From Streptomyces bathyalis (GTDB lineage Bacteria; Actinomycetota; Actinomycetes; Streptomycetales; Streptomycetaceae): 64,000 nucleotides of DNA. The first letter of the stretch is position 1, and each line of letters begins with the position of its first letter. This document shows positions 1 through 64,000 of this stretch, piece by piece. Both the position numbers and the translations under genes were made by a program. Where the stretch lies: contig NZ_CP048882.1 in assembly GCF_015910445.1 (NCBI RefSeq), positions 1,860,001 through 1,924,000 of the forward strand. The letters are read 5' to 3'. Below the pieces are notes generated by a model. It saw nothing but the letters and a program-made list of their open reading frames with translations. It ran no database searches and was not told where the DNA came from.

Positions 1-239
1 GACTTGACGACGACCTCCAGGAGCTCCTCGGCGTCCCCGTCCTCGGCCAGCACCTCGATCCGTACCTTGGGCACGAGGTCGACGGTGTACTCGGCGCCCC
101 GGTAGACCTCGGTGTGGCCGCGCTGGCGTCCGTAGCCGCTGGACTCGGTGACCGTCAGGCCCTGCACCCCGAAGGCGCGCAGCGCCTCCTTCACGTCCTC
201 CAGCTGGTGCGGCTTGATGACCGCGGTGATGAGCTTCAT
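1..239 (-). CDS. glnK: Nitrogen regulatory protein P-II, partial (3' end beyond window)
   Basis: P-II signal protein that senses 2-oxoglutarate, ATP/ADP and, through covalent modification, nitrogen status, and that gates the AmtB ammonium channel at the membrane. The visible 79 residues begin MKLITAVIKPHQLEDVKEAL and include the T-loop with Tyr51 in the stretch TEVYRGAEYTVD. Tyr51 is the residue adenylylated in Streptomyces GlnK. The ATG overlaps the amtB stop codon as ATGA, so the two are translationally coupled and co-transcribed. The C-terminal part lies outside the window. The glnK-amtB neighbourhood makes GlnK a better name than GlnB. Confidence 0.95.
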   Translation of the reverse strand, partial: MKLITAVIKPHQLEDVKEALRAFGVQGLTVTESSGYGRQRGHTEVYRGAEYTVDLVPKVRIEVLAEDGDAEELLEVVVK

Positions 240-1555
240 GCGTCAACCTTCTTCTCGGAGATCCGGCCGGCCGTCGTCGCCTCGTCCTGCTGCTGCCCCG
301 ATCCGGGCGCTGCAGCGGCGGGACGGGCCGGGGACGCGGAGGCGCCGGAGGTGGAGCCGCCGACGGCGCTGAAGTCGTACGCGGTCTCGGCGTGGTACGC
401 GCGGTCCAGGCCGCTCGTCTCCTCCTCCTCGCTCGCGCGCATGCCCACGGTGACGTGGATCAGCTTGGCGATGATCCAGGAGACCACGAACGAGTAGCCC
501 ATCACCGCGAAGGCTCCGGTGGCCTGCTTGCCGAACTGGGCGAGGCCGGCGTCGCCGCCGGTGGCCAGGAAGCCGACCATGAGGGTGCCGATGACACCGC
601 CCACGAGGTGCACGCCCACGACGTCCAGCGAGTCGTCGAAGCCCAGCTTGAACTTGAGGCTGACGGCCCAGGAGCAGACGAGACCCGCCACCAGGCCGAT
701 GGCCAGCGCGCCGACGGCGTTGACGTTCGCACCGGACGGTGTGATCGCGACGAGGCCCGCGATGGCACCCGAGGCGGCACCGAGGGTGGTGAAGGCGCCG
801 TGACGGATGCGCTCGTAGACGAGCCAGCCCAGCACGGCCGCTCCCGTGGCGAGCTGCGTGTTCATGGCCATCAGCGCGGCCGTGCCGTCGGCGGCGAGGG
901 CCGAGCCCGCGTTGAAGCCGAACCAGCCGAACCACAGCAGAGCCGCTCCGAGCACCACCAGCGGCAGGCTGTGCGGACGCATGGGGTCCTTCTTGAAGCC
1001 CTTGCGCTTGCCGACGACCAGTACGGCCGCGAGCGCGCCGATGCCGGCGTTGATGTGGACGGCCGTGCCGCCCGCGAAGTCGATGACCCCGAGGTCGAAG
1101 AGCCAGCCGCCCTCGGCCCACACCCAGTGGGCGACGGGGAAGTAGATCAGAGTCGCCCACAGCGCGATGAAGGCGGCCCATGCGCCGAACTTCACGCGGT
1201 CGGCCAGGGCCCCGCTCATCAGTGCCGGCGTGAGGATCGCGAACATCATCTGGAAGAGCGCGAAGGCGAAGACCGGGATGCCGCCCTTCTCGGTCAGCGA
1301 TCCGTCGGTGATGCCCTTGAATCCGGCGAATTCGAGGTTGCCGATGAAGCCACCGGTGTCGGGGCCGAAGGCCAGGGAGTAGCCGTAGAGCACCCACAGG
1401 ACGGTGATGATCCCCAGCGAGACGAAGGACATCATCAGCATGTTGAGCGCGCTCTTGACACGGACCATGCCTCCGTAGAAGAAGGCGAGGCCGGGCGTCA
1501 TCAGCATGACGAGAAACGCGCTGATCATTACGAATGCGGTATCGGCGCCGTTCAA
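236..1555 (-). CDS. amtB: Ammonium transporter AmtB
   Basis: Amt/Rh-family trimeric channel for ammonium uptake across the cytoplasmic membrane. The predicted 439 residues carry the FFYGGMVR gate segment near the N terminus, the twin pore histidines in VHINAGIGA and VGVHLVGGVIG, about eleven membrane helices and a rather long polar C-terminal tail (from about residue 400) of the kind that binds P-II protein. I chose the TTG at 1553-1555 because a GGAG lies 7 bases upstream and it gives the usual N terminus NGADTAFVM; the open frame extends further upstream with non-conserved sequence. glnK follows with a four-base overlap. A GlnR-type site lies about 90-130 bases upstream. Confidence 0.93.
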   Translation of the reverse strand: MNGADTAFVMISAFLVMLMTPGLAFFYGGMVRVKSALNMLMMSFVSLGIITVLWVLYGYSLAFGPDTGGFIGNLEFAGFKGITDGSLTEKGGIPVFAFALFQMMFAILTPALMSGALADRVKFGAWAAFIALWATLIYFPVAHWVWAEGGWLFDLGVIDFAGGTAVHINAGIGALAAVLVVGKRKGFKKDPMRPHSLPLVVLGAALLWFGWFGFNAGSALAADGTAALMAMNTQLATGAAVLGWLVYERIRHGAFTTLGAASGAIAGLVAITPSGANVNAVGALAIGLVAGLVCSWAVSLKFKLGFDDSLDVVGVHLVGGVIGTLMVGFLATGGDAGLAQFGKQATGAFAVMGYSFVVSWIIAKLIHVTVGMRASEEEETSGLDRAYHAETAYDFSAVGGSTSGASASPARPAAAAPGSGQQQDEATTAGRISEKKVDA

Positions 1556-1999
1556 TGGACGTCTCCTCGAAGTACCGGCCCGCGCGGAACGGACGGGAGG
1601 GGCGGGAAGGCCGGGGGGTGTTGCAGCCACGTTCGCCGCGTTCCGTTTCCGCTGATGCCGCCGGTTGTTTCGCCGTGGTGACGATGCGCGCCGCGGTGTT
1701 ACGTGCCGATGAACTGGCGCAGCGGCCCGTACGAGGAGATGGTCGGCACTCGTAACAGGCAGAACCGGCCGCGACGCACCCTGTACGACATGGCGTCGGG
1801 GGGAGCCGTGTCTGGTGCCCGGGTGCTGTCGCGGCCGGTTGTCATGGGTCGGACGGATCAACTCGCCCGCAGGTTCCACTGGTTCGCCGATCCGCGGTTC
1901 CTCGGACCGGGCACGGATCCGGGCCGGGTTCCAGATCCGCTGCCGGGTGTGGGCCCGGTGCCGTGCGGGCGGCGCTCCAGCGAGCGGACGCCCGCTGGG
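1556..1999. other. Intergenic region between nsdA and amtB
   Basis: 444 bases without a supported gene. The amtB-proximal half holds the GlnR-type site and must hold the amtB promoter; I could not assign a confident -35/-10 pair. The nsdA-proximal half is GC-rich, and I see no clear hairpin terminator in it. Open frames crossing it lack family character and are shadows. Confidence 0.6.
1645..1682 (-). promoter_or_regulatory. Probable GlnR-binding site upstream of amtB-glnK
   Basis: Read on the minus strand the sequence has GTCAC, six bases, GAAAC (1682 to 1667), then a second GAAAC at 1649 to 1645, exactly 22 bases further on. This fits the Streptomyces GlnR consensus gTnAc-n6-GaAAc-n6-GtnAC-n6-GAAAc with three of four half-elements good and the third (CGGCA) poor. 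GlnR control of amtB-glnK is established in S. coelicolor; its use here is inferred from the match. Confidence 0.6.
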
Positions 2000-3589
2000 T
2001 CACCCCGCCACTGCGCCCGCCTCGGTGTCGGGCAGTTCCTCGGCCAGCCGCTGACCGAGCCGCACGACCTCCGCCACCCCTCCGAAGTCGCGCGCGGCCC
2101 AGGCCGCGGTCCGGCGCAGCCGGTTGTTCACGCGCTCGGAGCGCAGCCTCCGTGCCACGTCGATCGCCTCCCCGGCGCGGAAGGCGCAGTGCTCCGGCTC
2201 CTTCTGCAGCAGATGCACGCTCGCCATGCCCAGGAGGTTCAGCGCGTACGAACGGCGGTGGCCGCCGCCCTCCGTCTCCTCCGCCTCGCGCCTGAACAGC
2301 TCCACGGCCCGCTCCATCGCGGGGCGCGCCATCGACGCGTAGGTCGGGCTGCGCCCCGACGAGTAGGCCAGGTCGCGGTACGAGTGCGCGGTCTCCGCGT
2401 TCAGCTCGGCCTCCGAGAAGAAGCGGATCCAGTCCGGGTCGCCGTCGCCGGCCGCGGCGTCCTCGAAGGTGTCCTCGGCCATGCGCACAGCGCGACGGCA
2501 CTTCCCGGGCTGGCCCATGTTCGCGTACGCACGGGCCTCCATCGCGTGCAGCATCGCCTGCGTGCGGGCCGTCGCCCCCTCCCGGCTGCCGTACTGCGCG
2601 AGGTGGATCAGCTCCAACGCGTCGTCCGGGCGCCCGAGATGGATCATCTGGCGGCCCATCTTGCTCAGCACGTACGAGCCCAGGGGCCGGTCGCCCGCCT
2701 CCTTCGCGGCATGCAGCGCGAGGACGAAGTACTTCTGCGCGGTGGGCTGGAGGCCGACGTCGTAGCTCATCCACCCTGCCAGCGCGGCGAGTTCGGCCGT
2801 CACGCGGAAGAGGCGGCGCCCGACGGGCTCCGAGTGCTTCTCCTGCAGCAGGTCCGTCACCTCGTGCAGCTGGCCGACGACGGCCTTGCGACGCAGCCCG
2901 CCGCCGCACTGCGCGTCCCACTGCCGGAACATGACGGTGGTGTGCTCCAGAAGCTCTATCTCCGGCATCGACAGCTTCTCGGCACGCCGCGCCCCGCCGC
3001 CCTTCAGGGGCAGGGGCACAACCTGACCGCCGCCGCTTCCGGATGCCGACGACGCCGCCCCGCTGCCGTGCGGGGAGGCCCCGGCAGCGGGGACGGCGCC
3101 GTCGGCACCCGCGACCGGCACCGCCGGGCTCGGTACCAGCCAGCGCTGCATCGGCTCGATCAGCGAGGGGCCCGCGGCGACCGACAGCGACGTCCCGAGG
3201 AACCCGCGCCGGCCCAGCATCAGGTCGCTGCGCGTGAACTCGTTGATCATCGCGACCGTCTGCGGCCCTGCCCACGGCAGATCCACACCGGAGGCCGCCG
3301 GGGACTGACGGGTGGGGCGCAGCCCGAGGTCCTCGACCGCGACGACGCAGCCGAAGCGCTCGGAGAACAGCTCGGAGAGGATGCGGGGGATCGGCTCGCG
3401 CGGCTGCTCGCCGTCCAGCCACCGGCGCACGCGCGAGGTGTCGGTACTGATGTGGTGCGCGCCCAGCTGCCGGGCCCGTCGGTTGACCTGTCGCGCGAGC
3501 TCGCCCTTCGACCAGCCGCTGCGCATGAACCACGAACTCAGCTGCTTGTTGGGGAGCTTGTCGCCCTCACCAACAGGTAATGCCCCCAT
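2000..3589 (-). CDS. nsdA: NsdA-type differentiation regulator, TPR-like
   Basis: Resembles NsdA, a negative regulator of sporulation and antibiotic production in S. coelicolor that lies next to amtB there too. The predicted 529 residues have an N-terminal segment starting MGALPVGEGDKLPNKQLSSW that contains a probable helix-turn-helix (about 25-60, ending VRRWLDG). An internal RRGFLG motif at 127-132 follows, then a Ser/Gly/Ala-rich linker, and a C-terminal half of helical TPR-like repeats (about 240-520). The ATG at 3587-3589 has GAGGGG just upstream; an extension to 3772 is open but unconserved in character. DNA binding is an inference. It is divergent from the primase-polymerase-like gene. 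Confidence 0.75.
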   Translation of the reverse strand: MGALPVGEGDKLPNKQLSSWFMRSGWSKGELARQVNRRARQLGAHHISTDTSRVRRWLDGEQPREPIPRILSELFSERFGCVVAVEDLGLRPTRQSPAASGVDLPWAGPQTVAMINEFTRSDLMLGRRGFLGTSLSVAAGPSLIEPMQRWLVPSPAVPVAGADGAVPAAGASPHGSGAASSASGSGGGQVVPLPLKGGGARRAEKLSMPEIELLEHTTVMFRQWDAQCGGGLRRKAVVGQLHEVTDLLQEKHSEPVGRRLFRVTAELAALAGWMSYDVGLQPTAQKYFVLALHAAKEAGDRPLGSYVLSKMGRQMIHLGRPDDALELIHLAQYGSREGATARTQAMLHAMEARAYANMGQPGKCRRAVRMAEDTFEDAAAGDGDPDWIRFFSEAELNAETAHSYRDLAYSSGRSPTYASMARPAMERAVELFRREAEETEGGGHRRSYALNLLGMASVHLLQKEPEHCAFRAGEAIDVARRLRSERVNNRLRRTAAWAARDFGGVAEVVRLGQRLAEELPDTEAGAVAG

Positions 3590-3870
3590 CAGGCCCCTCA
3601 CCGCCCCCACGACACCATGCCTCCGGCATACCCACGAGGCGAAGCTACGCCATCCGTGTGTACTGAAAGTAACCTCCCGATCACCCGCGGGGCGAGGCCG
3701 TTTGCACAATCGCCACCATTCGCCACCCCTTCGAATGAACCCCTCCGCTGCCGCACACGATTCACTTGACACATGACCAGGCCGATAAGGGGCGGAGCCG
3801 TGCGCATGTGACCCGTCACTGTGCGCAGACGGCTCGTAACCATCGGCAGGCAGGACCCGTTGGAGGGAGC

Positions 3871-4566
3871 ATGGGCTTCACGATCGGCGCCATCGGCGGT
3901 CTGGGCGGCATCCGCGACTTTCATCAACTGCGCCCCGGTGCACGGCGGCGGCACCGCGCGTGCGCGGCCACGACCGTGGCGGAGTACACGGGTCTGCTGG
4001 GATGGTCCGTGGTCCCCGGTGCCCGCGCGGCTCGTGCCGCCGGGGGGCGCACCGAGTGCTCGTGCGGTGCCGCCGTCTGCCCGGCTCCCGGGGCGCATCC
4101 GCTCGACGCGTCGCTGGAGGTGCCCGCGGGGGCGACTCTCGACGAGGCCGGCGAGGCGTGGGCGCAGTGCCCGGGCGCCGCGCTGCTGCTGCCGACGGGC
4201 CGGCACTTCGACGTGATCGAGGTCGGTGAGTCCGCCGGCCGCCACGCGCTCGTACGGCTGGAGCGGATGGGCCTCCCGCTGGGCCCGGTGGCGCTCGCGC
4301 CGCACGGGCGCATGTGGTTCTTCGTCGCTCCCGGCGCGGCCGCCGAACTGCCCGAACTGCTCTACCGGATGGGGTGGGACGACGCCCCGCTGGACCTGCG
4401 CGGTCTCGGAGAGGGCGAGTACGTGACGGCACCGCCCTCCGACCTCGGCGGCCTCGGCCCCGTGCACTGGCTGCGCAGGCCGGCCCTGGAGGAGGCGGGC
4501 CGACCGCCACAGGCCCGGCTGCTGCTGGGCACTCTCGCCTACGTCTGCAACCGCTCGGGGACCTGA
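3871..4566 (+). CDS. Stand-alone primase-polymerase (Prim-Pol) domain protein
   Basis: The 231-residue product looks like the bifunctional DNA primase/polymerase N-terminal domain found in plasmid and phage replication proteins, here alone and without a helicase. Visible signatures are CSCGAAVCPAPGAHP at about 63-77, the usual CxC...C...GxHP pattern, and FDVIEV at 113-118, where the family has its acidic metal-binding residues. Only one Asp and one Glu are seen there, so catalytic competence is uncertain. The start is firm: GGAGGGAGC directly precedes the ATG. It is transcribed divergently from nsdA and followed by a strong terminator. Its role is unknown; repair or lesion bypass are guesses. 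Confidence 0.7.
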   Translation: MGFTIGAIGGLGGIRDFHQLRPGARRRHRACAATTVAEYTGLLGWSVVPGARAARAAGGRTECSCGAAVCPAPGAHPLDASLEVPAGATLDEAGEAWAQCPGAALLLPTGRHFDVIEVGESAGRHALVRLERMGLPLGPVALAPHGRMWFFVAPGAAAELPELLYRMGWDDAPLDLRGLGEGEYVTAPPSDLGGLGPVHWLRRPALEEAGRPPQARLLLGTLAYVCNRSGT

Positions 4567-4595
4567 CGGCAGTTCTCACGCAAGCGGGCACAAGC

Positions 4596-4630
4596 GCGCC
4601 CCGCCCCATCTGCACCGTGGGGCGGGGCGC
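4596..4630. terminator. Bidirectional terminator between Prim-Pol gene and ftsY
   Basis: A perfect 13-base-pair stem (4596-4608 with 4618-4630) around a 9-base loop, rich in GC, lying between two converging genes. It lacks a long U-tract, as is common in streptomycetes. Confidence 0.7.
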
Positions 4631-4669
4631 TTCGCTGTGCGGGTCCTCGGCAGCGCTACCGCGGCCGGT

Positions 4670-5875
4670 TCACTCCCCGCCGATCAACGCGTCGACGAAG
4701 GCCTCCGGTTCGAAGGGCGCCAGGTCGTCCGCGCCCTCGCCGAGCCCGATCAGCTTGACGGGCACGCCCAGTTCGCGCTGGACCGCGATGACGATGCCGC
4801 CCTTGGCGGTGCCGTCCAGCTTGGTGAGCACGATGCCCGTGATGTCGACGACCTCGGCGAACACCCTGGCCTGCACGAGCCCGTTCTGGCCCGTGGTGGC
4901 GTCGAGCACGAGCAGCACCTCGTCGACCGGGCCCTGCTTCTCCACGACGCGCTTGACCTTGCCCAGCTCGTCCATCAGTCCGGTCTTGGTGTGGAGGCGG
5001 CCCGCCGTGTCGATGAGAACCGCCTCCGCGCCCGCCTCGGTGCCCTCCTTGACCGCGTCGAAGGCGACGGACGCCGGGTCGCCGGCCTCCGGGCCGCGCA
5101 CGGTGCGGGCACCGACGCGCTTCCCCCACGTCTCCAGCTGGTCGGCGGCGGCGGCGCGGAAGGTGTCGGCCGCGCCGAGCACCACGGACTTGCCGTCGGC
5201 CACGAGTACACGCGCGAGCTTCCCGGTGGTGGTCGTCTTGCCGGTGCCGTTCACGCCCACGACCAGCACGACACCCGGCCGGTCGACCGCTCCGCGCGTC
5301 TCGGTGTGGACGGTGCGGTCCAGGTCCGGACCCACCAGCGTGAGGAGTTCGTCGCGGAGCAGGCCGCGCAGCTCCTCGGGCGTGCGGGTGCCGAGGATCC
5401 GCACCCGCTCGCGGAGACGCTCGACCAGCTCCTGCGTGGGCGCGACTCCGACGTCGGCCGTCAGCAGCGTGTCCTCGATCTCCTCCCAGGTCGCATCGTC
5501 GAGATGCTCCCGTGAGAGCAGCGTGAGGAGCCCCTTGCCGATGGAGTTCTGCGAACGGGAGAGCCGGGAGCGCAGCCGCACGAGGCGCCCGGCGGTCGGC
5601 TCCGGGGTCTCGATCGCGGGCTCGGCCGGTGCCGGGGCGGCGGGTGCCTCGGCCTCGGCCGGCAGGCCGACCTCCTCGATCGTTCTGCGCGGCGCTTCGG
5701 CGGTGCCGGCGGCCTCGTCGCCGACGTGCGGCTCGGCGGGTGCGGTGGCCGTGGCCTGCGACTCGGCGGGCTTCTCGGCGGTGGCGGCCTTCTTCTTCCG
5801 TCCGCTGACGACGAGCCCGCTGATCGCGGCCAGCACGACCACGGCGATGACTGCAACAAGGATGACGATTTCCAT
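4670..5875 (-). CDS. ftsY: Signal recognition particle receptor FtsY
   Basis: SRP receptor GTPase that docks ribosome-nascent chain complexes at the membrane and hands them to SecYEG. The 401-residue product starts MEIVILVAVIAVVVLAAISG, a membrane-anchoring helix, followed by a Lys cluster and an acidic Ala/Glu/Pro-rich A region to about residue 95. The N domain and SRP GTPase G domain follow: VNGTGKTTTTGKLA (P-loop), DTFRAAAADQLE, DTAGRLHTK, TKLDGTAKGG and the closing GLGEGADDLAPF. The ATG at 5873-5875 gives the anchor helix at the extreme N terminus; its ribosome binding site is weak. It lies downstream of glcP but is separated from it by a hairpin terminator. Confidence 0.96.
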   Translation of the reverse strand: MEIVILVAVIAVVVLAAISGLVVSGRKKKAATAEKPAESQATATAPAEPHVGDEAAGTAEAPRRTIEEVGLPAEAEAPAAPAPAEPAIETPEPTAGRLVRLRSRLSRSQNSIGKGLLTLLSREHLDDATWEEIEDTLLTADVGVAPTQELVERLRERVRILGTRTPEELRGLLRDELLTLVGPDLDRTVHTETRGAVDRPGVVLVVGVNGTGKTTTTGKLARVLVADGKSVVLGAADTFRAAAADQLETWGKRVGARTVRGPEAGDPASVAFDAVKEGTEAGAEAVLIDTAGRLHTKTGLMDELGKVKRVVEKQGPVDEVLLVLDATTGQNGLVQARVFAEVVDITGIVLTKLDGTAKGGIVIAVQRELGVPVKLIGLGEGADDLAPFEPEAFVDALIGGE

Positions 5876-5930
5876 AGCCCGTCCAGTATCCGCCACCGTC
5901 AACAGTGCACCCGCACGGCACCGCGCACGC

Positions 5931-5959
5931 CGCCGCCCCGGTGTCGGACCGGGGCGGCG
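5931..5959 (-). terminator. glcP terminator
   Basis: Perfect 12-base-pair inverted repeat (5931-5942 with 5948-5959) around a 5-base loop, 32 bases after the glcP stop codon and upstream of ftsY on the same strand. The loop and stem are GC-rich; a U-run is absent. Confidence 0.65.
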
Positions 5960-5990
5960 ACCGTGCAGAGGAGCGGGCGGCGGGGTTCGG

Positions 5991-7415
5991 TTAGCCCATC
6001 TCCTCCAACGCCTTGCCCTTCGGCTCCGGCACCCACTTGAGCAGGAACGGGATCGAGAGCAGGGCGAAGACCGTGTAGATCACGTACGTGCCGGACAGGT
6101 TCCACTCCGACAGGCTCGGGAAGCTGGCGGTGATGACCCAGTTGGCGATCCACTGGGCGGCCGCGGCGACGCCGAGACCGGCGGCACGGATCTTGTTCGG
6201 GAAGATCTCCCCGAGCAGCACCCACACGACGACGCCCCAGGAGAGCGCGAAGAAGAGCGTGAAGGTGTGCGCACCGATGAGTGCGACGGTGCCCTGGGTG
6301 TCCGGCAGCGAGACGTTCTCACCCGAGCCGCGCACGGCCGAGAAGGCCCAGGCCACGAGCGCCAGCGAAACCGTCATGCCGACCGACCCGATGAAGCCGA
6401 GCGGCTTCCGGCCGATCTTGTCGACCAGCAGCATCGCGATGATCGTGCCGACGATGTTCACGATCGAGGTCGTGAAGGAGTAGAAGAACGAGCTCTCGGG
6501 GTTGATCCCGACGGACTGCCACAGCGTCGACGAGTAGTAGAAGACCACGTTGATGCCGACGAGCTGCTGGAAGACCGACAGCCCGATGCCCACCCAGACG
6601 ATCGGCAGGAACCCGAACCGGCCGCCGAGCAGGTCCTTGAACGTCGACTTGTGCTCGGTGCGCATGCCGTGCTCGATCTCGGCGAGACGCGCGTCGATGC
6701 GGTCGTGCTCGCCCTCGACGCTGCTCAGCACCTCGCGTGCCCGGGTCTGCTGCCCGATGGAGATCAGGTAGCGCGGCGACTCGGGGATGACGAACGAGAG
6801 CAGGAAGTAGGCGACCGACGGGATCACCATGATGCCGAGCATCCACTGCCACGCCTCCAGGCCCGCCAGCTTCCCTCGCTGGTCGCCGTCCGCGAGCGTG
6901 AGGATCGCGAAGTTGACCAGCTGGGAGACGGCGATGCCGGTGACGATCGCGGCCTGCTGGAAGGAGGCGAGACGTCCGCGGTACTCCGGCGGGGAGACCT
7001 CGGCGATGTAGGCGGGCCCGATCACGGAGGCCATGCCGATGGCGACACCGCCGAGCACGCGCCACAGGGCGAGGTCCCAGAGCGTGAAGGGCAGCGCCGA
7101 CCCGATGGCACTGACGGTGAAGATCACGGCGGCGATCTGCATGACCCTGATCCGGCCTATGCGGTCCGCGATGCGTCCGGCGAGCGCCGCGCCTATCGCG
7201 CTGCCGATGAGCGCTGCCGCGATGACCTGGGCAAGCATGGCGGAGCCGGCTTCGAATCTGCCGCGTACCGCCTCGACGGCCCCGTTGATCACGGAGCTGT
7301 CGTAGCCGAAGAGGAAACCGCCCATGGCGGCGGCTGCTGCGATGAAGACGACACGTCCGAGCGGGGCGGTCTGGCCGCCTGCCGCCGGTGGCGCCGACTG
7401 TGGGGTGCTCGTCAA
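5991..7415 (-). CDS. glcP: Glucose permease, MFS sugar porter
   Basis: Proton-coupled sugar porter of the major facilitator superfamily, closely resembling Streptomyces GlcP, the main glucose uptake route that feeds glucose kinase and carbon repression. The 474-residue product has twelve predicted helices and the family motifs GGFLFGYDSSVINGA in helix 1, GRIADRIGRI in loop 2-3, PESPRYLI, and the PETKG-equivalent PEPKGKALEEM at the C terminus. The TTG at 7413-7415 is chosen because AGGAG lies 5 bases upstream and the resulting N terminus (TSTPQSAPP) matches the family; the longer frame is unsupported. The gene has its own promoter region with an inverted repeat. Confidence 0.92.
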   Translation of the reverse strand: MTSTPQSAPPAAGGQTAPLGRVVFIAAAAAMGGFLFGYDSSVINGAVEAVRGRFEAGSAMLAQVIAAALIGSAIGAALAGRIADRIGRIRVMQIAAVIFTVSAIGSALPFTLWDLALWRVLGGVAIGMASVIGPAYIAEVSPPEYRGRLASFQQAAIVTGIAVSQLVNFAILTLADGDQRGKLAGLEAWQWMLGIMVIPSVAYFLLSFVIPESPRYLISIGQQTRAREVLSSVEGEHDRIDARLAEIEHGMRTEHKSTFKDLLGGRFGFLPIVWVGIGLSVFQQLVGINVVFYYSSTLWQSVGINPESSFFYSFTTSIVNIVGTIIAMLLVDKIGRKPLGFIGSVGMTVSLALVAWAFSAVRGSGENVSLPDTQGTVALIGAHTFTLFFALSWGVVVWVLLGEIFPNKIRAAGLGVAAAAQWIANWVITASFPSLSEWNLSGTYVIYTVFALLSIPFLLKWVPEPKGKALEEMG

Positions 7416-7523
7416 GGTCTCTCCTGCGTGCCCGGCGTGGGGGCCGGGTTCGGAACGTTGTCGCCTCCGGGCCGGCACGCAGACTGCACGCGCCACCGCT
7501 TGAAGGTAAAAGTGACGTTGCAG

Positions 7524-7551
7524 AGACTATGACTTTAAGTTTCGAAGTCAA
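7524..7551 (-). promoter_or_regulatory. Probable glcP promoter with overlapping inverted repeat
   Basis: On the minus strand TTGACT (7551-7546) is followed after 16 bases by TAGTCT (7529-7524), a sigma-70-like pair about 110 bases upstream of the glcP TTG. A 6-base inverted repeat (TGACTT at 7530-7535, AAGTCA at 7545-7550) falls between and over these elements, so a repressor could act here. The local AT-richness is unusual for the window. Confidence 0.5.
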
Positions 7552-7659
7552 TAGGTCCAGTCTGATCGAATCGGCGTTACGCCAGTCACGTCGATGTTCA
7601 AGATGTGAAGAGAGGGTGCCCAGGGCTGCGTTGTGGCACCGGACGGGCCTGACCGAGGC

Positions 7660-10600
7660 TCAACTCAGCCGCTGGCTGATGACCTTGGTCACGCCGTCAC
7701 CCTGCATGGAAACGCCGTAGAGCGCGTCCGCGACCTCCATCGTGCGCTTCTGGTGCGTGATGACGATGAGCTGGGAGCTGCCCTTGAGCTCCTCGATGAG
7801 GCCGATCAGCCGCTGGAGGTTGGTGTCGTCCAGCGCCGCCTCCACCTCGTCCATGACGTAGAAGGGGCTGGGCCGCGCCTTGAAGATGGACACGAGCAGC
7901 GCCACGGCCGTCAGCGACCGCTCGCCGCCCGAGAGCAGCGAGAGCCGCTTGACCTTCTTGCCGGGCGGCCGTGCCTCGACGTCGACGCCGGTGGTGAGCA
8001 TGTTGTCCGGGTCGGTCAGCACCAGACGGCCCTCGCCGCCGGGGAAGAGCCTCGAGAAGACGCCCTCGAACTCCCGGGCCGTGTCGTAGTACGCCTCGGT
8101 GAAGACCTGTTCGACGCGCTCGTCGACCTCCTTCACCACCTGAAGCAGGTCCGTACGTGTCTTCTTCAGGTCCTCGAGCTGCTCGCTCAGGAACTGGTGC
8201 CGCTCCTCCAGCGCCGCGTACTCCTCGAGCGCCAGCGGATTGATCTTCCCCAGCTTCTGGTAGGCGCGTTCCGCGACCTTCAGCCGCTTCTCCTGCTCCG
8301 TCCGCACGAACGGCACCGGCTTGTTCCGGGGGTGCTCCGGGTCCTCGGGAAGCTCCTCGCCCTCCGCGGGCGGCGACGGCGGTACGAGCTGATCCGGGCC
8401 GTAGTCACTGATCAGCCCGGCGGGTTCGACGCCCAGCTCCTCCAGCGCCTTGGTCTCGAGCTGCTCCACCCGCATCCGCTTCTCGGCGCCCAGCACCTCG
8501 CCGCGGTGCATCGAGTCGGTCAGCTTGTCCAGCTCGTCCTTGAGTTCACGTCCCGCGTTGCGCTCCGCGGCCAGCGCGCGCTCGCGCTCACTCTTCGCCT
8601 GTCCGGCCGCCTCGCGCTCCTCCGCCGCCCGGCTCAGGGATGCCTCGACGTGTGCCAGCAGCTGCCGTGCTCCGGAGGCCACGGCCCCGGCGACCTCGGC
8701 CTCGTGCCGCATCCGTGCCCGGCGCTGCTCGGCGCGGACCCGGGCTTCACGCTCCGCGCGCGCCGCACGGTCGAGTGAATCCGCCCGCCCCGCGAGGGAC
8801 TTGACGCGCTCCTCGTGCGTGCGGACCTGGAGCCGCGCCTCCATCTCGGTCTGCCGGGCGTTGGCGCCGTCGGCGGAGAGCCGGTCCCGCAGGGAGGTGT
8901 CGGGCTCCACGTCCTCGCCCTGCTCGGCCTCCTCGGCGACGGCCAGCCGCTCCGCCAGCTCCTCGGCCTCCTCGTTGGCCCGTACGAGCGCGGCCTCGGC
9001 CTTAGCGACGGCCGTGGCGGTACGCTCCGCCTCGCCGGCCGCGCCGCGGGCCTGACCGCCCAGCGTCCCGAGCCGTCCGGCGATCTGCGACTTCTCCCTG
9101 TCTGCTGCGCTGCGCCGCGATCCCAGCTCTTCGACGAGTGCCGCGCACTCCCGGCGCCGTACCTTGGTCCGCTCCTGCTCCTCGCTCAGCTCGGTGTGCC
9201 GGGACGCCAGCTCCTCCAGCGCCGCCGCGGCCTCGTCGACGGCCGCCTGGGCCTCGAGAAGGCTGGGGGCACCGGCGGAGCCGCCGTGGGCGAAGTGGGC
9301 GCCGAGGACGTCGCCTTCGGCCGTCACGGCGACCGTGCCGGGCTGCTCGGCCACCGTCTGCTCGGCGTCCTCCAGCGTCCGTACGACGACCATGTCCCGC
9401 AGCAGCCTGTGCACGGCCGGCATCAGCTGGGCGGGGGCCCGTACCAGCTGCGCGGCAGGCGTCGGTCCGCCCTCGCGCTGCACGACGGGCTCCGGGGCCG
9501 CCCCGGCGTCGGAGGCGGACGAGGAACCCAGCAGCAGTGCCGCCCGGCCCGCGTCATGCTTGCGCAGCAGCCGCAGCGCGTCCGCAGCCGTGGAGGTGTC
9601 GGCGACGGCGACGGCGTCCGCCGCCGCGCCCAGGGCCGCGGCGACCGGCACCTCGAACCCGGGTGTGACGCTGAGCAGTTCGGCCGCCGGGCCCAGCAGC
9701 CCGGTCAGCGCGTCCGTGGCGGACAGCAGAGCGCCGGTGCCGTCCTTGCGGCGCAGACCGAGCGCCAGGGCGTCGTGCCGGGCGGAGGTGGCGGCACGTT
9801 CGCGTTCGACGGTCGTGACGGCGTCGCGCGCCGCGGAGAGCGCCGCCTCCGCGTCCGCGAGCTCACGCTTGGCGGCCTCGTGCTGGTCGGCCAGCTCGGT
9901 GTCTCCGGCGTCGAGCCCGTCGACCTCGGCCTGGAGGCTCTCGTACTCCTCCTGCGCGGCGGCGGCGCGCTCCTGCGCCTCGTCCCGCGCGGTCGTCAGC
10001 CGGTCGATCTCGGACTGCGCCGATGAGGCCCGGCTGCGGGCCGCGTTGACCTGACCGTGCAGCCTCGCGAGGCCCTCGCGGCGGTCGGCGATGGCGCGGG
10101 CGGCGTCCTTGAGGCGGCGCTCCTCCTCGTGCAGCTGCCGCTCCAGCTCGGCCCGGTGCGAGACGGTGTCGTCCAGCGCCCGTTCAGCCGCCTCCAGCGC
10201 GGCCTCCAGTTCCGCCTCCTGCTCACGGATGCGGGTCGCTTCCCGCTCCATGTCCTCCGGGTCCCGGCCACGCCGCTCCTCGACGGGCTCGGCCTCGGCG
10301 TGCTGGACGCGCTGGTCGGCGAGGCCGATGGTGCCGCGCACCCGCTCGGCGAGCTGAGAGAGCTCGTACCAGGTCTGCTGGGCACGCTCCAGACGCGGCG
10401 TCAGCATCCGTACCTGCTGCTCCAGCTCGGCCTCTCGGCGCAGTGCGTCCTTCAGCCGCGCCTCGACGGCGTCCTTGCGCTCCTTGAGCGCGGCCTCGTC
10501 GGCGATCTCGGATCTCAGTGCTTCCTTGAGCGTGACGAGGTCGTCCGCGAGCAGCCGCAGCCTGGCGTCGCGCAGGTCGGCCTGGATGACCTGCGCCTTG

Positions 10601-11238
10601 CGGGCCACGGCGGCCTGCCGGCCGAGCGGCTTGAGCTGGCGCCGCAGCTCGTCCGTCAGGTCCTGCACTCGGGCGAGGTTCGCCTGCATCGCGTCCAGCT
10701 TCCGCAGCGCCTTCTCCTTGCGCTTGCGGTGCTTGAGGACTCCCGCGGCCTCCTCGATGAAGGCCCGCCGGCCGGTGGGGTCGGCGTGCAGGACGCCGTC
10801 GAGCTGGCCCTGGCCCACGATGACGTGCATCTCCCGGCCGATACCGGAGTCCGACAGCAGCTCCTGGATGTCCAGCAGCCGGCAGGTGTCACCGTTGATC
10901 TGGTACTCGCTGCCACCGTTGCGGAACATGATCCGCGTGATGGTGACCTCGGCGTAGTCGATGGGCAGCGCGCCGTCGGCGTTGTTGATGGTGAGGGACA
11001 CCTCGGCGCGGCCGAGCGGTGGCCGCCCGGTCGTACCGGCGAAGATGACGTCCTCCATCTTGCCGCCGCGCAACGACTTGGCGCCCTGCTCCCCCATCAC
11101 CCACGACAGGGCGTCCACGACATTGGACTTGCCGGAGCCGTTGGGACCTACGACGCAGGTGATGCCGGGCTCGAAACGCAGCGTCGTGGCGGAGGCGAAG
11201 GACTTGAATCCCCGCAGTGTCAGGCTCTTGAGGTGCAC
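7660..11238 (-). CDS. smc: Chromosome segregation ATPase SMC
   Basis: Structural maintenance of chromosomes ATPase, which forms the core of bacterial condensin with ScpAB and compacts and segregates the nucleoid. The 1192-residue product has the head motif GPNGSGKSN (31-39), two long coiled coils, a central hinge (roughly 500-660) rich in Gly/Ala, the C-terminal signature LLSGGERSL at about 1101-1109 and Walker B FYVMDEVEAALD at about 1126. The GTG at 11236-11238 gives the conserved N terminus HLKSLTLRGFKSFA. No good ribosome binding site precedes it, but TAGAGT lies 8 bases upstream, so a leaderless transcript is possible. The frame continues upstream with unrelated sequence. Confidence 0.96.
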   Translation of the reverse strand: MHLKSLTLRGFKSFASATTLRFEPGITCVVGPNGSGKSNVVDALSWVMGEQGAKSLRGGKMEDVIFAGTTGRPPLGRAEVSLTINNADGALPIDYAEVTITRIMFRNGGSEYQINGDTCRLLDIQELLSDSGIGREMHVIVGQGQLDGVLHADPTGRRAFIEEAAGVLKHRKRKEKALRKLDAMQANLARVQDLTDELRRQLKPLGRQAAVARKAQVIQADLRDARLRLLADDLVTLKEALRSEIADEAALKERKDAVEARLKDALRREAELEQQVRMLTPRLERAQQTWYELSQLAERVRGTIGLADQRVQHAEAEPVEERRGRDPEDMEREATRIREQEAELEAALEAAERALDDTVSHRAELERQLHEEERRLKDAARAIADRREGLARLHGQVNAARSRASSAQSEIDRLTTARDEAQERAAAAQEEYESLQAEVDGLDAGDTELADQHEAAKRELADAEAALSAARDAVTTVERERAATSARHDALALGLRRKDGTGALLSATDALTGLLGPAAELLSVTPGFEVPVAAALGAAADAVAVADTSTAADALRLLRKHDAGRAALLLGSSSASDAGAAPEPVVQREGGPTPAAQLVRAPAQLMPAVHRLLRDMVVVRTLEDAEQTVAEQPGTVAVTAEGDVLGAHFAHGGSAGAPSLLEAQAAVDEAAAALEELASRHTELSEEQERTKVRRRECAALVEELGSRRSAADREKSQIAGRLGTLGGQARGAAGEAERTATAVAKAEAALVRANEEAEELAERLAVAEEAEQGEDVEPDTSLRDRLSADGANARQTEMEARLQVRTHEERVKSLAGRADSLDRAARAEREARVRAEQRRARMRHEAEVAGAVASGARQLLAHVEASLSRAAEEREAAGQAKSERERALAAERNAGRELKDELDKLTDSMHRGEVLGAEKRMRVEQLETKALEELGVEPAGLISDYGPDQLVPPSPPAEGEELPEDPEHPRNKPVPFVRTEQEKRLKVAERAYQKLGKINPLALEEYAALEERHQFLSEQLEDLKKTRTDLLQVVKEVDERVEQVFTEAYYDTAREFEGVFSRLFPGGEGRLVLTDPDNMLTTGVDVEARPPGKKVKRLSLLSGGERSLTAVALLVSIFKARPSPFYVMDEVEAALDDTNLQRLIGLIEELKGSSQLIVITHQKRTMEVADALYGVSMQGDGVTKVISQRLS

Positions 11239-11494
11239 GCCGTCGGACTCTAGTCCACTTGGCGCCCGTACCTGTCCGGGACCGGCACGGAGGGCGGCCG
11301 AACTCCCGCCGTTGCTTTCGGTTTCACCATGTGAGGCGTGGGGCACATCAGTCGGTAAGCGCAGCGCCCAACAGCCCACGGCACACGATGTGGTGGAGGA
11401 AGAGCCACCCGGAAACAACGAAGGGACGCCGAAGCGTCCCTCGCGTAATTTCATGAGCGGCAGGCTGCACGCCGGCCCGGCCCGAGCGGTCGAG

Positions 11495-11707
11495 TCAGGT
11501 CAGCGCAGGCTCTGCCTGGTGTACGTCGATGTCGATGCCTTCGAGCATCGAGTCCTGATGCCGTGCGGCAGCCGACAGAGCGTCGTTCTCGGCCTGCATC
11601 CGTACGAGTTCGGATTCCAGGTCCTGGACACGCTGCTGCAGCCGTCGCATCTCGGCGAGGACTCGGGGGTCGGAGCCGCCGACGTAACCGAGAAGCGCCT
11701 TTGCCAT
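11495..11707 (-). CDS. Small conserved coiled-coil protein
   Basis: A 70-residue protein starting MAKALLGYVGGSDPRVLAEM, a sequence type I recognise as conserved hypothetical in streptomycetes next to smc. The middle (about 19-50) is a heptad-like coiled coil (RRLQQRVQDLESELVRMQAE), and the C terminus is acidic. The function is unknown. The ATG at 11705-11707 has GGAGG about 10 bases upstream. An upstream extension of ten residues is possible but would lose that site. It lies between acylphosphatase and smc on the same strand, with a 24-base inverted repeat just upstream. Confidence 0.8.
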   Translation of the reverse strand: MAKALLGYVGGSDPRVLAEMRRLQQRVQDLESELVRMQAENDALSAAARHQDSMLEGIDIDVHQAEPALT

Positions 11708-12010
11708 GATCGATGGTCCTCCACACTGAGTGACCAACCCGAGTGGTGGTTGGTCGTGAGGGAAAATATCGCGCCCGCTGTACCACTTCTGAACTTATTT
11801 TCCGGAGCAAGCAGTCCGGTTGCGGGGGACTTCAAGCTTCTCACCAAAAGGTTTGACGGTCAACACGATCACGCCCCGCGGCCCTGGGCGGCCCTGGCTC
11901 GACGGCGCTCATGCGCCGGAGGCGGCGGCCCGCGGGGGGCGTGAAGATCACTCTCAACCACTCGTTGCGGAAGCCTTGCATGGTCAGGCGCGAATGGCAA
12001 CCGCTTTGGA
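11708..12010. other. Intergenic region between acyP and the coiled-coil gene
   Basis: About 300 bases, relatively AT-rich from 11760 to 11860. It holds the inverted repeat at 11732-11755 and presumably the promoter of the small coiled-coil gene. No further gene or RNA structure is evident. Confidence 0.5.
11732..11755. promoter_or_regulatory. Operator-like inverted repeat upstream of the coiled-coil gene
   Basis: GACCAACC (11732-11739) and GGTTGGTC (11748-11755) are perfect inverted repeats separated by 8 bases, 24 bases ahead of the start codon of the small coiled-coil gene. The size and symmetry suit a dimeric repressor; the half-sites are too short for a terminator. Confidence 0.4.
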
Positions 12011-12334
12011 TCATCGAATGGCGAAGCCGGAGTAGCCGCCGCGCGGCCGGTCCCAGATCTCCGTGACGCCGTCGACCTGCCCGGGCGTGTCGCCGGAACG
12101 CAGCCACTCCAGAAGCTGTTCGCACTCGGGCCGCCCTCCTTCGGCGACGGCCTGGACCCGCCCGTCGCCGAGGTTGGCCACGAAGCCCTCCAGCCCTCCG
12201 ATGCGCAGAGCGGCCGCACGCGTGAACCACCGGAAGCCGACCCCCTGGACCCGGCCGCGCACCCAAGCCGTCATGCGGACCTTGGCTACTGACGGGTCAT
12301 AGTTGTCATCCGGCTTCGTATTACCCGAAGTCAT
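12011..12334 (-). CDS. acyP: Acylphosphatase
   Basis: Small enzyme hydrolysing the carboxyl-phosphate bond of acylphosphates. The catalytic pattern is clear: [15 protein letters not shown] with the phosphate-binding loop and Arg, and the Asn-containing strand [17 protein letters not shown]. The 107-residue form starts at the ATG at 12332-12334, but neither it nor the internal ATG at 12272-12274 (giving 87 residues, nearer the 90-95 typical of the family) has a good ribosome binding site. The true protein may therefore be the shorter one. It lies upstream of the small coiled-coil gene. Confidence 0.88.
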
Positions 12335-12464
12335 GGCTGCAAGCTATCCGGACATTTCCTCGGTCGGCACATGCGCCCCGTCTGTCATGCCGTAAAGTCC
12401 CGCCCAACAAGTTTCACCCGGTCGGATGAGGCTTCGAAAGCCGAACACGTGAGGACTTTCTGAG

Positions 12465-13427
12465 ATGGGCCGTCACAGACGTGTATCCCACGCTCCCGAG
12501 CCCCTCGTCGCATACGAGATGGGACCTCGGCAGCGCTCGGCGCACCGTAGGCCGGCCCCCCCGGTTGCTCAGCGGGGCGGGTTCTCGGCACGGGCCGGGA
12601 TTCTGGGAGCGTCAGCGGCGATGGCAATGGGTGCGGTGGCCGTCGCCTCCACAGTGCTTCCCAGCCCGGGAGGCGCCGCTGGTACGCAGTACAGCGATGT
12701 GCAGGCCGGCGGTCCCCCCGACCAGTCGTCGAAGCCCAACGTGCCCGCACCCGAAGGCGGTTCGACCGAGCCGGGCGGCAACGGCGGCCCGGAGGGCGGC
12801 AACGTACCTCCGGACACCTCCCGGCCCGGCGGCGGAAACCAGGACCCCGGTCAGACCCAGCCGGGGGAGCCCGGCGCCGGCAACGGTCAGGGCGGCGGCG
12901 AGACGGGCAGCGGCACCGGCGACGGTTCGACCGGGAACGGCCAGGGCAACGGCAACGGCGGCTCCAACGGGAACGGCGGGGGCAAGGGGAACGGCAACAG
13001 CGGGGGTTCCAGCGGCTCCGCGGGCGGTTCGTCAGACACCCTGAGCCCGACCGAGAAGGCCGAGGCCGACGTTCTCGCGCTGGTGAACGACGAGCGCGAG
13101 GACGCGGGCTGCAAGCCGGTCAAGGCCAGCAAGCAACTCGCGGAACTGGCCGGGGACTTCAGCCGGAGCATGGCGATCGAGGGCTTCTTCAGCCACCTCG
13201 GCCCCGACGGCTCGAGCCCCTGGGACCGCGCCGAGGACCTCGGCATCCTGGACCTGGGCGGCGAGAACATCGCCCGCGGCCAGGAGAGCGCCGAGGACGT
13301 GGTGGACGACTGGATGCGCAGCCCCTCCCACCGGGCGAACATCCTCAACTGCGAATACCGCACGATGGGCGTCGGCGAGTACGTGGACGAAGACGGCCCC
13401 TGGTGGACGCAGGACTTCGGGTACTGA
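12465..13427 (+). CDS. Secreted CAP (SCP/PR-1-like) domain protein
   Basis: A 320-residue exported protein with a C-terminal CAP domain, a fold shared by sporulation-associated and pathogenesis-related secreted proteins whose bacterial function is not settled. The N terminus has a basic stretch, then a hydrophobic segment (about 47-65, ILGASAAMAMGAVAVAST) that acts as signal peptide or anchor. Residues about 75-190 are a Gly/Asn/Ser/Pro-rich low-complexity linker with repeated GNGxGNG. The CAP domain (about 200-320) has the cavity residues in FFSHLGPDG, GENIARG and SPSHRANIL. GAGG lies about 9 bases before the ATG. It ends at a strong terminator and is monocistronic. Confidence 0.88.
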   Translation: MGRHRRVSHAPEPLVAYEMGPRQRSAHRRPAPPVAQRGGFSARAGILGASAAMAMGAVAVASTVLPSPGGAAGTQYSDVQAGGPPDQSSKPNVPAPEGGSTEPGGNGGPEGGNVPPDTSRPGGGNQDPGQTQPGEPGAGNGQGGGETGSGTGDGSTGNGQGNGNGGSNGNGGGKGNGNSGGSSGSAGGSSDTLSPTEKAEADVLALVNDEREDAGCKPVKASKQLAELAGDFSRSMAIEGFFSHLGPDGSSPWDRAEDLGILDLGGENIARGQESAEDVVDDWMRSPSHRANILNCEYRTMGVGEYVDEDGPWWTQDFGY

Positions 13428-13440
13428 GAACGACGCAGGT

Positions 13441-13480
13441 CAGAGCCCCGATACGGCCCATGGGTCGTGTCGGGGCTCTG
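13441..13480. terminator. Bidirectional terminator after the CAP gene
   Basis: An almost uninterrupted stem: CAGAGCCCCGA (13441-13451) pairs with TCGGGGCTCTG (13470-13480), and the inner bases also pair with a single G-U wobble. It lies between the converging CAP and VOC genes. Confidence 0.75.
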
Positions 13481-13532
13481 CCGTTGCCTGCTGGGTCCTT
13501 CCGGGGCGGACGCTGCCGGCCCGGGCCGCTGA

Positions 13533-13958
13533 TCAGAAGACCGGCTGACCGATGCCCAGCAGGTTCCCCTCGCTGTCCCGGAACCATGCGCCGCGCTCGC
13601 CGCGCGCACCCTTGCTCGGGTAGTTCCCGTCGACCTCGGCGATGCCGTCCCTCGTCCGGAATCCAGGGGCGTCGACCTCCTCGAACACCACGCCGCGCTC
13701 CTTGAGTTCGGCCACGGCCGCCTTGATGTCGTCGACCTCGAGCGCCATCTGGGTGAAGGTGCCCGGAGAGACTCCCGTCGAGCGGAACAGGACGAACTCC
13801 GCCCCTCCGCACCGGTACAGCAGCCCGCCGGGCCGTTCGTCGGCGGGCTCCAGACCGAGCTGCTCGGAGTAGAAACGCCGCGCACGGTCGAGGTCCTGGG
13901 CGGGAAGCCTGGTCGCCACGCGTCCCCGGGCGAGGAGGTTCCTGTTGTCTGCGTTCAT
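13533..13958 (-). CDS. VOC-family (glyoxalase/dioxygenase-fold) protein
   Basis: A 141-residue single vicinal-oxygen-chelate protein. The N-terminal module reads VATRLPAQDLDRARRFYSEQLGL and the C-terminal metal-site strand reads WFRDSEGNLLGIGQPVF with its Glu one position before Gly-Asn. Such proteins range from glyoxalase I to antibiotic-binding resistance proteins; the sequence does not decide the substrate. The ATG at 13956-13958 follows GTGGAGGC, an SD only 3-4 bases away. It is convergent with the CAP gene and next to mutM on the same strand, with no sign of a shared pathway. Confidence 0.8.
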   Translation of the reverse strand: MNADNRNLLARGRVATRLPAQDLDRARRFYSEQLGLEPADERPGGLLYRCGGAEFVLFRSTGVSPGTFTQMALEVDDIKAAVAELKERGVVFEEVDAPGFRTRDGIAEVDGNYPSKGARGERGAWFRDSEGNLLGIGQPVF

Positions 13959-14019
13959 GCCTCCACCCGTACCCGGACGAGCCGTACCGCCCCCGGAAGT
14001 GGTGACAGTGCGTGTCCGG

Positions 14020-14928
14020 CTACCGGGGCAGGATCCGGCCCGGCGGCGGCACGGACACCGTGCGTCGCGGGCGCGGCGGTGGCTGGCATCTCGGGCAGTA
14101 GTAGCTGGAGCGGTTCATCCAGGGGCGGCGGCGCATGGATGAACCGCAGCGCCGGCAGGGCTCGTCCTCGCGCCCGTAGGCGTCCAATGAGCGCTCGAAG
14201 TAGCCGGACTCCCCGTTGACGTTGACGTAGAGGCTGTCGAAGCTCGTGCCGCCGGCGGCGAGCGCGGCGTTCATGACGTCGCGGACGTGACCCAGGAGCT
14301 CCGAGGTGCGGGGGCGTGTCAGCGACGCGGTGGGCCGTTCGTAGTGGAGCCTGGCCCGCCACAGCGCCTCGTCGGCGTAGATGTTGCCCACCCCGCTGAT
14401 CAGCGACTGGTCGAGAAGGGCCCGCTTGATCGTCGTACGGCGGCGGCGCAGCGCCGCGTGGAAGGCCTGCTCGTCGAAGAGCGGGTCGAGCGGGTCACGG
14501 GCGATGTGCGCGATCACGTCGGGCAGCGCGCCGGAGTCGGGGACGACGGACTCGGGGTGCAGGGACAGGCCGCCGAAGGTCCGCTGGTCGACGAAGCGCA
14601 GCTCGCCCGCCTCCGGGTCCTCGAAGGTGATGCGGATGCGCAGGTGCTTCTCGTCCGGTGCGTCGGCGGGCTGGATGAGGAGCTGCCCGCTCATGCCGAG
14701 GTGGGCCAGCACGCAGACACCCGGGTCGAGAGGCAGCCACAGATACTTGCCGCGGCGCCGCGCGGGCCCGAAGCGGTGGCCGCGCAGCCTGGCCGCGAAG
14801 TCCTCGGCGCCGGCCACGTGCCGCCGTACGGCGCGGGGATGGAGCACCTCGGCGCCCGTGATCGTCCGGCCGCTCGCCCAGCGCTCCAGACCGCGGCGCA
14901 CCACTTCGACCTCGGGCAGCTCGGGCAC
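14020..14928 (-). CDS. mutM: Formamidopyrimidine-DNA glycosylase
   Basis: Bifunctional glycosylase/AP lyase that removes 8-oxoguanine and formamidopyrimidines. The 302-residue product begins (V)[13 protein letters not shown], giving the catalytic N-terminal Pro and Glu after Met removal. It has the helix-two-turn-helix segment with [13 protein letters not shown], and ends in a zinc finger with CRRCG and CPRCQ. I chose the GTG at 14926-14928: GAGGAG lies 4 bases ahead, and catalysis needs Pro at position 2, which excludes the long upstream frame. It lies just downstream of rnc, an arrangement common in actinobacteria, and is probably co-transcribed with rpmF-rnc. Confidence 0.95.
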
Positions 14929-15013
14929 GCTTCTCCTCACATGGAGCAGGGACCTCGCGGGGCCGGGCCGGGGCCCGTGGGCTTCACGGCCGGGCCGGGG
15001 CCGCCCGGCTCCC

Positions 15014-15829
15014 TCAGACGCCCTGAGACGGGGCCTTGGAGCCGGAGGACGACGAGCCGTCGCCGCCCGTGGCCTCGCGGATCGCCCGCCAGGCCGTCTC
15101 CGCCGCCTGCTGTTCCGCTTCCTTCTTGCTGCGGCCGGTGCCGGTGCCGTACGCGACACCACCGACGCGGGCGGCAGCCGTGAAGATCTTCTCGTGGTCG
15201 GGGCCGGTCTCCGTGACCAGGTATTCCGGGACGCCCAGGCCCTCGGCCGCGGTGAGCTCCTGGAGGCTGGTCTTCCAGTCCAGACCGGCGCCGAGGTTCG
15301 AGGACTGCTCGATCAGCGGGTCGAAGAGCCGGTGGATCAGTTCGCCCGCCGCGTCCAGGCCCTTGTCCAGGTAGACCGCACCTATCACGGCCTCCAGGGT
15401 GTCGGCCAGGATCGAGGCCTTGTCGCGGCCGCCTGTGCCCTCCTCGCCCCGGCCGAGCCGGATGAAGGCCCCCAGGTCCAGCCCCCGGGCCACCTTGGCC
15501 AGGGCGCGGGAGTTGACCACGGCGGCGCGCAGCTTCGCGAGCTGCCCCTCCGGGAGGTCGGGGTGCAGCCGGTAGAGAGTGTCGGTGACGACCAGGCCGA
15601 GGACGGAGTCGCCGAGGAATTCGAGGCGTTCGTTGGTCGGCAGCCCGCCGTTCTCGTAGGCGTACGAGCGGTGGGTCAGCGCACGCACCAGAAGGGCGGG
15701 CTCGAGCTGGTACTCGAGCCGCCCTTCCAGAATCGCGTGGGACGAGGCCTCATCCACCAGATCCGCCGCTGCCGCCCGGTGGCTTCCGCCGCGGCGGTCA
15801 GCGCTTCCATGGGTCGGAGCGTCTGACAT
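15014..15829 (-). CDS. rnc: Ribonuclease III
   Basis: Double-strand-specific endoribonuclease that processes rRNA precursors and, in S. coelicolor where it is called AbsB, is needed for antibiotic production. The 271-residue product has the signature [15 protein letters not shown] at about 70, the second acidic cluster [13 protein letters not shown], and a C-terminal double-stranded RNA-binding domain (about 180-250, WKTSLQEL ... [16 protein letters not shown]). A Ser/Gly-rich tail ends it. The ATG at 15827-15829 (MSDAPTHGS) matches the family start. An in-frame GTG at 15839-15841 sits 7 bases after the rpmF stop, so coupling is possible either way. Confidence 0.95.
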
Positions 15830-15848
15830 GGAGCCTGTCACCAGCCGA

Positions 15849-16022
15849 TCAGACCTCGAGGACCTGTCGCTTGTTGTAGGTGCCGCAGTTCGGGCACGCG
15901 ATGTGCTGCTGCTTGGGCTCCTGGCAGCGCTCGCACTTCACCAGGGTGGGGACCGCAGCCTTCCACTGCGACCGGCGGTGGCGCGTGTTGCTGCGCGACA
16001 TCTTCCGCTTCGGAACAGCCAC
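15849..16022 (-). CDS. rpmF: 50S ribosomal protein L32
   Basis: A 57-residue large-subunit protein, starting [20 protein letters not shown] after the GTG at 16020-16022, with GGAG nine bases upstream. The C-terminal half keeps the four-cysteine zinc ribbon (CERC and CPNC), so this is the zinc-dependent form. It follows the DUF177 gene with no usable gap and precedes rnc by 19 bases. This DUF177-rpmF-rnc order is typical of bacteria. Confidence 0.95.
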
Positions 16023-16024
16023 GG

Positions 16025-16693
16025 CTACTTCTCCTGTGAGTCATCCCCGGCATGGCGGGGCGCGTCCTTCTCGCCGTCCTTCATGGTTCCGGCGAGTTCC
16101 TGCAATGCCGCCCAACGGATGTCGACGGCGTCTTCGTGATCGTGCTCCGGGTCGTCCGCCAGACGTGCGCCGCACGTGGCGCACAGCCCGGGGCAGTCTT
16201 CCCTGCACACCGGCTGCAACGGCAGTGACAGCACCACCGCGTCCCGCAGCACGGGCTCGAGGTCGAAATAGTCGCCCTCGATGGAGAAGGTCTCCTCCTC
16301 CTCGGCGTCGTCGCCGGCGTCCGCGCTGGGGCGGCTCCGGTCGTCGGCGTCGGGGTAGGAGAACAACTCCTGGAAATCCGCTTCGCATTCCTGCTCAAGC
16401 GGCTCCAGACACCTTACGCACTCCCCCTTGAGCGGTGCACGGGCGGTGCCCGTGACGAGCACCCCCTCCATGACCGACTCCAGACGGAGATCGAGCTCGA
16501 TCGCCGCGTCGTCCGGCACCCCGATGACCTCTACTCCGAGGCCGCCGGGAGACTTCACCGTGCGGGACAGCTGCTTCATCGCGCCTGGCCGACGCCCCAG
16601 CTCCCGTGTGTCGAACACGAGGGGGGCTCGGGGGTCGAGGCGGGCGTTCAGGGCTTCCTGCTTTCTACGGTGTGGCACCGCCCGGCCGTTCAC
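16025..16693 (-). CDS. DUF177 (YceD-like) protein
   Basis: Member of the family almost always encoded directly before rpmF and linked to 23S rRNA accumulation in plants and bacteria. The 222-residue product has [19 protein letters not shown] near residue 20, the conserved [10 protein letters not shown] in the middle, and a second Cys pair set [13 protein letters not shown] near 165. The C terminus is acidic. I list the GTG at 16691-16693 (CGGA upstream), but a start nearer the conserved LNARLDP block at about residue 16 is also possible. The stop is two bases before the rpmF GTG. Confidence 0.85.
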
Positions 16694-16782
16694 TCCGGAC
16701 AGCAGTCATCGCCATGTGCGCGTGACCGAAGAGCCAGGATACTGGACCGTCCCGCCGCGGCCCAATCGAGTCCCGGCAGGTA

Positions 16783-17898
16783 TCAGCCACCCTGCCCGTA
16801 GCCCGGGCCGTGGCCGTGACGGGCCTCGTACTCGCGCACCTGGTCCAGGTCGATCATGCTCGTGTCGAAGAAGCTGGTCTCGTCGAGCTGGGGCTGCCCG
16901 CCGTGCATGTCCTGGGGGGCCTGCGGGTGGCCGGGATAGGGCTGGTTCTGGTGCTGCTGGAGCGGAGGCTGCTGCGCGTAGTACGGATCCGGCTGCTGCC
17001 CGTAGTAGGCGTATTGCTGCTGCTGGTAGCCGTATGCGTCCTGACCCCCGTAGTACGCCCCCTGCTGCGCCGCGTACGGATCGGCGGCGGCGACGGGCTC
17101 GTAGCCGGGTGGCAGAGGGGCGGTGGGGACCTGCGGCGGGGCGGTGGGTGCGGCCGAGGGCTGGTTCTCGCCGAGCGCGGCCAGGTCGGCCATGTAGTCG
17201 GCGTCGCTGGTGTGCACGCCCTGCCCGGCGGCGTCCTGCGCGGCCATGTGGGCACCGAGTTCGTCGGCCGGACGGTGCCCCAGCAGCTTGTTGCGGCCCC
17301 TGCCGACCGCCTCCAGCGTCTTGGAAAGGACCGCCGAGACCGAACCGAGCCTGGCGTCCACGTAGTTGTCCGCCCGGTCCCTCAACTCCTGCGGGTCGGT
17401 GGTGCGTTCCGGGGCGTCCTCGGCGTACTCCTCGTTCCACTCCTCGGAACCCGGCCCGCTGCCGAGCAGCTTCTCGCGGCCGCGTTCGACGGAGCCGATG
17501 GTCTTGCTCAGCACGACCTCGAAGTTGGCGAGTTTGCTGTCGACGTAGTCGTCCGCCTCGGCACGGATCTCCGCGGCCTCCTGCCGGGCCTGGGCGAGGA
17601 CCTGCTCCGCCTCGGCCTGGGCCTGGCGGACCACCTCGGTGCCGGAGACCAGTGAGCCGCGCTCGGCGTGCCCGGATTCGATGATCCGCTGGGCCTCGGC
17701 CTGGGCCTCGGCGACCATCTGCTCGCGGCCGCCGAGCAGTTGCTCGGCCTGCGCGAGCGAGCCGGGCAGTGCCTGGCGCACTTCTTCGAGCATGGCGAGC
17801 AGTTCGGCCCGGTTCACCACGCAGGAGGCCGACATGGGCATCGCGCGAGCGCTGTCCACCGCCGTCACGATCTCGTCGAGTTTCTGCTGAACGTCCAC
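16783..17898 (-). CDS. DivIVA/ATP-synthase-b-like coiled-coil protein with Gln/Tyr-rich tail
   Basis: A 371-residue protein that in streptomycetes is annotated as a cell-division initiation (DivIVA-like) protein at this position. Residues 1-45 are a helical start with Cys26, and about 45-145 is an Ala/Glu/Gln-rich coiled coil with EAQAEAQRII-type heptads. Two copies of a motif follow: ADDYVDSKLANFEVVLSKTI near 115 and ADNYVDARLGSVSAVLSKTL near 177, an internal duplication. From about 240 it is Pro/Gln/Tyr/Gly-rich and disordered. The GTG at 17896-17898 has no strong ribosome binding site. A polar-growth or scaffold role is an inference. Confidence 0.75.
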   Translation of the reverse strand: MDVQQKLDEIVTAVDSARAMPMSASCVVNRAELLAMLEEVRQALPGSLAQAEQLLGGREQMVAEAQAEAQRIIESGHAERGSLVSGTEVVRQAQAEAEQVLAQARQEAAEIRAEADDYVDSKLANFEVVLSKTIGSVERGREKLLGSGPGSEEWNEEYAEDAPERTTDPQELRDRADNYVDARLGSVSAVLSKTLEAVGRGRNKLLGHRPADELGAHMAAQDAAGQGVHTSDADYMADLAALGENQPSAAPTAPPQVPTAPLPPGYEPVAAADPYAAQQGAYYGGQDAYGYQQQQYAYYGQQPDPYYAQQPPLQQHQNQPYPGHPQAPQDMHGGQPQLDETSFFDTSMIDLDQVREYEARHGHGPGYGQGG

Positions 17899-17968
17899 GG
17901 AAGCGACTGTACGGCCACTGGCACTGAACTAGACAGCTGATGCCGTTACTCGGCCCTCTCCGTCGCTC

Positions 17969-18448
17969 TCAGGGCTTGGCGAGACGTTCCGCCAGCGCGC
18001 GCTGGACCGGCTCGGGCACCAGGTTGGAGACGTCGCCGCCCCAGGTGGCGACCTCCTTGACCAGGCTGGAGGAGAGGAAGCTGTACGTGGGGTTGGTCGG
18101 CACGAAGAGTGTCTCGACGCCGGAGAGCCCGTTGTTCATCTGGGCCATCTGCAGCTCGTAGTCGAAGTCCGAAACCGCGCGGAGCCCCTTGACGATGGCG
18201 GGGATGTCGCGGTCCTTGCAGAAGTCGACGAGCAGTCCGTGGAAGGCCTCCACCCGCACATTGCCGAAGGCGGCGGTCACCTCGTGGATGAGGTCGATGC
18301 GCTCGTCGACGGAGAACAGGCCCTGCTTGGACTTGTTGATCATCACGGCCACGTAGACCTGGTCGTAGAGCTTGGAGGCGCGGCCGATGATGTCGAGGTG
18401 TCCGTTGGTGATGGGGTCGAAGGATCCCGGACAGACTGCGCGACGCAC
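17969..18448 (-). CDS. coaD: Phosphopantetheine adenylyltransferase
   Basis: Fourth step of coenzyme A synthesis: transfer of AMP to 4'-phosphopantetheine. The 159-residue product starts (V)RRAVCPGSFDPITNGHLD with the nucleotidyltransferase TxGH motif and has the C-terminal loop FLSSSLVKEVA. The GTG at 18446-18448 is chosen for the GAGG eight bases upstream and the exact family length; the open frame runs on into the end of rsmD. The rsmD-coaD order is widespread, and the 53-base gap suggests one operon. Confidence 0.95.
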   Translation of the reverse strand: MRRAVCPGSFDPITNGHLDIIGRASKLYDQVYVAVMINKSKQGLFSVDERIDLIHEVTAAFGNVRVEAFHGLLVDFCKDRDIPAIVKGLRAVSDFDYELQMAQMNNGLSGVETLFVPTNPTYSFLSSSLVKEVATWGGDVSNLVPEPVQRALAERLAKP

Positions 18449-18501
18449 TGGTGGTTCCTCGCTCTCCGGACGAAGGGGGGTCTGTGGGCTGTCCGCGGAG
18501 T

Positions 18502-19104
18502 TCATGGTGTGGGGGTGTCTCCGCTTGCGGCGGCGCGACCGTACCAGAGCGTTCCTTCGCCGTAACGCCTGGACCTGAGGCCCTCGAAGCCCTCGGGCCA
18601 GCGGAATTGGCCGCCACGCGTACTGCGCTCCACGGTGACGAGCGCCTCGTCGGCCAGCCAGAGCCCGGCGCGGAGTGTGAGCAGAATCTCGCGCACGCTC
18701 TCGTCGGTGACGGCGTACGGGGGGTCGAGGAAGACCACGTCGTACGGGTCGTCGGGAGGCCCTCCGGCGAGTGCCGCTGCGGCCTTCGCGTGGCGCACCT
18801 CGGCGCCGGGCAGACCCAGCGCGCGTACGTTCTGCCGGATGGTGCGGGCCGCGCGGGCGTCCGATTCGACGAGCAGCACGTGAGCGGCGCCGCGTGAGAG
18901 CGCCTCCAGGCCGACCGCGCCGGAACCGCCGTACAGGTCGAGCATGCGTCTGCCGTGCCAGGCAGCGGCACCCGAGCCGCCCAACTGGGCCTCCCAGCTG
19001 GAGAACATGCCCTCGCGCGCACGGTCGGACGTGGGGCGGGTGCCCTGGCCCGGCGGCACGGTCAGCCGGCGGCCGCCGACGGCTCCTGCGATCACGCGGG
19101 TCAT
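18502..19104 (-). CDS. rsmD: 16S rRNA m2G966 methyltransferase RsmD
   Basis: SAM-dependent methyltransferase of the small subunit rRNA. The 200-residue product has MTRVIAGAVGGRRLTVPPG at the N terminus, the SAM loop LDLYGGSGAVGLEALSRGA, the acidic end of strand 2 in LLVESD, and the catalytic motif FLDPPYAV typical of N2-guanine methylases. The ATG at 19102-19104 has AAGGAA about 9 bases upstream. It lies between recG and coaD on the same strand. Confidence 0.93.
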   Translation of the reverse strand: MTRVIAGAVGGRRLTVPPGQGTRPTSDRAREGMFSSWEAQLGGSGAAAWHGRRMLDLYGGSGAVGLEALSRGAAHVLLVESDARAARTIRQNVRALGLPGAEVRHAKAAAALAGGPPDDPYDVVFLDPPYAVTDESVREILLTLRAGLWLADEALVTVERSTRGGQFRWPEGFEGLRSRRYGEGTLWYGRAAASGDTPTP

Positions 19105-19214
19105 GGTGCGGGTTTCCTTCGATCTCTCGTGCGGCCGGAGCCGGCCCGGGCCCGGCCGTCGGAACCGAGGATCCCACGGCGGCGGCGCACGCGCCTGCCT
19201 CGGACGGCGGCCGG

Positions 19215-22200
19215 TCATCCCTTGTCGAGGTAGTCCTCGCGCTCCTCGTCCAGCAGGGCCGCCAGCGCCGTACGCAGCTCCGGCAACCGCTCCAGCTCCG
19301 GATCCTCCGCGACGACGGCGGTCGCGGCCTGCCGCGCCGCCTCGATGATCTCCTCGTCCTCGATCACGGCGAGCATCCGCAGCGAGGAGCGCACGCCCGA
19401 CTGCGCCTGCCCGAGCACATCGCCCTCGCGGCGTTGTTCCAGGTCGACGCGGGAGAGCTCGAAGCCGTCCTGCGTCGAGGCGACGGCGTCCAGACGTGTG
19501 CGGGCGGGGCCCGTCTCCGGCGCCTCCGTGACCAGCAGGCACAGTCCGGCTGCGGAACCACGGCCGACGCGTCCGCGCAGCTGGTGGAGCTGGGAGACGC
19601 CGAAGCGATCCGCGTCCATGATCACCATGACGGTCGCGTTCGGTACGTCCACGCCGACCTCGATGACGGTCGTCGCAACGAGGACGTCGATGTCGCCCTG
19701 GGCGAAGCGGCGCATGACCTCGTCCTTGACGTCGGGCTGCATCCGTCCGTGCAGGGCCTCGACGCGGAGCCCGGCCAGGGGCCCCTCGCGCAGCTGCGCC
19801 ACGGTGTCCAGCACGGCCAGCGGCGGACGCCTGCTCTCCTCCCCGCCGTCGGCGTCCGTCCCGCCCGCCTGTCCGACCTCCTCCGCCTCCTCGGCGGCCC
19901 TCACGGCCTTCTTCTTCCCGGATCTGCCGCCCGGCTTCCCGGCCTCCGCCTGCTCCTCCTCGTCGCCGATGCGCGGGCAGACCACGTACGTCTGGTGTCC
20001 GGCCTCCGTCTCCTCCCGCACGCGCTCCCACGTGCGGGCCAGGAAATGGGGCTTGTCCCTGGCGGGCACGACATGGCTGGCGATGGGTGAGCGTCCGGCC
20101 GGGAGCTGGTCCAGCACGGAGGTCTCCAGATCGCCGAAGACGGTCATGGCGACGGTGCGCGGGATGGGTGTCGCCGTCATCACCAGCAGGTGCGGAGGAT
20201 GAACTCCCTTGGAACGCAAGGCGTCCCGCTGCTCCACGCCGAAACGGTGCTGCTCGTCGACGACGACGAGGCCCAGGTCGTGGAAGCGGACCTTGTCCTC
20301 GATCAGCGCGTGCGTGCCGATGACGATTCCGGCCTCGCCGGTCGCCAGATCGAGCAGGGCCTGGCGGCGGGCGGCCGCGCCCATGGAACCGGTGAGCAGC
20401 ACGACCTTCGTGGCGCTGTCCGCGCCGCCGAGCATGCCGCCCTCGGCGAGTTCGCCCATCATCCCGGTCACCGAGCGGTGGTGCTGCTGCGCGAGGACCT
20501 CGGTGGGGGCCAGCAGCGCGGCCTGGCCGCCGCTGTCGACGACGGTCAGCATCGCCCTGGTGGCCACCATCGTGTTGTGCGTGACCGTGAAATTGTCGGT
20601 GACGTAGGCACTGTCGGGGTGGCGCACGCTGATGCACTGGACCTGCTTGCGGCCGACGGGCTCGGCCGCGCGTACGTAGCGGCGCAGCGATTCGGGTGCG
20701 CTCCCCCGCGCGCTGCCGTCGGCCTCGCGGGGCTCCAGGGCCTCCGAGCGGAACGGGCTGTGCTCGGGCGGCAGCAGCAGTGTGACGGCCGACTCCGCGG
20801 CATCGCCGTCGGCGCCGTCCGGCCGCCCCTCAGGGGTGATGCGTGCGTGTCCGCCGAGCGACCGCACCAGCCACGCGACGTCCTCGACGAGCGCCCGGGA
20901 GCGGGAGCGGAGCACGACGGCGTCGTGGTCCCCGTCCGGCGCGGGCCCGCTGTCCCAGCCGTCTGCCCCCGCGTCGAGGATCCCCTGGAGCAACGCGAGC
21001 CTGTTCTTGAGCGAGTCCTCCATGCACCCGCGCGGCACGGGGCCCGCGCCGCCGGGACGCCCCAGCTCCGCACCCGTCGCGTACGGGTCCGCCGTGCCCT
21101 GGGCGGGGGCGCCCAGATCCACCGGCACCGCGTGCGGCAGATACCACTTCGGCGAACCCGCGGGCGACGTCAGGTCGTTCCGGATCTCACGCGTGGTCAG
21201 CGCCTGAGGACGCTCGCCCCGCGACCACGCCCCGGCGGTGGCGACGAGCCACAGATGCTCGTCGTCGCACTCCACGCTGCTTCCGTCGGAGAGCGTCAAC
21301 CGCCATACGTCACGCTCCCCTTGGGGAAAGACGCCGTCCACCGGCGCCGGCTCGCCCGAGGGCGTGATCACCTCGTCGCCGACCCCGATCTCCCGCATCT
21401 CGCGGAACCCGCCGGGCGTGAGGACGAGCGCGTCCAGCGGCTGCGCCTTGCCCGAGCCGACCTCGCCCTGGAGGAGGCGGTGCATGGGGTGCTCGGTTGC
21501 GAGGTCGTCGAAGACCTCACGGCTGACGTGCTGCTGCCCCTCGGTGAGGGTGAAGGGCAGCTTGGCGTCGAAGGCGTCCAGCAGACCCCCCTCGACGGGA
21601 ACGCGCGCCACGGCGGGCAGTTGGGCCTCGGCGACCCTGCGCCGCGCGAGGGCGACCTGGAGGATGAACGCCTCGTCCCACTTCAGCCTGTCGCGGGCCG
21701 CCGCGACATCCGCCTTCGTGCGCGGCCGATGCACCTTCTCGAACGCGTCGGGCAGCGGGATCAGCCGCCGGTCCTCGCGGATGGCGGACGGCAGCGGGTC
21801 GACGAGGCCGTCCCAGCCCGTGGCCTGCATGGAGGCGAGCACCGTGCCGACGGACTTGGCGATCTTCCAGGACGCCATCTGCGCGACGGCCGGATAGATC
21901 GGCATCAGCCTGTTGGCGAACGCGTCGACGTCCTCGTCGCCGCTTCCGGCCCCGAGCTTCTCGTACTGCGGATGCGCCAGCTGGAGACGGCCGTTGAAGA
22001 CCCCGACCTTGCCGGCGAACATCGCCCGCGTGCCCGGCTGCAGGTCCTTCTGCGGCTGGTAGATGCCGCGGCCGAAGAAGACCAGCTGCAACTGGCCGCT
22101 GCCGTCGGTGAGAACGATCTCGAGCCGCTGCCCCCTGCCGCGGTTGAAGGAGTGCACCTTGGACTTGGCGACCTGCGCCACGACGGTGACGTGCTCGTCC

Positions 22201-22379
22201 AGAGGCAGATCCGACAGCCGCGTCAGCTGGCCGCGCTCCTCGTACCGCCGGGGATAGTGGTGGAGGAGGTCACCGACCGTGTTCAGGCCGAGGTGTTCGG
22301 CCAGGACCTTGGCGGTGCTGCCGCCCAGGTGCCTCTTCAGGGATTCGTCGAGCGCGGACACGCCACCATTGCACACCAT
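19215..22379 (-). CDS. recG: RecG branch-migration helicase, interrupted by an intein
   Basis: Superfamily 2 helicase that remodels stalled forks and Holliday junctions. The open frame is 1054 residues; removing a 291-residue intein (residues 312-602) leaves about 763, in the normal RecG range. Visible parts: the wedge OB domain (about 60-140), Walker A split as GEVGSGK / T by the intein, then PTEVLAQQHH, VVVDEQHRFGVEQ, TATPIPRT, and the C-terminal helicase motifs with QLHQLRGRVGR. A Lys/Glu-rich insert lies near 800-835. The start is uncertain: the listed ATG lacks a ribosome binding site, and the GTG at 22359-22361 is equally plausible. Function requires splicing, since the intein splits the ATP-binding loop. 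Confidence 0.95.
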   Translation of the reverse strand: MVCNGGVSALDESLKRHLGGSTAKVLAEHLGLNTVGDLLHHYPRRYEERGQLTRLSDLPLDEHVTVVAQVAKSKVHSFNRGRGQRLEIVLTDGSGQLQLVFFGRGIYQPQKDLQPGTRAMFAGKVGVFNGRLQLAHPQYEKLGAGSGDEDVDAFANRLMPIYPAVAQMASWKIAKSVGTVLASMQATGWDGLVDPLPSAIREDRRLIPLPDAFEKVHRPRTKADVAAARDRLKWDEAFILQVALARRRVAEAQLPAVARVPVEGGLLDAFDAKLPFTLTEGQQHVSREVFDDLATEHPMHRLLQGEVGSGKAQPLDALVLTPGGFREMREIGVGDEVITPSGEPAPVDGVFPQGERDVWRLTLSDGSSVECDDEHLWLVATAGAWSRGERPQALTTREIRNDLTSPAGSPKWYLPHAVPVDLGAPAQGTADPYATGAELGRPGGAGPVPRGCMEDSLKNRLALLQGILDAGADGWDSGPAPDGDHDAVVLRSRSRALVEDVAWLVRSLGGHARITPEGRPDGADGDAAESAVTLLLPPEHSPFRSEALEPREADGSARGSAPESLRRYVRAAEPVGRKQVQCISVRHPDSAYVTDNFTVTHNTMVATRAMLTVVDSGGQAALLAPTEVLAQQHHRSVTGMMGELAEGGMLGGADSATKVVLLTGSMGAAARRQALLDLATGEAGIVIGTHALIEDKVRFHDLGLVVVDEQHRFGVEQRDALRSKGVHPPHLLVMTATPIPRTVAMTVFGDLETSVLDQLPAGRSPIASHVVPARDKPHFLARTWERVREETEAGHQTYVVCPRIGDEEEQAEAGKPGGRSGKKKAVRAAEEAEEVGQAGGTDADGGEESRRPPLAVLDTVAQLREGPLAGLRVEALHGRMQPDVKDEVMRRFAQGDIDVLVATTVIEVGVDVPNATVMVIMDADRFGVSQLHQLRGRVGRGSAAGLCLLVTEAPETGPARTRLDAVASTQDGFELSRVDLEQRREGDVLGQAQSGVRSSLRMLAVIEDEEIIEAARQAATAVVAEDPELERLPELRTALAALLDEEREDYLDKG
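20574..21446 (-). mobile_element. RecG intein, class 3 type, with degenerate LAGLIDADG endonuclease
   Basis: In-frame protein intron of 291 residues between Lys and Thr of the RecG Walker A motif. It starts AQPLDALVLTP, so residue 1 is Ala, which cannot start standard class 1 splicing. Block B ends DDEHLWLV with Trp 66, two residues after the His. Block F has VQCISV with Cys 271, and the end is TVTHN with Thr 289, His 290 and terminal Asn 291, followed by extein Thr. Trp (B:12), Cys (F:4) and Thr (G:5) are the WCT signature of class 3 inteins. The middle keeps one LAGLIDADG-like stretch (LLQGILDAGADG) with an insertion and a broken first motif (DPYATGAELGRP), so homing activity is probably lost. 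Confidence 0.93.
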
Positions 22380-22495
22380 GTCGCTGACAGGACCGGGGCA
22401 ATGGACGAGGCCGGGGTGCGCTCGGCGTGCCGCGCCGGCGGGTCCCGCGGGCCCGCCTCGTCACGGCTCGTGGCCCGCGGCGTCGCCACGGGCTC

Positions 22496-24202
22496 TCATT
22501 CGACGCCGATCAGCAGCAGCGAGGAGTGCTGCCGCCCCTCGTAGACCACCGTGTCGACGGCGAGGTGACCGCCGCGCACCTGCTCCTCCAGCCGGTCCGT
22601 CAGTCCCTGCGGAGCATGCTCTCCGACGATCAGCGTGACCAACTCCCCGCCCGCCGCGAGCATCCGCTCCAGCACGTCCGCGGCCGCCTCGGCGACGTCG
22701 CTGCCGATCACGACCACGTCGTCCTCCACGAGACCGAGCACGTCACCGGCCTCGCAGACGCCGGCCATCGTCCAGAACGGGCGGTCGGCGACGGTCACTT
22801 CGCCGTAGCGGGTCGCCCCGGCCGCGGTCGTCATGGCGACGACGTCGTCGTCGAAGCGACGCTCCGGATCGTGCACGGCCAGCGCGGAGATGCCCTGCAC
22901 AGCGGCCCGGGTCGGCACGACCGACACGCGCAGCTCCGGCTCCTCGGCCCGCGTACCGTCCGCCGCACGCGACGCGGCGGCGTGCAGATCGATGTCGTTG
23001 GGCAGCAGCACGACCTCCGCCGCCCCGGTCGCGCGCACGGCCGCTGCCAGGGGCTCCCCGTCCGGGCTTCCGAGCGCTTCCTTCGCCCGTACGACCGTCG
23101 CGCCGGCGTCCTCGCAGAGCCCCGCCAGCCCGTCCCCGTGCACGACGGCGACGACGGCGCGCCCGTGCCGGGCGGTGCCGCCTGCGTCGGCGTGCTCCGG
23201 GGCGCAGGGCTCGCCTGCCTCCCCCGCGGTGAGGTGGGTGATGCGGATGCGGTGCGGACGTCCCGCGCCGACACCGGCCTCGACCGCCGCACCCGCGTCG
23301 TCGACGTGCACGTGCACGCTCCAGAGCCCGTCCCCGCCGCCGACGACGAGCGAGTCGCCGAGACCGTCGAGACGTTCGCGCAGGCCGGTCACCGCGGCGT
23401 CGTCGGCGTCCAGGAGGTACATCACCTCGTACGCTCCGCCGCCTCCGTCGGGCGGCACGGGCGCGCCGGACGAAGTGCCGCTTCCCACCGTGGTGTTGGG
23501 CCCGGTGTAGGCGCGGCGCCTGCGCGAGACCTCGCCCTGCTCCGGGTCCGCGAGGGCGTCGGCCAGCGCTCCGAGCACGGCGACCAGGCCGCTGCCGCCG
23601 GCGTCGACGACTCCCGCGCGGCGCAGCACGTCGAGCTGCCCGGTGGTCTCCGACAGCGCCTCGTGCGAGCGCTCGTGCGCGGCGCGGGCCACGGCCTCGG
23701 CATCGGCGTCCTGTTCGCCGGCCGTACGGGCCGCCTCGGCCGCCGCCCTCGCGACGCTGAGCATCGTGCCCTCGACGGGGTGGGCGACGGCCGCGTAGGC
23801 GGAGTCCGCGGCGCGCGTCAGCGCCTCGGCCAACAGCCGCCCGGCGCCCGGGACTTCACCCGCGTCGGCGGCCTTCGAGCCTTCGGCCCCGTCGGTTGCC
23901 CCGTATGTCTCCGCCATGCCGCGCAGCAGCTGGGCCAGGATCGTGCCGGAATTGCCGCAGGCACCGAGAAGCGCGCCACGGGACAGGGCGCGCAGCGCGG
24001 GGGCCGCCGGATCGCTCGCATCCCACTCGGCCTCCAGGGCCCGCGCAGCGGCTTCCAGGGTCCGGCGCAGGTTGGTGCCGGTGTCGCCGTCCGCCACGGG
24101 GAAGACGTTGATCGCGTCGATCTCCTCGCATGCCTCACCGACCGCCTCCAGCGCGAACGCGATCCATGCCCGTACCACCGTGGAGTCGAACGGCTGCGGC
24201 AC
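22496..24202 (-). CDS. FakA/YloV-like DAK2-domain kinase
   Basis: A 568-residue protein of the DhaL-phosphatase family. It has an N-terminal DAK2 (DhaL) nucleotide domain with INVFPVADGDTGTNL at about 33-47 and GACGNSGTILAQLLRG near 85, a variable middle region, and a C-terminal DegV/DhaK-like domain (about 330-568). Homologues such as S. aureus FakA phosphorylate fatty acids bound to FakB; no fakB is adjacent here, so the partner would be elsewhere. The GTG at 24200-24202 is preceded by GAGGAGG at 7 bases, one of the best ribosome binding sites in the window, which overrules the upstream frame. recG follows downstream. Confidence 0.85.
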   Translation of the reverse strand: MPQPFDSTVVRAWIAFALEAVGEACEEIDAINVFPVADGDTGTNLRRTLEAAARALEAEWDASDPAAPALRALSRGALLGACGNSGTILAQLLRGMAETYGATDGAEGSKAADAGEVPGAGRLLAEALTRAADSAYAAVAHPVEGTMLSVARAAAEAARTAGEQDADAEAVARAAHERSHEALSETTGQLDVLRRAGVVDAGGSGLVAVLGALADALADPEQGEVSRRRRAYTGPNTTVGSGTSSGAPVPPDGGGGAYEVMYLLDADDAAVTGLRERLDGLGDSLVVGGGDGLWSVHVHVDDAGAAVEAGVGAGRPHRIRITHLTAGEAGEPCAPEHADAGGTARHGRAVVAVVHGDGLAGLCEDAGATVVRAKEALGSPDGEPLAAAVRATGAAEVVLLPNDIDLHAAASRAADGTRAEEPELRVSVVPTRAAVQGISALAVHDPERRFDDDVVAMTTAAGATRYGEVTVADRPFWTMAGVCEAGDVLGLVEDDVVVIGSDVAEAAADVLERMLAAGGELVTLIVGEHAPQGLTDRLEEQVRGGHLAVDTVVYEGRQHSSLLLIGVE

Positions 24203-24608
24203 GTGAGGACCTCCTCTGGAGTCCGGAGACGGCACGGTCTCCGTCAGTTGTGTTCCGTCTGCTTCCCGTATGCCCCCGGTCCGCGGCGAGCTGCTGCGCG
24301 CGACGATCCGCGACGAGGGCCATGCGGTTTCCGAAGGCTAGATGAGAGCACCGGTGGTGTGCGGAACGGAACAGGCCTGCAGGCGAAGGGGCCTGGAGAT
24401 ACTCGGCGGACAGCGCGCTCATGCGGGACGATCGGACCGTTGGGCAGGCCTCACGGGCTGGTTTCGCCGTTCATGAGCAGGCGTTGTATGCTGCTCCGGT
24501 TGCCTGATGAGTATCGGGCGTCATGACCTCCCTGGCAGTGCCGGTCGATCACTGTGCCTGCGTCGCCGGGATTTTCCGTACATGCATCTGAAGTCTTTGG
24601 AGTGACCC
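24203..24608. other. Divergent intergenic region between the FakA-like gene and rpmB
   Basis: About 405 bases that must contain divergent promoters for the FakA-like gene and rpmB. The rpmB-proximal part (24470-24600) is more AT-rich, but I could not choose between several possible -10 hexamers. Short open frames here have no conserved features. Confidence 0.5.
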
Positions 24609-24794
24609 GTGGCTGCCAACTGCGACGTCTGCGGCAAGGGGCCGGGCTTCGGCAACAGCATCTCCCACTCGCACCGCCGCACCCCGCGCCGCTGGAACCC
24701 GAACATCCAGCGCGTGCGTGCAGTGGTCAACGGGACGCCGAAGCGCCTCAACGCCTGCACCTCGTGCATCAAGGCCGGCAAGGTCTCGCGCTGA
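24609..24794 (+). CDS. rpmB: 50S ribosomal protein L28
   Basis: A 61-residue large-subunit protein starting [20 protein letters not shown] after the GTG at 24609, with GGAG seven bases upstream. It keeps both Cys pairs (CDVC and CTSC), so it is the zinc-binding form. Actinobacteria often carry a second, cysteine-free paralogue induced by zinc starvation, which is not in this window. It is followed by a strong terminator and converges on thiD. Confidence 0.95.
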
Positions 24795-24894
24795 CGCTCC
24801 CCCTGGGCCTGTAGGTATCCTCCCTCGCCGTCCGGCGCAGGGCAGGGCCCGGGTGGTGCTTCCAGCAGTGCGGCCACCTAGCCGGTTGCTTTCC

Positions 24895-24927
24895 GAAGCC
24901 GGTCCGTCGTGATGACGGGCCGGCTTC
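24895..24927. terminator. Bidirectional terminator between rpmB and thiD
   Basis: A 14-base-pair stem (24895-24908 with 24914-24927, one G-U wobble) around the loop GTGAT, lying between two converging genes and followed by TCTCGCTTT on the plus strand. Confidence 0.75.
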
Positions 24928-24970
24928 TCGCTTTGACGGCGGGCTCCACCGTGCGCCGGGCCCGGTCCCG

Positions 24971-25810
24971 TCAGCTCCCGCGCAGCCGCCAGCCGTGGTC
25001 CACGGGCCCCAGACCCGCCCCGAGCGCGAACCCTGCCGCGATCGCGCCCGTGACGTACTCCTTGGCCTCCCTCGCCGCCTCCGGCACGGACAGACCGCGT
25101 GCCAGGCCCGCCGCGAGGGCGCTGGCAAGGGTGCAGCCGGTGCCGTGAGTGTGGCGGTTGTCGTGACGCGGCCCCCGCAGCCAGTGCTCCTCGTGGCCGT
25201 CGGTGAGCAGGTCGACGGCTTCGTCGCCGTGGCCGATGTCAGCACCGTCACGGGCCAGGTGCCCGCCCTTGATCAGCGCCCAGCGCGGCCCGTACGAGAG
25301 CACGGCCGCGGCGGCTTCCCGCAGCCCCGCTTCGTCGTTGACGCGCACGCCCGTCAGCTGTGTGACCTCGTCGAGGTTGGGGGTGGCGACGGTCGCGGTC
25401 GGCAGCAGCTTGGTACGTACGGAATCCAGCGCCTCCTGTGCGAGCAGCGAATCGCCGTGCTTGGAGACGCCGACGGGGTCGACGACCACCGGCTCCCCCA
25501 CACCGGCCAGCAGTCCGGCCACGGTCTCCACCAGTTCCGCCGACGCGAGCATCCCGGTCTTCGCCGCCTGGATGCCGATGTCGTCCACGACGCTGCGGAA
25601 CTGCGCCCGTACCGCCTCGGCCGGCAGTTCCCAGTAGCCCTGCACACCGACGGAGTTCTGCGCCGTCACGGCGGCGACGACGCTCATCCCGTGAGTGCCG
25701 AGCGCCAGCATCGTCTTGAGGTCGGCCTGGATGCCCGCGCCGCCTCCCGAGTCGGAACCGGCGATGGTCAGCACTCGGGGCGGCGCGGAGTGCGCGGGTG
25801 TCGTCTCCAT
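24971..25810 (-). CDS. thiD: Hydroxymethylpyrimidine/phosphomethylpyrimidine kinase
   Basis: Phosphorylates HMP and HMP-phosphate in thiamine synthesis. The 279-residue ribokinase-fold protein has [19 protein letters not shown] near the N terminus, [11 protein letters not shown], and the C-terminal anion-hole motif [18 protein letters not shown]. The ATG at 25808-25810 is used; a GTG two codons upstream is equally open, and neither has a strong ribosome binding site. thiL lies immediately upstream on the same strand, so the two thiamine kinases probably form an operon. No TPP riboswitch is seen upstream of either. Confidence 0.93.
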
Positions 25811-25880
25811 GCGCACAAACGTAACCGGGCCCCCCGATGTGCACGAGGTCCCGTCACCACGGGCGACGTACGGACCTCCG

Positions 25881-25924
25881 GGCCCGCCGGGCGCGCGCTT
25901 CAGGCCCGCCGGGCGCGCGCTTCA
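25881..25924. repeat. Perfect 22-bp tandem duplication at the thiL stop codon
   Basis: Two identical 22-base units (25881-25902 and 25903-25924), each ending in TCA, the complement of TGA. The thiL stop codon is the end of the second unit, so thiL ends inside the duplication. Confidence 0.9.
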
Positions 25925-26938
25925 GCTCCCGTCGCCGTCACTGCCCGCGGCGAAGTGGTCCCAGCCGCCCGCCCGGTCCCACGGTGCGCCGTCCACGGTC
26001 ACCCGCGGCTGCGTGCCGGGCGCGAGCACCCGACCGATCTTGCGCCAGCGCGCCGGTAGCTTCGCGGTGGAGGGGAACGTCGCCACCAGCGCGTGATCCT
26101 CGCCGCCGGTGAGCACCCAGTGCAGCGGATCGACGCCCACCGCCTGCCCGATGTCCGACATCTGCGCGGGCACGTCGAGGTCGGCGGAGCGCAGGTCGAT
26201 GCGGACCTTGCTGGCCTCGGCGATGTGCCCGAGGTCGGCCACCAGGCCGTCGCTGACGTCCGTCATCGCCGTGGCCCCGAGCTCGGCCGCCGCCGGGCCC
26301 GCGTGGTACGGCGGTTCGGGCCGCCGGTGCGCCTCGACGAAGGCGCGCGGCGAGCGGAACCCGCGCGAGAGCACGGCATGGCCCGCCGCCGACCAGCCGA
26401 GCCAGCCGGTGACGGCCACGGTGTCGCCGGGACGGGCCCCGGACCTGGTGACCGGTTCCCTGTTGCGCAGGTCGCCGAGAGCCGTGATGGAGACGGTGAT
26501 CGTCCCGCCGCGCACGACGTCCCCGCCGACGACGGCCGCGGAGGCGACCTGCGCCTCGTCGCGGATGCCGTCCATGAGCTCCGTCGGCCAGTTCGCGGGG
26601 AGTTCGGCGGGGACGACGAGGCCGAGCAGCAGCGCCGTCGGCACGGCACCCATCGCCGCGATGTCCGCGAGGTTCTCCGCGGCGGCCTTGCGCCCCACGT
26701 CGTACGCCGTGGACCAGTCCCGCCGGAAGTGCTGCCCCTCCAAGAGGATGTCGGTCGTCGCGACGACTCTGCGGTCGGGCGCGGAGACCACGGCGGCGTC
26801 GTCGCCCGGACCGATCTGCACGGCGGGCGTGGTGGTCAGCCGGGACGTCAACTCCCGGATCAGGCCGAACTCTCCGAGCTCCCCGACAGTGCCGGGCGTA
26901 CGCGGCCGGCCCCCGCGGTACTCCCCGCTCAGATGCAT
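25922..26938 (-). CDS. thiL: Thiamine-monophosphate kinase
   Basis: Converts thiamine monophosphate to the active cofactor thiamine diphosphate. The 338-residue AIRS-fold protein starts with about 15 non-family residues, then GELGEFGLIRELTSRL, the metal/ATP loop GPGDDAAVV, NLADIAAMGA, VVGGDVVRGG and DVSDGLVADLGHIA. The ATG at 26936-26938 is listed; a start near the conserved block could be real. It is upstream of thiD on the same strand and ends inside a 22-base tandem repeat. Confidence 0.94.
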   Translation of the reverse strand: MHLSGEYRGGRPRTPGTVGELGEFGLIRELTSRLTTTPAVQIGPGDDAAVVSAPDRRVVATTDILLEGQHFRRDWSTAYDVGRKAAAENLADIAAMGAVPTALLLGLVVPAELPANWPTELMDGIRDEAQVASAAVVGGDVVRGGTITVSITALGDLRNREPVTRSGARPGDTVAVTGWLGWSAAGHAVLSRGFRSPRAFVEAHRRPEPPYHAGPAAAELGATAMTDVSDGLVADLGHIAEASKVRIDLRSADLDVPAQMSDIGQAVGVDPLHWVLTGGEDHALVATFPSTAKLPARWRKIGRVLAPGTQPRVTVDGAPWDRAGGWDHFAAGSDGDGS

Positions 26939-27168
26939 CGCTGCGCCCTTTCGCCTTTCTCCCTCTGCCCGGCCCCCGTTGGGTCCTGCCGCTCGGATCT
27001 CCGCGGGCCCCCGTCGATCCGAACGGCGGGCCCTCGGCCGGATCGCGACGTCAGCCGCGTCAACCCACCGTCACCGGCTGTGCTGGGGGTCTCCCGCGCG
27101 GTAGCGGCTACGCGGTACCGTTGCGATCCCTCTCCCCCCATGATCCTCGTAGCCGCCCTGGAGGTTCC

Positions 27169-27402
27169 GTGGTACAGGCCTACATCCTGATCCAGACCGA
27201 GGTCGGCAAGGCATCGACCGTCGCCGACGTCATCGCCAAACTTCCCGGGATTCTTCAGGCGGAGGACGTGACCGGCCCGTACGACGTCATCGTGCGCGCG
27301 CAGTCCGATTCCGTCGACGATCTCGGACGCATGGTCGTGGCCAAGATCCAGCAAGTGGACGGCATCACCCGCACCCTGACCTGTCCGATCGTTCATCTCT
27401 AG
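27169..27402 (+). CDS. Stand-alone Lrp/AsnC ligand-binding (RAM) domain
   Basis: A 77-residue protein that is only the effector-binding half of Lrp/AsnC regulators (VQAYILIQTEVGKASTVADV ... GPYDVIVRAQ ... VDGITRTLTCPIVHL), without a DNA-binding domain. Such small proteins bind amino acids and can oligomerise with full-length Lrp proteins; the partner is not in the window. The GTG at 27169 has GGAGG five bases upstream, a strong start. It is divergent from thiL and followed 20 bases later by the lipoprotein gene. Confidence 0.88.
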   Translation: MVQAYILIQTEVGKASTVADVIAKLPGILQAEDVTGPYDVIVRAQSDSVDDLGRMVVAKIQQVDGITRTLTCPIVHL

Positions 27403-27422
27403 CTCCCCCGTATGCTCGCCCG

Positions 27423-27911
27423 GTGAGCACTTCCCTGCGCCGGGCCCTCTGCGCCGTCACCGTAGCCGTCGCCCTCGCGGCAGCCACCGGCTGCACGGGC
27501 GGGGACGACAGTGGACCGGCGCCGCCCAGCCCTTCCGGCAAGGCCGCCGGGACATGCCGGTCGCTGCACGACCGGCTGCCGAAGCGTGTGGACGGGCAGC
27601 AGCGGATCACGCTCGATCCCGCCTCGAAGTACACCGCGGCGTGGGGCGATCCGGCCATCGAGATGCGCTGTGGTGTGCCGCGCCCCGAGAAGCTCTCGCC
27701 CGGTAGTGAACATTACAACCCCACTGCGGAGGCGGCGGAAGTCAACGGGGTCTCCTGGCTGCTCGAACGGCGCGACGGCGGCTACCGCTTCACCACCACC
27801 GACCGTGCCGCGAACGTCGAGTTGAGCGTTCCGGACGACTACGCGCCGGAGATCAACGCACTGCCCGATCTCGCGAAGGCGATACGCGCATCGGTGCCGA
27901 AACGCTCCTGA
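27423..27911 (+). CDS. DUF3515-type lipoprotein
   Basis: A 162-residue exported protein. The N-terminal signal peptide (RRALCAVTVAVALAAATGC) ends in a lipobox with Cys near residue 24, followed by a Gly/Ser/Pro linker. The body (about 43-160) has Cys residues in GTCRSLHDRLP and EMRCGVPRPEKL that could form a disulfide and matches the DUF3515 pattern seen in actinobacteria near ddlA. The function is unknown. The GTG start lies 20 bases after the RAM-domain gene, so the two may be co-transcribed. It converges on ddlA. Confidence 0.8.
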   Translation: MSTSLRRALCAVTVAVALAAATGCTGGDDSGPAPPSPSGKAAGTCRSLHDRLPKRVDGQQRITLDPASKYTAAWGDPAIEMRCGVPRPEKLSPGSEHYNPTAEAAEVNGVSWLLERRDGGYRFTTTDRAANVELSVPDDYAPEINALPDLAKAIRASVPKRS

Positions 27912-27954
27912 CCGCCCGTGCCGGCCCCGCACGCCGAGTGCGCTCTCCTGCCCG

Positions 27955-29091
27955 CTACCGCAGGCCCGTCTCGCGCCGCAGGGCCGCCTGGATGAGCCGG
28001 TCCACGAGCTCCGCGTAGCTCACGCCGCTCTTCTGCCACATCCGCGGATACATGGAGATCGGGGTGAAGCCCGGCATCGTGTTGATCTCGTTGATGACGA
28101 ACTCGCCGCTGTCCGTGAGGAAGAAGTCCGCTCGCACGAGTCCCTCGCACGAGGTCGCCTCGAAGGCCAGCACCGCCAGCTCCTGAACGCGCGCGGTCTG
28201 CTCGGGCGTGAGAGGCGCGGGCACGATGCCCGAGGCGGAGTCGATGTACTTGGCCTCGAAGTCGTAGAAGTCGTGCGCGCTCACGGGCGGGATCTCGGCC
28301 GGGACGCTGGCCCTCGGCCCGTCCTCGAACTCCAGCACCCCGCACTCGATCTCGCGTCCGTTCAGCAGCGATTCGACGATCACCTTCGGGTCGTGACGCT
28401 GCGCCTCGGCCACGGCCTCGTCCAGGCCCCCGAGGTCGTCGACCTTCGTGATGCCCATCGACGAGCCCCCTCGGGCGGGCTTCACGAACAGCGGCCAGCC
28501 ATGTTCGCCGGCCAGGTCCACGATGCGCTTGCGGGCCGCGCCCGGATCCGTCCGCCACTCGCGGGGACGGATCGTCACGTACGGGCCGACAGGGAGCCCG
28601 AACGAAGCGAAGACGCGCTTCATGTACTCCTTGTCCATGCCGACCGCCGACGCGAGCACGCCCGCACCGACATAGGGCACCCCGGAGAGCTCCAGCAGCC
28701 CCTGCAGGGTGCCGTCCTCGCCGTAGGGGCCGTGCAGCACCGGGAAGACGACGTCGACCTCGCCCAGCGCCTTCGGCACGGAACCGGGCTCCTGATACGT
28801 CACCTCGCGGTTGCCCGGTTCGACGGGCAGCAGGACGCCGCCGGGCTGTGCGTCGGCCAGCTCCGCCACGCTGGGCAGCTTGCGGTTCTCGATCGCCATC
28901 CGCTCGGGTTCGTCGGCGGTCAGCGCCCAGTGGCCGTCCGCGGTGATGCCGATGGGCAGCACCTCGTACTTGTCGCGGTCGATCGCACCGAGCACGGCAC
29001 CCGCCGTGACGACGGAGATGGCGTGCTCGGAGCTTCGGCCGCCGAAGACGACTGCGACGCGGGGCTTGCGGGAGGGGCTCTGGCTGCTCAT
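27955..29091 (-). CDS. ddlA: D-alanine--D-alanine ligase
   Basis: ATP-grasp enzyme making the D-Ala-D-Ala dipeptide of peptidoglycan precursors. The 378-residue product has VAVVFGGRSSEHAISVVTA at the N terminus, FPVLHGPYGEDGTLQGLLEL, the ATP-grasp KPARGGSSMGITKV, and the C-terminal magnesium site ADFFLTDSGEFVINEINTMPG. The ATG at 29089-29091 gives the family start; TACAGT nine bases upstream and no clear ribosome binding site suggest a nearly leaderless message. The open frame upstream is not conserved. gpsA lies upstream on the same strand, as in many actinobacteria. Confidence 0.95.
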   Translation of the reverse strand: MSSQSPSRKPRVAVVFGGRSSEHAISVVTAGAVLGAIDRDKYEVLPIGITADGHWALTADEPERMAIENRKLPSVAELADAQPGGVLLPVEPGNREVTYQEPGSVPKALGEVDVVFPVLHGPYGEDGTLQGLLELSGVPYVGAGVLASAVGMDKEYMKRVFASFGLPVGPYVTIRPREWRTDPGAARKRIVDLAGEHGWPLFVKPARGGSSMGITKVDDLGGLDEAVAEAQRHDPKVIVESLLNGREIECGVLEFEDGPRASVPAEIPPVSAHDFYDFEAKYIDSASGIVPAPLTPEQTARVQELAVLAFEATSCEGLVRADFFLTDSGEFVINEINTMPGFTPISMYPRMWQKSGVSYAELVDRLIQAALRRETGLR

Positions 29092-29292
29092 ATCGCGTCG
29101 ACTGTACCGTCTGGGCCCACACGCGTCAGGGTCCGCGCGGCCCGCGTCGTCACCGGCTCCGCCCGCCCCGGAGGACGCTGCGTGCGCACCCGCGGACGAG
29201 GAGCGCCGACGGCCCAACTGCCGGGCGCCCACTGCGATTACGGCGACGCCGGTGAAGGGCGGTGCGGGCGCACGTCGGACGGCCGTTGCCCG

Positions 29293-30294
29293 TCAGACGC
29301 GTTCCGCCTTCGCGCTGCGCGACATCAGTTCCTTGAGGGCCACCAGGGGCGGCTTGCCGTCGTGGACGATGCCGACGACGGTCTCGGTCAGGGGCATCTC
29401 CACGCCGTGCATACGGGCCAGTTCACGTACGGACTCGCACGATTTGACACCTTCCGCAGTCTGTCGTGTGATCGCGATCGTCTCCTCGAGCGTCATGCCG
29501 CGGCCGAGGTTGGTGCCGAACGTGTGGTTGCGGGAGAGCGGCGAGGAGCACGTCGCCACCAGGTCACCCATGCCGGCGAGGCCCGCGAAGGTGTGCGCGT
29601 CCGCGCCCATCGCCAGTCCGAGACGCGTGGTTTCGGCGAGACCACGGGTGATCAGGGAGGCCTTGGCGTTGTCGCCGAGTTCCATGCCGTCGGCGATGCC
29701 GACCGCCAGCGCGATCACGTTCTTGACCGCTCCGCCGAGTTCACAGCCGACGACGTCGGTGTTGGTGTACGGGCGGAAGTACGGAGTGTGACAGGCGGCC
29801 TGCAGTCGCTGCGCCACGGAACCGTCCATGCAGGCCACGACGGAGGCGGCCGGACGGCGTGCGGCGATCTCCTTGGCCAGGTTGGGTCCGGTCAGTACGG
29901 CCACACGTGAGCGGTCGACCTCGGCGACCTCCTCGATGACCTCGCTCATCCGTTTCGCGGTGCGCAGTTCGACGCCCTTCATGAGGGAGACGAGCACCGT
30001 GTCCGTGTGCAGCAGCGGCGCCCAGCCGGCGAGGTTGCCGCGCAGCGTCTGCGACGGCACGGCGAGCACCGTGAACTCGGCGCCGTCCGCCGCCTCGGCC
30101 GGATCCGTGGTGGCCCGCACCGATGCGGGAAGTTCGACGTCGGGGAGGTAGTCGGGGTTCACGCGACGGGTGTTGACCGCCTCGGCCAGCTCCGCTCTCC
30201 TGCCCCAGAGGGTCACCTCGCAGCCCGCGTCGGCGAGCACCATCGCGAAGGCGGTGCCCCAGGAACCGGTGCCGAATACGGCGGCTTTCGTCAC
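29293..30294 (-). CDS. gpsA: Glycerol-3-phosphate dehydrogenase [NAD(P)+]
   Basis: Makes sn-glycerol-3-phosphate for phospholipids. The 333-residue protein has the Rossmann motif FGTGSWGTAFAMVLADAG, a central LTGPNLAKEIA with the active-site Lys, GGAVKNVIALAVGIADG and the C-terminal GDLVATCSSPLSRN. The GTG at 30292-30294 overlaps the stop of the PlsC-like acyltransferase gene as GTGA, so the enzyme and the acyltransferase that uses its product are translationally coupled. ddlA follows about 200 bases downstream. Confidence 0.96.
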   Translation of the reverse strand: MTKAAVFGTGSWGTAFAMVLADAGCEVTLWGRRAELAEAVNTRRVNPDYLPDVELPASVRATTDPAEAADGAEFTVLAVPSQTLRGNLAGWAPLLHTDTVLVSLMKGVELRTAKRMSEVIEEVAEVDRSRVAVLTGPNLAKEIAARRPAASVVACMDGSVAQRLQAACHTPYFRPYTNTDVVGCELGGAVKNVIALAVGIADGMELGDNAKASLITRGLAETTRLGLAMGADAHTFAGLAGMGDLVATCSSPLSRNHTFGTNLGRGMTLEETIAITRQTAEGVKSCESVRELARMHGVEMPLTETVVGIVHDGKPPLVALKELMSRSAKAERV

Positions 30295-31115
30295 GCGTTC
30301 TCTCCCCCGGCGCCACCCGGAGGCGCCGTGTCGTGCTGTGCTCGTCCTGCCTGCTGTGCCGGTTCCGCCTGCTGCTGCGGCGGAACCCCGTCCTGCGGCC
30401 GTTGTTCGGTTGCGCGGTGGTCGTAACGCTCGGTGGGCGCGGGCTCTCCGCGGATCTCCGAAAGCAGTGCGGTGATCTCATCCATGATGCGGTCCGTGAC
30501 CTCGCGCAGCACAGCGGCGGTCGGTTCCTTGCCGTAGAACTCCGAGAGATCGATGGGCGGTCCGGCCTTCACGATCAGCGTCTTGCGCGGAAAGAGCTTG
30601 ATCTCGCCGCGCTTGGGATAGGGCGGCACCGCGAGATTCGCCCCCCACTGCGCAACAGGAATGACAGGTGCCCGTGTTTCCAGAGCCACTCGCGCGGCAC
30701 CGGTCTTGCCCTTCATCGGCCACATGCCCGGCTCCCGCGTGAGGGTGCCCTCCGGGTAGAACGCGACGCATTCCCCCTTGTTGATGGCCTCCACGGCGGC
30801 GCGGAAGGCTCCTATGGCGTCCTTGGACTCACGGAAGACAGGGATCTGACCCGTGCCGCGCATCGCCGTTCCCACGAAACCGCTCTTGAACAGGCTGACC
30901 TTCGCGAGAAACCTCGGGACCCTGCCGGTGTTGTACTGGAAGTGGGCATAGGAAAGCGGGTCCACGGCGGAGTTGTGATTGACGACGGTGATAAAACCGT
31001 CCTTTTCCGGAATGTGTTCCATTCCGCGCCAGTCTCGCTTGAAGAACACCAAGAGCGGCGGTTTCAGCAAAACCGCGGCAAGGCGGTACCAGAAGCCGAT
31101 TCTGCGGCGGGACAC
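30291..31115 (-). CDS. plsC: PlsC-type 1-acyl-sn-glycerol-3-phosphate acyltransferase
   Basis: Membrane-associated acyltransferase in phosphatidic acid synthesis. The 274-residue product has a hydrophobic N-terminal helix (FWYRLAAVLLKPPLLVFF), the catalytic HX4D motif in VVNHNSAVDPL, the glycerophosphate-binding VAFYPEGTLTREPG and a hydrophobic VIPVAQWGANL. The C-terminal 45 residues are Gln/Pro-rich and probably disordered. The GTG at 31113-31115 follows GAGGAG by eleven bases; the longer frame is unconserved. The four-base overlap with gpsA supports a phospholipid operon. PlsC is the family name; acyl-acceptor specificity cannot be read from sequence. Confidence 0.88.
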   Translation of the reverse strand: MSRRRIGFWYRLAAVLLKPPLLVFFKRDWRGMEHIPEKDGFITVVNHNSAVDPLSYAHFQYNTGRVPRFLAKVSLFKSGFVGTAMRGTGQIPVFRESKDAIGAFRAAVEAINKGECVAFYPEGTLTREPGMWPMKGKTGAARVALETRAPVIPVAQWGANLAVPPYPKRGEIKLFPRKTLIVKAGPPIDLSEFYGKEPTAAVLREVTDRIMDEITALLSEIRGEPAPTERYDHRATEQRPQDGVPPQQQAEPAQQAGRAQHDTAPPGGAGGENA

Positions 31116-31384
31116 CCGGACACCATCTCCTCTTGCCTGTTCGAACAGCCACGTGGTCCCGGCGGGCGGCAGGGCGCGGGCCTGCCGCAGAGAACGGGCG
31201 CGGGACCCTCGGCACGGCGGGCGTGGGCCTGACCGGCACGTCCGGCGTGCGTTCACCCCGGCGCGCGAGGGGCAAGTCTCACCCCGTTACCCCCACCGTG
31301 TCGAGCACACGGCCCGCCTGCTCTGCCCTGCAACCGTAGCCGGGCGCCTCCCGGCCTCTTCGGGCGGCAGGGGAGAATGAGGGG

Positions 31385-32074
31385 GTGCAGCCACATGTGA
31401 CGCCCGTCGCGTGGACCCTCGTGGTGCCGTTGAAGCCGCTGATACGGGCCAAGAGCAGGCTCGCCGCGACGGCGGGCGACCCGGCGCGTGCCCACCTGGC
31501 CCTTGCCTTCGCGCAGGACACGGTGAGCGCGGCACTGACGTGCGGGGCGGTGCGCGATGTGGCAGTCGTCACGGACGACCGGTGTGCGGCAAGGGAGCTG
31601 GGCGCGCTCGGCGCACGCATCGTGCCGGACGTTCCGTCCGCCGGCCTCAACCCCGCGCTGGCACACGGTGCCGCAGAGGTACGTGCGCGCCGCCCGGATG
31701 CCCCTCTGGCGGCCCTGAACGCCGATCTGCCCGCGCTGCGGCCCGAAGAGCTTGCCCGTGTCCTGGACTTCGCCGCGGGCTCGCCTCGCGCGTTCCTCGC
31801 CGATGCGGACGGTACGGGCACCACGCTGCTCTCGGCGCTGCCGGGTCATGCGCTCGGCCCGGTCTTCGGCCCCCGCTCCCGTGCGGGGCACCGGGCTTCG
31901 GGGGCGCGGGAGATCGTGCTCGCCGGAGTGGACAGCGTCCGGCGGGACGTGGACACGGCCGCGGATCTGGTGGCCGCCCGCGCGTTGGGGCTGGGCCCCT
32001 TCACGGCCAGGGCCTGCCGCGAGCAGGTCCCGTGCCAAGGAGCCGGGGTCGCGCCCGTCAACAGCGGTCAGTGA
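31385..32074 (+). CDS. cofC: 2-phospho-L-lactate/PEP guanylyltransferase (CofC/FbiD)
   Basis: Activates phosphoenolpyruvate (in actinobacteria) or phospholactate with GTP as the first step of coenzyme F420 synthesis. The 229-residue nucleotidyltransferase-fold protein has TLVVPLKPLIRAKSRLA at the N terminus, VVTDD, ALNADLPALRPEEL with the metal-binding Asp, DADGTGTTLL and FGPRSRAGHRASGA. The GTG at 31385 follows GGGGAGAATGAGGGG. It is divergent from plsC-gpsA. No other F420 gene is in the window. Confidence 0.88.
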   Translation: MQPHVTPVAWTLVVPLKPLIRAKSRLAATAGDPARAHLALAFAQDTVSAALTCGAVRDVAVVTDDRCAARELGALGARIVPDVPSAGLNPALAHGAAEVRARRPDAPLAALNADLPALRPEELARVLDFAAGSPRAFLADADGTGTTLLSALPGHALGPVFGPRSRAGHRASGAREIVLAGVDSVRRDVDTAADLVAARALGLGPFTARACREQVPCQGAGVAPVNSGQ

Positions 32075-32092
32075 CCCTCTAGGCTTCGCTGC

Positions 32093-32296
32093 ATGCAGGC
32101 CACTTCGTACACCTACGACCCCGAGACGCGCACGGGCAGCGTGCTGCTCGACGACGGAACGCCGCTCCCCTTCGACGCCGCCGCCTTCGACGCCGGGGGC
32201 CTGCGGCTGCTGCGGCCGGGGCAGCGCCTGCGCATCGAGGTCGAGGGGAGCGGGGACGAGCGAAGGGTCACCTTCGTGACGCTACAGACCCTTTGA
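32093..32296 (+). CDS. Conserved hypothetical protein, 67 residues
   Basis: A small beta-rich protein (MQATSYTYDPETRTGSVLLD ... GGLRLLRPGQRLRIEVEGSG ... RVTFVTLQTL) whose strand pattern resembles a cold-shock-like OB fold, without the RNA-binding aromatic motifs. I recognise the type from streptomycetes but know no function. No ribosome binding site precedes the ATG; TAGGCT lies seven bases upstream and could be a -10 element for a leaderless transcript. It lies 18 bases after cofC and before a strong terminator. Confidence 0.7.
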   Translation: MQATSYTYDPETRTGSVLLDDGTPLPFDAAAFDAGGLRLLRPGQRLRIEVEGSGDERRVTFVTLQTL

Positions 32297-32450
32297 GAGC
32301 CCGCGGGGTTCCGCCCGCCTCCGGAGGTGCGGAGGCTTCCCGGAGGCCGGGAGCGCCCTTCTCAAGGCCGTGAACGCACCACCGGTGCGGCCGGAGGGAC
32401 GGAGGCCACGCTGAACTCGGCCCCATGGCGAAAAGACCCGCTGAAACGCC

Positions 32451-32487
32451 CGCCGGGCCGGACTCCCGGTGGGAGTCCGGCCCGGCG
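32451..32487. terminator. Bidirectional terminator between the 67-residue gene and hupS
   Basis: A perfect 17-base-pair stem (32451-32467 with 32471-32487) around three bases, the longest perfect hairpin noted in the window, between converging genes. Confidence 0.8.
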
Positions 32488-32513
32488 CTGCGGGACGTGA
32501 TGTGCGTGCGGCC

Positions 32514-33170
32514 TCAGCGCTTGCGCGCGGTGGCCCTCTTCGCGGTCGTCTTGCGGGCGGCGGTGCGACGGCCCGGTGCCTTCCTCGCAGGTGCCTTCTT
32601 GGCGGTGGCCTTCTTCGCCGCCGACTTCTTGGCGGTCGTCTTCTTCGCCGCCGACTTCTTGGCGGTCGTCTTCTTCGCCGCCGACTTCTTCGCGGTGGCC
32701 TTCTTCGCCGCCGTCTTCTTCGCCGGCATCCGCTTCGCGGTCGTCCTGGCTGCGGTGGTCTTCTTGGCGGCTCCGCGCTTGGCGGCGGCCTTCTTCGCCC
32801 CTGCACGCTTGGCGGTGGTCTTCTTGGCGGAAGTGCCGCCCATCAGGCTGCCCTTCGGGGCCTTCTTCACCGCGACGTCGTTCTTCGGAAGCTTCTTCGC
32901 CCCGCTGACCAGTTCCTTGAAGCCGGCACCGGCGCGGAAGCGCGGCACCGAGGTCTTCCGCACGCGCACACGCTCACCGGTCTGCGGGTTGCGGGCGTAC
33001 CTGGCGGGCCGGTCCACCTTCTCGAAGGAGCCGAACCCGGTGACCGAGACCCGCTCCCCTGCCACAACGGAGCGGACGATCGCGTCCAGTACGACATCGA
33101 CCGCTTCCGCGGCCTGCTGCCGTCCACCGAGCTTGTCCTGGATTGCTTCGACGAGCTGCGCCTTGTTCAC
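32514..33170 (-). CDS. hupS: HU-family nucleoid protein with Lys/Ala-rich C-terminal domain
   Basis: Nucleoid-associated protein of 218 residues. The first about 95 residues are a complete HU fold (NKAQLVEAIQDKLGG ... VSVTGFGSFEKVDRPARYAR ... RVRVRKTSVPRFRAG). The rest is a histone H1-like Lys/Ala/Thr tail of KKTTAKKSA-type repeats, as in actinobacterial HupB and Streptomyces HupS, which is linked to spore nucleoid compaction. The GTG at 33168-33170 follows AGGGGAAG. A 30-base tandem repeat encodes the core of the tail. It lies downstream of the leuCD operon side and converges on the cofC unit. Confidence 0.94.
   Translation of the reverse strand: MNKAQLVEAIQDKLGGRQQAAEAVDVVLDAIVRSVVAGERVSVTGFGSFEKVDRPARYARNPQTGERVRVRKTSVPRFRAGAGFKELVSGAKKLPKNDVAVKKAPKGSLMGGTSAKKTTAKRAGAKKAAAKRGAAKKTTAARTTAKRMPAKKTAAKKATAKKSAAKKTTAKKSAAKKTTAKKSAAKKATAKKAPARKAPGRRTAARKTTAKRATARKR
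32611..32700. repeat. 30-bp tandem repeat encoding the hupS tail
   Basis: Three head-to-tail 30-base units (32611-32640, 32641-32670, 32671-32700; the third diverges at its end) encoding the ten-residue repeat TTAKKSAAKK on the minus strand. Degenerate copies flank it. It is a coding repeat, not a CRISPR array: there are no spacers. Confidence 0.88.
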
Positions 33171-33295
33171 GTCTTCCCCTTCGGAACTATTGCAGGAACG
33201 AATGTGTTCAAGCTTTTTCGCACGCTAGGCAGATATATACCGCGAATCAAACATGAAACGGGCGAATCACCCTTGTGCCGCAACGAACTCGCCCT

Positions 33296-33550
33296 TCATC
33301 GAGTTCCGTCAGCGCGCTTGCCTGCCTGTTCCTCGGGGAAGCGTCCCTCGTCGATATCGGTCATGAGCCGGTCCACGCGCCGCTCCGCGTCGGCGAGATC
33401 GTGCTTCGAGGCCGCCGTGATGACGAGCAGCTTTCGCTGCAGCGCCACCCGTACGCCCTCGGGGACTTGCAGTGTGCGCACTCGTGTGTGCGCCTCCTTC
33501 AAGCGGGCGGCGAGCCGGTCGTAGAGATCGAGTTGACCGTCGCGTTCCAT
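33296..33550 (-). CDS. Conserved hypothetical helical protein, 84 residues
   Basis: A small, charged, mostly helical protein (MERDGQLDLYDRLAARLKEA ... VPEGVRVALQRKLLVITAAS) with no recognised domain. The type is conserved in streptomycetes between leuD and hupS. The ATG at 33548-33550 gives the clean helical start; the frame is open 22 residues further but with poor character, and neither start has a good ribosome binding site. The function is unknown. Confidence 0.65.
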   Translation of the reverse strand: MERDGQLDLYDRLAARLKEAHTRVRTLQVPEGVRVALQRKLLVITAASKHDLADAERRVDRLMTDIDEGRFPEEQAGKRADGTR

Positions 33551-33604
33551 GCACCGATTGTGCCATCTGCGGTGAGTTGTCGCATACCGGCTCCTCAACA
33601 CACA

Positions 33605-33639
33605 CTCGCGCCCCACGCCGCGGGGGCGTGGGGCGCGAG
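33605..33639 (-). terminator. leuCD terminator
   Basis: Perfect 15-base-pair stem (33605-33619 with 33625-33639) around a 5-base loop, 48 bases beyond the leuD stop codon on the minus strand. Confidence 0.7.
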
Positions 33640-33687
33640 CGGTGATGCGGTTGTGGGCCGTGTGGTGCGTGCGAGCTCAGATGTGCG

Positions 33688-34281
33688 TCACACCTGCTGC
33701 GTAAGGGGTTTGAACGCCTGACGCTTCGATTCGAAGTCGGCGATGGCGGCCTCGTTCTTCAGGGTGAGGCTGATGTCGTCCAGCCCTTCGAGCAGCCGCC
33801 AGCGGGCGTTCTCGTCCAGCTCGAAGGGGGACTCGAGGCCGGGTGCGACGATCTTGCGCTCAACAAGATCGACGGTGACCTCCGCGCTCGGGTCGGACTC
33901 GGCCAGCCGCCACAGCGCCTCGACGGCCTCCTGCGGCTGCACGACCGTGAGCAGGCCGTTCTTCAGGGAGTTGCCCCGGAAGATGTCCGCGAAGCGCGGG
34001 GAGACGACGACCTTGAAGCCGTAGTTCTGAAGCGCCCATACGGCGTGCTCACGGGAGGATCCGGTGCCGAAGTCCTCGCCGGCGACGAGCACCGTGCCGC
34101 CCTTGTACGCCTCCTGGTTGAGCACGAAGTCGTCCTGCCTGCGCCACGCCTCGAAGAGCCCGTCCTCGAAGCCGTCGCGGGTGACCTTCTTCAGCCAGTG
34201 CGCGGGGATGATCTGGTCGGTGTCGACGTTGCTGCGGCGCAGCGGTACGACCCGCCCGGTGTGTGTCGTGAAGGCTTCCAT
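33688..34281 (-). CDS. leuD: 3-isopropylmalate dehydratase small subunit
   Basis: Small (swivel) subunit of isopropylmalate isomerase in leucine synthesis. The 197-residue product has [30 protein letters not shown] and the substrate-binding [13 protein letters not shown]. The ATG has GGAGG about 10 bases upstream. The leuC stop is 14 bases before the start, and the pair forms one transcription unit ending at a hairpin. Confidence 0.96.
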
Positions 34282-34295
34282 GTGATGCGTCCTCC

Positions 34296-35720
34296 TCAGA
34301 CGCCGGCGGGCACTCGTACGTCGGTCAGGTCGGCGGGCGAGGCCAGATGCCCCAGCACCGCCGTCGCCGCGGCGACCTGCGGCGAGACCAGGTGCGTGCG
34401 GCCGCCCTTGCCCTGCCTGCCCTCGAAGTTGCGGTTCGAGGTGGACGCGGCGCGCTCACCCGGCTTGAGCTGGTCGGGGTTCATCCCCAGGCACATCGAG
34501 CAGCCCGCGTGCCGCCATTCGGCCCCGGCCGCCGTGAAGATCTTGTCCAGGCCCTCTTCGACCGCCTGGAGCGAGACGCGCACCGAACCGGGCACGACCA
34601 GCATCCGGGTCCCGTCGGCGACCTGTCGCCCCTCGAGGACGGCCGCGGCCGAACGCAGGTCTTCGATACGGCCGTTGGTGCACGAGCCGACGAAGACGGT
34701 GTCCACGTCGACCTCGCGCAGCGGCTGTCCGGCGCTCAGCCCCATGTACTCCAGAGCCTTCTCGGCCGCCACCCTGGCGCCCTCGTCCTCGAAGGAGGCC
34801 GGGTCCGGCACGGACTCCGACAGCGGCGCACCCTGGCCCGGGTTCGTTCCCCAGGTCACGAACGGCGCCAACTCCCCGCCCTCGATGACGACCTCGTGGT
34901 CGAAGACCGCGTCCTCGTCCGTGCGCAGCGTCTTCCAGTACTCGACCGCGGCGTCCCAGTCGGCACCCTGCGGGGCGTGCTCGCGGCCCCGGACGTAGTC
35001 GAAGGTGGTTTCGTCGGGGGCGATCATCCCGGCGCGGGCGCCCGCCTCGATGGACATGTTGCAGATGGTCATCCGCGCCTCCATCGACAGCTTCTCGATG
35101 GCCTCGCCGCGGTATTCGATCACGTAGCCCTGGCCGCCGCCCGTGCCGATCCTGGCGATGATCGCGAGGATGAGGTCCTTCGCCGTGACGTCCTCGGGGA
35201 GTTCGCCGTTGACGGTGACCGCCATCGTGCGGAACGGGGCCATCGGCAGTGTCTGGGTTGCCAGTACGTGCTCGACCTGGCTGGTGCCGATGCCGAAGGC
35301 CAGCGCGCCGAAAGCGCCGTGGGTGGAGGTGTGCGAGTCGCCGCAGACCACCGTCGTTCCCGGCTGGGTCAGGCCGAGCTGGGGCCCCACGACGTGGACG
35401 ACGCCCTGCTCGACGTCGCCCAGCGGGTGCAGCCGTACGCCGAAGTCCGCGCAGTTCTTGCGCAGTGTCTCCAGCTGCGTGCGGGAGACCGGGTCGGCGA
35501 CGGGCTTGTCGATGTCGATGGTGGGGGTGTTGTGGTCCTCGGTCGCGATGGTGAGGTCGGTGCGACGCACACGACGGCCGTCCTTGCGAAGGCCGTCGAA
35601 GGCCTGCGGGCTGGTCACCTCGTGCAGCAGGTGCAGGTCGATGAAGAGCAGATCCGGCTCGCCCTCGGCGCGCGTCACGACATGGTCGTCCCAGACCTTC
35701 TCCGCCAGTGTCCGTCCCAT
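34296..35720 (-). CDS. leuC: 3-isopropylmalate dehydratase large subunit
   Basis: Aconitase-family subunit carrying the 4Fe-4S cluster that isomerises 2- to 3-isopropylmalate. The 474-residue product shows [19 protein letters not shown], the first cluster Cys in [13 protein letters not shown], and the other two in [11 protein letters not shown]. The ATG at 35718-35720 with GGAGGG seven bases upstream gives the canonical start [13 protein letters not shown]. It is divergent from ndgR, whose product controls leuCD in streptomycetes. Confidence 0.96.
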
Positions 35721-35867
35721 CGCTTTCCCTCCGGCCGGCCGCGTCGCCGGCCCACATGTCGAGATCCAATGGCTCACCCCGGCCGCGACGGTCCCGCGGG
35801 GATCCGGCCTTGGTGTGCTCCGCCACTCCAGGGTGGCGGGTGGCGCCGGAAAAGGAACTTGCGTTTC

Positions 35868-35887
35868 ATACTCTGAGACGCGAGTAT
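35868..35887. promoter_or_regulatory. Probable NdgR operator in the leuC-ndgR divergent region
   Basis: Perfect inverted repeat ATACTC (35868-35873) and GAGTAT (35882-35887) with 8 bases between, ending 6 bases before the ndgR ATG and 147 bases upstream of leuC. NdgR (AreB in S. clavuligerus) is known to bind this divergent region; that this repeat is the site is inferred from position and symmetry. Confidence 0.55.
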
Positions 35888-35893
35888 CGACGC

Positions 35894-36613
35894 ATGGACA
35901 ACTCTAGCGGCGTCGGCGTTCTCGACAAGGCGGCTCTGGTTCTGAGCGCCCTGGAGTCCGGTCCGGCCACCCTCGCCGGGCTGGTCGGGGCGACCGGCCT
36001 GGCACGTCCGACGGCACACAGACTCGCGGTGGCCCTGGAGCACCACCGCCTGGTCGCCCGGGACATACAGGGGCGCTTCATTCTCGGCCCGCGCCTCGGC
36101 GAACTCGCCGCCGCGGCGGGCGAGGACCGCCTTCTGGCCTCCGCCGGGCCCGTGCTCACGCACCTTCGCGACGTGACGGGCGAGAGCGCACAGCTCTACC
36201 GGCGCCAGGGCGACATGCGCATCTGCGTCGCCGCCGCCGAGCGGCTGTCCGGATTGCGGGACACGGTCCCGGTCGGGTCGACCCTGCCGATGAAGGCGGG
36301 TTCGGCCGCACAGATCCTCATGGCCTGGGAGGAGCCGGAGCGTCTTCACCGCGGCCTTCAGGGAGCACGCTTCACGGCGACGGCCCTCTCGGGCGTACGG
36401 CGCAGGGGCTGGGCCCAGTCCGTGGGTGAGCGCGAACCGGGTGTGGCCTCCGTCTCGGCGCCCGTTCGCGGCCCGTCGAACCGCGTCGTCGCCGCAGTGT
36501 CCGTCTCCGGGCCCATCGAGCGGCTGACCCGGCACCCCGGCCGCATGCACGCTCAGGCGATCGTCGACGCCGCCGCGCGGCTGAGCGAGTCGCTGCGCAG
36601 GACGACGGGCTGA
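35894..36613 (+). CDS. ndgR: IclR-family regulator NdgR
   Basis: Regulator of leucine and other amino acid genes and of antibiotic production in streptomycetes (NdgR/AreB). The 239-residue product has a winged helix-turn-helix at about 10-75 ([32 protein letters not shown]) and an IclR effector domain (about 85-235, with [20 protein letters not shown] and [20 protein letters not shown]). The ATG at 35894 is close to the operator-like repeat, which suggests autoregulation. There is no clear ribosome binding site, and a leaderless message is possible. The length agrees with known NdgR proteins. Confidence 0.93.
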
Positions 36614-36690
36614 GCGGCAGCACTTCTCCCCGACGCCGCACACCCCTCTGCCGTAAGCGCTACGCGCCGATCACGCCCCGCCTTCCCGCA

Positions 36691-37188
36691 TCACACGTCG
36701 GCCCTGCCGGACGACATCCGCTCCGCTGCGCGCTCGCCGCGCCTGCCGACCGGTTCGGTTCCGTGCGCCGCTCCCAGACCGTATGGCGGAATGTTCACGT
36801 AGGCCGACTCGTAGCGGCCCGCCGGCACCACGTAGGTCTCGTGCCAGATCCCCACGCGCGCACCGCCGTTGCGTGCCTTGCGGTTGTACGCCGCCCACGC
36901 CGGCCGATGCTCCTTGTCCGCGGCCGAGGCGTACGCGAACAGCTTCTCCTCGGACTCCCAGTACTGCACCACGCTGATGTCGCGGAGCCCGCCGAGCTGA
37001 ACACGGAAGCCCAGCAGGCCACTTGAGGCGTCCTTCGAGAGCTCCTTCAGCATGCGCGGCATCGCCGCGAAGACGGGCAGCCAACTGCGCAGCGCCCGAA
37101 GCTTGTTGATGCGCATCCCGATCAGGAACACGACGACGTCGCCCCGGGCGGCGGCCGTCATCCGTCCCTCCGGCACCTTCCCTGCCAT
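36691..37188 (-). CDS. DUF4188-type protein
   Basis: A 165-residue protein (MAGKVPEGRMTAAARGDVVV FLIGMRINKL ... ISVVQYWESEEKLFAYA ... HRPAWAAYNRKAR ... GIWHETYVVPAGRYESAYVN) of the DUF4188 family, which looks like a haem-degrading/monooxygenase ferredoxin-like fold. No function is established. The ATG at 37186-37188 has GGAG eight bases upstream. It is divergent from a MerR regulator and separated from it by a perfect palindrome, so it is probably that regulator's target. Confidence 0.8.
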   Translation of the reverse strand: MAGKVPEGRMTAAARGDVVVFLIGMRINKLRALRSWLPVFAAMPRMLKELSKDASSGLLGFRVQLGGLRDISVVQYWESEEKLFAYASAADKEHRPAWAAYNRKARNGGARVGIWHETYVVPAGRYESAYVNIPPYGLGAAHGTEPVGRRGERAAERMSSGRADV

Positions 37189-37215
37189 GGCGCACACTCC
37201 CGCCCGTAGTTGGAT

Positions 37216-37247
37216 AGCGGCACTATCCACTATAGGATAGTGCCGCT
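37216..37247. promoter_or_regulatory. Perfect 13-bp palindromic operator between DUF4188 and merR genes
   Basis: AGCGGCACTATCC (37216-37228) and GGATAGTGCCGCT (37235-37247) are perfect inverted repeats around ACTATA. A further GGATAG at 37212-37217 makes a second, overlapping repeat with CTATCC at 37223-37228. It is the only strongly symmetrical site in this 115-base divergent region and suits a dimeric MerR protein. Confidence 0.7.
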
Positions 37248-37303
37248 CTCCAAGAAGAAGCGCAAGTGGAAATCGACGGCTCGACGGGACGGGACGGCAC
37301 ACG

Positions 37304-37951
37304 ATGCGTCTGGCGGAACTGAGTGAACGCAGCGGGATCAGCTCCGCGACGGTCAAGTACTACCTGCGCGAGGGGCTGCTTCCGCCGGGCCGCCGGGTCT
37401 CGGCGACGCAGGCGGAGTACGAGGAGTCGCACCTGCGGCGGCTCGGCCTCATCCGCGCCCTCACCCAGGTCGGCCGGCTCCCCGTGGCGACGGCCCGCGA
37501 GGTTCTGGCCTGCGTCGACGACAGTTCGCTGGACCAGCACAGCCGCATCGGGGCTGCCGTGTGGGCGCTCCCCCACGGTGACCGGCCCGCGCCCGGCGAC
37601 CCGGAGGCAGCGGCCGCGGAACGCACCGCCCAGGCCCTGCTCGAGGACCTCGACTGGAACTTCTCGCAGTCCGCCGCGTCCGCGTCCCCCGCGTACCGGA
37701 TGCTGGTGGGAGCGATCGCCGCCCTGCGGCACCTCGGCTACCCGTGCGGCGCGGAGAACCTGCTGCCGTACGCGCGGGCAGCCGCTCAGGTGGCGACGAG
37801 CGACCTGGATCTCGTGGCCGGCTACGGCGACGCGGAGGAGCAGATCGAGGCCGCCGTGGCCTGCACGGTGCTCTACGAACCGGTGCTGCTCAGCCTGCGG
37901 CGGCTCGCGGAGGCCGAGGAGTCCAACAGACGCTTCAACGCGGAGGGTTGA
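37304..37951 (+). CDS. MerR-family transcriptional regulator
   Basis: A 215-residue regulator with an N-terminal MerR winged helix (RLAELSERSGISSATVKYYL REGLLPPGRR, about 2-32), a LIRALTQVGRLPVATAREVL second helix region, and an unusual, long Ala-rich C-terminal effector domain (about 90-215) without a metal-binding Cys cluster. It is therefore not a classic metal sensor. The ATG lacks a strong ribosome binding site. It is divergent from the DUF4188 gene and ends at a good hairpin terminator. The ligand is unknown. Confidence 0.88.
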   Translation: MRLAELSERSGISSATVKYYLREGLLPPGRRVSATQAEYEESHLRRLGLIRALTQVGRLPVATAREVLACVDDSSLDQHSRIGAAVWALPHGDRPAPGDPEAAAAERTAQALLEDLDWNFSQSAASASPAYRMLVGAIAALRHLGYPCGAENLLPYARAAAQVATSDLDLVAGYGDAEEQIEAAVACTVLYEPVLLSLRRLAEAEESNRRFNAEG

Positions 37952-37969
37952 GAGGCCGCTCACACGGAA

Positions 37970-37997
37970 GAAGCCCTCCGCGAGCGCGGAGGGCTTC
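37970..37997 (+). terminator. Terminator after the merR gene
   Basis: Perfect 12-base-pair stem (37970-37981 with 37986-37997) with loop GAGC, 18 bases after the merR stop and just before the 3' end of the first converging tRNA gene, so it probably serves both sides. Confidence 0.75.
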
Positions 37998-38006
37998 TCG
38001 ATCGAG

Positions 38007-38079
38007 TACCCCCGACCGGATTCGAACCGGCGCTACCGCCTTGAGAGGGCGGCGTGCTAGGCCGCTACACAACGGGGGC
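38007..38079 (-). tRNA. tRNA-Glu (CTC)
   Basis: A 73-base cloverleaf on the minus strand: acceptor GCCCCCG with CGGGGGT (first pair G-U), D arm, anticodon stem CCGCC with loop holding CTC, and T loop TTCGAAT. No CCA is encoded. It is identical in sequence to the copy at 38110-38182. Confidence 0.93.
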
Positions 38080-38109
38080 CCTGCTAAGCCGGTGATCGCC
38101 ACCGGCCCG

Positions 38110-38182
38110 TACCCCCGACCGGATTCGAACCGGCGCTACCGCCTTGAGAGGGCGGCGTGCTAGGCCGCTACACAACGGGGGC
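38110..38182 (-). tRNA. tRNA-Glu (CTC), second identical copy
   Basis: Same 73-base cloverleaf as the gene at 38007-38079, 30 bases upstream of it in transcription, so both are probably cut from one precursor together with the tRNA-Gln. Confidence 0.93.
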
Positions 38183-38230
38183 CTCGATCTTGTGAATTGC
38201 GCCTGTGAAGTGCGCCGATACAAGATCGCG

Positions 38231-38302
38231 CTGGGCTACCAGGACTCGAACCTAGACTAACTGAACCAGAATCAGTCGTGCTGCCAATTACACCATAGCC
38301 CA
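38231..38302 (-). tRNA. tRNA-Gln (CTG)
   Basis: A 72-base cloverleaf on the minus strand: acceptor TGGGCTA with TAGCCCA and discriminator G, anticodon stem ACTGA/TCAGT enclosing CTG, and T loop TTCGAGT. No CCA is encoded. It is first in the Gln-Glu-Glu tRNA cluster. Confidence 0.93.
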
Positions 38303-38862
38303 CCAAAACGCAACCCCCAGCAGCGTTCTGCCTGATGGGGATCTTGTCCGAGTGACCGCCTTCCGGTCGGGCCTCTCGGCTCCGTCCCGTTCGGCGACAG
38401 GAAGAACAGTACCCGATCGACGACGGCGCTCCAAAACGGGTTCCCAGGCAGTACGGGTTCCCTCCTCGCCCGGCGGAAGGCACCACCCGAAGGCCGTCGC
38501 GGCGGTCAACCACGCAACAGGTGGGGACCGCCGGGCAGGCCTCCGTGCGATCTTGTGAGAGCCGGACCACGGGCCGCGGAGCCGACCGTCCGTGCGGCGC
38601 CAGGACATCCCCGGGCGCGGAGGCGGTCCCGGCGCCGTGGCCGCCGTGTCGTGCCGCGACTGGTGTCAACCACGCAGCGACCCCGCTCACGGCACCTCCC
38701 CCCAACTCCTCCCTGGGACTTGGGGGTTCCCTCCCGCCGGAGGGGCCTGCCGACGGGCTGGTCACACATATCGCCGTCCCGAACTGGACATTCCGGTCGG
38801 AGGATTGAGGGCCCGAGGAGACCACTTCCCTTGCCCGAGCGCCCACATGGGCCCTTCCGAGG
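38303..38862. other. Intergenic region upstream of the tRNA cluster
   Basis: About 560 bases between the MarR-GNAT gene and the tRNAs, both on the minus strand. It must contain the tRNA promoter, probably in the AT-richer stretch at 38310-38420. Open frames across it have no conserved features and poor starts, and I see no further gene or clear tRNA. Confidence 0.5.
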
Positions 38863-39783
38863 TCAGGAATCTCCGTCGGCTGCGGCTGCGGCTGCGGTGC
38901 CGGTGATGCGCTTCTCGAACCAGTGGTGCGCGTAGGGCTCGTCGTTGAAGGCTGCGACCTCCTCGAAGCCGAAGGACCGGTACAGGCCGATCGCGGCGGT
39001 CAGCGCCGTGTTGGTGTCCAGGCGCAGGGCGTCGAAGCCGTGCTGTGCGGCACGCGCCTCCAACTCGGCCAGGAAGCGGCGGGCCAGGCCGAGGCCGCGG
39101 GCACGGGGCGCGACCCACATGCGCTTGATCTCGGCCGCGGTGCCTGCGGGGAGCTTCAACCCGGCGCAGCCGACGGGCTCGCCCTGAAGCCGGGCGACCA
39201 GGAACAGGCCGCTCGGAGGCCGGAGTTCACCGGCGTCGGGCAGCAGGCTCCGCGCCGGGTCGAAACCCGTGTCGAAGCGCTCCTGGAGCTCGGTGAAGTA
39301 GCCCTGCAGGCAGTGCCGGGCGTCGTGGTGGTCCGGGTCGACGACGTCCAGGGTCACCGTCCCGGCGGTCAGCAGCCGGTCGACCTCGGCCATGGCCTCC
39401 ACCAGCCGTACCCGCTGCGCGCTGTTGAGCGGCTCCAGCATGGAGCCGGCCAGTTCGTCGCTGCGGTCGTCGAGCACGGCGCGTTCGGCGCGGCCGGTGG
39501 CCGTGAGCCGGACTGTGCGCACCCGCCTGTCCCGCGGCTGCGGCTCCACCGTCACCAGCCCGGCGGCCTCCAGCGAGCGCAGCAGCCGGCTGATGTAGCC
39601 GGAGTCGAGCCCGAGGCGCTCGCGCAGCCGCCGCACGTCCTGCCCCTGGTCGCCGATCTCCCAGAGCAGGCGGGCCTCGCCGATGGGCCTGTCGCGGCCC
39701 AGGTAGTGGTCGTAGAGCACGCCCACGCGTTCGGTGACGGTGCGGTTGAACCGCCGCACCTGATCGATCTGCACATCAGCCAT
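38863..39783 (-). CDS. MarR-GNAT fusion protein
   Basis: A 306-residue two-domain protein. Residues about 1-145 are a MarR winged-helix domain (RLRERLGLDSGYISRLLRSL with wing VTVEPQPRDRRVRTVRLTATG). About 150-295 is a GNAT acetyltransferase with the acetyl-CoA loop VAPRARGLGLARRFLAELEA and a C-terminal ALYRSFGF-like strand (GLYRSFGFEEV). Fusions of this kind are widespread in actinobacteria; substrates are mostly unknown. The ATG at 39781-39783 lies inside a perfect 26-base palindrome, with TAGAGT six bases upstream, so the transcript is probably leaderless and self-regulated. The C terminus is an Ala-rich tail. Confidence 0.9.
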   Translation of the reverse strand: MADVQIDQVRRFNRTVTERVGVLYDHYLGRDRPIGEARLLWEIGDQGQDVRRLRERLGLDSGYISRLLRSLEAAGLVTVEPQPRDRRVRTVRLTATGRAERAVLDDRSDELAGSMLEPLNSAQRVRLVEAMAEVDRLLTAGTVTLDVVDPDHHDARHCLQGYFTELQERFDTGFDPARSLLPDAGELRPPSGLFLVARLQGEPVGCAGLKLPAGTAAEIKRMWVAPRARGLGLARRFLAELEARAAQHGFDALRLDTNTALTAAIGLYRSFGFEEVAAFNDEPYAHHWFEKRITGTAAAAAADGDS

Positions 39784-39806
39784 TCTCTGACTCTAGTCAG
39801 AGAATG
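39781..39806. promoter_or_regulatory. Perfect palindrome over the MarR-GNAT start codon
   Basis: CATTCTCTGACT (39781-39792) and AGTCAGAGAATG (39795-39806) are perfect 12-base inverted repeats separated by two bases. The minus-strand ATG is the first three bases, and the -10-like TAGAGT lies within the palindrome, so a bound repressor would cover the promoter and start. Confidence 0.75.
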
Positions 39807-39857
39807 GCTTTCAGGGCCAGGGTCGGCGGTCACCGCGCAGCTCACATCGCAGGGAGC

Positions 39858-41405
39858 TCAGCCGTCCTGCTGTGCCGCCACCTTCTCCAGCGCCGCGTCC
39901 ACGCGCGCCAACGTCCGCTCGCGGCCCAGGACTTCGAGGGACTCGAAGAGCGGGAGGCCCACCGTGCGGCCCGTGACCGCGACGCGTACCGGGGCCTGGG
40001 CCTTGCCGAGCTTGAGGCCGTGCTCCTCGCCGGCGGCCAGCACGGCCTCCTTGAGGGCCTCAGCCTTCCAGTCGGCGTCGGCGAGCTTCGTACGGGCGGT
40101 GCGCAGCACGTCCTCGGCGCCGGGCTTCATCGCCTTCGCCCAGGACGCCTCGTCCTCCACGGGCTCGTCGAGGAAGAGGAAGTCGACGTTGGCGGTGATG
40201 TCGGAGAGGACCGTCAGCCGCGTCTGGGCAAGGGGGGCCAGCTCCTCGAAGGCCGCGCGGTCGAAGGACTCCTCGCGCCACGGCGCGAAGGGGGCGTGCA
40301 GCCATGGCTCGCAGGCCGAGATGAAGTCCCCGGGCGGCATCTCGCGCAGATGTGTGGCGTTGATGGCCTCGCACTTCTTCAGGTCGAAGCGGGCCGGGTT
40401 GGCGTTGACGTCGGAGATCTCGAAGGCGGCGATCATCTCGTCCAGCGAGAAGATGTCGCGGTCCTCGGCGATCGACCAGCCCAGCAGCGCAAGGTAGTTG
40501 AGCAGGCCCTGCGGCAGGAAGCCGCGCTCGCGGTAGAGGTTGAGGGATGCCTGCGGGTCGCGCTTGGAGAGCTTCTTGTTGCCCTCGCCCATGACGTACG
40601 GGAGATGACCGAAGGCCGGGATCGTGCCGGCGCCGACGCCGAGCTCCGCGAGTGCGCGGTAGAGGGCGATCTGGCGCGGGGTGGACGAGAGCAGGTCCTC
40701 GCCGCGCAGAACGTGCGTGATCTCCATCAGCGCGTCGTCGACCGGGTTGACCAGCGTGTAGAGCGGGGCTCCGTTGGCGCGGACGATGCCGTAGTCCGTG
40801 ACGTTCTCGGGTGAGAACGTCAGCTCTCCGCGCACCAGGTCGGTGAAGGTGATCGGCTCGTCCGGCATGCGGAAGCGCACGATGTGCGTGCGCCCTTCGG
40901 CCTCGTACGCGGCGATCTGCTCGGCGGTCAGCTCGCGGCACTTGCCGTCGTAACCGGACGGCCTGCCGGCCTTGCGGGCCGCCTCACGGCGCGCGTCCAG
41001 TTCCTCGGCGGTGCAGTAGCAGGGGTAGGCGAAGCCGCCCTCCTGGAGCCTGGCCGCGACGTCGGCGTAGATCTCGGTGCGCTGCGACTGGCGGTACGGG
41101 CCGTGCGGGCCGCCGCTTCCGCCGGAGGCGGCGTCGAAGGCCGTGGGCCCCTCGTCCCAGTCGAGGCCGAGCCAGCGCATGGCGTCCAGCAGCTGCTCGT
41201 ACGACTCCTCCGTGTCACGGGCCGCGTCGGTGTCCTCGATGCGGAAGACGAGCGTTCCGCCGTGGTGCCGGGCGAACGCCCAGTTGAACAGGGCGGTCCG
41301 GATGAGGCCGACGTGGGGGTTGCCCGTCGGTGAGGGGCAGAACCGTACGCGTACGTCCTTCGTGACGTCCGTGGACGGGGATGCGGGCGCGGTCGCGTCA
41401 GTCAC
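39858..41405 (-). CDS. gltX: Glutamyl-tRNA synthetase
   Basis: Class I synthetase that in actinobacteria charges both tRNA-Glu and, mischarging for later amidation by GatCAB, tRNA-Gln. The 515-residue product has the HIGH-equivalent [61 protein letters not shown] and the KMSKS-equivalent KKLSKRD. A 16-residue Ala/Ser/Thr-rich N-terminal extension precedes the core. The GTG at 41403-41405 overlaps the last codons of the FAH-family gene by eight bases and is preceded by AAGGTGG, so the two are coupled. Genes for tRNA-Glu and tRNA-Gln lie 1.6 kb downstream. Confidence 0.95.
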
Positions 41406-42180
41406 GCTTGACCACCTTGTTGGTGAGAGTGCCGATGCCTTCGATGGTGACGGCGACCTCGTCGCCGATGGTGAGCGGGCCGACGCCCGCCGGGGTTCCG
41501 GTGAGGATGACGTCACCCGGAAGGAGCGTCATGGCCTCCGTGATGTGGACGACCAGGTCCTCGACGGAGCGGATCATCTCGCTCGTGCGCCCGAGCTGTC
41601 GCTGCTCGCCGTTGACCGTGCACATCACGCCGAGGTCGGAGGCGTCCAGCTCGGTCTCGACCCAGGGGCCGAGCGGGCAGGATGTGTCGAAGCCCTTGGC
41701 GCGTGCCCACTGCAACTCGCTGCGCTGGATGTCCCGGGCGGTGATGTCGTTGCCGCAGGTGTAGCCGAGGATCACGTCCTTGACGCGCTCGCGGGGCACG
41801 TCCTTGCACAACCGGCCGATGACGACGGCCAGTTCGGCCTCGTAGTGCACCTCCGAGGAGAAGGAGGGGTACGTCACCGGGTCGTGCGGGCCGCACACGG
41901 AGGTGGACGGCTTGAAGAAGACGACCGGAGCGTCGGGGACCTCGTTGCCCAACTCCTTGGCGTGCTCGGCGTAGTTGCGGCCGATCGCGACGACCTTGTT
42001 GGGCAGTACGGGCGGCAGCAGCCGGACCTTGTCCAGGGGGAGCTTCTGGCCCGAGCGCTCGAACTCCGCAAAGGGATGGCCCTTGATGATGTCGAGCACG
42101 GGGCCGCCTTCGGTCTGCGCGTCCCCTTCCACGACACCGAAGGCGACGTTGCCGTCGAGGGAGAATCTTGCGATGCGCAC
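41398..42180 (-). CDS. Fumarylacetoacetate hydrolase-family enzyme
   Basis: A 260-residue protein of the FAH family, which hydrolyses or decarboxylates acylpyruvates and related diketo acids. It has the usual small N-terminal domain ([19 protein letters not shown]), then [28 protein letters not shown], the metal ligands in [27 protein letters not shown] and the closing [15 protein letters not shown]. The GTG at 42178-42180 follows AAGGGCAG. The gene overlaps gltX, an arrangement conserved in streptomycetes whose meaning is not known. The substrate is undetermined. Confidence 0.9.
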
Positions 42181-42372
42181 GGGTTGGGGCTGCCCTTCAG
42201 ACGTGGCCGGACGGGGTGACGACGCTCCAGCGTATTCCACACCGCCGGGTGGGCCGCTCCCCCACCCTCCCCGCCGCTTCCGCGCCCGCGTGCGGCGGTG
42301 TCCGCCCGGCACGGGCAGCCTTCCGCGCAGCGTTGCGCGCGGGGCCGCGGACGACGGTTCAGCAACGACGAA

Positions 42373-42394
42373 GAGCCGGACCGAGGTCCGGCTC
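42373..42394 (-). terminator. Conservon 1 terminator
   Basis: Perfect 10-base-pair stem (42373-42382 with 42385-42394), 51 bases after the cvnD1 stop codon on the minus strand and followed there by TTCGTCGTTG. Confidence 0.65.
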
Positions 42395-42444
42395 CTTCAT
42401 CGTGCGGGGGCGCCGGCCCTGGGGCCGTGCGCCAGGTGTGCGCT

Positions 42445-43029
42445 CTAGCGCAGGCGTGCCATCAGCGCGTGCTCGACGAGCGTGATCAACGCGCTCTTCG
42501 CGTCCGCGCGGTGGCGCGCGTCCGTCGTGATGATGGGGGCGTCGGGCCCGATCTGAAGGGCCTCGCGGACCTCCTCCGGCGTGTAGGGCTGATGCCCGTC
42601 GAAGCCGTTCAGGGCGATCACGAAGGGGAGGCCTGAGTTCTCGAAGTAGTCCACTGCCGGGAAGCAGTCCGCGAGCCGGCGCGTGTCGACGAGGACGACC
42701 GCGCCGATCGCACCGCGGACCAGGTCGTCCCACATGAACCAGAAGCGGTCCTGACCGGGCGTACCGAAGAGGTACAGGATCAGGTCCTGGTCCAGGGTGA
42801 TACGGCCGAAGTCCATGGCCACCGTCGTGGTGGTCTTGTCCGCGGTGTGAGACAGGTCGTCGATACCGGCCGACGCCGAAGTCATCACGGCTTCCGTGCG
42901 CAGCGGATTGATCTCCGACACGGCACCGACGAAGGTCGTCTTGCCCACACCGAAACCGCCAGCAACCACGATCTTCGCGGAGGTGGTGGAACGGGCAGCA
43001 GCGCCGCCGCTAGAGCTTCCGAAGTCCAC
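42445..43029 (-). CDS. cvnD: Conservon GTPase CvnD (first copy)
   Basis: Small Ras/Arf-like GTPase of 194 residues that works with CvnA, B and C in a membrane-associated complex likened to eukaryotic G-protein signalling. It shows AGGFGVGKTTFVGAVSEI (P-loop, about 22-39), FGTPGQDRFWFMWDDLVRGA as switch II, and LNGFD where classic GTPases have NKxD. The GTG at 43027-43029 follows AAGGG and overlaps the end of cvnC by 20 bases, exactly as in the second conservon. The protein is about 90% identical by eye to the CvnD at 47793-48413. Confidence 0.93.
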   Translation of the reverse strand: MDFGSSSGGAAARSTTSAKIVVAGGFGVGKTTFVGAVSEINPLRTEAVMTSASAGIDDLSHTADKTTTTVAMDFGRITLDQDLILYLFGTPGQDRFWFMWDDLVRGAIGAVVLVDTRRLADCFPAVDYFENSGLPFVIALNGFDGHQPYTPEEVREALQIGPDAPIITTDARHRADAKSALITLVEHALMARLR

Positions 43030-43675
43030 TGAGCACCCTTTCGAGCAGTGTCACGTCTGGCTGACCGTCGGAGTTGCTGTCGTCGCCGCCCGGCTGGTGG
43101 ATGGCGACAAGGCCCGCTTCGGCCAGGTCGGCGACGAGGATACGGGCGACGCCGAGCGGAATGGTGAGAAGTGCGGAGATCTCAGCTACCGATTTGATCT
43201 CGTAGCACAGGCGGCAGATCCGCTGGTGCTCGGGCAACTGCCCCTGGAGCCTGGCGGGTTCGGCCGAGGTGTGCACCAGCGCCTCGATGGCGAGCTGGTA
43301 GCGGGGACGGGTCCGTCCACCCGTCATGGCGTACGGGCGTACCAGCGGCTGCTGCTCGCTGCGGCCACCCTGGTTTGCGTAGTCCTTGCGCGGCTGCGGC
43401 TGCACCGGCTGGATGCGCGGCGGCGGTGCCTGTTCGAACTGGCGCCGCTCGAACTCGCGGTCGTAGCGCGACGAGTCGTACAGCCCTTCCTCGTACCGGG
43501 AGGTCTGACGGCGCCGTGGCGAAGGCGGTGGCTGGGCGGGCCCCTGCTGCTCGTCACCGGGCTGCCCGCCGGCGGCATGCCTGCTGGGCGTGGAGGGGAA
43601 GTTGAAGCGCCGCGGGCGCTCGTTCTCACCATGACCACTGCCGTACGACGACGGGCCGCCTGGGGGCATTGTCAT
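43010..43675 (-). CDS. cvnC: Conservon DUF742 protein CvnC (first copy)
   Basis: Conservon component of 221 residues. The C-terminal 115 residues are the DUF742 winged-helix-like domain (VRPYAMTGGRTRPRYQLAIE ALV ... LPEHQRICRLC ... PLGVARILVADLAEAGLV ... LLERVLSGLRKL). The N-terminal half is a low-complexity, Pro/Gln/Arg/Tyr-rich tail absent from the second CvnC, which is only 136 residues. The ATG at 43673-43675 has GGAGGAGGAG upstream. Its DNA-binding ability is not established. Confidence 0.92.
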   Translation of the reverse strand: MTMPPGGPSSYGSGHGENERPRRFNFPSTPSRHAAGGQPGDEQQGPAQPPPSPRRRQTSRYEEGLYDSSRYDREFERRQFEQAPPPRIQPVQPQPRKDYANQGGRSEQQPLVRPYAMTGGRTRPRYQLAIEALVHTSAEPARLQGQLPEHQRICRLCYEIKSVAEISALLTIPLGVARILVADLAEAGLVAIHQPGGDDSNSDGQPDVTLLERVLSGLRKL

Positions 43676-43811
43676 GTCTCCTCCTCCGACTCAAGAACGT
43701 GCGGGCCACACATTGTTCCGTCCTGCTTTAGCACCACCTTCAGCGGCACCGCACTCAACGCACCTTATGGCGCCTGGGCGCAACGCGCACTGCCTGTCTG
43801 CCGGTTGAGAA

Positions 43812-44234
43812 CTAGTTCAGCAGGCTTCCTTGCAGTTCAGCGCGGAGATCGGGCGTGAGAACCGTGCCCGCGCGGTCGACGAGAAGTGCCATTTCGTAGC
43901 CGACCAGTCCGATGTCGGCCTCGGGATGTGCAAGAACCGCGAGCGCTGAGCCGTCGGAAATGGACATGATGAAGAGAAATCCTCGCTCCATCTCCACAAC
44001 CGTCTGGTTAACGCTGCCGCCCTCGAAGATGCGGGAGGCTCCGGCGGTGAGTGAGGTAAGCCCGGACGCGACGGCCGCCAACTGGTCGGCGCGGTCACGC
44101 GGGAAGCCCTCGGACATCGCGAGCAGAAGCCCGTCCGCGGAGACCACCACTGTGTGGGAAACACCCGGGGTGCTGTCCACGAAGTTGGTGATCAACCAGT
44201 TCAGGTTCTGCGCCGCCTGGCTCATCGGGCTCAC
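43812..44234 (-). CDS. cvnB: Conservon roadblock/LC7 protein CvnB (first copy)
   Basis: Roadblock/LC7-domain protein of 140 residues that, by analogy with MglB-type proteins, is expected to interact with the GTPase CvnD. It reads MSPMSQAAQNLNWLITNFVD ... TVVVSADGLLLAMSEGFPRD ... EMERGFLFIMSISDGSAL ... PEADIGLVGYEMALLVDRAG. I use the GTG at 44232-44234 because AGGAG is seven bases upstream, against fifteen for the internal ATG; the second conservon shows the same arrangement with TTG. It starts one base after the cvnA stop. Confidence 0.94.
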   Translation of the reverse strand: MSPMSQAAQNLNWLITNFVDSTPGVSHTVVVSADGLLLAMSEGFPRDRADQLAAVASGLTSLTAGASRIFEGGSVNQTVVEMERGFLFIMSISDGSALAVLAHPEADIGLVGYEMALLVDRAGTVLTPDLRAELQGSLLN

Positions 44235-44235
44235 A

Positions 44236-47200
44236 CTAACGCTCCTGATCGTAGGTGCTGCCGGGGCCGAAGCCCTGTCGGTCATTCTGGGAGGCGTCAC
44301 CCGCGTCGCGCCCTCGGCGTATGCCGCGGTGGAGGTTGCTGAGCCTGCCGCGGACGTCCTCGGGTGCGCGGGAGACCATGGGGCCTCCCGGCGGGTTCGC
44401 ATCGGCGGTGCCCGCGACCAGGTTGGCCCTGGGCACCCGCCGGGGAAGGCCGGATGGAGTGAGACCACTGGACTGCGGGTCACGCAGCCGGCCTGCCCGG
44501 CTCCAGCGCTCGTCGTTGGCGTTACGCCAATCCTCGGAAGGTTCCGGTTGAGGCTGGTGCTGCTGGTGTTGCTCTTCCGGTCCCGCCTCGTGCCGTGACC
44601 GCCCCGCCTCCCGGCGCGGCAGGCCAGCGCCGGTTGTGGTGCGATAACTGCTCGGGGTGGGGCCCGGACGGTCGAAGCCTACGCGGTCCCGCCCATTCTC
44701 GTGAACGCCCGTACCTGATTCCGCTTCGGGTCCCTGGGAGGCGTATGAACTGCCGTGGGGCGGCAACTGCTCGGGCTGGGCGGGCAGTTGGGTCTCACCC
44801 GTCGGGCGGCGCTCGTCGAACGGCGACAGCAGCTGTGACGGGAATCCCGGCTCCTGCCCGCGCTGCTCCCACTCACGAGGCTGCTCCGGTTGCTCGGGCG
44901 CCTGCCACTGGTCCTCCGGCTCCTGCCAGCCCTCGCGCGGCTCCTGCCACTGGTCCTCCGGCTCCTGCCAGCGCTCGCGCGGCTCCTGCCACTGCTCCTG
45001 AGCACGCCACTGCGACGGCTGTTCCTGCTGGTCCCGGAAGTCCCGCGGCTCCTGCGTCCCGTCGCGCGGGCTGTCCCACTCGGGCTCGCTCTGCCGGCTC
45101 TCCAGCGCTTCACGGCGTTCGTCCCGCAGCTGTGAACGTCCGACCGGGTCGAGGGGACCGAGCGAGGAGAGATCGTCGGGCACTTCGTAGCGACCGGTGT
45201 CGAAGCCCAGCTCGCCTGCGGCACGGGAGGGCGGCAGACCGCGCCCGCCCTGCCCGGGAATCGGCTGCGGGGGCGGCTCCGGCATGATCCGGGAGACCGT
45301 GAAGTCCTCGTAGCCCTCTTCCTCGCCGCCGCCTCCGCGCGTGATCGCTTCGGGCAGCATGACCAGGCACGTCGTGCCGACCTGCTCACCGGAGGGCCGC
45401 AGCTGAACGCGTATGCCGTGCCGGTCGGCGAGGCGGCCGACCACGAACAGGCCCATGCGGCGGGCGAGGCTGGCGTCCACGGTCGGCGGATTGGCCAGTT
45501 TGTGATTGATGTCCGCGAAGTCCTCCCCGGTCAGACCCACTCCCTTGTCGTGGATCTCGACCACGACGCGGTCGTCCGGCAGCCGCGTGGCGGTGACGTC
45601 GACCTTCGTCTGCGGCGAGGAGAAGGACGTGGCGTTCTCCAGCAGCTCGGCGAGAAGGTGCACGAGGTCGTTGACGACCTGGCCGTGGATCTCCATCTCC
45701 GGGATGCCGGAGAGCTCGATGCGCTCGTAGTGCTCCACCTCGGACGACGCGGCACGGAGGATGTCCACCAGCGGCACCGGTTCGTTCCAGCTGCGGCCGG
45801 GCTCCTCGCCGGCGAGGACGAGGAGGTTCTCGCCGTTGCGCCGCATGCGGGTCGCGAGGTGGTCCAGGCGGAAGAGGCTCTCCAGCTGGTCCGGGTCGGC
45901 CTCGTTGTTCTCCAGGTCGGAGATCAGGCCGAGTTGGCGCTCGATGAGGCCCTGGTTGCGGCTGGAGAGGTTGGTGAAGATCGCGTTGACGTTGCCGCGC
46001 AGCAGCGCCTGCTCGGCGGCGAGACGCACGGCCTCGCGGTGCACCTGGTCGAAGGCGCGGGCGACTTCGCCGATCTCGTCGGTGCTGTCGATCGGGATGG
46101 GCGCGACGCGGGTGTCGACGCGGCCCGGGTCCGTACGCGAGAGCTGATCGACGAGCATCGGAAGCCGCTGCTGGGCGACGTCGAAGGCGGCGTTGCGCAG
46201 ATTGCCCATGCTGCGGCTCATCGAGCGGGCCATCATGCCCGCGAGGAAGAACGCGATCAGCAGTGCGACCAGCACGATCAGGGCGTTGACCAGGGCGTCG
46301 CGAGCGGCGTCGTCGGAGATCTGCTGGGTCTCGTCGACGGCCCGCTCGGTGAGCTCCTTCTCGACGGCGCGGTAGGCGTCGAACTTCCCGGTGGTCGTCG
46401 CGAACCAGCTCTCCGGGGTGACGCCCTTGGAGGCCAGTGCCCGCTTGCCGGCGCCCGAGACGATCATCGGGATCGCCTTCTGCGTCGACGGCGGCGGCAC
46501 GAAGTCCCTGCCCGCGGCCGTCGCCTTGGCCTCGGCCTTGGCGGCGTGCTCCTTGCCCTTCGCGGAGGCCTTGGCGCTCTCCTGCTTCATGAGCTTCACG
46601 TCTTCGGGGCGGCCGCCGCCGACGTACTCCTCCATGGCGATGCGCTCGAGGTAGGCGTACGAAGTCAGGCCCGTGCGCTGCCGCTGCACATCCTCCTTGC
46701 GCGGGCCCGGCCGCATCAGCAGGTGCATGCCTATGGAGCGCTCGAGGGACTGGGCCGCCTTGCCCAGCGACACGGAGTAGACGGTGCGGCCGTAGGAGGT
46801 GATGTTGCCCGTGCCGAAGCCGAGTTCGTTGGAGAACTCCATCAGCGGGTGCTGGACGGCGACGTAGCCCTCCTCGGTCTGCACGCCACCGAGGCGCTTG
46901 CTGTAGGCGGCCGCGCGCAGGGGGCCCAGCTTGGGCTCCACCTTGCGGAAGACGGCGAGACGGCGTTCCAGGCCGGGCTTGTCGGGCATTGCGGACGCGG
47001 CCCGGTCGAAGTCCTTCTTGGCCCGGTCGGTGACGGTGCGGGCGCGCTCCACTGCCGGATCGTTACGCCTGCCTGCCAGCAGAGGCGCCGCGGTGCGGTC
47101 GCGCTCGTCGATCAGGGCATTGCCGTAAGTGGCCGCGGCGCGCACGAGTTCGGCCGTGCGCTGGGCGTCCTCGGCCTCGCTCCACGTGTCGACCGAGTCG

Positions 47201-47421
47201 CTCACGCGGAAGCCGCCGAAGACGAGACCCACGAGTACGGGGATGAGGAGGATCGCGTACAGCCTCGTCCTCACACGCCAGTTACGCACGGCCAGGCGGT
47301 TGCCCGGACGGCCCGCACCACCGGGAAGGTCGGATGCCACCGAACCCCTCGGCGGCGGGGTGAAGTTACCCCTCGACTCCACCCCGGCTCCGGCCGCAGC
47401 GCCCGTCTTGCTTCGCCTCAC
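44236..47421 (-). CDS. cvnA: Conservon sensor histidine-kinase-like protein CvnA (first copy)
   Basis: Membrane sensor of 1061 residues. A short cytoplasmic N terminus is followed by a first helix (about 55-72, LYAILLIPVLVGLVFGG), a large extracytoplasmic nitrate-sensor-like domain to about 385, a second helix (ALIVLVALLIAFFLAGMMA) and HAMP-like region. A kinase-like module (LFRLDHLATRMRRNGENLLV, then ELLENATSFSSPQTKV and DKGVGL) follows. The C-terminal 330 residues are disordered and repetitive, with many WQEPxx units. GTG at 47419-47421 has AGGAG four bases upstream; GTG at 47431 is an alternative. It heads the cvnABCD unit. Confidence 0.92.
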   Translation of the reverse strand: MRRSKTGAAAGAGVESRGNFTPPPRGSVASDLPGGAGRPGNRLAVRNWRVRTRLYAILLIPVLVGLVFGGFRVSDSVDTWSEAEDAQRTAELVRAAATYGNALIDERDRTAAPLLAGRRNDPAVERARTVTDRAKKDFDRAASAMPDKPGLERRLAVFRKVEPKLGPLRAAAYSKRLGGVQTEEGYVAVQHPLMEFSNELGFGTGNITSYGRTVYSVSLGKAAQSLERSIGMHLLMRPGPRKEDVQRQRTGLTSYAYLERIAMEEYVGGGRPEDVKLMKQESAKASAKGKEHAAKAEAKATAAGRDFVPPPSTQKAIPMIVSGAGKRALASKGVTPESWFATTTGKFDAYRAVEKELTERAVDETQQISDDAARDALVNALIVLVALLIAFFLAGMMARSMSRSMGNLRNAAFDVAQQRLPMLVDQLSRTDPGRVDTRVAPIPIDSTDEIGEVARAFDQVHREAVRLAAEQALLRGNVNAIFTNLSSRNQGLIERQLGLISDLENNEADPDQLESLFRLDHLATRMRRNGENLLVLAGEEPGRSWNEPVPLVDILRAASSEVEHYERIELSGIPEMEIHGQVVNDLVHLLAELLENATSFSSPQTKVDVTATRLPDDRVVVEIHDKGVGLTGEDFADINHKLANPPTVDASLARRMGLFVVGRLADRHGIRVQLRPSGEQVGTTCLVMLPEAITRGGGGEEEGYEDFTVSRIMPEPPPQPIPGQGGRGLPPSRAAGELGFDTGRYEVPDDLSSLGPLDPVGRSQLRDERREALESRQSEPEWDSPRDGTQEPRDFRDQQEQPSQWRAQEQWQEPRERWQEPEDQWQEPREGWQEPEDQWQAPEQPEQPREWEQRGQEPGFPSQLLSPFDERRPTGETQLPAQPEQLPPHGSSYASQGPEAESGTGVHENGRDRVGFDRPGPTPSSYRTTTGAGLPRREAGRSRHEAGPEEQHQQHQPQPEPSEDWRNANDERWSRAGRLRDPQSSGLTPSGLPRRVPRANLVAGTADANPPGGPMVSRAPEDVRGRLSNLHRGIRRGRDAGDASQNDRQGFGPGSTYDQER
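44895..45020. repeat. Degenerate tandem repeat in the cvnA1 tail
   Basis: The minus strand encodes successive units like WQEPREG, WQEPEDQ, WQEPRER and WQAPEQP, with DNA units of about 21 bases (CTCCTGCCACTGGTCCTCCGG and relatives). Boundaries are approximate because the repeat decays gradually. Confidence 0.7.
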
Positions 47422-47792
47422 GCGACTCCTCACCTCTTGACCCTCGGTGTCCGTATCCGACGTCCATGGGTCGGCGACGTGCCAACTCGCTACTGCTGAG
47501 TTCAGCGCATTTCAGCACGTCAGCGTTGCGCCCACCAAACACCTGCTCGGGAGCCCCGCGGAGGCTCAACCGGTCCGGAAAATCGGGCACACGAGGACAA
47601 GAGGAACAAAGAGGTCAGGATTTGTGAGCAGAGTGAAGCCTTTTGCTCGCCAGCCGTGTTCATGGCCACGTAATTCACTGTCGAAACGTTATGAACCTGA
47701 AGGAGCTCAGCGAACAACACAGCCGGGCGGAGAGACTCCAGCCCGGCTGTGTGATCAACTCGTCGCGCTGCGGGTCGAGTTGACTGCGCGTC
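47422..47792. other. Intergenic region between the two conservons
   Basis: About 370 bases separating cvnA1 from the end of cvnD2. It holds the cvn2 terminator at 47717-47752 and must contain the cvnA1 promoter; the stretch 47590-47700 is AT-rich for this genome. No gene is seen. Confidence 0.6.
47717..47752 (-). terminator. Conservon 2 terminator
   Basis: Perfect 12-base-pair stem (ACACAGCCGGGC at 47717-47728 with its complement at 47741-47752) around a 12-base loop, 41 bases after the cvnD2 stop on the minus strand. Confidence 0.7.
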
Positions 47793-48413
47793 TCACTTGA
47801 GGCGGGCGAGCAGTGCGTGCTCGACCAGCGTGATCAGGGCACTCTTCGCCTCAGCACGGTGCCTGGCGTCGGTGACGATGATCGGAGCGTCCGGGCCGAT
47901 CTGCAGGGCCTCGCGGACCTCTTCGGGCGTGTAGGGCTGATGCCCGTCGAAGCCGTTCAGGGCGATGATGAACGGCAGCCCCGAGTTCTCGAAGTAGTCC
48001 ACTGCCGGGAAGCAGTCCGCCAGGCGGCGCGTGTCGACGAGGACGACCGCACCGATCGCACCACGGACCAGGTCGTCCCACATGAACCAGAAACGATCCT
48101 GCCCGGGCGTGCCGAACAGGTACAGGATCAGGTCGTCGTCGAGCGTGATACGGCCGAAGTCCATGGCCACCGTCGTGGTGGTCTTGCCTCCGGTGTGGGT
48201 CAGATCGTCGATCCCGGCGGAGGCGGACGTCATGACCGCTTCGGTACGGAGAGGATTGATCTCCGAGACCGCACCTACGAAGGTCGTCTTGCCCACACCG
48301 AAACCGCCGGCCACCACGATCTTCGCGGAGGTCGTCGAACGGCCGGGGGTCGGGGCTCCGGCTCCGTAACCCACCATCTGGCCCGTCTGCGGGCTAGAGC
48401 TTGCGAAGTCCAC
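47793..48413 (-). CDS. cvnD: Conservon GTPase CvnD (second copy)
   Basis: Second Ras/Arf-like GTPase, 206 residues, with the same P-loop AGGFGVGKTT, switch FGTPGQDRF and LNGFD as the first copy. The differences concentrate in the N-terminal 22 residues (MDFASSSPQTGQMVGYGAGA) and a few surface positions. The near-identity of the GTPase cores suggests recent duplication or conversion, or strong constraint, while the sensors have diverged. The GTG at 48411-48413 overlaps cvnC by 20 bases. Confidence 0.93.
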   Translation of the reverse strand: MDFASSSPQTGQMVGYGAGAPTPGRSTTSAKIVVAGGFGVGKTTFVGAVSEINPLRTEAVMTSASAGIDDLTHTGGKTTTTVAMDFGRITLDDDLILYLFGTPGQDRFWFMWDDLVRGAIGAVVLVDTRRLADCFPAVDYFENSGLPFIIALNGFDGHQPYTPEEVREALQIGPDAPIIVTDARHRAEAKSALITLVEHALLARLK

Positions 48414-48804
48414 TGAGCACCCTTTCGAGCAACGTCACATCTGGCGCGCCGCCGGGCTCGGAGCCACCGCCGGGCTGGTGGATGGCCACCATTCCGGCCT
48501 CGGCGAGATCGGCGACCAGGATCCGGGCCACTCCCAGCGGTATCGCCAGCAGGGCCGATACCTCCGCGACCGACTTGACCTCCCGGCACAGATGGCAGAT
48601 GCGCTGGTGTTCCGGGAGGAGCCCCTGGAGCTGAACCGGGTCAGCGCTGGTGCTCACCAGTGCTTCGATGGCGAGCTGGTAGCGCGGCCGGGTTCGGCCG
48701 CCCGTCATCGCATAAGGGCGCACCAGCGGCTGGTCGCCCTCACCTCCGTACGGTGCGTGCTGGTATGGGGCACCGTACGGGCCGGGCGAGGCTGGCGGGG
48801 TCAT
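48394..48804 (-). CDS. cvnC: Conservon DUF742 protein CvnC (second copy)
   Basis: A 136-residue DUF742 protein, essentially the bare domain (VRPYAMTGGRTRPRYQLAIE ALVSTSADP ... VAEVSALLAIPLGVARILVA) behind a 25-residue Pro/Tyr/Gly leader. GGAGGAG lies four bases before the ATG. It lacks the long tail of the first copy and shares the 20-base overlap with cvnD. Confidence 0.93.
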   Translation of the reverse strand: MTPPASPGPYGAPYQHAPYGGEGDQPLVRPYAMTGGRTRPRYQLAIEALVSTSADPVQLQGLLPEHQRICHLCREVKSVAEVSALLAIPLGVARILVADLAEAGMVAIHQPGGGSEPGGAPDVTLLERVLSGLRKL

Positions 48805-48877
48805 GGCTCCTCCGGGGAAGGCATGAGGTCGGGGTCGGATAACGGTCTGAGGTGGCTCATGTCGGGGAGCTTTCGGG

Positions 48878-49300
48878 TCAGTTGAGGATGCTCCCCTGAA
48901 GTTCAGCGCGCACGTCAGGGGTGAGAACGGTTCCTGCGCGGTCTACGAGTAGTGCCATCTCGTATCCGATGAGACCGATGTCAGCCTCAGGATGAGCGAG
49001 GACGGCCAGAGACGAACCGTCCGAGATGGACATGATGAAGAGGAAGCCTCGCTCCATCTCCACCACGGTCTGATTGACGGGGCCTCCCTCGAAGATGCGG
49101 GAGGCACCCGCGGTCAGTGAGGTCAGCCCGGACGCGACCGCCGCCAACTGATCGGCGCGGTCGCGCGGGAATCCCTCGGACATGGCCAGAAGGAGGCCGT
49201 CCGCGGAGACCACCACCGTGTGTGACACACCTGGGGTGTTGTCCACGAAGTTGGTGATCAACCAGTTCAGATTCTGCGCCGCCTGGCTCATCGGACTCAA
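48878..49300 (-). CDS. cvnB: Conservon roadblock/LC7 protein CvnB (second copy)
   Basis: A 140-residue roadblock/LC7 protein, nearly identical to the first copy (only a handful of substitutions such as DNTPGVS for DSTPGVS). The start is the TTG at 49298-49300, which directly abuts the cvnA stop and has AGGAG six bases upstream; the ATG nine bases later is too far from it. The homologous GTG in the first conservon supports the choice. Confidence 0.94.
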   Translation of the reverse strand: MSPMSQAAQNLNWLITNFVDNTPGVSHTVVVSADGLLLAMSEGFPRDRADQLAAVASGLTSLTAGASRIFEGGPVNQTVVEMERGFLFIMSISDGSSLAVLAHPEADIGLIGYEMALLVDRAGTVLTPDVRAELQGSILN

Positions 49301-52300
49301 CTAACGCTCCTGCTGGTAATGGGGGCCTATGCCGCGGCCGTTGGTTGTACCGGCTTGTCGGCCCTGCTGGATGCCGCGACGGAGGTTCGTCAGCCTGCCG
49401 CGGACGTCATCGGGTGCACGCGAGACCTGCGGTCCTGCTTGTGCGGAGGACTGCTGCTGTGCGGTGCCCGCGACCAGGTTGGCGCGGGGCACGCGACGCG
49501 GCAGACCGGAGGTGGTCACTCCGCCCGCGGCGGGCTGACGCACCTGCTCCGCACGGCGCCAGCGCTCGTCGTTGGGCGAGGCGCCCCAGTGGGCACCGGT
49601 GTCGGCGACGTGGTGAGCCCCGGTGGAATGCGACGAGTTCGCCGCCACTCCCTCGGAGGTTCCACGGGCCGCGTGCCGCTGCGGCATCGGCGGCACGGCC
49701 GAGGCCGGCTGCCCTGGCCGCGGGGCGGGCGCGTGCTGGGAGGAGGACCGCTCTGGCTGCGGCGCGGACTCGGGCTCCCGTGGTGGCGGGGGCGCCGAGG
49801 ACGCGGCACGGAACCAGTTGGACTCGATCGACTCGAAGATCGGCGTCGGGGCGTCGGCCGCGGCCGGCGGCCCCGAGGGTATGCCGAAGTCCGGGTCGTA
49901 CGAGGTCTCCTGGTCGCCCTGCGACTGCTCGCGTCCGGCAGCGGCGCCCTGGCCGCCGCTGGACGCGTTGGTGTAGCCGGGGCGGGCGAACTCGCCGGTC
50001 TCGCTGGACTCGGACTCGTCGTGACCGCGGGGGCCGTCCTCTCCGGGACCGGAGGCCGTCGCCCAGCTCGGACGAGGCTGGTTCCACTCGTCCGGGCGCA
50101 TGAACTGCGAGGTGTCGCTGGGACCGCCGGGCTGCGGACGCTCGAACTCGCCGGTGTCCGACCCGGACTGGGGACGCTGGAACTCACCCGTGTCGGATCC
50201 CGACTGGGGACGCGCGAACGGGTTCGGCTCCGAGGGCGCCTGCGGACGCTGGAACTCGCCCGAGTCGGACCCCGACTGGGGACGCGCGAACGGGTTCGGC
50301 TCCGACGGGGCCTGCGGACGCTGGAACTCGCCGGTGTCCGAAGGCGACGGCGGCATGGCGTACTCGCCGCTGGGCTGGTTCTCACGCTCCCACGAGCCGC
50401 CCCAGCCGGCGCCGGGCCTTTCGAACTCGGCGGGCTCGGGGCCGCCCTGGCCGCTGTCGCTGCCGGAGGGACCGGGCAGCGCTCCGGCCGGGCCGCTGCG
50501 CTGCGGGAGCGGGGGCACCTGGCGGTTCGGCGGGCCCTCCTGGCCCCTGCCCGGACCGCCCGGCCCGCTGCCGAAGAGGTTGGTGGTCGGAGGACCGCCC
50601 TCGCCCTGGCCGCTGCCGGCGCCCACGGGGACGTCCGAACCGGGCAGCGCCGGACGGGGCTCACCGCCGCCGACCTGACGTGACGGGGCACCGCCCAGCT
50701 TGGACGGGCCGGAACCACCGGGACCGGCACCGGGCCCGCGCTGCAGCGCGGCGGCCAGGCCGGCGCCCTTGGGCACGCTCGGGCCGTTGCCGCCAGGACC
50801 GCCCGCACCGGCGGGCTTGCCCTTGGACTGCGGGCTCTGAGCACCGCCCTGTGCCACGTCGACGGGAAGCATGACGAGGGCCGTCGTGCCGCCGGAGTCG
50901 GACGGGCGCAGCTGGATGCGGATGCCGTGCCGCAGGGAGAGGCGGCCGACCACGAAGAGGCCCATGCGGCGGGAGACCGACACGTCGACGGTTGGCGGGC
51001 TGGCCAGCCGCTCGTTGATCGCCGAGAGGTCCTCCGGGGAGAGGCCGATGCCGGTGTCGTGGATCTCGACCAGCACACGGCCGTCGGGCAGTGCGTGACC
51101 GGTGACCTTGACCTTCGTCTGCGGCGAGGAGAACGACGTCGCGTTCTCCAGCAGCTCGGCGAGCAGGTGCACGAGGTCGTTGACGACTCGGCCCGCGACC
51201 TCGGTGGCCGGGACGGAGTTCAGCTCGATCCGCTCGTACTGCTCCACCTCGGAGGCCGCGGCGCGCAGCACGTCGACGAGCGGAACGGGCCTGGTCCAGC
51301 GGCGGCCCGGCTCCTCGCCCGCGAGGACGAGCAGGTTCTCACCGTTACGCCGCATGCGGGTCGCGAGGTGGTCCAGCTTGAAGAGCGAGGAGAGCTGGTC
51401 CGGGTCGGCCTCGCGGGACTCCAGCTCGGATATGAGCGAGAGCTGACGCTGGATGAGGCCCTGGCTGCGCCGGGAGAGGTTGGTGAACATCGCGTTGTCG
51501 TTGCCCCGCAGCAGGGCCTGCTCGCCGGCGAGCCGGACGGCCTCGCGGTGGACGTCGTCGAACGCGGAGGCCACCTTGCCGATCTCGTCCCGGCTGTGGA
51601 CACCGACGGACTCGACGGAGGTGTCGACGTCCTGCGGCTCGGACTCGGACATCTGGCGGACCAGCTCGGGCAGCCGCTTACGGGCGACGTCCTGGGCCGT
51701 GTCCTGCAGGCGCCGCAGCGAGCGGACCATGGAGCGGGCGACGACGAACGCGCCGACGAGGGATATGCCGAGGACCAGGAGGATCACGGCGCCGTTGAGG
51801 AACGCCTCGCGCTGTGCGTCGGCGCGCAGCTCACGGGCCTGCTGCTCCATCTGCGAGAGCAGCGTGGACTCGATCTTCCCCATCTCGTCGATCTTGGAGC
51901 GGTCCTGGTCGTACCAGTCGGGGTACGAGCGGTTCTCGCTCTTGATGCCGTCGGGGTTGTTCAGCACGCGGTCGCGGTACTTGTCCGCCAGCGTGATGTT
52001 GACGACGCCGCCGTCCAGCGGCTTGGTCAGCGCGGAGGCCTTCTCCTCGCCGTAGATCTGGTTGAAGCTGCCGAGCGAGGCGCTCTCGCTCTCGGCGGCC
52101 GTCTTCGCGTAGAGCCGGTCGCTCTCGGAGAGTTCGGGACCGCCCTTGCGCGCGAGACCGGCGGAGATGATCGCCCGCTGGATGGAGGCGTACTCCTTGG
52201 CGGTGGAGAACGACGCGAGAGCACGCGTGCTCTGGATCATCTCGGAGTTGTTGGTCGCCTGCGCCATGTCCTGGGACAGGGCGAGCAGCGAATCGATCAG

Positions 52301-52963
52301 CTGGTTGTAGCTGTTGACCGTCTGCGAGACCGAAGAGGGGTTGTCGTACGCGCGCTCGCGGATGTTCTTGATCGCGGTCAGCTGCCGGGTGATGTCCAGA
52401 ACGGTGGACTGGACGCCCGCCATCACCCTGTCGCTGCCGTCGATGTCGGCCGTGGCTTCCTTGAACGCCTGGAAGGACTGGTCCGTCTTCTCACGCGGAC
52501 CGACGACGGTGTCGTCCTTGGAGTCCCCGGTGGCGGTCAGCGGGCCGGCCGAGCGGTCGCGCTCCTCCTGGAGGGCCGAGGCGAGCTCCGTCGCCTGCTC
52601 GGTCATCTCCGTGAGCAGCTTCATGTTGTCGAGCTGGTCGACGTTCCCGAGGGAGTCCTGGATCCGAAGGGCACCCAGCGTCGTTGCCGCGACCACGGGT
52701 AGGGCGAGGAGCGACACCAGGCGCGTACTGATCCGCCAGTTACGCAGGGCGGCTCGCGAGCCCGGCCCAGGAGGCGTCCTGAGGCGCTGCTCGGCGCTCT
52801 TGTCGCTTTTGACGGCCGGGCGGTTGGACCCGCCGTCCTCTTCGTGCACCGCGGCCGTCGGGCCGCTCTGCTGGGCGCGCTGGGGTGTGGATCCGCGGTC
52901 CGCTGTTCCGCGCGGCTCCGGATCCCCCGCAGCGCTGCCATCCCTCTTGAAACGTCCCTGCAC
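49301..52963 (-). CDS. cvnA: Conservon sensor histidine-kinase-like protein CvnA (second copy)
   Basis: Membrane sensor of about 1220 residues. A charged cytoplasmic N terminus (about 75 residues) precedes the first helix (RLVSLLALPVVAATTLGALR), an extracytoplasmic nitrate-sensor-like helical domain to about 350, a second helix (AVILLVLGISLVGAFVVA), HAMP and a kinase-like module (LFKLDHLATRMRRNGENLLV, ELLENATSFSSPQTKV, DTGIGLSPEDL). The C-terminal 480 residues are disordered Gly/Pro/Ser/Gln repeats ending in the conserved basic RLTNLRRGIQQGRQ. The GTG at 52961-52963 has GAGG eleven bases upstream. The sensor domain differs strongly from CvnA1, so the inputs probably differ. Confidence 0.92.
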   Translation of the reverse strand: MQGRFKRDGSAAGDPEPRGTADRGSTPQRAQQSGPTAAVHEEDGGSNRPAVKSDKSAEQRLRTPPGPGSRAALRNWRISTRLVSLLALPVVAATTLGALRIQDSLGNVDQLDNMKLLTEMTEQATELASALQEERDRSAGPLTATGDSKDDTVVGPREKTDQSFQAFKEATADIDGSDRVMAGVQSTVLDITRQLTAIKNIRERAYDNPSSVSQTVNSYNQLIDSLLALSQDMAQATNNSEMIQSTRALASFSTAKEYASIQRAIISAGLARKGGPELSESDRLYAKTAAESESASLGSFNQIYGEEKASALTKPLDGGVVNITLADKYRDRVLNNPDGIKSENRSYPDWYDQDRSKIDEMGKIESTLLSQMEQQARELRADAQREAFLNGAVILLVLGISLVGAFVVARSMVRSLRRLQDTAQDVARKRLPELVRQMSESEPQDVDTSVESVGVHSRDEIGKVASAFDDVHREAVRLAGEQALLRGNDNAMFTNLSRRSQGLIQRQLSLISELESREADPDQLSSLFKLDHLATRMRRNGENLLVLAGEEPGRRWTRPVPLVDVLRAAASEVEQYERIELNSVPATEVAGRVVNDLVHLLAELLENATSFSSPQTKVKVTGHALPDGRVLVEIHDTGIGLSPEDLSAINERLASPPTVDVSVSRRMGLFVVGRLSLRHGIRIQLRPSDSGGTTALVMLPVDVAQGGAQSPQSKGKPAGAGGPGGNGPSVPKGAGLAAALQRGPGAGPGGSGPSKLGGAPSRQVGGGEPRPALPGSDVPVGAGSGQGEGGPPTTNLFGSGPGGPGRGQEGPPNRQVPPLPQRSGPAGALPGPSGSDSGQGGPEPAEFERPGAGWGGSWERENQPSGEYAMPPSPSDTGEFQRPQAPSEPNPFARPQSGSDSGEFQRPQAPSEPNPFARPQSGSDTGEFQRPQSGSDTGEFERPQPGGPSDTSQFMRPDEWNQPRPSWATASGPGEDGPRGHDESESSETGEFARPGYTNASSGGQGAAAGREQSQGDQETSYDPDFGIPSGPPAAADAPTPIFESIESNWFRAASSAPPPPREPESAPQPERSSSQHAPAPRPGQPASAVPPMPQRHAARGTSEGVAANSSHSTGAHHVADTGAHWGASPNDERWRRAEQVRQPAAGGVTTSGLPRRVPRANLVAGTAQQQSSAQAGPQVSRAPDDVRGRLTNLRRGIQQGRQAGTTNGRGIGPHYQQER
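50140..50350. repeat. Tandem repeats in the cvnA2 tail
   Basis: The minus strand encodes repeated GEFQRPQ, APSEPNPFARPQSGSD and SGSDTGEFQRPQ units; two copies of a 69-base unit (about 50190-50330) are nearly identical at DNA level. It is a coding repeat in a disordered region. Confidence 0.8.
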
Positions 52964-53512
52964 TAGCGTCGCAACCTCTGGACCAGGCGCCCCTCCGCTT
53001 GGGACGGCGGGACGGTATCGAGTCGTGGGGGTCCCAAGGCCCCCCTGGCGGTCGTGATGTGACCGGCGCGCGTCCCCTGACCGCCGCGCGGCGCTGCTCT
53101 GCGCCCCTGCGCGCCGGTTGTTTCCCGCAGCGGTCCGTGGAATTCCAGCACAGTGCCGGATCTCCAACAAGGCCTGTGGAAAACCCGGGAGAAGCGGTGA
53201 CGCTCCGCCGATATTCCATCACCTTCTGTGCGGCGCACTTCCCGTGATTCCGGACTTTTCAGCTGCGGACCGCCGGTCCCTCGCACCCCAGCAGTATCAG
53301 GCCGGGAGACGGAACCTCACATCTGGCCCCGATGTCCGGTTCGGCGCTCACAGCACCTCATCACGTAAGTCCCTTTTGCTCACGCTCCGGTGAGCAACCT
53401 CACACGCTCCGCGTCGTCCGCGTCACGTAACGAAATGAAAATGGGTCCTAGTCTGGTTTACACAACACCGGGGAACGACAAGCCAATTGGAAAGTGAGAG
53501 GTACGGTCGAGC
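52964..53512. other. Divergent intergenic region between cvnA2 and the 60-residue gene
   Basis: About 550 bases. It must contain the cvn2 promoter and a plus-strand promoter; the stretch 53420-53500 is AT-rich and contains TAGTCT at about 53451 as a possible -10 for the plus strand. The frame extending cvnA2 upstream to 53170 has no family character. Confidence 0.5.
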
Positions 53513-53695
53513 GTGAAGACCACCCTTATCATGCGCAACACAGCCAACCCGCGCCGCACCACCCTTGCCCATCTTGAGGACGCGGACGAGTTGACCACGA
53601 GGGCCGTCGCCGAAGAGGCCGTGTTCCTCGACACGCTGGAGGCACGGACCGCGAATCCCGGGCGCACCGTGCTCGAGGACGAACCCGTCGGCTGA
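53513..53695 (+). CDS. Small unknown protein, 60 residues
   Basis: An acidic Thr/Glu/Arg-rich protein starting MKTTLIMRNTANPRRTTLAH and ending GRTVLEDEPVG. I recognise no family. The composition suggests a short helix (DADELTTRAVAEEAVFLDTL) between flexible ends; there is no Cys, signal peptide or membrane segment. Evidence for a real gene: GTG at 53513 preceded by GAGAGG at about 11 bases, an AT-rich region with -10-like TAGTCT upstream, and a strong intrinsic terminator 22 bases after the stop. An ATG at 53531 is an alternative start. It lies between conservon 2 and accE. Confidence 0.6.
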   Translation: MKTTLIMRNTANPRRTTLAHLEDADELTTRAVAEEAVFLDTLEARTANPGRTVLEDEPVG

Positions 53696-53997
53696 GCTCC
53701 GGCGCCGATGACGCAGAAGGACGGCCTCCCGTGAGTTCCGCCGGGAGGCCGTCCTTTGCCGTTCGCGTCTTCCGCTTCCGCGCTGCACGTCGTGCCGTCA
53801 ACGGGCCTTGGCCCCCCGGGCATTCGCTGAGCGGCGAGCCGTTCGAGGGGGCCGTGAAGGGCGGGCCGCCCGGCTCAGGCGCTCAACCGCCCCGTCCGGC
53901 ACCGGAGTTCGGTCCGGCCGCCTGAAGCCGCGCCGAAGCCGGCTGAGGCCCGGCGGAGGCCCGGCGGAGGCCCGATCGAGCCTCCGCGCGGTCCCGC
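53696..53997. other. Convergent intergenic region with short direct repeats
   Basis: Besides the terminator, the stretch 53930-53990 contains repeated CGGCGGAGGCC and GAAGCCG units. No gene is supported; the plus-strand frame reaching 53925 is the terminator stem read through. Confidence 0.5.
53717..53756 (+). terminator. Intrinsic terminator after the 60-residue gene
   Basis: A 15-base-pair perfect stem (53717-53731 with 53742-53756) around a 10-base loop, ending in CCTTT on the plus strand. It is one of the most canonical terminators in the window. Confidence 0.8.
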
Positions 53998-54237
53998 TCA
54001 GCCCTGCCAGCTGTGCGGCGCCCTGAAGCCGCGTGCGCGCTCCAGGCGCCTCCAGCCCGCCTTGCCGCTCCCCGCGGCGCGTGCGGCCGGAATCTCGGCG
54101 TGCCGGGCGGAGGCCGCGGCGCGGGCGAGCAGCAGCGCCGTGACGGCGGCGAGTTCCTCCTCGCTGGCCTCGCCCTTCTCCACGCGGACGAGACGGCTGC
54201 TGACGGCTGTGTCGGTCGGGTTCATCGAAGTATTCAT
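53998..54237 (-). CDS. accE: Acyl-CoA carboxylase epsilon subunit
   Basis: Small subunit special to actinobacterial acyl-CoA carboxylases, bridging the biotinylated alpha and the beta subunits. The 79-residue product has a helical first half (VRVEKGEASEEELAAVTALL LARAAA) and the conserved end GWRRLERARGFRAPHSWQG. The ATG at 54235-54237 is three bases after the accB stop; a second in-frame ATG at 54223-54225 has AAGGGA about 11 bases ahead and may be the real start. No alpha subunit gene is nearby, as in other streptomycetes. Confidence 0.93.
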   Translation of the reverse strand: MNTSMNPTDTAVSSRLVRVEKGEASEEELAAVTALLLARAAASARHAEIPAARAAGSGKAGWRRLERARGFRAPHSWQG

Positions 54238-54240
54238 CCC

Positions 54241-55875
54241 TTACTGAGGGGGGTTTCCGTGCTTGCGTGAGGGCAGATCCGCGTGTTTGCTGCGCAGCAT
54301 CTGCAGGGAGCGGACGAGCACCTCGCGGGTCTCCGCCGGATCGATGACGTCGTCCACGAGGCCGCGTTCGGCGGCGTAGTACGGGTGCATCAGCTCGGCC
54401 TTGTACTCCTTGACCATCCGGGCCCGCATCGCCTCCGGGTCGTCCGCGCCGTTGATCTCCCGCCGGAAGATCACGTTCGCCGCGCCCTCGGCGCCCATGA
54501 CCGCGATCTCGTTCGTCGGCCAGGCGAAGGTCAGGTCGGCACCGATGGACTGCGAATCCATCACGATGTACGCGCCGCCGTAGGCCTTGCGCAGCACGAC
54601 CGAGATCCGCGGCACCGTCGCGTTGCAGTACGCGTACAGCAGCTTCGCGCCGTGCCGGATGATTCCGCCGTGCTCCTGGTCGACGCCGGGCAGGAAGCCC
54701 GGGACGTCCAGCAGCGTGACGATGGGGATGTTGAACGCGTCGCACATCTGCACGAAGCGGGCGCCCTTCTCCGACGCCTCGATGTCCAGCACCCCGGCCA
54801 GGGACTGCGGCTGGTTGGCGATGACGCCCACGACCTGGCCGTCCATCCTGGCCAGGCACACGATCAGGTTCGTCGCCCACCGCTCGTGGATCTCCAACAG
54901 GTCCCCGTCGTCGACGAGTTCCTCGATGACCTTGCGCATGTCGTACGGGCGGTTCCCGTCCGCAGGCACCAGGTCGAGCAGCACCTCGCCGCGCCGGTCC
55001 ACCGGGTCGGAGCACTCCTCGGCCGGAGGGTTCTCCCGGTTGTTGCTCGGCAGCATCGACAGCAGATACCGCACCTCTTCCAGGCAGGAGGCCTCGTCGT
55101 CGTAGGCGAAGTGCGCCACGCCCGAGGTCGCGGCGTGCACGTCCGCGCCGCCCAGCCCGTTCTGCGAGACCGTCGCACCGGTCACCGCCTCGACCACGTC
55201 CGGGCCGGTGATGAACATCTGCGAGGTGTCGCGGACCATGAACACGAAGTCCGTCAGCGCCGGCGAGTAGGCCGCACCGCCCGCGCACGGGCCGAGCATC
55301 ACCGAGATCTGCGGGATCACGCCCGAGGCACGGGTGTTGCGCTGGAAGATCCCGCCGTATCCCGCGAGCGCCGAGACGCCCTCCTGGATACGCGCGCCCG
55401 CACCGTCGTTCAGCGAGATCAGCGGCGCACCCGCCGCGATCGCCATATCCATGATCTTGTGGATCTTCGTGGCGTGTGCCTCACCCAGCGCACCGCCGAA
55501 GATGCGGAAGTCGTGCGCGTAGACGAACACCGTCCGCCCGTGCACCAGCCCCCACCCGGTCACGACACCGTCGGTGTAGGGCTTCTTCTCCTCCAGCCCG
55601 AAACCCGTGGCACGGTGCCGCCTCAACGGCTCCACCTCACGGAAGGTCCCCTCGTCCAGCAGCAGTTCGATCCGCTCCCGGACGGTCAGCTTCCCCTTCG
55701 CGTGCTGAGCCTGCGTCGCCCGCTCACTGGGACCCTGCAAGGCGCGCTCCCGCAGAGCACGCAGCTCCGCCACACGCCCGCGCGCGTCCCGCGCCTCGGT
55801 GCCTGCGGCTTCGGACGCGACCGCGGTCTCCGCGGCCTGCGGCGCCTGCTGCGACGGCTGGGTCTGATCGGTCAT
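54241..55875 (-). CDS. accB: Acyl-CoA carboxylase beta subunit (carboxyltransferase)
   Basis: Transfers the carboxyl group from biotin to acetyl- or propionyl-CoA, supplying malonyl- and methylmalonyl-CoA for fatty acids and polyketides. The 544-residue protein has an Ala/Glu-rich leader of about 35 residues, then KGKLTVRERIELLLDEGTF, HDFRIFGGALGEAHATKI, the oxyanion-hole segments GPCAGGAAYSPAL and RKAYGGAYIVM, and FLPGVDQEHGGIIRHGA. Substrate preference is not decided here. The ATG has no ribosome binding site, but TAGGGT lies six bases upstream, so the message is probably leaderless. accE follows after three bases. Confidence 0.93.
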   Translation of the reverse strand: MTDQTQPSQQAPQAAETAVASEAAGTEARDARGRVAELRALRERALQGPSERATQAQHAKGKLTVRERIELLLDEGTFREVEPLRRHRATGFGLEEKKPYTDGVVTGWGLVHGRTVFVYAHDFRIFGGALGEAHATKIHKIMDMAIAAGAPLISLNDGAGARIQEGVSALAGYGGIFQRNTRASGVIPQISVMLGPCAGGAAYSPALTDFVFMVRDTSQMFITGPDVVEAVTGATVSQNGLGGADVHAATSGVAHFAYDDEASCLEEVRYLLSMLPSNNRENPPAEECSDPVDRRGEVLLDLVPADGNRPYDMRKVIEELVDDGDLLEIHERWATNLIVCLARMDGQVVGVIANQPQSLAGVLDIEASEKGARFVQMCDAFNIPIVTLLDVPGFLPGVDQEHGGIIRHGAKLLYAYCNATVPRISVVLRKAYGGAYIVMDSQSIGADLTFAWPTNEIAVMGAEGAANVIFRREINGADDPEAMRARMVKEYKAELMHPYYAAERGLVDDVIDPAETREVLVRSLQMLRSKHADLPSRKHGNPPQ

Positions 55876-55881
55876 GTATAG

Positions 55882-55887
55882 ACCCTA
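55882..55887 (-). promoter_or_regulatory. Probable -10 element for a leaderless accB transcript
   Basis: TAGGGT on the minus strand ends six bases before the accB ATG, the spacing expected when transcription begins at or next to the A of the start codon. There is no Shine-Dalgarno sequence, and I could not assign a convincing -35. Confidence 0.4.
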
Positions 55888-56022
55888 CGAAACGGCAGGG
55901 TCATTCATCGTCGTCAGATTCAGACAGTGTCCGAGCGTGATTCATGGTCGCGCTGGACAGAACTGCACCGGAGCGCGCCTCCAGGGCAGGGAACTCTCAC
56001 ACGCGGCCCGCGCTGGGCTGTG

Positions 56023-56049
56023 GGGTTCCCACAGCCCAGTGACGGTGCC
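56023..56049. promoter_or_regulatory. Perfect 12-bp hairpin/palindrome in the accB-P450 divergent region
   Basis: CTGGGCTGTGGG (56023-56034) and CCCACAGCCCAG (56038-56049) flank GTT, about 240 bases before the P450 start and 150 bases upstream of accB. As no gene ends here, an operator or RNA structure in the P450 5' region is more likely than a terminator. Confidence 0.5.
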
Positions 56050-56288
56050 CTGTCAACCAGGGGAAGGCCGGCCGGCGGCACGCCACAACCGCAGCTCAGG
56101 GCAGCCGTACCGCACAGCTCACGCCCGTATCATCCGTCCCGTCCCGGCGTCACGCGCAACCGCAGCGAGGGGCGCAAGCGCGTTCGGCGTGCGGGCTTGG
56201 CCTCGAACTCCCTTGTGCCGCACGGCCGTAGAGCGGACGCTTCATCCCGGCCACGTCCTGAGCAGCAGTACGACAGGAGTCCCGAACG

Positions 56289-57518
56289 ATGACCGAGGCA
56301 CCCGAGGCACCGCAGCGAATGGACCCCACGGGAGCCGCACATCACGCGGTGAACGCACGCCTTCGCGAGCGCGGCCCGGCCGCCCCGGTGCTGCTTCCCG
56401 GAGACGTCGAGGCCTTCGCGGTCACCGGGCACGAGGAGCTGCGGGAGTTACTGACCGACACGCGCATCGCCAAGGACGCCCGCCACTTCGCCGCCCTCCA
56501 GGAAGGCCGCGTGCCGGAGGGGTGGCCACTGGCCGTCTACGCCACGGTCGAGGGCATGACGACCGCGGACGGTGCCGACCACAGGCGCCTGCGGAGCCTG
56601 GTCACGAAGGCGTTCACACACCGCCGGGTGGCGCAGCTGCGGCCGCGCGTGGAGCAACTGGTCGCCGAACTGCTCGCGGAGCTGCGGGAGTTCGCGGAGA
56701 AGGACGGGACCGTCGACCTGTGGGAGCACTTCGCCTACCCGCTGCCCATGAATGTCATCTGCGAACTCCTCGGTGTGGAGCCGCAGTCGCGCGACCGGCT
56801 GCACGAGCTGTTCCGCGTCCTGCTCAGCACGGACTCGAAGCCGGCGGAGATCGTCTCCGCAGGCCGCGAGACCGCCGGGGTGCTCGCCGGCGTCGTCGCC
56901 GCACGGCGGGCCGACCCCGGCGACGACCTCACCAGCGCCCTCATCGCCGCCCGCGAGGAGGACGGCGACCGGCTCTCCGAGACGGAACTGACCGGCACTC
57001 TCCTGACGCTGACCGTCGCGGGCCACGAGACGACGATGAGCCTGATCACCAACGCCGTGCGGGCTCTGTGCACCCACCGCTCCCAGCTGGAACTCGCCTT
57101 GTCGGGCGCCGTCACCTGGGAGTCGGTGGTCGAGGAGACGCTGCGCTACGACGGCCCCGTCGGCTTCTTCCCCTTCCGCTATCCCACCGAGGACATCTCC
57201 GTCGGCGGCACCGTCATCCCGCGCGGAACGCCGGTGCTCGCCGGGTACACCGCCGCCGGACGTGACCCCCGCACGCACGGACCCGACGCGGACCGCTTCG
57301 ACGTCACGCGCCCGCCGGACCAGCACCTCTCCTTCGGCCACGGCCCGCACTTCTGCCTCGGCGCGCCGCTCGCCCGCATGGAGGCGGCCATCGCGCTGGA
57401 GGCGCTGTTCGGACGCCACCCGGGCCTCGAACTGGCCGTGCCCGACGAGGAGTTGCCGCCCAGGCCGAGCTTCGTGGGCAACAGCACCCTGGTGCTGCCG
57501 GTACGCCTGGGCGGCTGA
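56289..57518 (+). CDS. Cytochrome P450
   Basis: Bacterial class I P450 of 409 residues, a soluble haem monooxygenase needing ferredoxin and reductase from elsewhere. It shows TTADGADHRRLRSLVTKAFT (helix C), the I-helix oxygen-activation motif VAGHETT, ExxR as EETLR, and the haem ligand loop FGHGPHFCLGAPLAR. The ATG at 56289 has AGGAG nine bases upstream. No ferredoxin or biosynthetic cluster is adjacent, so the substrate is unknown; it resembles CYP105/107-type enzymes only in general form. Some conservons carry P450 genes, but this one is 3.3 kb away and separately promoted. Confidence 0.93.
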   Translation: MTEAPEAPQRMDPTGAAHHAVNARLRERGPAAPVLLPGDVEAFAVTGHEELRELLTDTRIAKDARHFAALQEGRVPEGWPLAVYATVEGMTTADGADHRRLRSLVTKAFTHRRVAQLRPRVEQLVAELLAELREFAEKDGTVDLWEHFAYPLPMNVICELLGVEPQSRDRLHELFRVLLSTDSKPAEIVSAGRETAGVLAGVVAARRADPGDDLTSALIAAREEDGDRLSETELTGTLLTLTVAGHETTMSLITNAVRALCTHRSQLELALSGAVTWESVVEETLRYDGPVGFFPFRYPTEDISVGGTVIPRGTPVLAGYTAAGRDPRTHGPDADRFDVTRPPDQHLSFGHGPHFCLGAPLARMEAAIALEALFGRHPGLELAVPDEELPPRPSFVGNSTLVLPVRLGG

Positions 57519-57565
57519 GCCCGGGCCCGCCTCGGAGCATTTCCGGCCGGGCGGCCCGGAGTTGC

Positions 57566-59167
57566 TCACTCGTGCGGTTCGACGCCCGCCCGCAGCAGTC
57601 CGTACGTGTAGGCGTCGTCCAGTGCCTGCCACGAAGCGGAGATGATGTTGTCCGCAACGCCCACCGTCGACCACTCCGCGCCGCCGTCACTCATGGAGAC
57701 CAGCACGCGCGTCGTGGAGTCGGTGCCGTGGCCGCCCTCGAGGATGCGCACCTTGTAGTCGACGAGGGAGAGCCTGGCCAGCTCCGGGTGCAGCCGCTCA
57801 AGACCGCTGCGCAGCGCCCGGTCCAGGGCGTTGACCGGGCCGTTCCCCTCGCCGGTGGCGACGATGCGCTCACCCTTCGCCCAGAGCTTGACCGTGGCCT
57901 CGTTGGCCTGGTCGCCGTCGGGGCGCTGCTCGACGATCGTGCGCCAGGACTCCAGACGGAAGAACCGCCGGACGCGGCCGTGCACCTCGTCGCGCAGCAG
58001 AAGCTCGAACGAGGCGTCCGCCGCCTCGTAGGTGAAGCCCTTCAGCTCCTGCTCCTTGACGCGCTCGACGATCCGGCCGACCAGCTCCCGGTCGCCCTCC
58101 AGGTCGTAGCCGAGCTCCTTGCCCTTCAGCTCGACCGAGGCGCGTCCGGCCATGTCGGAGACGAGCATCCGCATGGTGTTGCCGACGAGTTCGGGCTGGA
58201 TGTGCTGGTACAGATCCGGATCCACCTTGATCGCGGACGCGTGCAGCCCGGCCTTGTGCGCGAAGGCCGAGGTGCCGACGTACGGCTGGTGGGTGGAGGG
58301 CACGAGGTTGACGACCTCGGCGATGGCGTGCGAGATGCGGGTCATCTCCTCGAGCGCGCCCTCGGGCAGCACCTGCTTGCCGTACTTGAGCTGGAGCGCC
58401 GCCGTGACGGGGAAGAGGTTGGCGTTGCCGACCCGCTCGCCGTACCCGTTGGCCGTGCACTGGACGTGGCTGGCACCCGCGTCCACCGCCGCGAGCGTGT
58501 TGGCGACGGCGCATCCGGTGTCGTCCTGCGCGTGGATGCCCAGACGGGCACCGGTGTCGGCGAGGACGGTGCGTACGACGGCCTGGATCTGCGCGGGGAG
58601 CATCCCGCCGTTGGTGTCGCACAGGACGACCACGTCGGCGCCGGCCTCGTGCGCGGCGCGCACGACCTGCTTCGCGTAGCCGGCGTTGGCGAGATAGCCG
58701 TCGAAGAAGTGCTCGCAGTCCACGAAGACGCGGCGGCCCTGCTCACGCAGGTACGCCACCGTGTCCCGGACCATCTCCAGGTTCTCCTCCAGCGAGGTAC
58801 GCAGGGCCAGCTCGACGTGCCGGTCGTGCGACTTGGCGACGATCGTGACGACCGGGGCCCCGGAGTCCACCAGCGCCTTGACCTGGGCGTCGTCGGCGGC
58901 ACGTACTCCTGCCTTACGGGTGGCACCGAAGGCCACGAGCTGTGCGTGCCGGAAGTCGATCTCCGCGCGGGCGCGCTCGAAGAACTCGGTGTCGCGCGGG
59001 TTGGCCCCCGGCCAGCCGCCCTCGATGAAGCCCACGCCGAACTCGTCGAGGTGACGGGCGATGGTCATCTTGTCGGCGACGGTCAGGTTGATGCCCTCAC
59101 GCTGGGCTCCGTCGCGCAGTGTGGTGTCGAAGATGTGGAAGTTGTCGTCCGGGGCGAGCATGCTCAT
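57566..59167 (-). CDS. cimA: Citramalate synthase
   Basis: Condenses pyruvate and acetyl-CoA to (R)-citramalate, a threonine-independent entry to isoleucine. The 533-residue product has the HMGL-like barrel with FDTTLRDGAQREGINLTVAD, EGGWPGANPRD, and the metal site GIHAQDDTGCAVAN, and a C-terminal LeuA-type regulatory domain (about 390-530, GTDSTTRVLVSMSDGG) that binds the end product. The first ATG of MSM (59165-59167) has AGGAG 11 bases upstream. It is preceded by a probable leader-peptide attenuator. Citramalate rather than isopropylmalate synthase is favoured by the length and the FxxTLRDGAQ variant. Confidence 0.9.
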   Translation of the reverse strand: MSMLAPDDNFHIFDTTLRDGAQREGINLTVADKMTIARHLDEFGVGFIEGGWPGANPRDTEFFERARAEIDFRHAQLVAFGATRKAGVRAADDAQVKALVDSGAPVVTIVAKSHDRHVELALRTSLEENLEMVRDTVAYLREQGRRVFVDCEHFFDGYLANAGYAKQVVRAAHEAGADVVVLCDTNGGMLPAQIQAVVRTVLADTGARLGIHAQDDTGCAVANTLAAVDAGASHVQCTANGYGERVGNANLFPVTAALQLKYGKQVLPEGALEEMTRISHAIAEVVNLVPSTHQPYVGTSAFAHKAGLHASAIKVDPDLYQHIQPELVGNTMRMLVSDMAGRASVELKGKELGYDLEGDRELVGRIVERVKEQELKGFTYEAADASFELLLRDEVHGRVRRFFRLESWRTIVEQRPDGDQANEATVKLWAKGERIVATGEGNGPVNALDRALRSGLERLHPELARLSLVDYKVRILEGGHGTDSTTRVLVSMSDGGAEWSTVGVADNIISASWQALDDAYTYGLLRAGVEPHE

Positions 59168-59298
59168 GACGGCTGTGGCTCCTGTTGATGAAGCGGGATC
59201 CGTGATGCCGGGGTCCGCTTGTCCCTCGATTGTCCTGCTTCTTTCCTTCTTCCTCCTCGCGCCGTCGCCTCCGGCTGCGGGTGGGCCGGAAACCAAAA

Positions 59299-59324
59299 AG
59301 ACCTCTCGCGGGTGCGAGAGGTCT
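59299..59324 (-). terminator. Probable attenuator terminator in the cimA leader
   Basis: Perfect 11-base-pair stem (59299-59309 with 59314-59324) with loop of four bases, followed on the minus strand by TTTTTGGTTT. It lies about 130 bases upstream of the cimA start and downstream of a short leader frame. The U-run makes it a real rho-independent terminator, and no other gene is there to need it. Confidence 0.75.
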
Positions 59325-59352
59325 GGCGCGCGGGTCTGGGACACGGTGGCCG

Positions 59353-59378
59353 CTGCCGCACGGGTCTTCCTGCGGCAG
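59353..59378 (-). promoter_or_regulatory. Leader hairpin between the leader peptide and the attenuator
   Basis: CTGCCGCA (59353-59360) and TGCGGCAG (59371-59378) form an 8-base-pair stem, starting four bases after the leader stop codon. It could act as the pause hairpin or part of the antiterminator of the cimA attenuator. Confidence 0.5.
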
Positions 59379-59382
59379 TCGG

Positions 59383-59418
59383 TCACTGAGGACCGGCGCG
59401 CCTGCTGCCGATAATCAT
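59383..59418 (-). CDS. Putative cimA leader peptide MIIGSRRAGPQ
   Basis: An 11-codon frame, ATG at 59416-59418, reading MIIGSRRAGPQ. It opens with two consecutive isoleucine codons, ATT and ATC; ATT is rare in such GC-rich genomes. It sits 58 bases upstream of the intrinsic terminator in the leader of cimA, an isoleucine-pathway gene, which is the classical layout for ribosome-mediated attenuation. No ribosome binding site is seen, so it may be leaderless or translated weakly. Against it: only two regulatory codons. Confidence 0.5.
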   Translation of the reverse strand: MIIGSRRAGPQ

Positions 59419-59530
59419 GGCGAACGAGGACACGAAGGGGAGTCTCGCACAGAGCGGGCAGGGGCCCGCAAGGCGTCTCACAATGCGGAAAGTGCGTGCG
59501 CAGGCGCGCGTCGCGTGTCCGCGGGGGCCG

Positions 59531-59596
59531 CGCGGACGGCGCGGGCTCTCCGGCGCGGGGCGGCGCGGACGGCGCGGGCTCTCCGGCGCGGGGCGG
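59531..59596. repeat. 33-bp tandem repeat, two copies
   Basis: Units 59531-59563 and 59564-59596 are near-perfect copies with period 33 (CGCGGACGGCGCGGGCTCTC is the recognisable core). Confidence 0.8.
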
Positions 59597-60197
59597 CACC
59601 CGCCGGGACGGCGGGTGGATGCGGAATCGGCGGCCGTGCGGGGGCCGACGGAGCGGTGCGGGGGTGCGCGGGGCGAGCCGCGCGCGGACGCGGAGCGAGG
59701 GCGGGGCGGGGGCGGAGCGGCAGCGCCCAGACGCGAGGCCGGCTCACGCAGCCAGACCCGGCGCAGGAAGTGGGCCACCCGCAGAGCCGAGCACGGGGAA
59801 CGACCCCACCGGCAGACGTAAGCCCGGGGTGGGCGGCGCCCAGATGCGAGCCCGGGTCAGGGCCACGCGCTGCCCCTGGACCGGAGCGGACGGCCGCAGC
59901 GCAAAGTGTGATGCCAGGAGCGCGCAGGTCGGGGACAGGACCCACGAATACGTGGGGCCGGAAGGCGGGGCATCGCGGGAACGGGTCCGTCGGCCGCGGC
60001 CCCGCGCGGACGACGCGGACGACGCGGACCCCTGCACGACAGCGAGTCCACGCGGAACCGACGGTCGGGCGGGCCAGCGCAGGGGCGGTCCGGCGGCGCC
60101 GGCCCGAGAGGCGCGCAGGACCGGGCCCGGGCGAGGGACGCGCACCATCGAAGGCCCCCCATAGGCAGAACCTCCGGCAGTCGCCGAATCGGGGCCA

Positions 60198-60238
60198 CGG
60201 CCGCGCGTGGACGCGTGGCCCGCAGCTGGGCGGCGCCC
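60198..60238. repeat. 41-bp direct repeat, copy 1
   Basis: Begins CGGCCGCGCGTGGACGCGTG and matches 60433-60473 with one mismatch. Confidence 0.85.
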
Positions 60239-60432
60239 ACACGCGGGCCGCGCCCATGAGCAGAGCCCCGGCGCGCGGCAGGGTGGGGCGGAAGCCCGGC
60301 GCCCGAACAGCGCGCAGACGCGCCCACGGCCCGCGACCGTGCCGCGCCCGAACGCAAAGCCGGACTGCCCAGTGACCCGGCGCCCGGACGCGGCATCCGG
60401 GCCCCGGCAGTTCGGGCCGGAGCCCGGCGACC

Positions 60433-60473
60433 CGGCCGCGCGTGGACGCGTGGCCCGCAGCTAGGCGGCGCCC
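60433..60473. repeat. 41-bp direct repeat, copy 2
   Basis: One-mismatch copy of 60198-60238, 235 bases downstream. It is itself flanked on both sides by two copies of a roughly 58-base unit containing CCGGCAGTTCGGGCC (about 60379-60432 and 60466-60523). Confidence 0.85.
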
Positions 60474-60690
60474 GAACGCGACATCCCGGCCCGGCAGTTC
60501 GGGCCCCGGAGCCCGGCGACCGGGCATTGCAGGGCCGGGCCGGGCAGCACGGTGCGGGGCATCGCGGGGCCGGGCAGCGCGCAGACGCGCCCGCGGGCCC
60601 GCACTCCCCGCACCCATGCGCCACTCCCCGCGCCCGCGAACCCCGCGTCAGCGGACCCCGCACCGGCGGGCCGACGTCAGCGGACCGACG

Positions 60691-61794
60691 TCAGGCCAGC
60701 GTCCGCATCCAGCCGTGCCGGTCCTCCGCGTGGCCGGTCTGCACGGCGAGGAGCGCCTCGCGGAGCTGCATGGTGATCTCGCCGGGCTGCCCGTCGCCGA
60801 CCTTCCACGCGCCGCTCGTGGACTTCGCCTGTCCGACAGGGGTGATCACTGCTGCCGTGCCGCATGCGAAGACCTCGGTGATCGTGCCGTCCTCGTTGCC
60901 GTCTCGCCAGTCGTCGACGGTCAGCCGGGTCTCCTCCGTCTCGTACCCGAGGTCGGCGGCGAGCGTGAGCAGCGAGTCACGGGTGATGCCCGGCAGGAGC
61001 GTCCCGGTGAGCGAGGGCGTGACGATCTTCGCGTCGGCGCCGGAGCCGCGGACGAAGTAGAGATTCATGCCGCCCATCTCCTCGATGAAGCGGCGTTCGA
61101 TCGCATCCAGCCACACGACCTGGTCGCAGCCCTGCTCGGCCGCCTGCGCCTGCGCGACGAGCGAAGCGGCGTAGTTCCCGGCGCACTTGGCCTCACCCGT
61201 GCCTCCGGGCGCGGCCCGCACGTACTCCTCGGAGAGCCAGACGGACACCGGCTGGACGCCGCCGGGGAAGTAGGAGCCGGCGGGCGAGGCGATCAGCATG
61301 AACAGGTATTCGTTGGCCGGGCGCACGCCGAGGCCGACCTCGGTGGCGAACATGAAGGGCCGCAGGTACAGCGATTCCTCGCCGGTCCCCGGCACCCATT
61401 CCTTGTCCTGCCGCACCAGCAGTTCACACGCCTCGATGAACGTTTCCTCCGGCAGAGCCGGCATGGCCAGACGGCGGCCACTGCGCTGGAAGCGCCGGGC
61501 GTTCTCCTCGGGACGGAACGCGGAGACCGAGCCGTCGGGCTGCCGGTACGCCTTCAGTCCTTCGAAGATCGACTGTGCGTAGTGCAGCGTCATGTTGGCG
61601 GGATCGAGCTGCAGCGTCGCGTACGGCTGGAGCTGGGCGTCGTGCCAGCCGCGGCCCTCGGTCCACTTGATCGTGATCATGTGGTCCGTGAAATGACGGC
61701 CGAAGCCCGGGTCGGCCAGCACCGCCTCGCGCTCCGCAGCAGGCAGCGGCTGCGAGGAGGGCTTGAGGTCGAAGTCGATTCGAGGCGTCGTCAT
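60691..61794 (-). CDS. ilvE: Branched-chain amino acid aminotransferase
   Basis: PLP enzyme for the last step of leucine, isoleucine and valine synthesis. The 367-residue fold-type IV protein has HYAQSIFEGLKAYRQPDGSV, FRPEENARRFQRSGRRLAMP, the Schiff-base Lys in EAKCAGNYAASLVAQ, and FACGTAAVITPVG near the C terminus. It is of the longer (mitochondrial/mycobacterial) type. The ATG has GAAGGA about 9 bases upstream. leuB lies upstream on the same strand with a weak hairpin between. Confidence 0.95.
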   Translation of the reverse strand: MTTPRIDFDLKPSSQPLPAAEREAVLADPGFGRHFTDHMITIKWTEGRGWHDAQLQPYATLQLDPANMTLHYAQSIFEGLKAYRQPDGSVSAFRPEENARRFQRSGRRLAMPALPEETFIEACELLVRQDKEWVPGTGEESLYLRPFMFATEVGLGVRPANEYLFMLIASPAGSYFPGGVQPVSVWLSEEYVRAAPGGTGEAKCAGNYAASLVAQAQAAEQGCDQVVWLDAIERRFIEEMGGMNLYFVRGSGADAKIVTPSLTGTLLPGITRDSLLTLAADLGYETEETRLTVDDWRDGNEDGTITEVFACGTAAVITPVGQAKSTSGAWKVGDGQPGEITMQLREALLAVQTGHAEDRHGWMRTLA

Positions 61795-61987
61795 GGTGTG
61801 CGGTCCTTCACTGTGTGTCGTGGCGGACCGCGCTCCCGTACGCCCTCCGTCGTGGTACTGGGACGTCCGAGCTTTCTCTCAAGCGTCAGCCCCGAGTCCG
61901 ATTATCACCTGCGGAGGCACGCAGAGGGAGTCCGGGTGGGCGGCCCCTGCATGGATGGTGGCACCCCGACCCCCCACTGGAACAGCG

Positions 61988-62007
61988 GCCGGGCACCGAT
62001 GCCCGGC
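61988..62007 (-). terminator. Possible weak leuB terminator
   Basis: A 7-base-pair perfect stem (61988-61994 with 62001-62007) with a 6-base loop, 17 bases after the leuB stop. It has no U-run, so read-through into ilvE is possible. Confidence 0.4.
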
Positions 62008-62023
62008 GAGAGCCTGCGCCGGG

Positions 62024-63061
62024 TCAGCCGGATACTCGGGTCGCGAGGGTGTCGCCGATCTCTTCCGTGCTGCGGGCGCCGGAGCGCTCGGCCAGGTCGG
62101 CCGTGACCGCATCCTCGACGCGGGTGGCCTCGGCCTCGAGCCCGAGGTGCCGGAGCATCAGCGCGACGGAGAGGACGGTGGCCGTCGGGTCCGCCTTGCC
62201 GGTGCCGGCGATGTCGGGCGCGGAGCCGTGGACCGGCTCGAACATCGAGGGGAAGTCGCCGGTCGGGTTGATGTTCCCGGAGGCGGCGAGACCGATTCCG
62301 CCGCTCACGGCGGCGGCGAGGTCGGTGATGATGTCGCCGAAGAGGTTGTCGGTGACGATCACGTCGAAGCGCTCGGGGTCCGAGACGAGGAAGATCGTGG
62401 CGGCGTCGACGTGCAGATAGTCGGTCGTGACGTCGGGGTACTCCTCGCCGATCCTGTCGAAGGTGTTCTTCCACAGGTGGCCCGCGTGCACGAGCACGTT
62501 GTTCTTGTGGACCAGGGTCAGCTTCTTGCGGGGGCGCGCCTGTGCGCGCTCGTACGCGTCACGGACGACGCGCTCGACCCCGTACGCGGTGTTCACGCTG
62601 ACCTCATTGGCCACCTCGGCGGGCGTGCCGGTGCGGATGCTTCCGCCGTTGCCGACGTACGGGCCCTCGGTGCCCTCGCGCACGACCACGAAGTCGATGG
62701 CGGGGCGGCCGGCCAGAGGTGTCTCCGTGTTGGGGAAGAGCTTCGACGGCCGGAGATTGACGAAGTGGTCGAAGGCGAACCGCAGTTTGAGCAGCAGGCC
62801 GCGCTCCAGGACGCCGGAGGGCACGCTCGGGTCGCCGATCGCGCCGAGCAGGATCGCGTCGTGCTGCCGGAGCTGCTCCGTCTCCGCGTCCGTGAGGGTC
62901 TCGCCGGTGGCGTGCCAACGCTTGGCACCGAGCTCGTAGTGCTTCGTCTCCAGCTTCACGTCCTGCGGGAGGACGGCGGCGAGGACCTTCAGGCCCTGGG
63001 CCACGACTTCCTGGCCGATTCCGTCACCGGGGATCACTGCGAGGCTGATGGTGCGAGACAT
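62024..63061 (-). CDS. leuB: 3-isopropylmalate dehydrogenase
   Basis: NAD-dependent oxidative decarboxylase in leucine synthesis. The 345-residue protein has [49 protein letters not shown] and the metal ligands in [16 protein letters not shown], then [16 protein letters not shown]. It is of the shorter actinobacterial type related to tartrate dehydrogenase. The ATG has AAGG seven bases upstream. A 13-base-pair hairpin lies 44 bases upstream. Confidence 0.95.
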
Positions 63062-63104
63062 GCGGCGACCTTACCTGCCGTCCCAGGAGCTGACACATCC
63101 GGTC

Positions 63105-63142
63105 CACATGCCGGACCGTGCGGATCGCCGGTCCGGCATGTG
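63105..63142 (-). terminator. Strong hairpin between the 43-residue gene and leuB
   Basis: CACATGCCGGACC (63105-63117) and GGTCCGGCATGTG (63130-63142) form a perfect 13-base-pair stem with a 12-base loop. GGTCC at 63101-63105 can alternatively pair with GGACC at 63113-63117. It follows the small gene by 14 bases and precedes leuB by 44, and lacks a U-run, so it is either a terminator or a leuB leader structure. Confidence 0.6.
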
Positions 63143-63156
63143 CCGGCGAGCTGCCG

Positions 63157-63288
63157 TCAGTGGCCCGTGGCCCCACCGTTGTCGCGGCGGTCGAGGGCGC
63201 GCTGGAGGGCGGCGGCGGCCTTCCTGCGCTCGGCGTCACGGTTCGTGCGGGCGTTGTGACGAAGGCGGCGGCGTGCGGTCTCATCCAT
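63157..63288 (-). CDS. Small basic protein, 43 residues
   Basis: Reads MDETARRRLRHNARTNRDAE followed by RRKAAAALQRALDRRDNGGATGH: an Arg-rich amphipathic helix that could bind nucleic acid. AAGGAG stands nine bases before the ATG at 63286-63288, as strong as any site in the window, and a hairpin follows the stop. I recall similar short proteins in streptomycetes, but know no function. Too short for most gene finders. Confidence 0.7.
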   Translation of the reverse strand: MDETARRRLRHNARTNRDAERRKAAAALQRALDRRDNGGATGH

Positions 63289-63477
63289 GATCAGCAACTC
63301 CTTCTGCACACAAGGGCTTCAAGAAGGGAAGGTGGGGGCTGGTGCTGCCGGAAGGGCGGGGGCTGGACGGTGCGTCAGGGGTCACCTGCGCCGTGCACCG
63401 GGCCTCAACCGCCGCTCGCTGGATGAGCGAGAACGTTCGGCTTCCACAAAGATAGAACCCGGACGCCGTGATGTCTC

Positions 63478-63491
63478 GCCAATTAGTTGGC
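63478..63491. promoter_or_regulatory. Short palindrome upstream of the 43-residue gene
   Basis: GCCAA (63478-63482) and TTGGC (63487-63491) flank TTAG in the AT-rich 290-base region between the HAD gene and the small basic protein gene. This region must hold the latter's promoter; the palindrome may be part of it. Confidence 0.35.
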
Positions 63492-63581
63492 CTTCCTACT
63501 ATCTGAGACGAACACCACTCGATTCAGGCCACCGGCGCCCACGAACCTCGGCCGTCGGCCGGGCTGAAGGAGCGCGGTGAG

Positions 63582-64000
63582 CTAGAGGAGTGCGGCGAGC
63601 AGACCGGGCAGCTCCGCGAGCCCGGTGATCCTGCGTACGCCGGCTGCTGCGGGGCCGGGGTGGGACGTTCCCCCTGGGCCCCGAGAGCCCGGGTGGTGCC
63701 CCCAGGTCCGGTCGATCCAGATGCCGCGCAGTCCCGCATCGTCGGCCGCGCGAGCGTCGATGTCGTGACGGTCGCCGACGTAGGCGACCTCGGCGGGAGG
63801 CAGTCCCATCGCGTCACAGCCCGCGCGGAACGCCTCGGGCGCGGGCTTGGCATGGCCGAGTTCGTCCGCGCACAACAGGACTTCGAAGCGGTCGCGAATG
63901 CCCAGGCGACGCAGCTTGCGCTCCTGGTTGGGCGTGGAGGAGTTGGAGAGGGCGCCGTGCCGGTAGCCGGGAGTGAGCGCGTCCAGCGCGGGGACGGCGT
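63582..64000 (-). CDS. HAD-superfamily hydrolase, partial (5' end beyond window)
   Basis: C-terminal 139 residues of a haloacid-dehalogenase-type phosphatase. HAD motif II (LSNSST) with the Ser, motif III Lys in GHAKPAPEAFRAG and motif IV acidic residues in VGDRHDIDARAADDAGLRG are present; the nucleophilic DxD of motif I and the cap lie beyond the window edge. The end carries a Gly/Pro-rich insertion before the last helix (GLAELPGLLAALL). The substrate is unknown. Confidence 0.9.
   Translation of the reverse strand, partial: AVPALDALTPGYRHGALSNSSTPNQERKLRRLGIRDRFEVLLCADELGHAKPAPEAFRAGCDAMGLPPAEVAYVGDRHDIDARAADDAGLRGIWIDRTWGHHPGSRGPGGTSHPGPAAAGVRRITGLAELPGLLAALL

Follow-up and report, generated by a model that had tools for sequence, protein, structure and literature searches.

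PI-SceI and other intein homing endonucleases belong to class 1 and carry an active endonuclease. In the homing-cycle view of intein evolution, the endonuclease decays after fixation. According to the available text of the sources cited here, class 3 inteins are defined by a Trp at position 12 of block B, a Cys at position 4 of block F and a Thr at position 5 of block G (PMC5050341, PMC7891396), the WCT triplet, and their reaction is begun by the block F Cys (PMC6195587, PMC7891396, PMC5050341), although a Trp at block B position 12 also occurs outside class 3 (PMC7891396). The available text further records that a 2020 compilation comprises 1702 class 3 inteins (PMC7891396), that RecG is among the intein hosts in the table of a 2018 review (PMC5874633), and that oxidants reversibly inhibit the mycobacterial DnaB class 3 intein via a Cys48-Cys118 disulfide (PMC6195587). 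In the accessible main-text literature on RecG inteins we found no statement of their class, and no Streptomyces RecG intein was found by name in the accessible literature on intein, RecG and Streptomyces.

An insert in the Walker A loop of RecG

The window, i.e. the whole 64,000-nucleotide stretch of Streptomyces bathyalis DNA analysed here, holds a recG gene interrupted in frame by 873 bp. Sequence comparisons and a structural model lead us to regard this insert, with a probability of roughly 0.9, as a class 3 intein that is predicted to excise itself and whose homing endonuclease is likely dead. The gene is arranged as follows:

19215..22379, minus strand: recG precursor gene, intein included, 1054 codons plus stop (ORF, Pfam and NCBIfam)
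21447..22379, minus strand: N-extein, residues 1-311, with Walker A GEVGSGK at its end (empty-site comparisons)
20574..21446, minus strand: predicted class 3 intein of 291 residues, precursor 312-602, 873 bp (sequence, conservation, predicted fold)
19218..20573, minus strand: C-extein, residues 603-1054, first residue Thr (+1) (ORF)

The host is RecG: the Pfam domains of the protein run in the order RecG wedge, OB, DEAD, Helicase_C and RecG_dom3_C, and it scores 1070.9 bits against the RecG equivalog NF008167 of NCBIfam (curated cut-off 995). The database copy has 1048 aa, six residues fewer than the 1054-aa frame. Joined, the exteins amount to 763 aa and, counted from the ATG start, to 82.3 kDa, a little above the mass of about 81 kDa first proposed for the spliced protein; the free intein would have about 31 kDa and the unspliced precursor about 113 kDa. 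A search of the genome with the whole precursor found no second full-length RecG. Downstream of recG (window about 17969-19100) the neighbours look, by reading, like CoaD and RsmD, and a DAK-domain protein, again by look, lies upstream (window 22496-24235).

A preliminary description of this DNA had placed an in-frame insert of 291 residues between GEVGSGK and T of the RecG Walker A motif, with Ala1, Trp66, Cys271, Thr289, a terminal His290-Asn291 and a Thr at +1. Its coordinates are exact, residues 312-602 corresponding to window 20574-21446, and each of the residues is present in the translated frame. When residues 312-602 were removed, as had been suggested, all five intein-free RecGs tried could be aligned to the joined exteins without interruption, at 57.7-76.8% identity, and the junction fell in one ungapped block. 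Of 29 RecG loci taken from related genomes, eight carry the intein at the same place, and the other 21 have an uninterrupted GEVGSGKT or GDVGSGKT; the in-frame insert is missing from homologues, and the host is colinear without it. In 120 of 120 listed homologues (the best 120 of 718 matches with E <= 0.001) GEVGSGK is followed by an insert that shares Ala1 and the Trp, Cys, Thr, His and Asn of the window's intein, and because site and residues are shared throughout, it is not a chance feature. These matches and the host table in the available text of the review (PMC5874633) fit the suggestion in the preliminary description that the insertion may already be known. The allele in the window is likely, to judge from its sequence, an endonuclease-dead member of this known kind of RecG intein.

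Many intein-bearing RecGs among the matches listed are deposited as 'helicase-related protein', and the named intein-free ones are mostly called RecG. The insert thus seems to spoil automatic naming, which matters to annotators, for whom many of the listed intein-bearing proteins carry no other name. We also note that the C-extein begins with TMVAT (window 20559-20573) in the window and in loci L009-L012, the fifth place being Leu in the other carriers and in the intein-free RecGs read; this variant may be due to drift or to local adaptation in the extein.

Splicing residues and the proposed splicing route

The elements expected to act in splicing are these, the region boundaries having been set by eye:

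21114..21446, minus strand: N-terminal splicing region, intein residues 1-111, blocks A and B (alignments and model)
20574..20693, minus strand: C-terminal splicing region, intein residues 252-291, blocks F and G (alignments and model)
21444..21446, minus strand: Ala1 codon, residue 1 not a nucleophile (Ala in 81/81)
21249..21251, minus strand: Trp66 codon, WCT triplet, block B position 12 (81/81)
20634..20636, minus strand: Cys271 codon, block F position 4, predicted first nucleophile (81/81)
20580..20582, minus strand: Thr289 codon, WCT triplet, block G position 5 (81/81)
20574..20579, minus strand: His290-Asn291 codons, C-terminal cleavage pair (81/81)

A nucleophile is missing from residue 1 throughout, which is Ala in 81/81 genome loci and in 128/128 intein-bearing database proteins. 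Thr+1 and the His-Asn end are each found in 81/81 loci, and not one of the 81 loci and 128 proteins has lost a splicing residue. In an alignment with the mycobacterial DnaBi1 intein, Trp66 and Cys271 pair with its Trp and Cys118, and the predicted fold is of the HINT type, lying within 1.5-2.0 A of 6bs8 and 6rix over 123-127 residues. Against this, a Pfam scan of the window protein returned no intein, Hint or LAGLIDADG match at E up to 1, and the sole NCBIfam match of the intein alone was a weak one to a replicative-helicase model (E 0.023). Taken together, the WCT triplet, the absence of a residue-1 nucleophile, the conservation and the predicted fold support the class 3 assignment made in the preliminary description.

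By the predicted route, Cys271 would attack the Lys311-Ala1 bond, hold the N-extein as a thioester and hand it on to Thr+1, Asn291 would cyclise with the help of His290 to free the intein, and an O-to-N shift would create a normal peptide bond, leaving GEVGSGK-T whole again and Walker A presumably restored. Because the Walker A Lys is separated from its Thr, the precursor would be expected to lack helicase activity, and RecG would stay idle until the intein splices. The preliminary description inferred that RecG activity depends on splicing; the parting of Lys and Thr and the genome search, which found no second full-length RecG, agree with this inference. The Walker A site and the kept splicing residues thus point to a RecG that probably works only after the intein has cut itself out.

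The endonuclease remnant and the probable inheritance of the intein

The middle of the intein, which had gone unmentioned in the earlier account, is an eroded LAGLIDADG region:

20694..21113, minus strand: LAGLIDADG homing endonuclease remnant, intein residues 112-251 (motif spacing, alignments)
21051..21080, minus strand: motif 1 remnant ATGAELGRPG, intein residues 123-132, acidic residue gone (alignment)
20964..20993, minus strand: motif 2 remnant LLQGILDAGA, intein residues 152-161, acidic residue gone (alignment)

Motif-to-motif distance is 29 residues in the window compared to 95-97 in 28 intact alleles, i.e. about 67 shorter, and neither motif has the acidic residue typical of LAGLIDADG endonucleases. 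Because both acids and these residues between the motifs are lost, the endonuclease is likely dead; the eroded domain could still bind DNA. In keeping with the state of each allele, LAGLIDADG_3 scored above the Pfam cut-off in both full-length alleles scanned, reached 18.7 bits in the shortened allele L050 (cut-off 22.5) and gave no match to the window protein for any E up to 1.

In the comparison of the window with L009, dN/dS was 0.144 in the N-terminal splicing region, 0.24 in the C-terminal one, 0.597 in the endonuclease remnant and 0.138 in the exteins, which are strongly constrained (0.130 between the window and L010). Less clean values occurred among the 15 pairs compared: 0.69-0.80, on few changes, in the N-terminal splicing region of L024-L049, L028-L045 and L028-L046, and 0.85 in the C-terminal one of L039-L044. 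The median for the splicing regions was 0.272 in shortened alleles lacking both Asp, as opposed to 0.071 in intact alleles. This relaxation, along with the fact that splicing here is a prediction, could be taken to mean that the insert has ceased to splice and that recG is a pseudogene or functions with the insert in place. We consider this highly improbable, given that every catalytic residue is invariant across the 81 loci, that the exteins remain under the constraint just described, that the Walker A Lys and Thr are separated by the insert and that the genome search found no second full-length RecG.

A motif counted as intact only if its catalytic position was Asp (a rare Glu was scored as lost), and an allele as full length if it had at least 330 residues. 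By this measure 28 of the 81 loci are full length with both Asp, 27 are shortened with neither and 26 are intermediate. The fewest changes on the extein tree (78 rows; L048, L049 and L052 dropped, L043 kept on a very long branch) are 14 for full versus shortened and 20 for intact versus not, and as the tree does not fix the direction of change, some of them may be re-invasions. Splicing-region dS divided by extein dS, taken over pairs that are not independent (no p-value is claimed) with extein dS of 0.05-0.5 and L043, L048, L049 and L052 (4 of 81 rows) dropped, had a median of 2.68 for intact full-length alleles (221 pairs, 215 above 1.5, ten further saturated pairs left out) versus 1.12 for shortened alleles with neither Asp (118 pairs, 13 above 1.5), the latter being the sole control for codon bias, which may differ between intein and extein. 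Two broader groups fell in between: shortened alleles of any motif state with 1.32 (206 pairs, 81 above 1.5) and alleles with any defect with 1.67 over 360 pairs. For pairs with extein dS below 0.8, the two dS values correlated at 0.34 in intact (361 pairs) and 0.86 in eroded alleles (300 pairs). Our reading of these sequence divergences is that intact alleles moved between lineages and that eroded alleles descend with recG.

The window's own clade appears to be of the second kind. The same seven genome loci form one clade in the extein and intein trees (SH-aLRT 99 and 95). In a protein tree that kept 220 of 225 rows, with P0011 and P0012 (fragments of a like intein) left out, the window's protein belongs to a clade whose 15 members are all intein-positive, shortened and without either Asp (support 98); outward of it come two intein-negative rows and then an intein-positive one (supports 77, 78 and 47). 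A search with the C-extein alone, scoring the 7998 candidates that shared most words, returned the same 15 proteins as its best 15 matches, so the result is not an artefact of searching by intein. Continued mobility in the window, whether by cleavage through the remnant or by a recent move with help in trans, might be argued from the silent-divergence excess of endonuclease-intact alleles elsewhere and from a same-site allele on a mobilizable plasmid (see below). The loss of both motif Asp and about 67 residues, a remnant dN/dS near 0.6 and the identical seven-row clade in both trees nevertheless make it a most unlikely explanation.

The intein would thus have entered an ancestor of the window's clade, lost its endonuclease and then been inherited with recG. 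Retention may be explained by the fact that RecG stays intact only if the intein is removed exactly or the gene is replaced by an intein-free copy, imprecise loss breaking it, so that selection for RecG would preserve the splicing residues but let the endonuclease decay. Clade-wide retention in itself shows common descent, not function. Erosion recurred in several lineages, and the splicing residues are present in every locus and protein compared (81 and 128). Streptomycete RecG therefore offers a natural experiment on the fate of an intein, with intein-free, intact and eroded alleles at one site in one genus, in which the reason why an intein with a dead endonuclease persists can be tested directly, in tractable and harmless laboratory strains; specialists might make use of the repeated endonuclease erosion combined with vertical retention.

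Proposed redox control and relatives of the RecG intein

The preliminary description also held that RecG is placed under post-translational control, for which we found no evidence: DnaBi1 Cys48 aligns to Val47 here, and this place is Val in 119 and Ile in one of the 120 RecG inteins listed. A redox toggle of the DnaBi1 kind was rejected as stated, the partner cysteine being Val. The only other near-invariant cysteine is the following:

21267..21269, minus strand: Cys60 codon, four residues before His64, not a class 3 catalytic residue (conservation)

Cys60 is present in 81/81 genome loci and 127/128 intein-bearing database proteins. A splicing switch that holds RecG inactive under stress, e.g. 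by Cys60-Cys271 oxidation, that releases it once the stress has passed, and whose benefit, instead of the difficulty of losing the intein, explains retention could draw on this conservation, on the P-loop position, on a predicted catalytic nucleophile that is itself a cysteine, on the oxidant-inhibited DnaB precedent and on the keeping of the intein in 15/15 complete proteins of the window's clade. However, quite apart from Val47, Cys60 may be structural, because the block B stretch from E59 to W66 is invariant throughout a 44-row alignment, and Cys at this place is common elsewhere and not special to RecG: it is found in four of four PhoH inteins and in gp41-1 (no mention of a disulfide was found in the available text of PMC7664689) and in three of five phage or plasmid relatives, the other two and DnaBi1 having Ala. 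Cys60 is thus weak as evidence of redox control, and we consider such a switch unlikely. Slightly less probable still is the more specific idea that the clade's intein is a parasite turned host part, a maturation switch made sensitive to redox or metal stress by Cys60 and Cys271.

At E 0.001, 123 of 392 congeneric genomes match the window's intein; these are not all RecG inteins, the four weaker matches examined being PhoH inteins. Carriers of the RecG intein number 71 of 392 (18%), the window's genome included, in a count by hand of best matches of 1.3e-45 or better (next genome 1.4e-24); for genomes G000-G024 a whole-precursor panel confirmed eight of them and detected no further carrier, and the remaining 63 were assigned by match strength. 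In that panel 24 genomes gave a RecG match, the eight carriers included, and G001 gave none. Outside the genus, one of 16 genomes has the intein, 13 have RecG without it and two gave no match; Actinomadura has the RecG intein in four of 80 named loci. Phage records matching the intein number 377, all below 60% identity; in 104 the match spans 80% of the query or more. When viral contigs were scanned with the single sequence, the intein was confirmed in none; a close phage donor was, on these two counts, not found. The window's genome holds one further weak match (G000:C1:354564-354821; E 8e-4, 39%, residues 76-155) in a 220-residue frame.

The nearest relatives are the full-length RecG inteins of Streptomyces, Kitasatospora and Actinomadura, which share host, P-loop site and splicing residues with the window's but are mostly 338-341 residues long as opposed to 291. 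Akin to these, a plasmid of Rhodococcus rhodochrous carries a RecG intein (WP_217580321.1) with the same GSGK/T site and class 3 residues and 45.7% identity over 91% of the intein; it differs from the window's in being plasmid-borne and 353 residues long, in keeping both motif Asp and in having Ala at the Cys60 place. Its host is of RecG type by Pfam domains, RecG models being the best NCBIfam matches, below whole-protein cut-offs. The gene of this host (L128 103-3777 / L130) lies on the mobilizable plasmid NZ_CP120357.1 and adjoins two tyrosine recombinases; the plasmid may have served as a vehicle for the RecG intein. A second class 3 family of Streptomyces (L091-L094), in a PhoH-like ATPase by reading, shares the class 3 residues, a middle of LAGLIDADG type (by reading) and 42-46% identity over the first 130-145 residues with the window's intein, yet sits at MRGR/T and not in a Walker A loop; these PhoH inteins have a Cys-Cys pair ahead of the block B His. 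The DnaB class 3 inteins (Mycobacterium smegmatis DnaBi1, 6bs8; M. chimaera MchDnaB-1, 6rix) resemble the RecG intein in the WCT triplet, in the lack of a residue-1 nucleophile and in residing in a helicase ATPase, DnaB in their case and RecG here, whereas the RecG intein, unlike them, retains an endonuclease remnant and lacks the Cys48 redox partner of DnaBi1.
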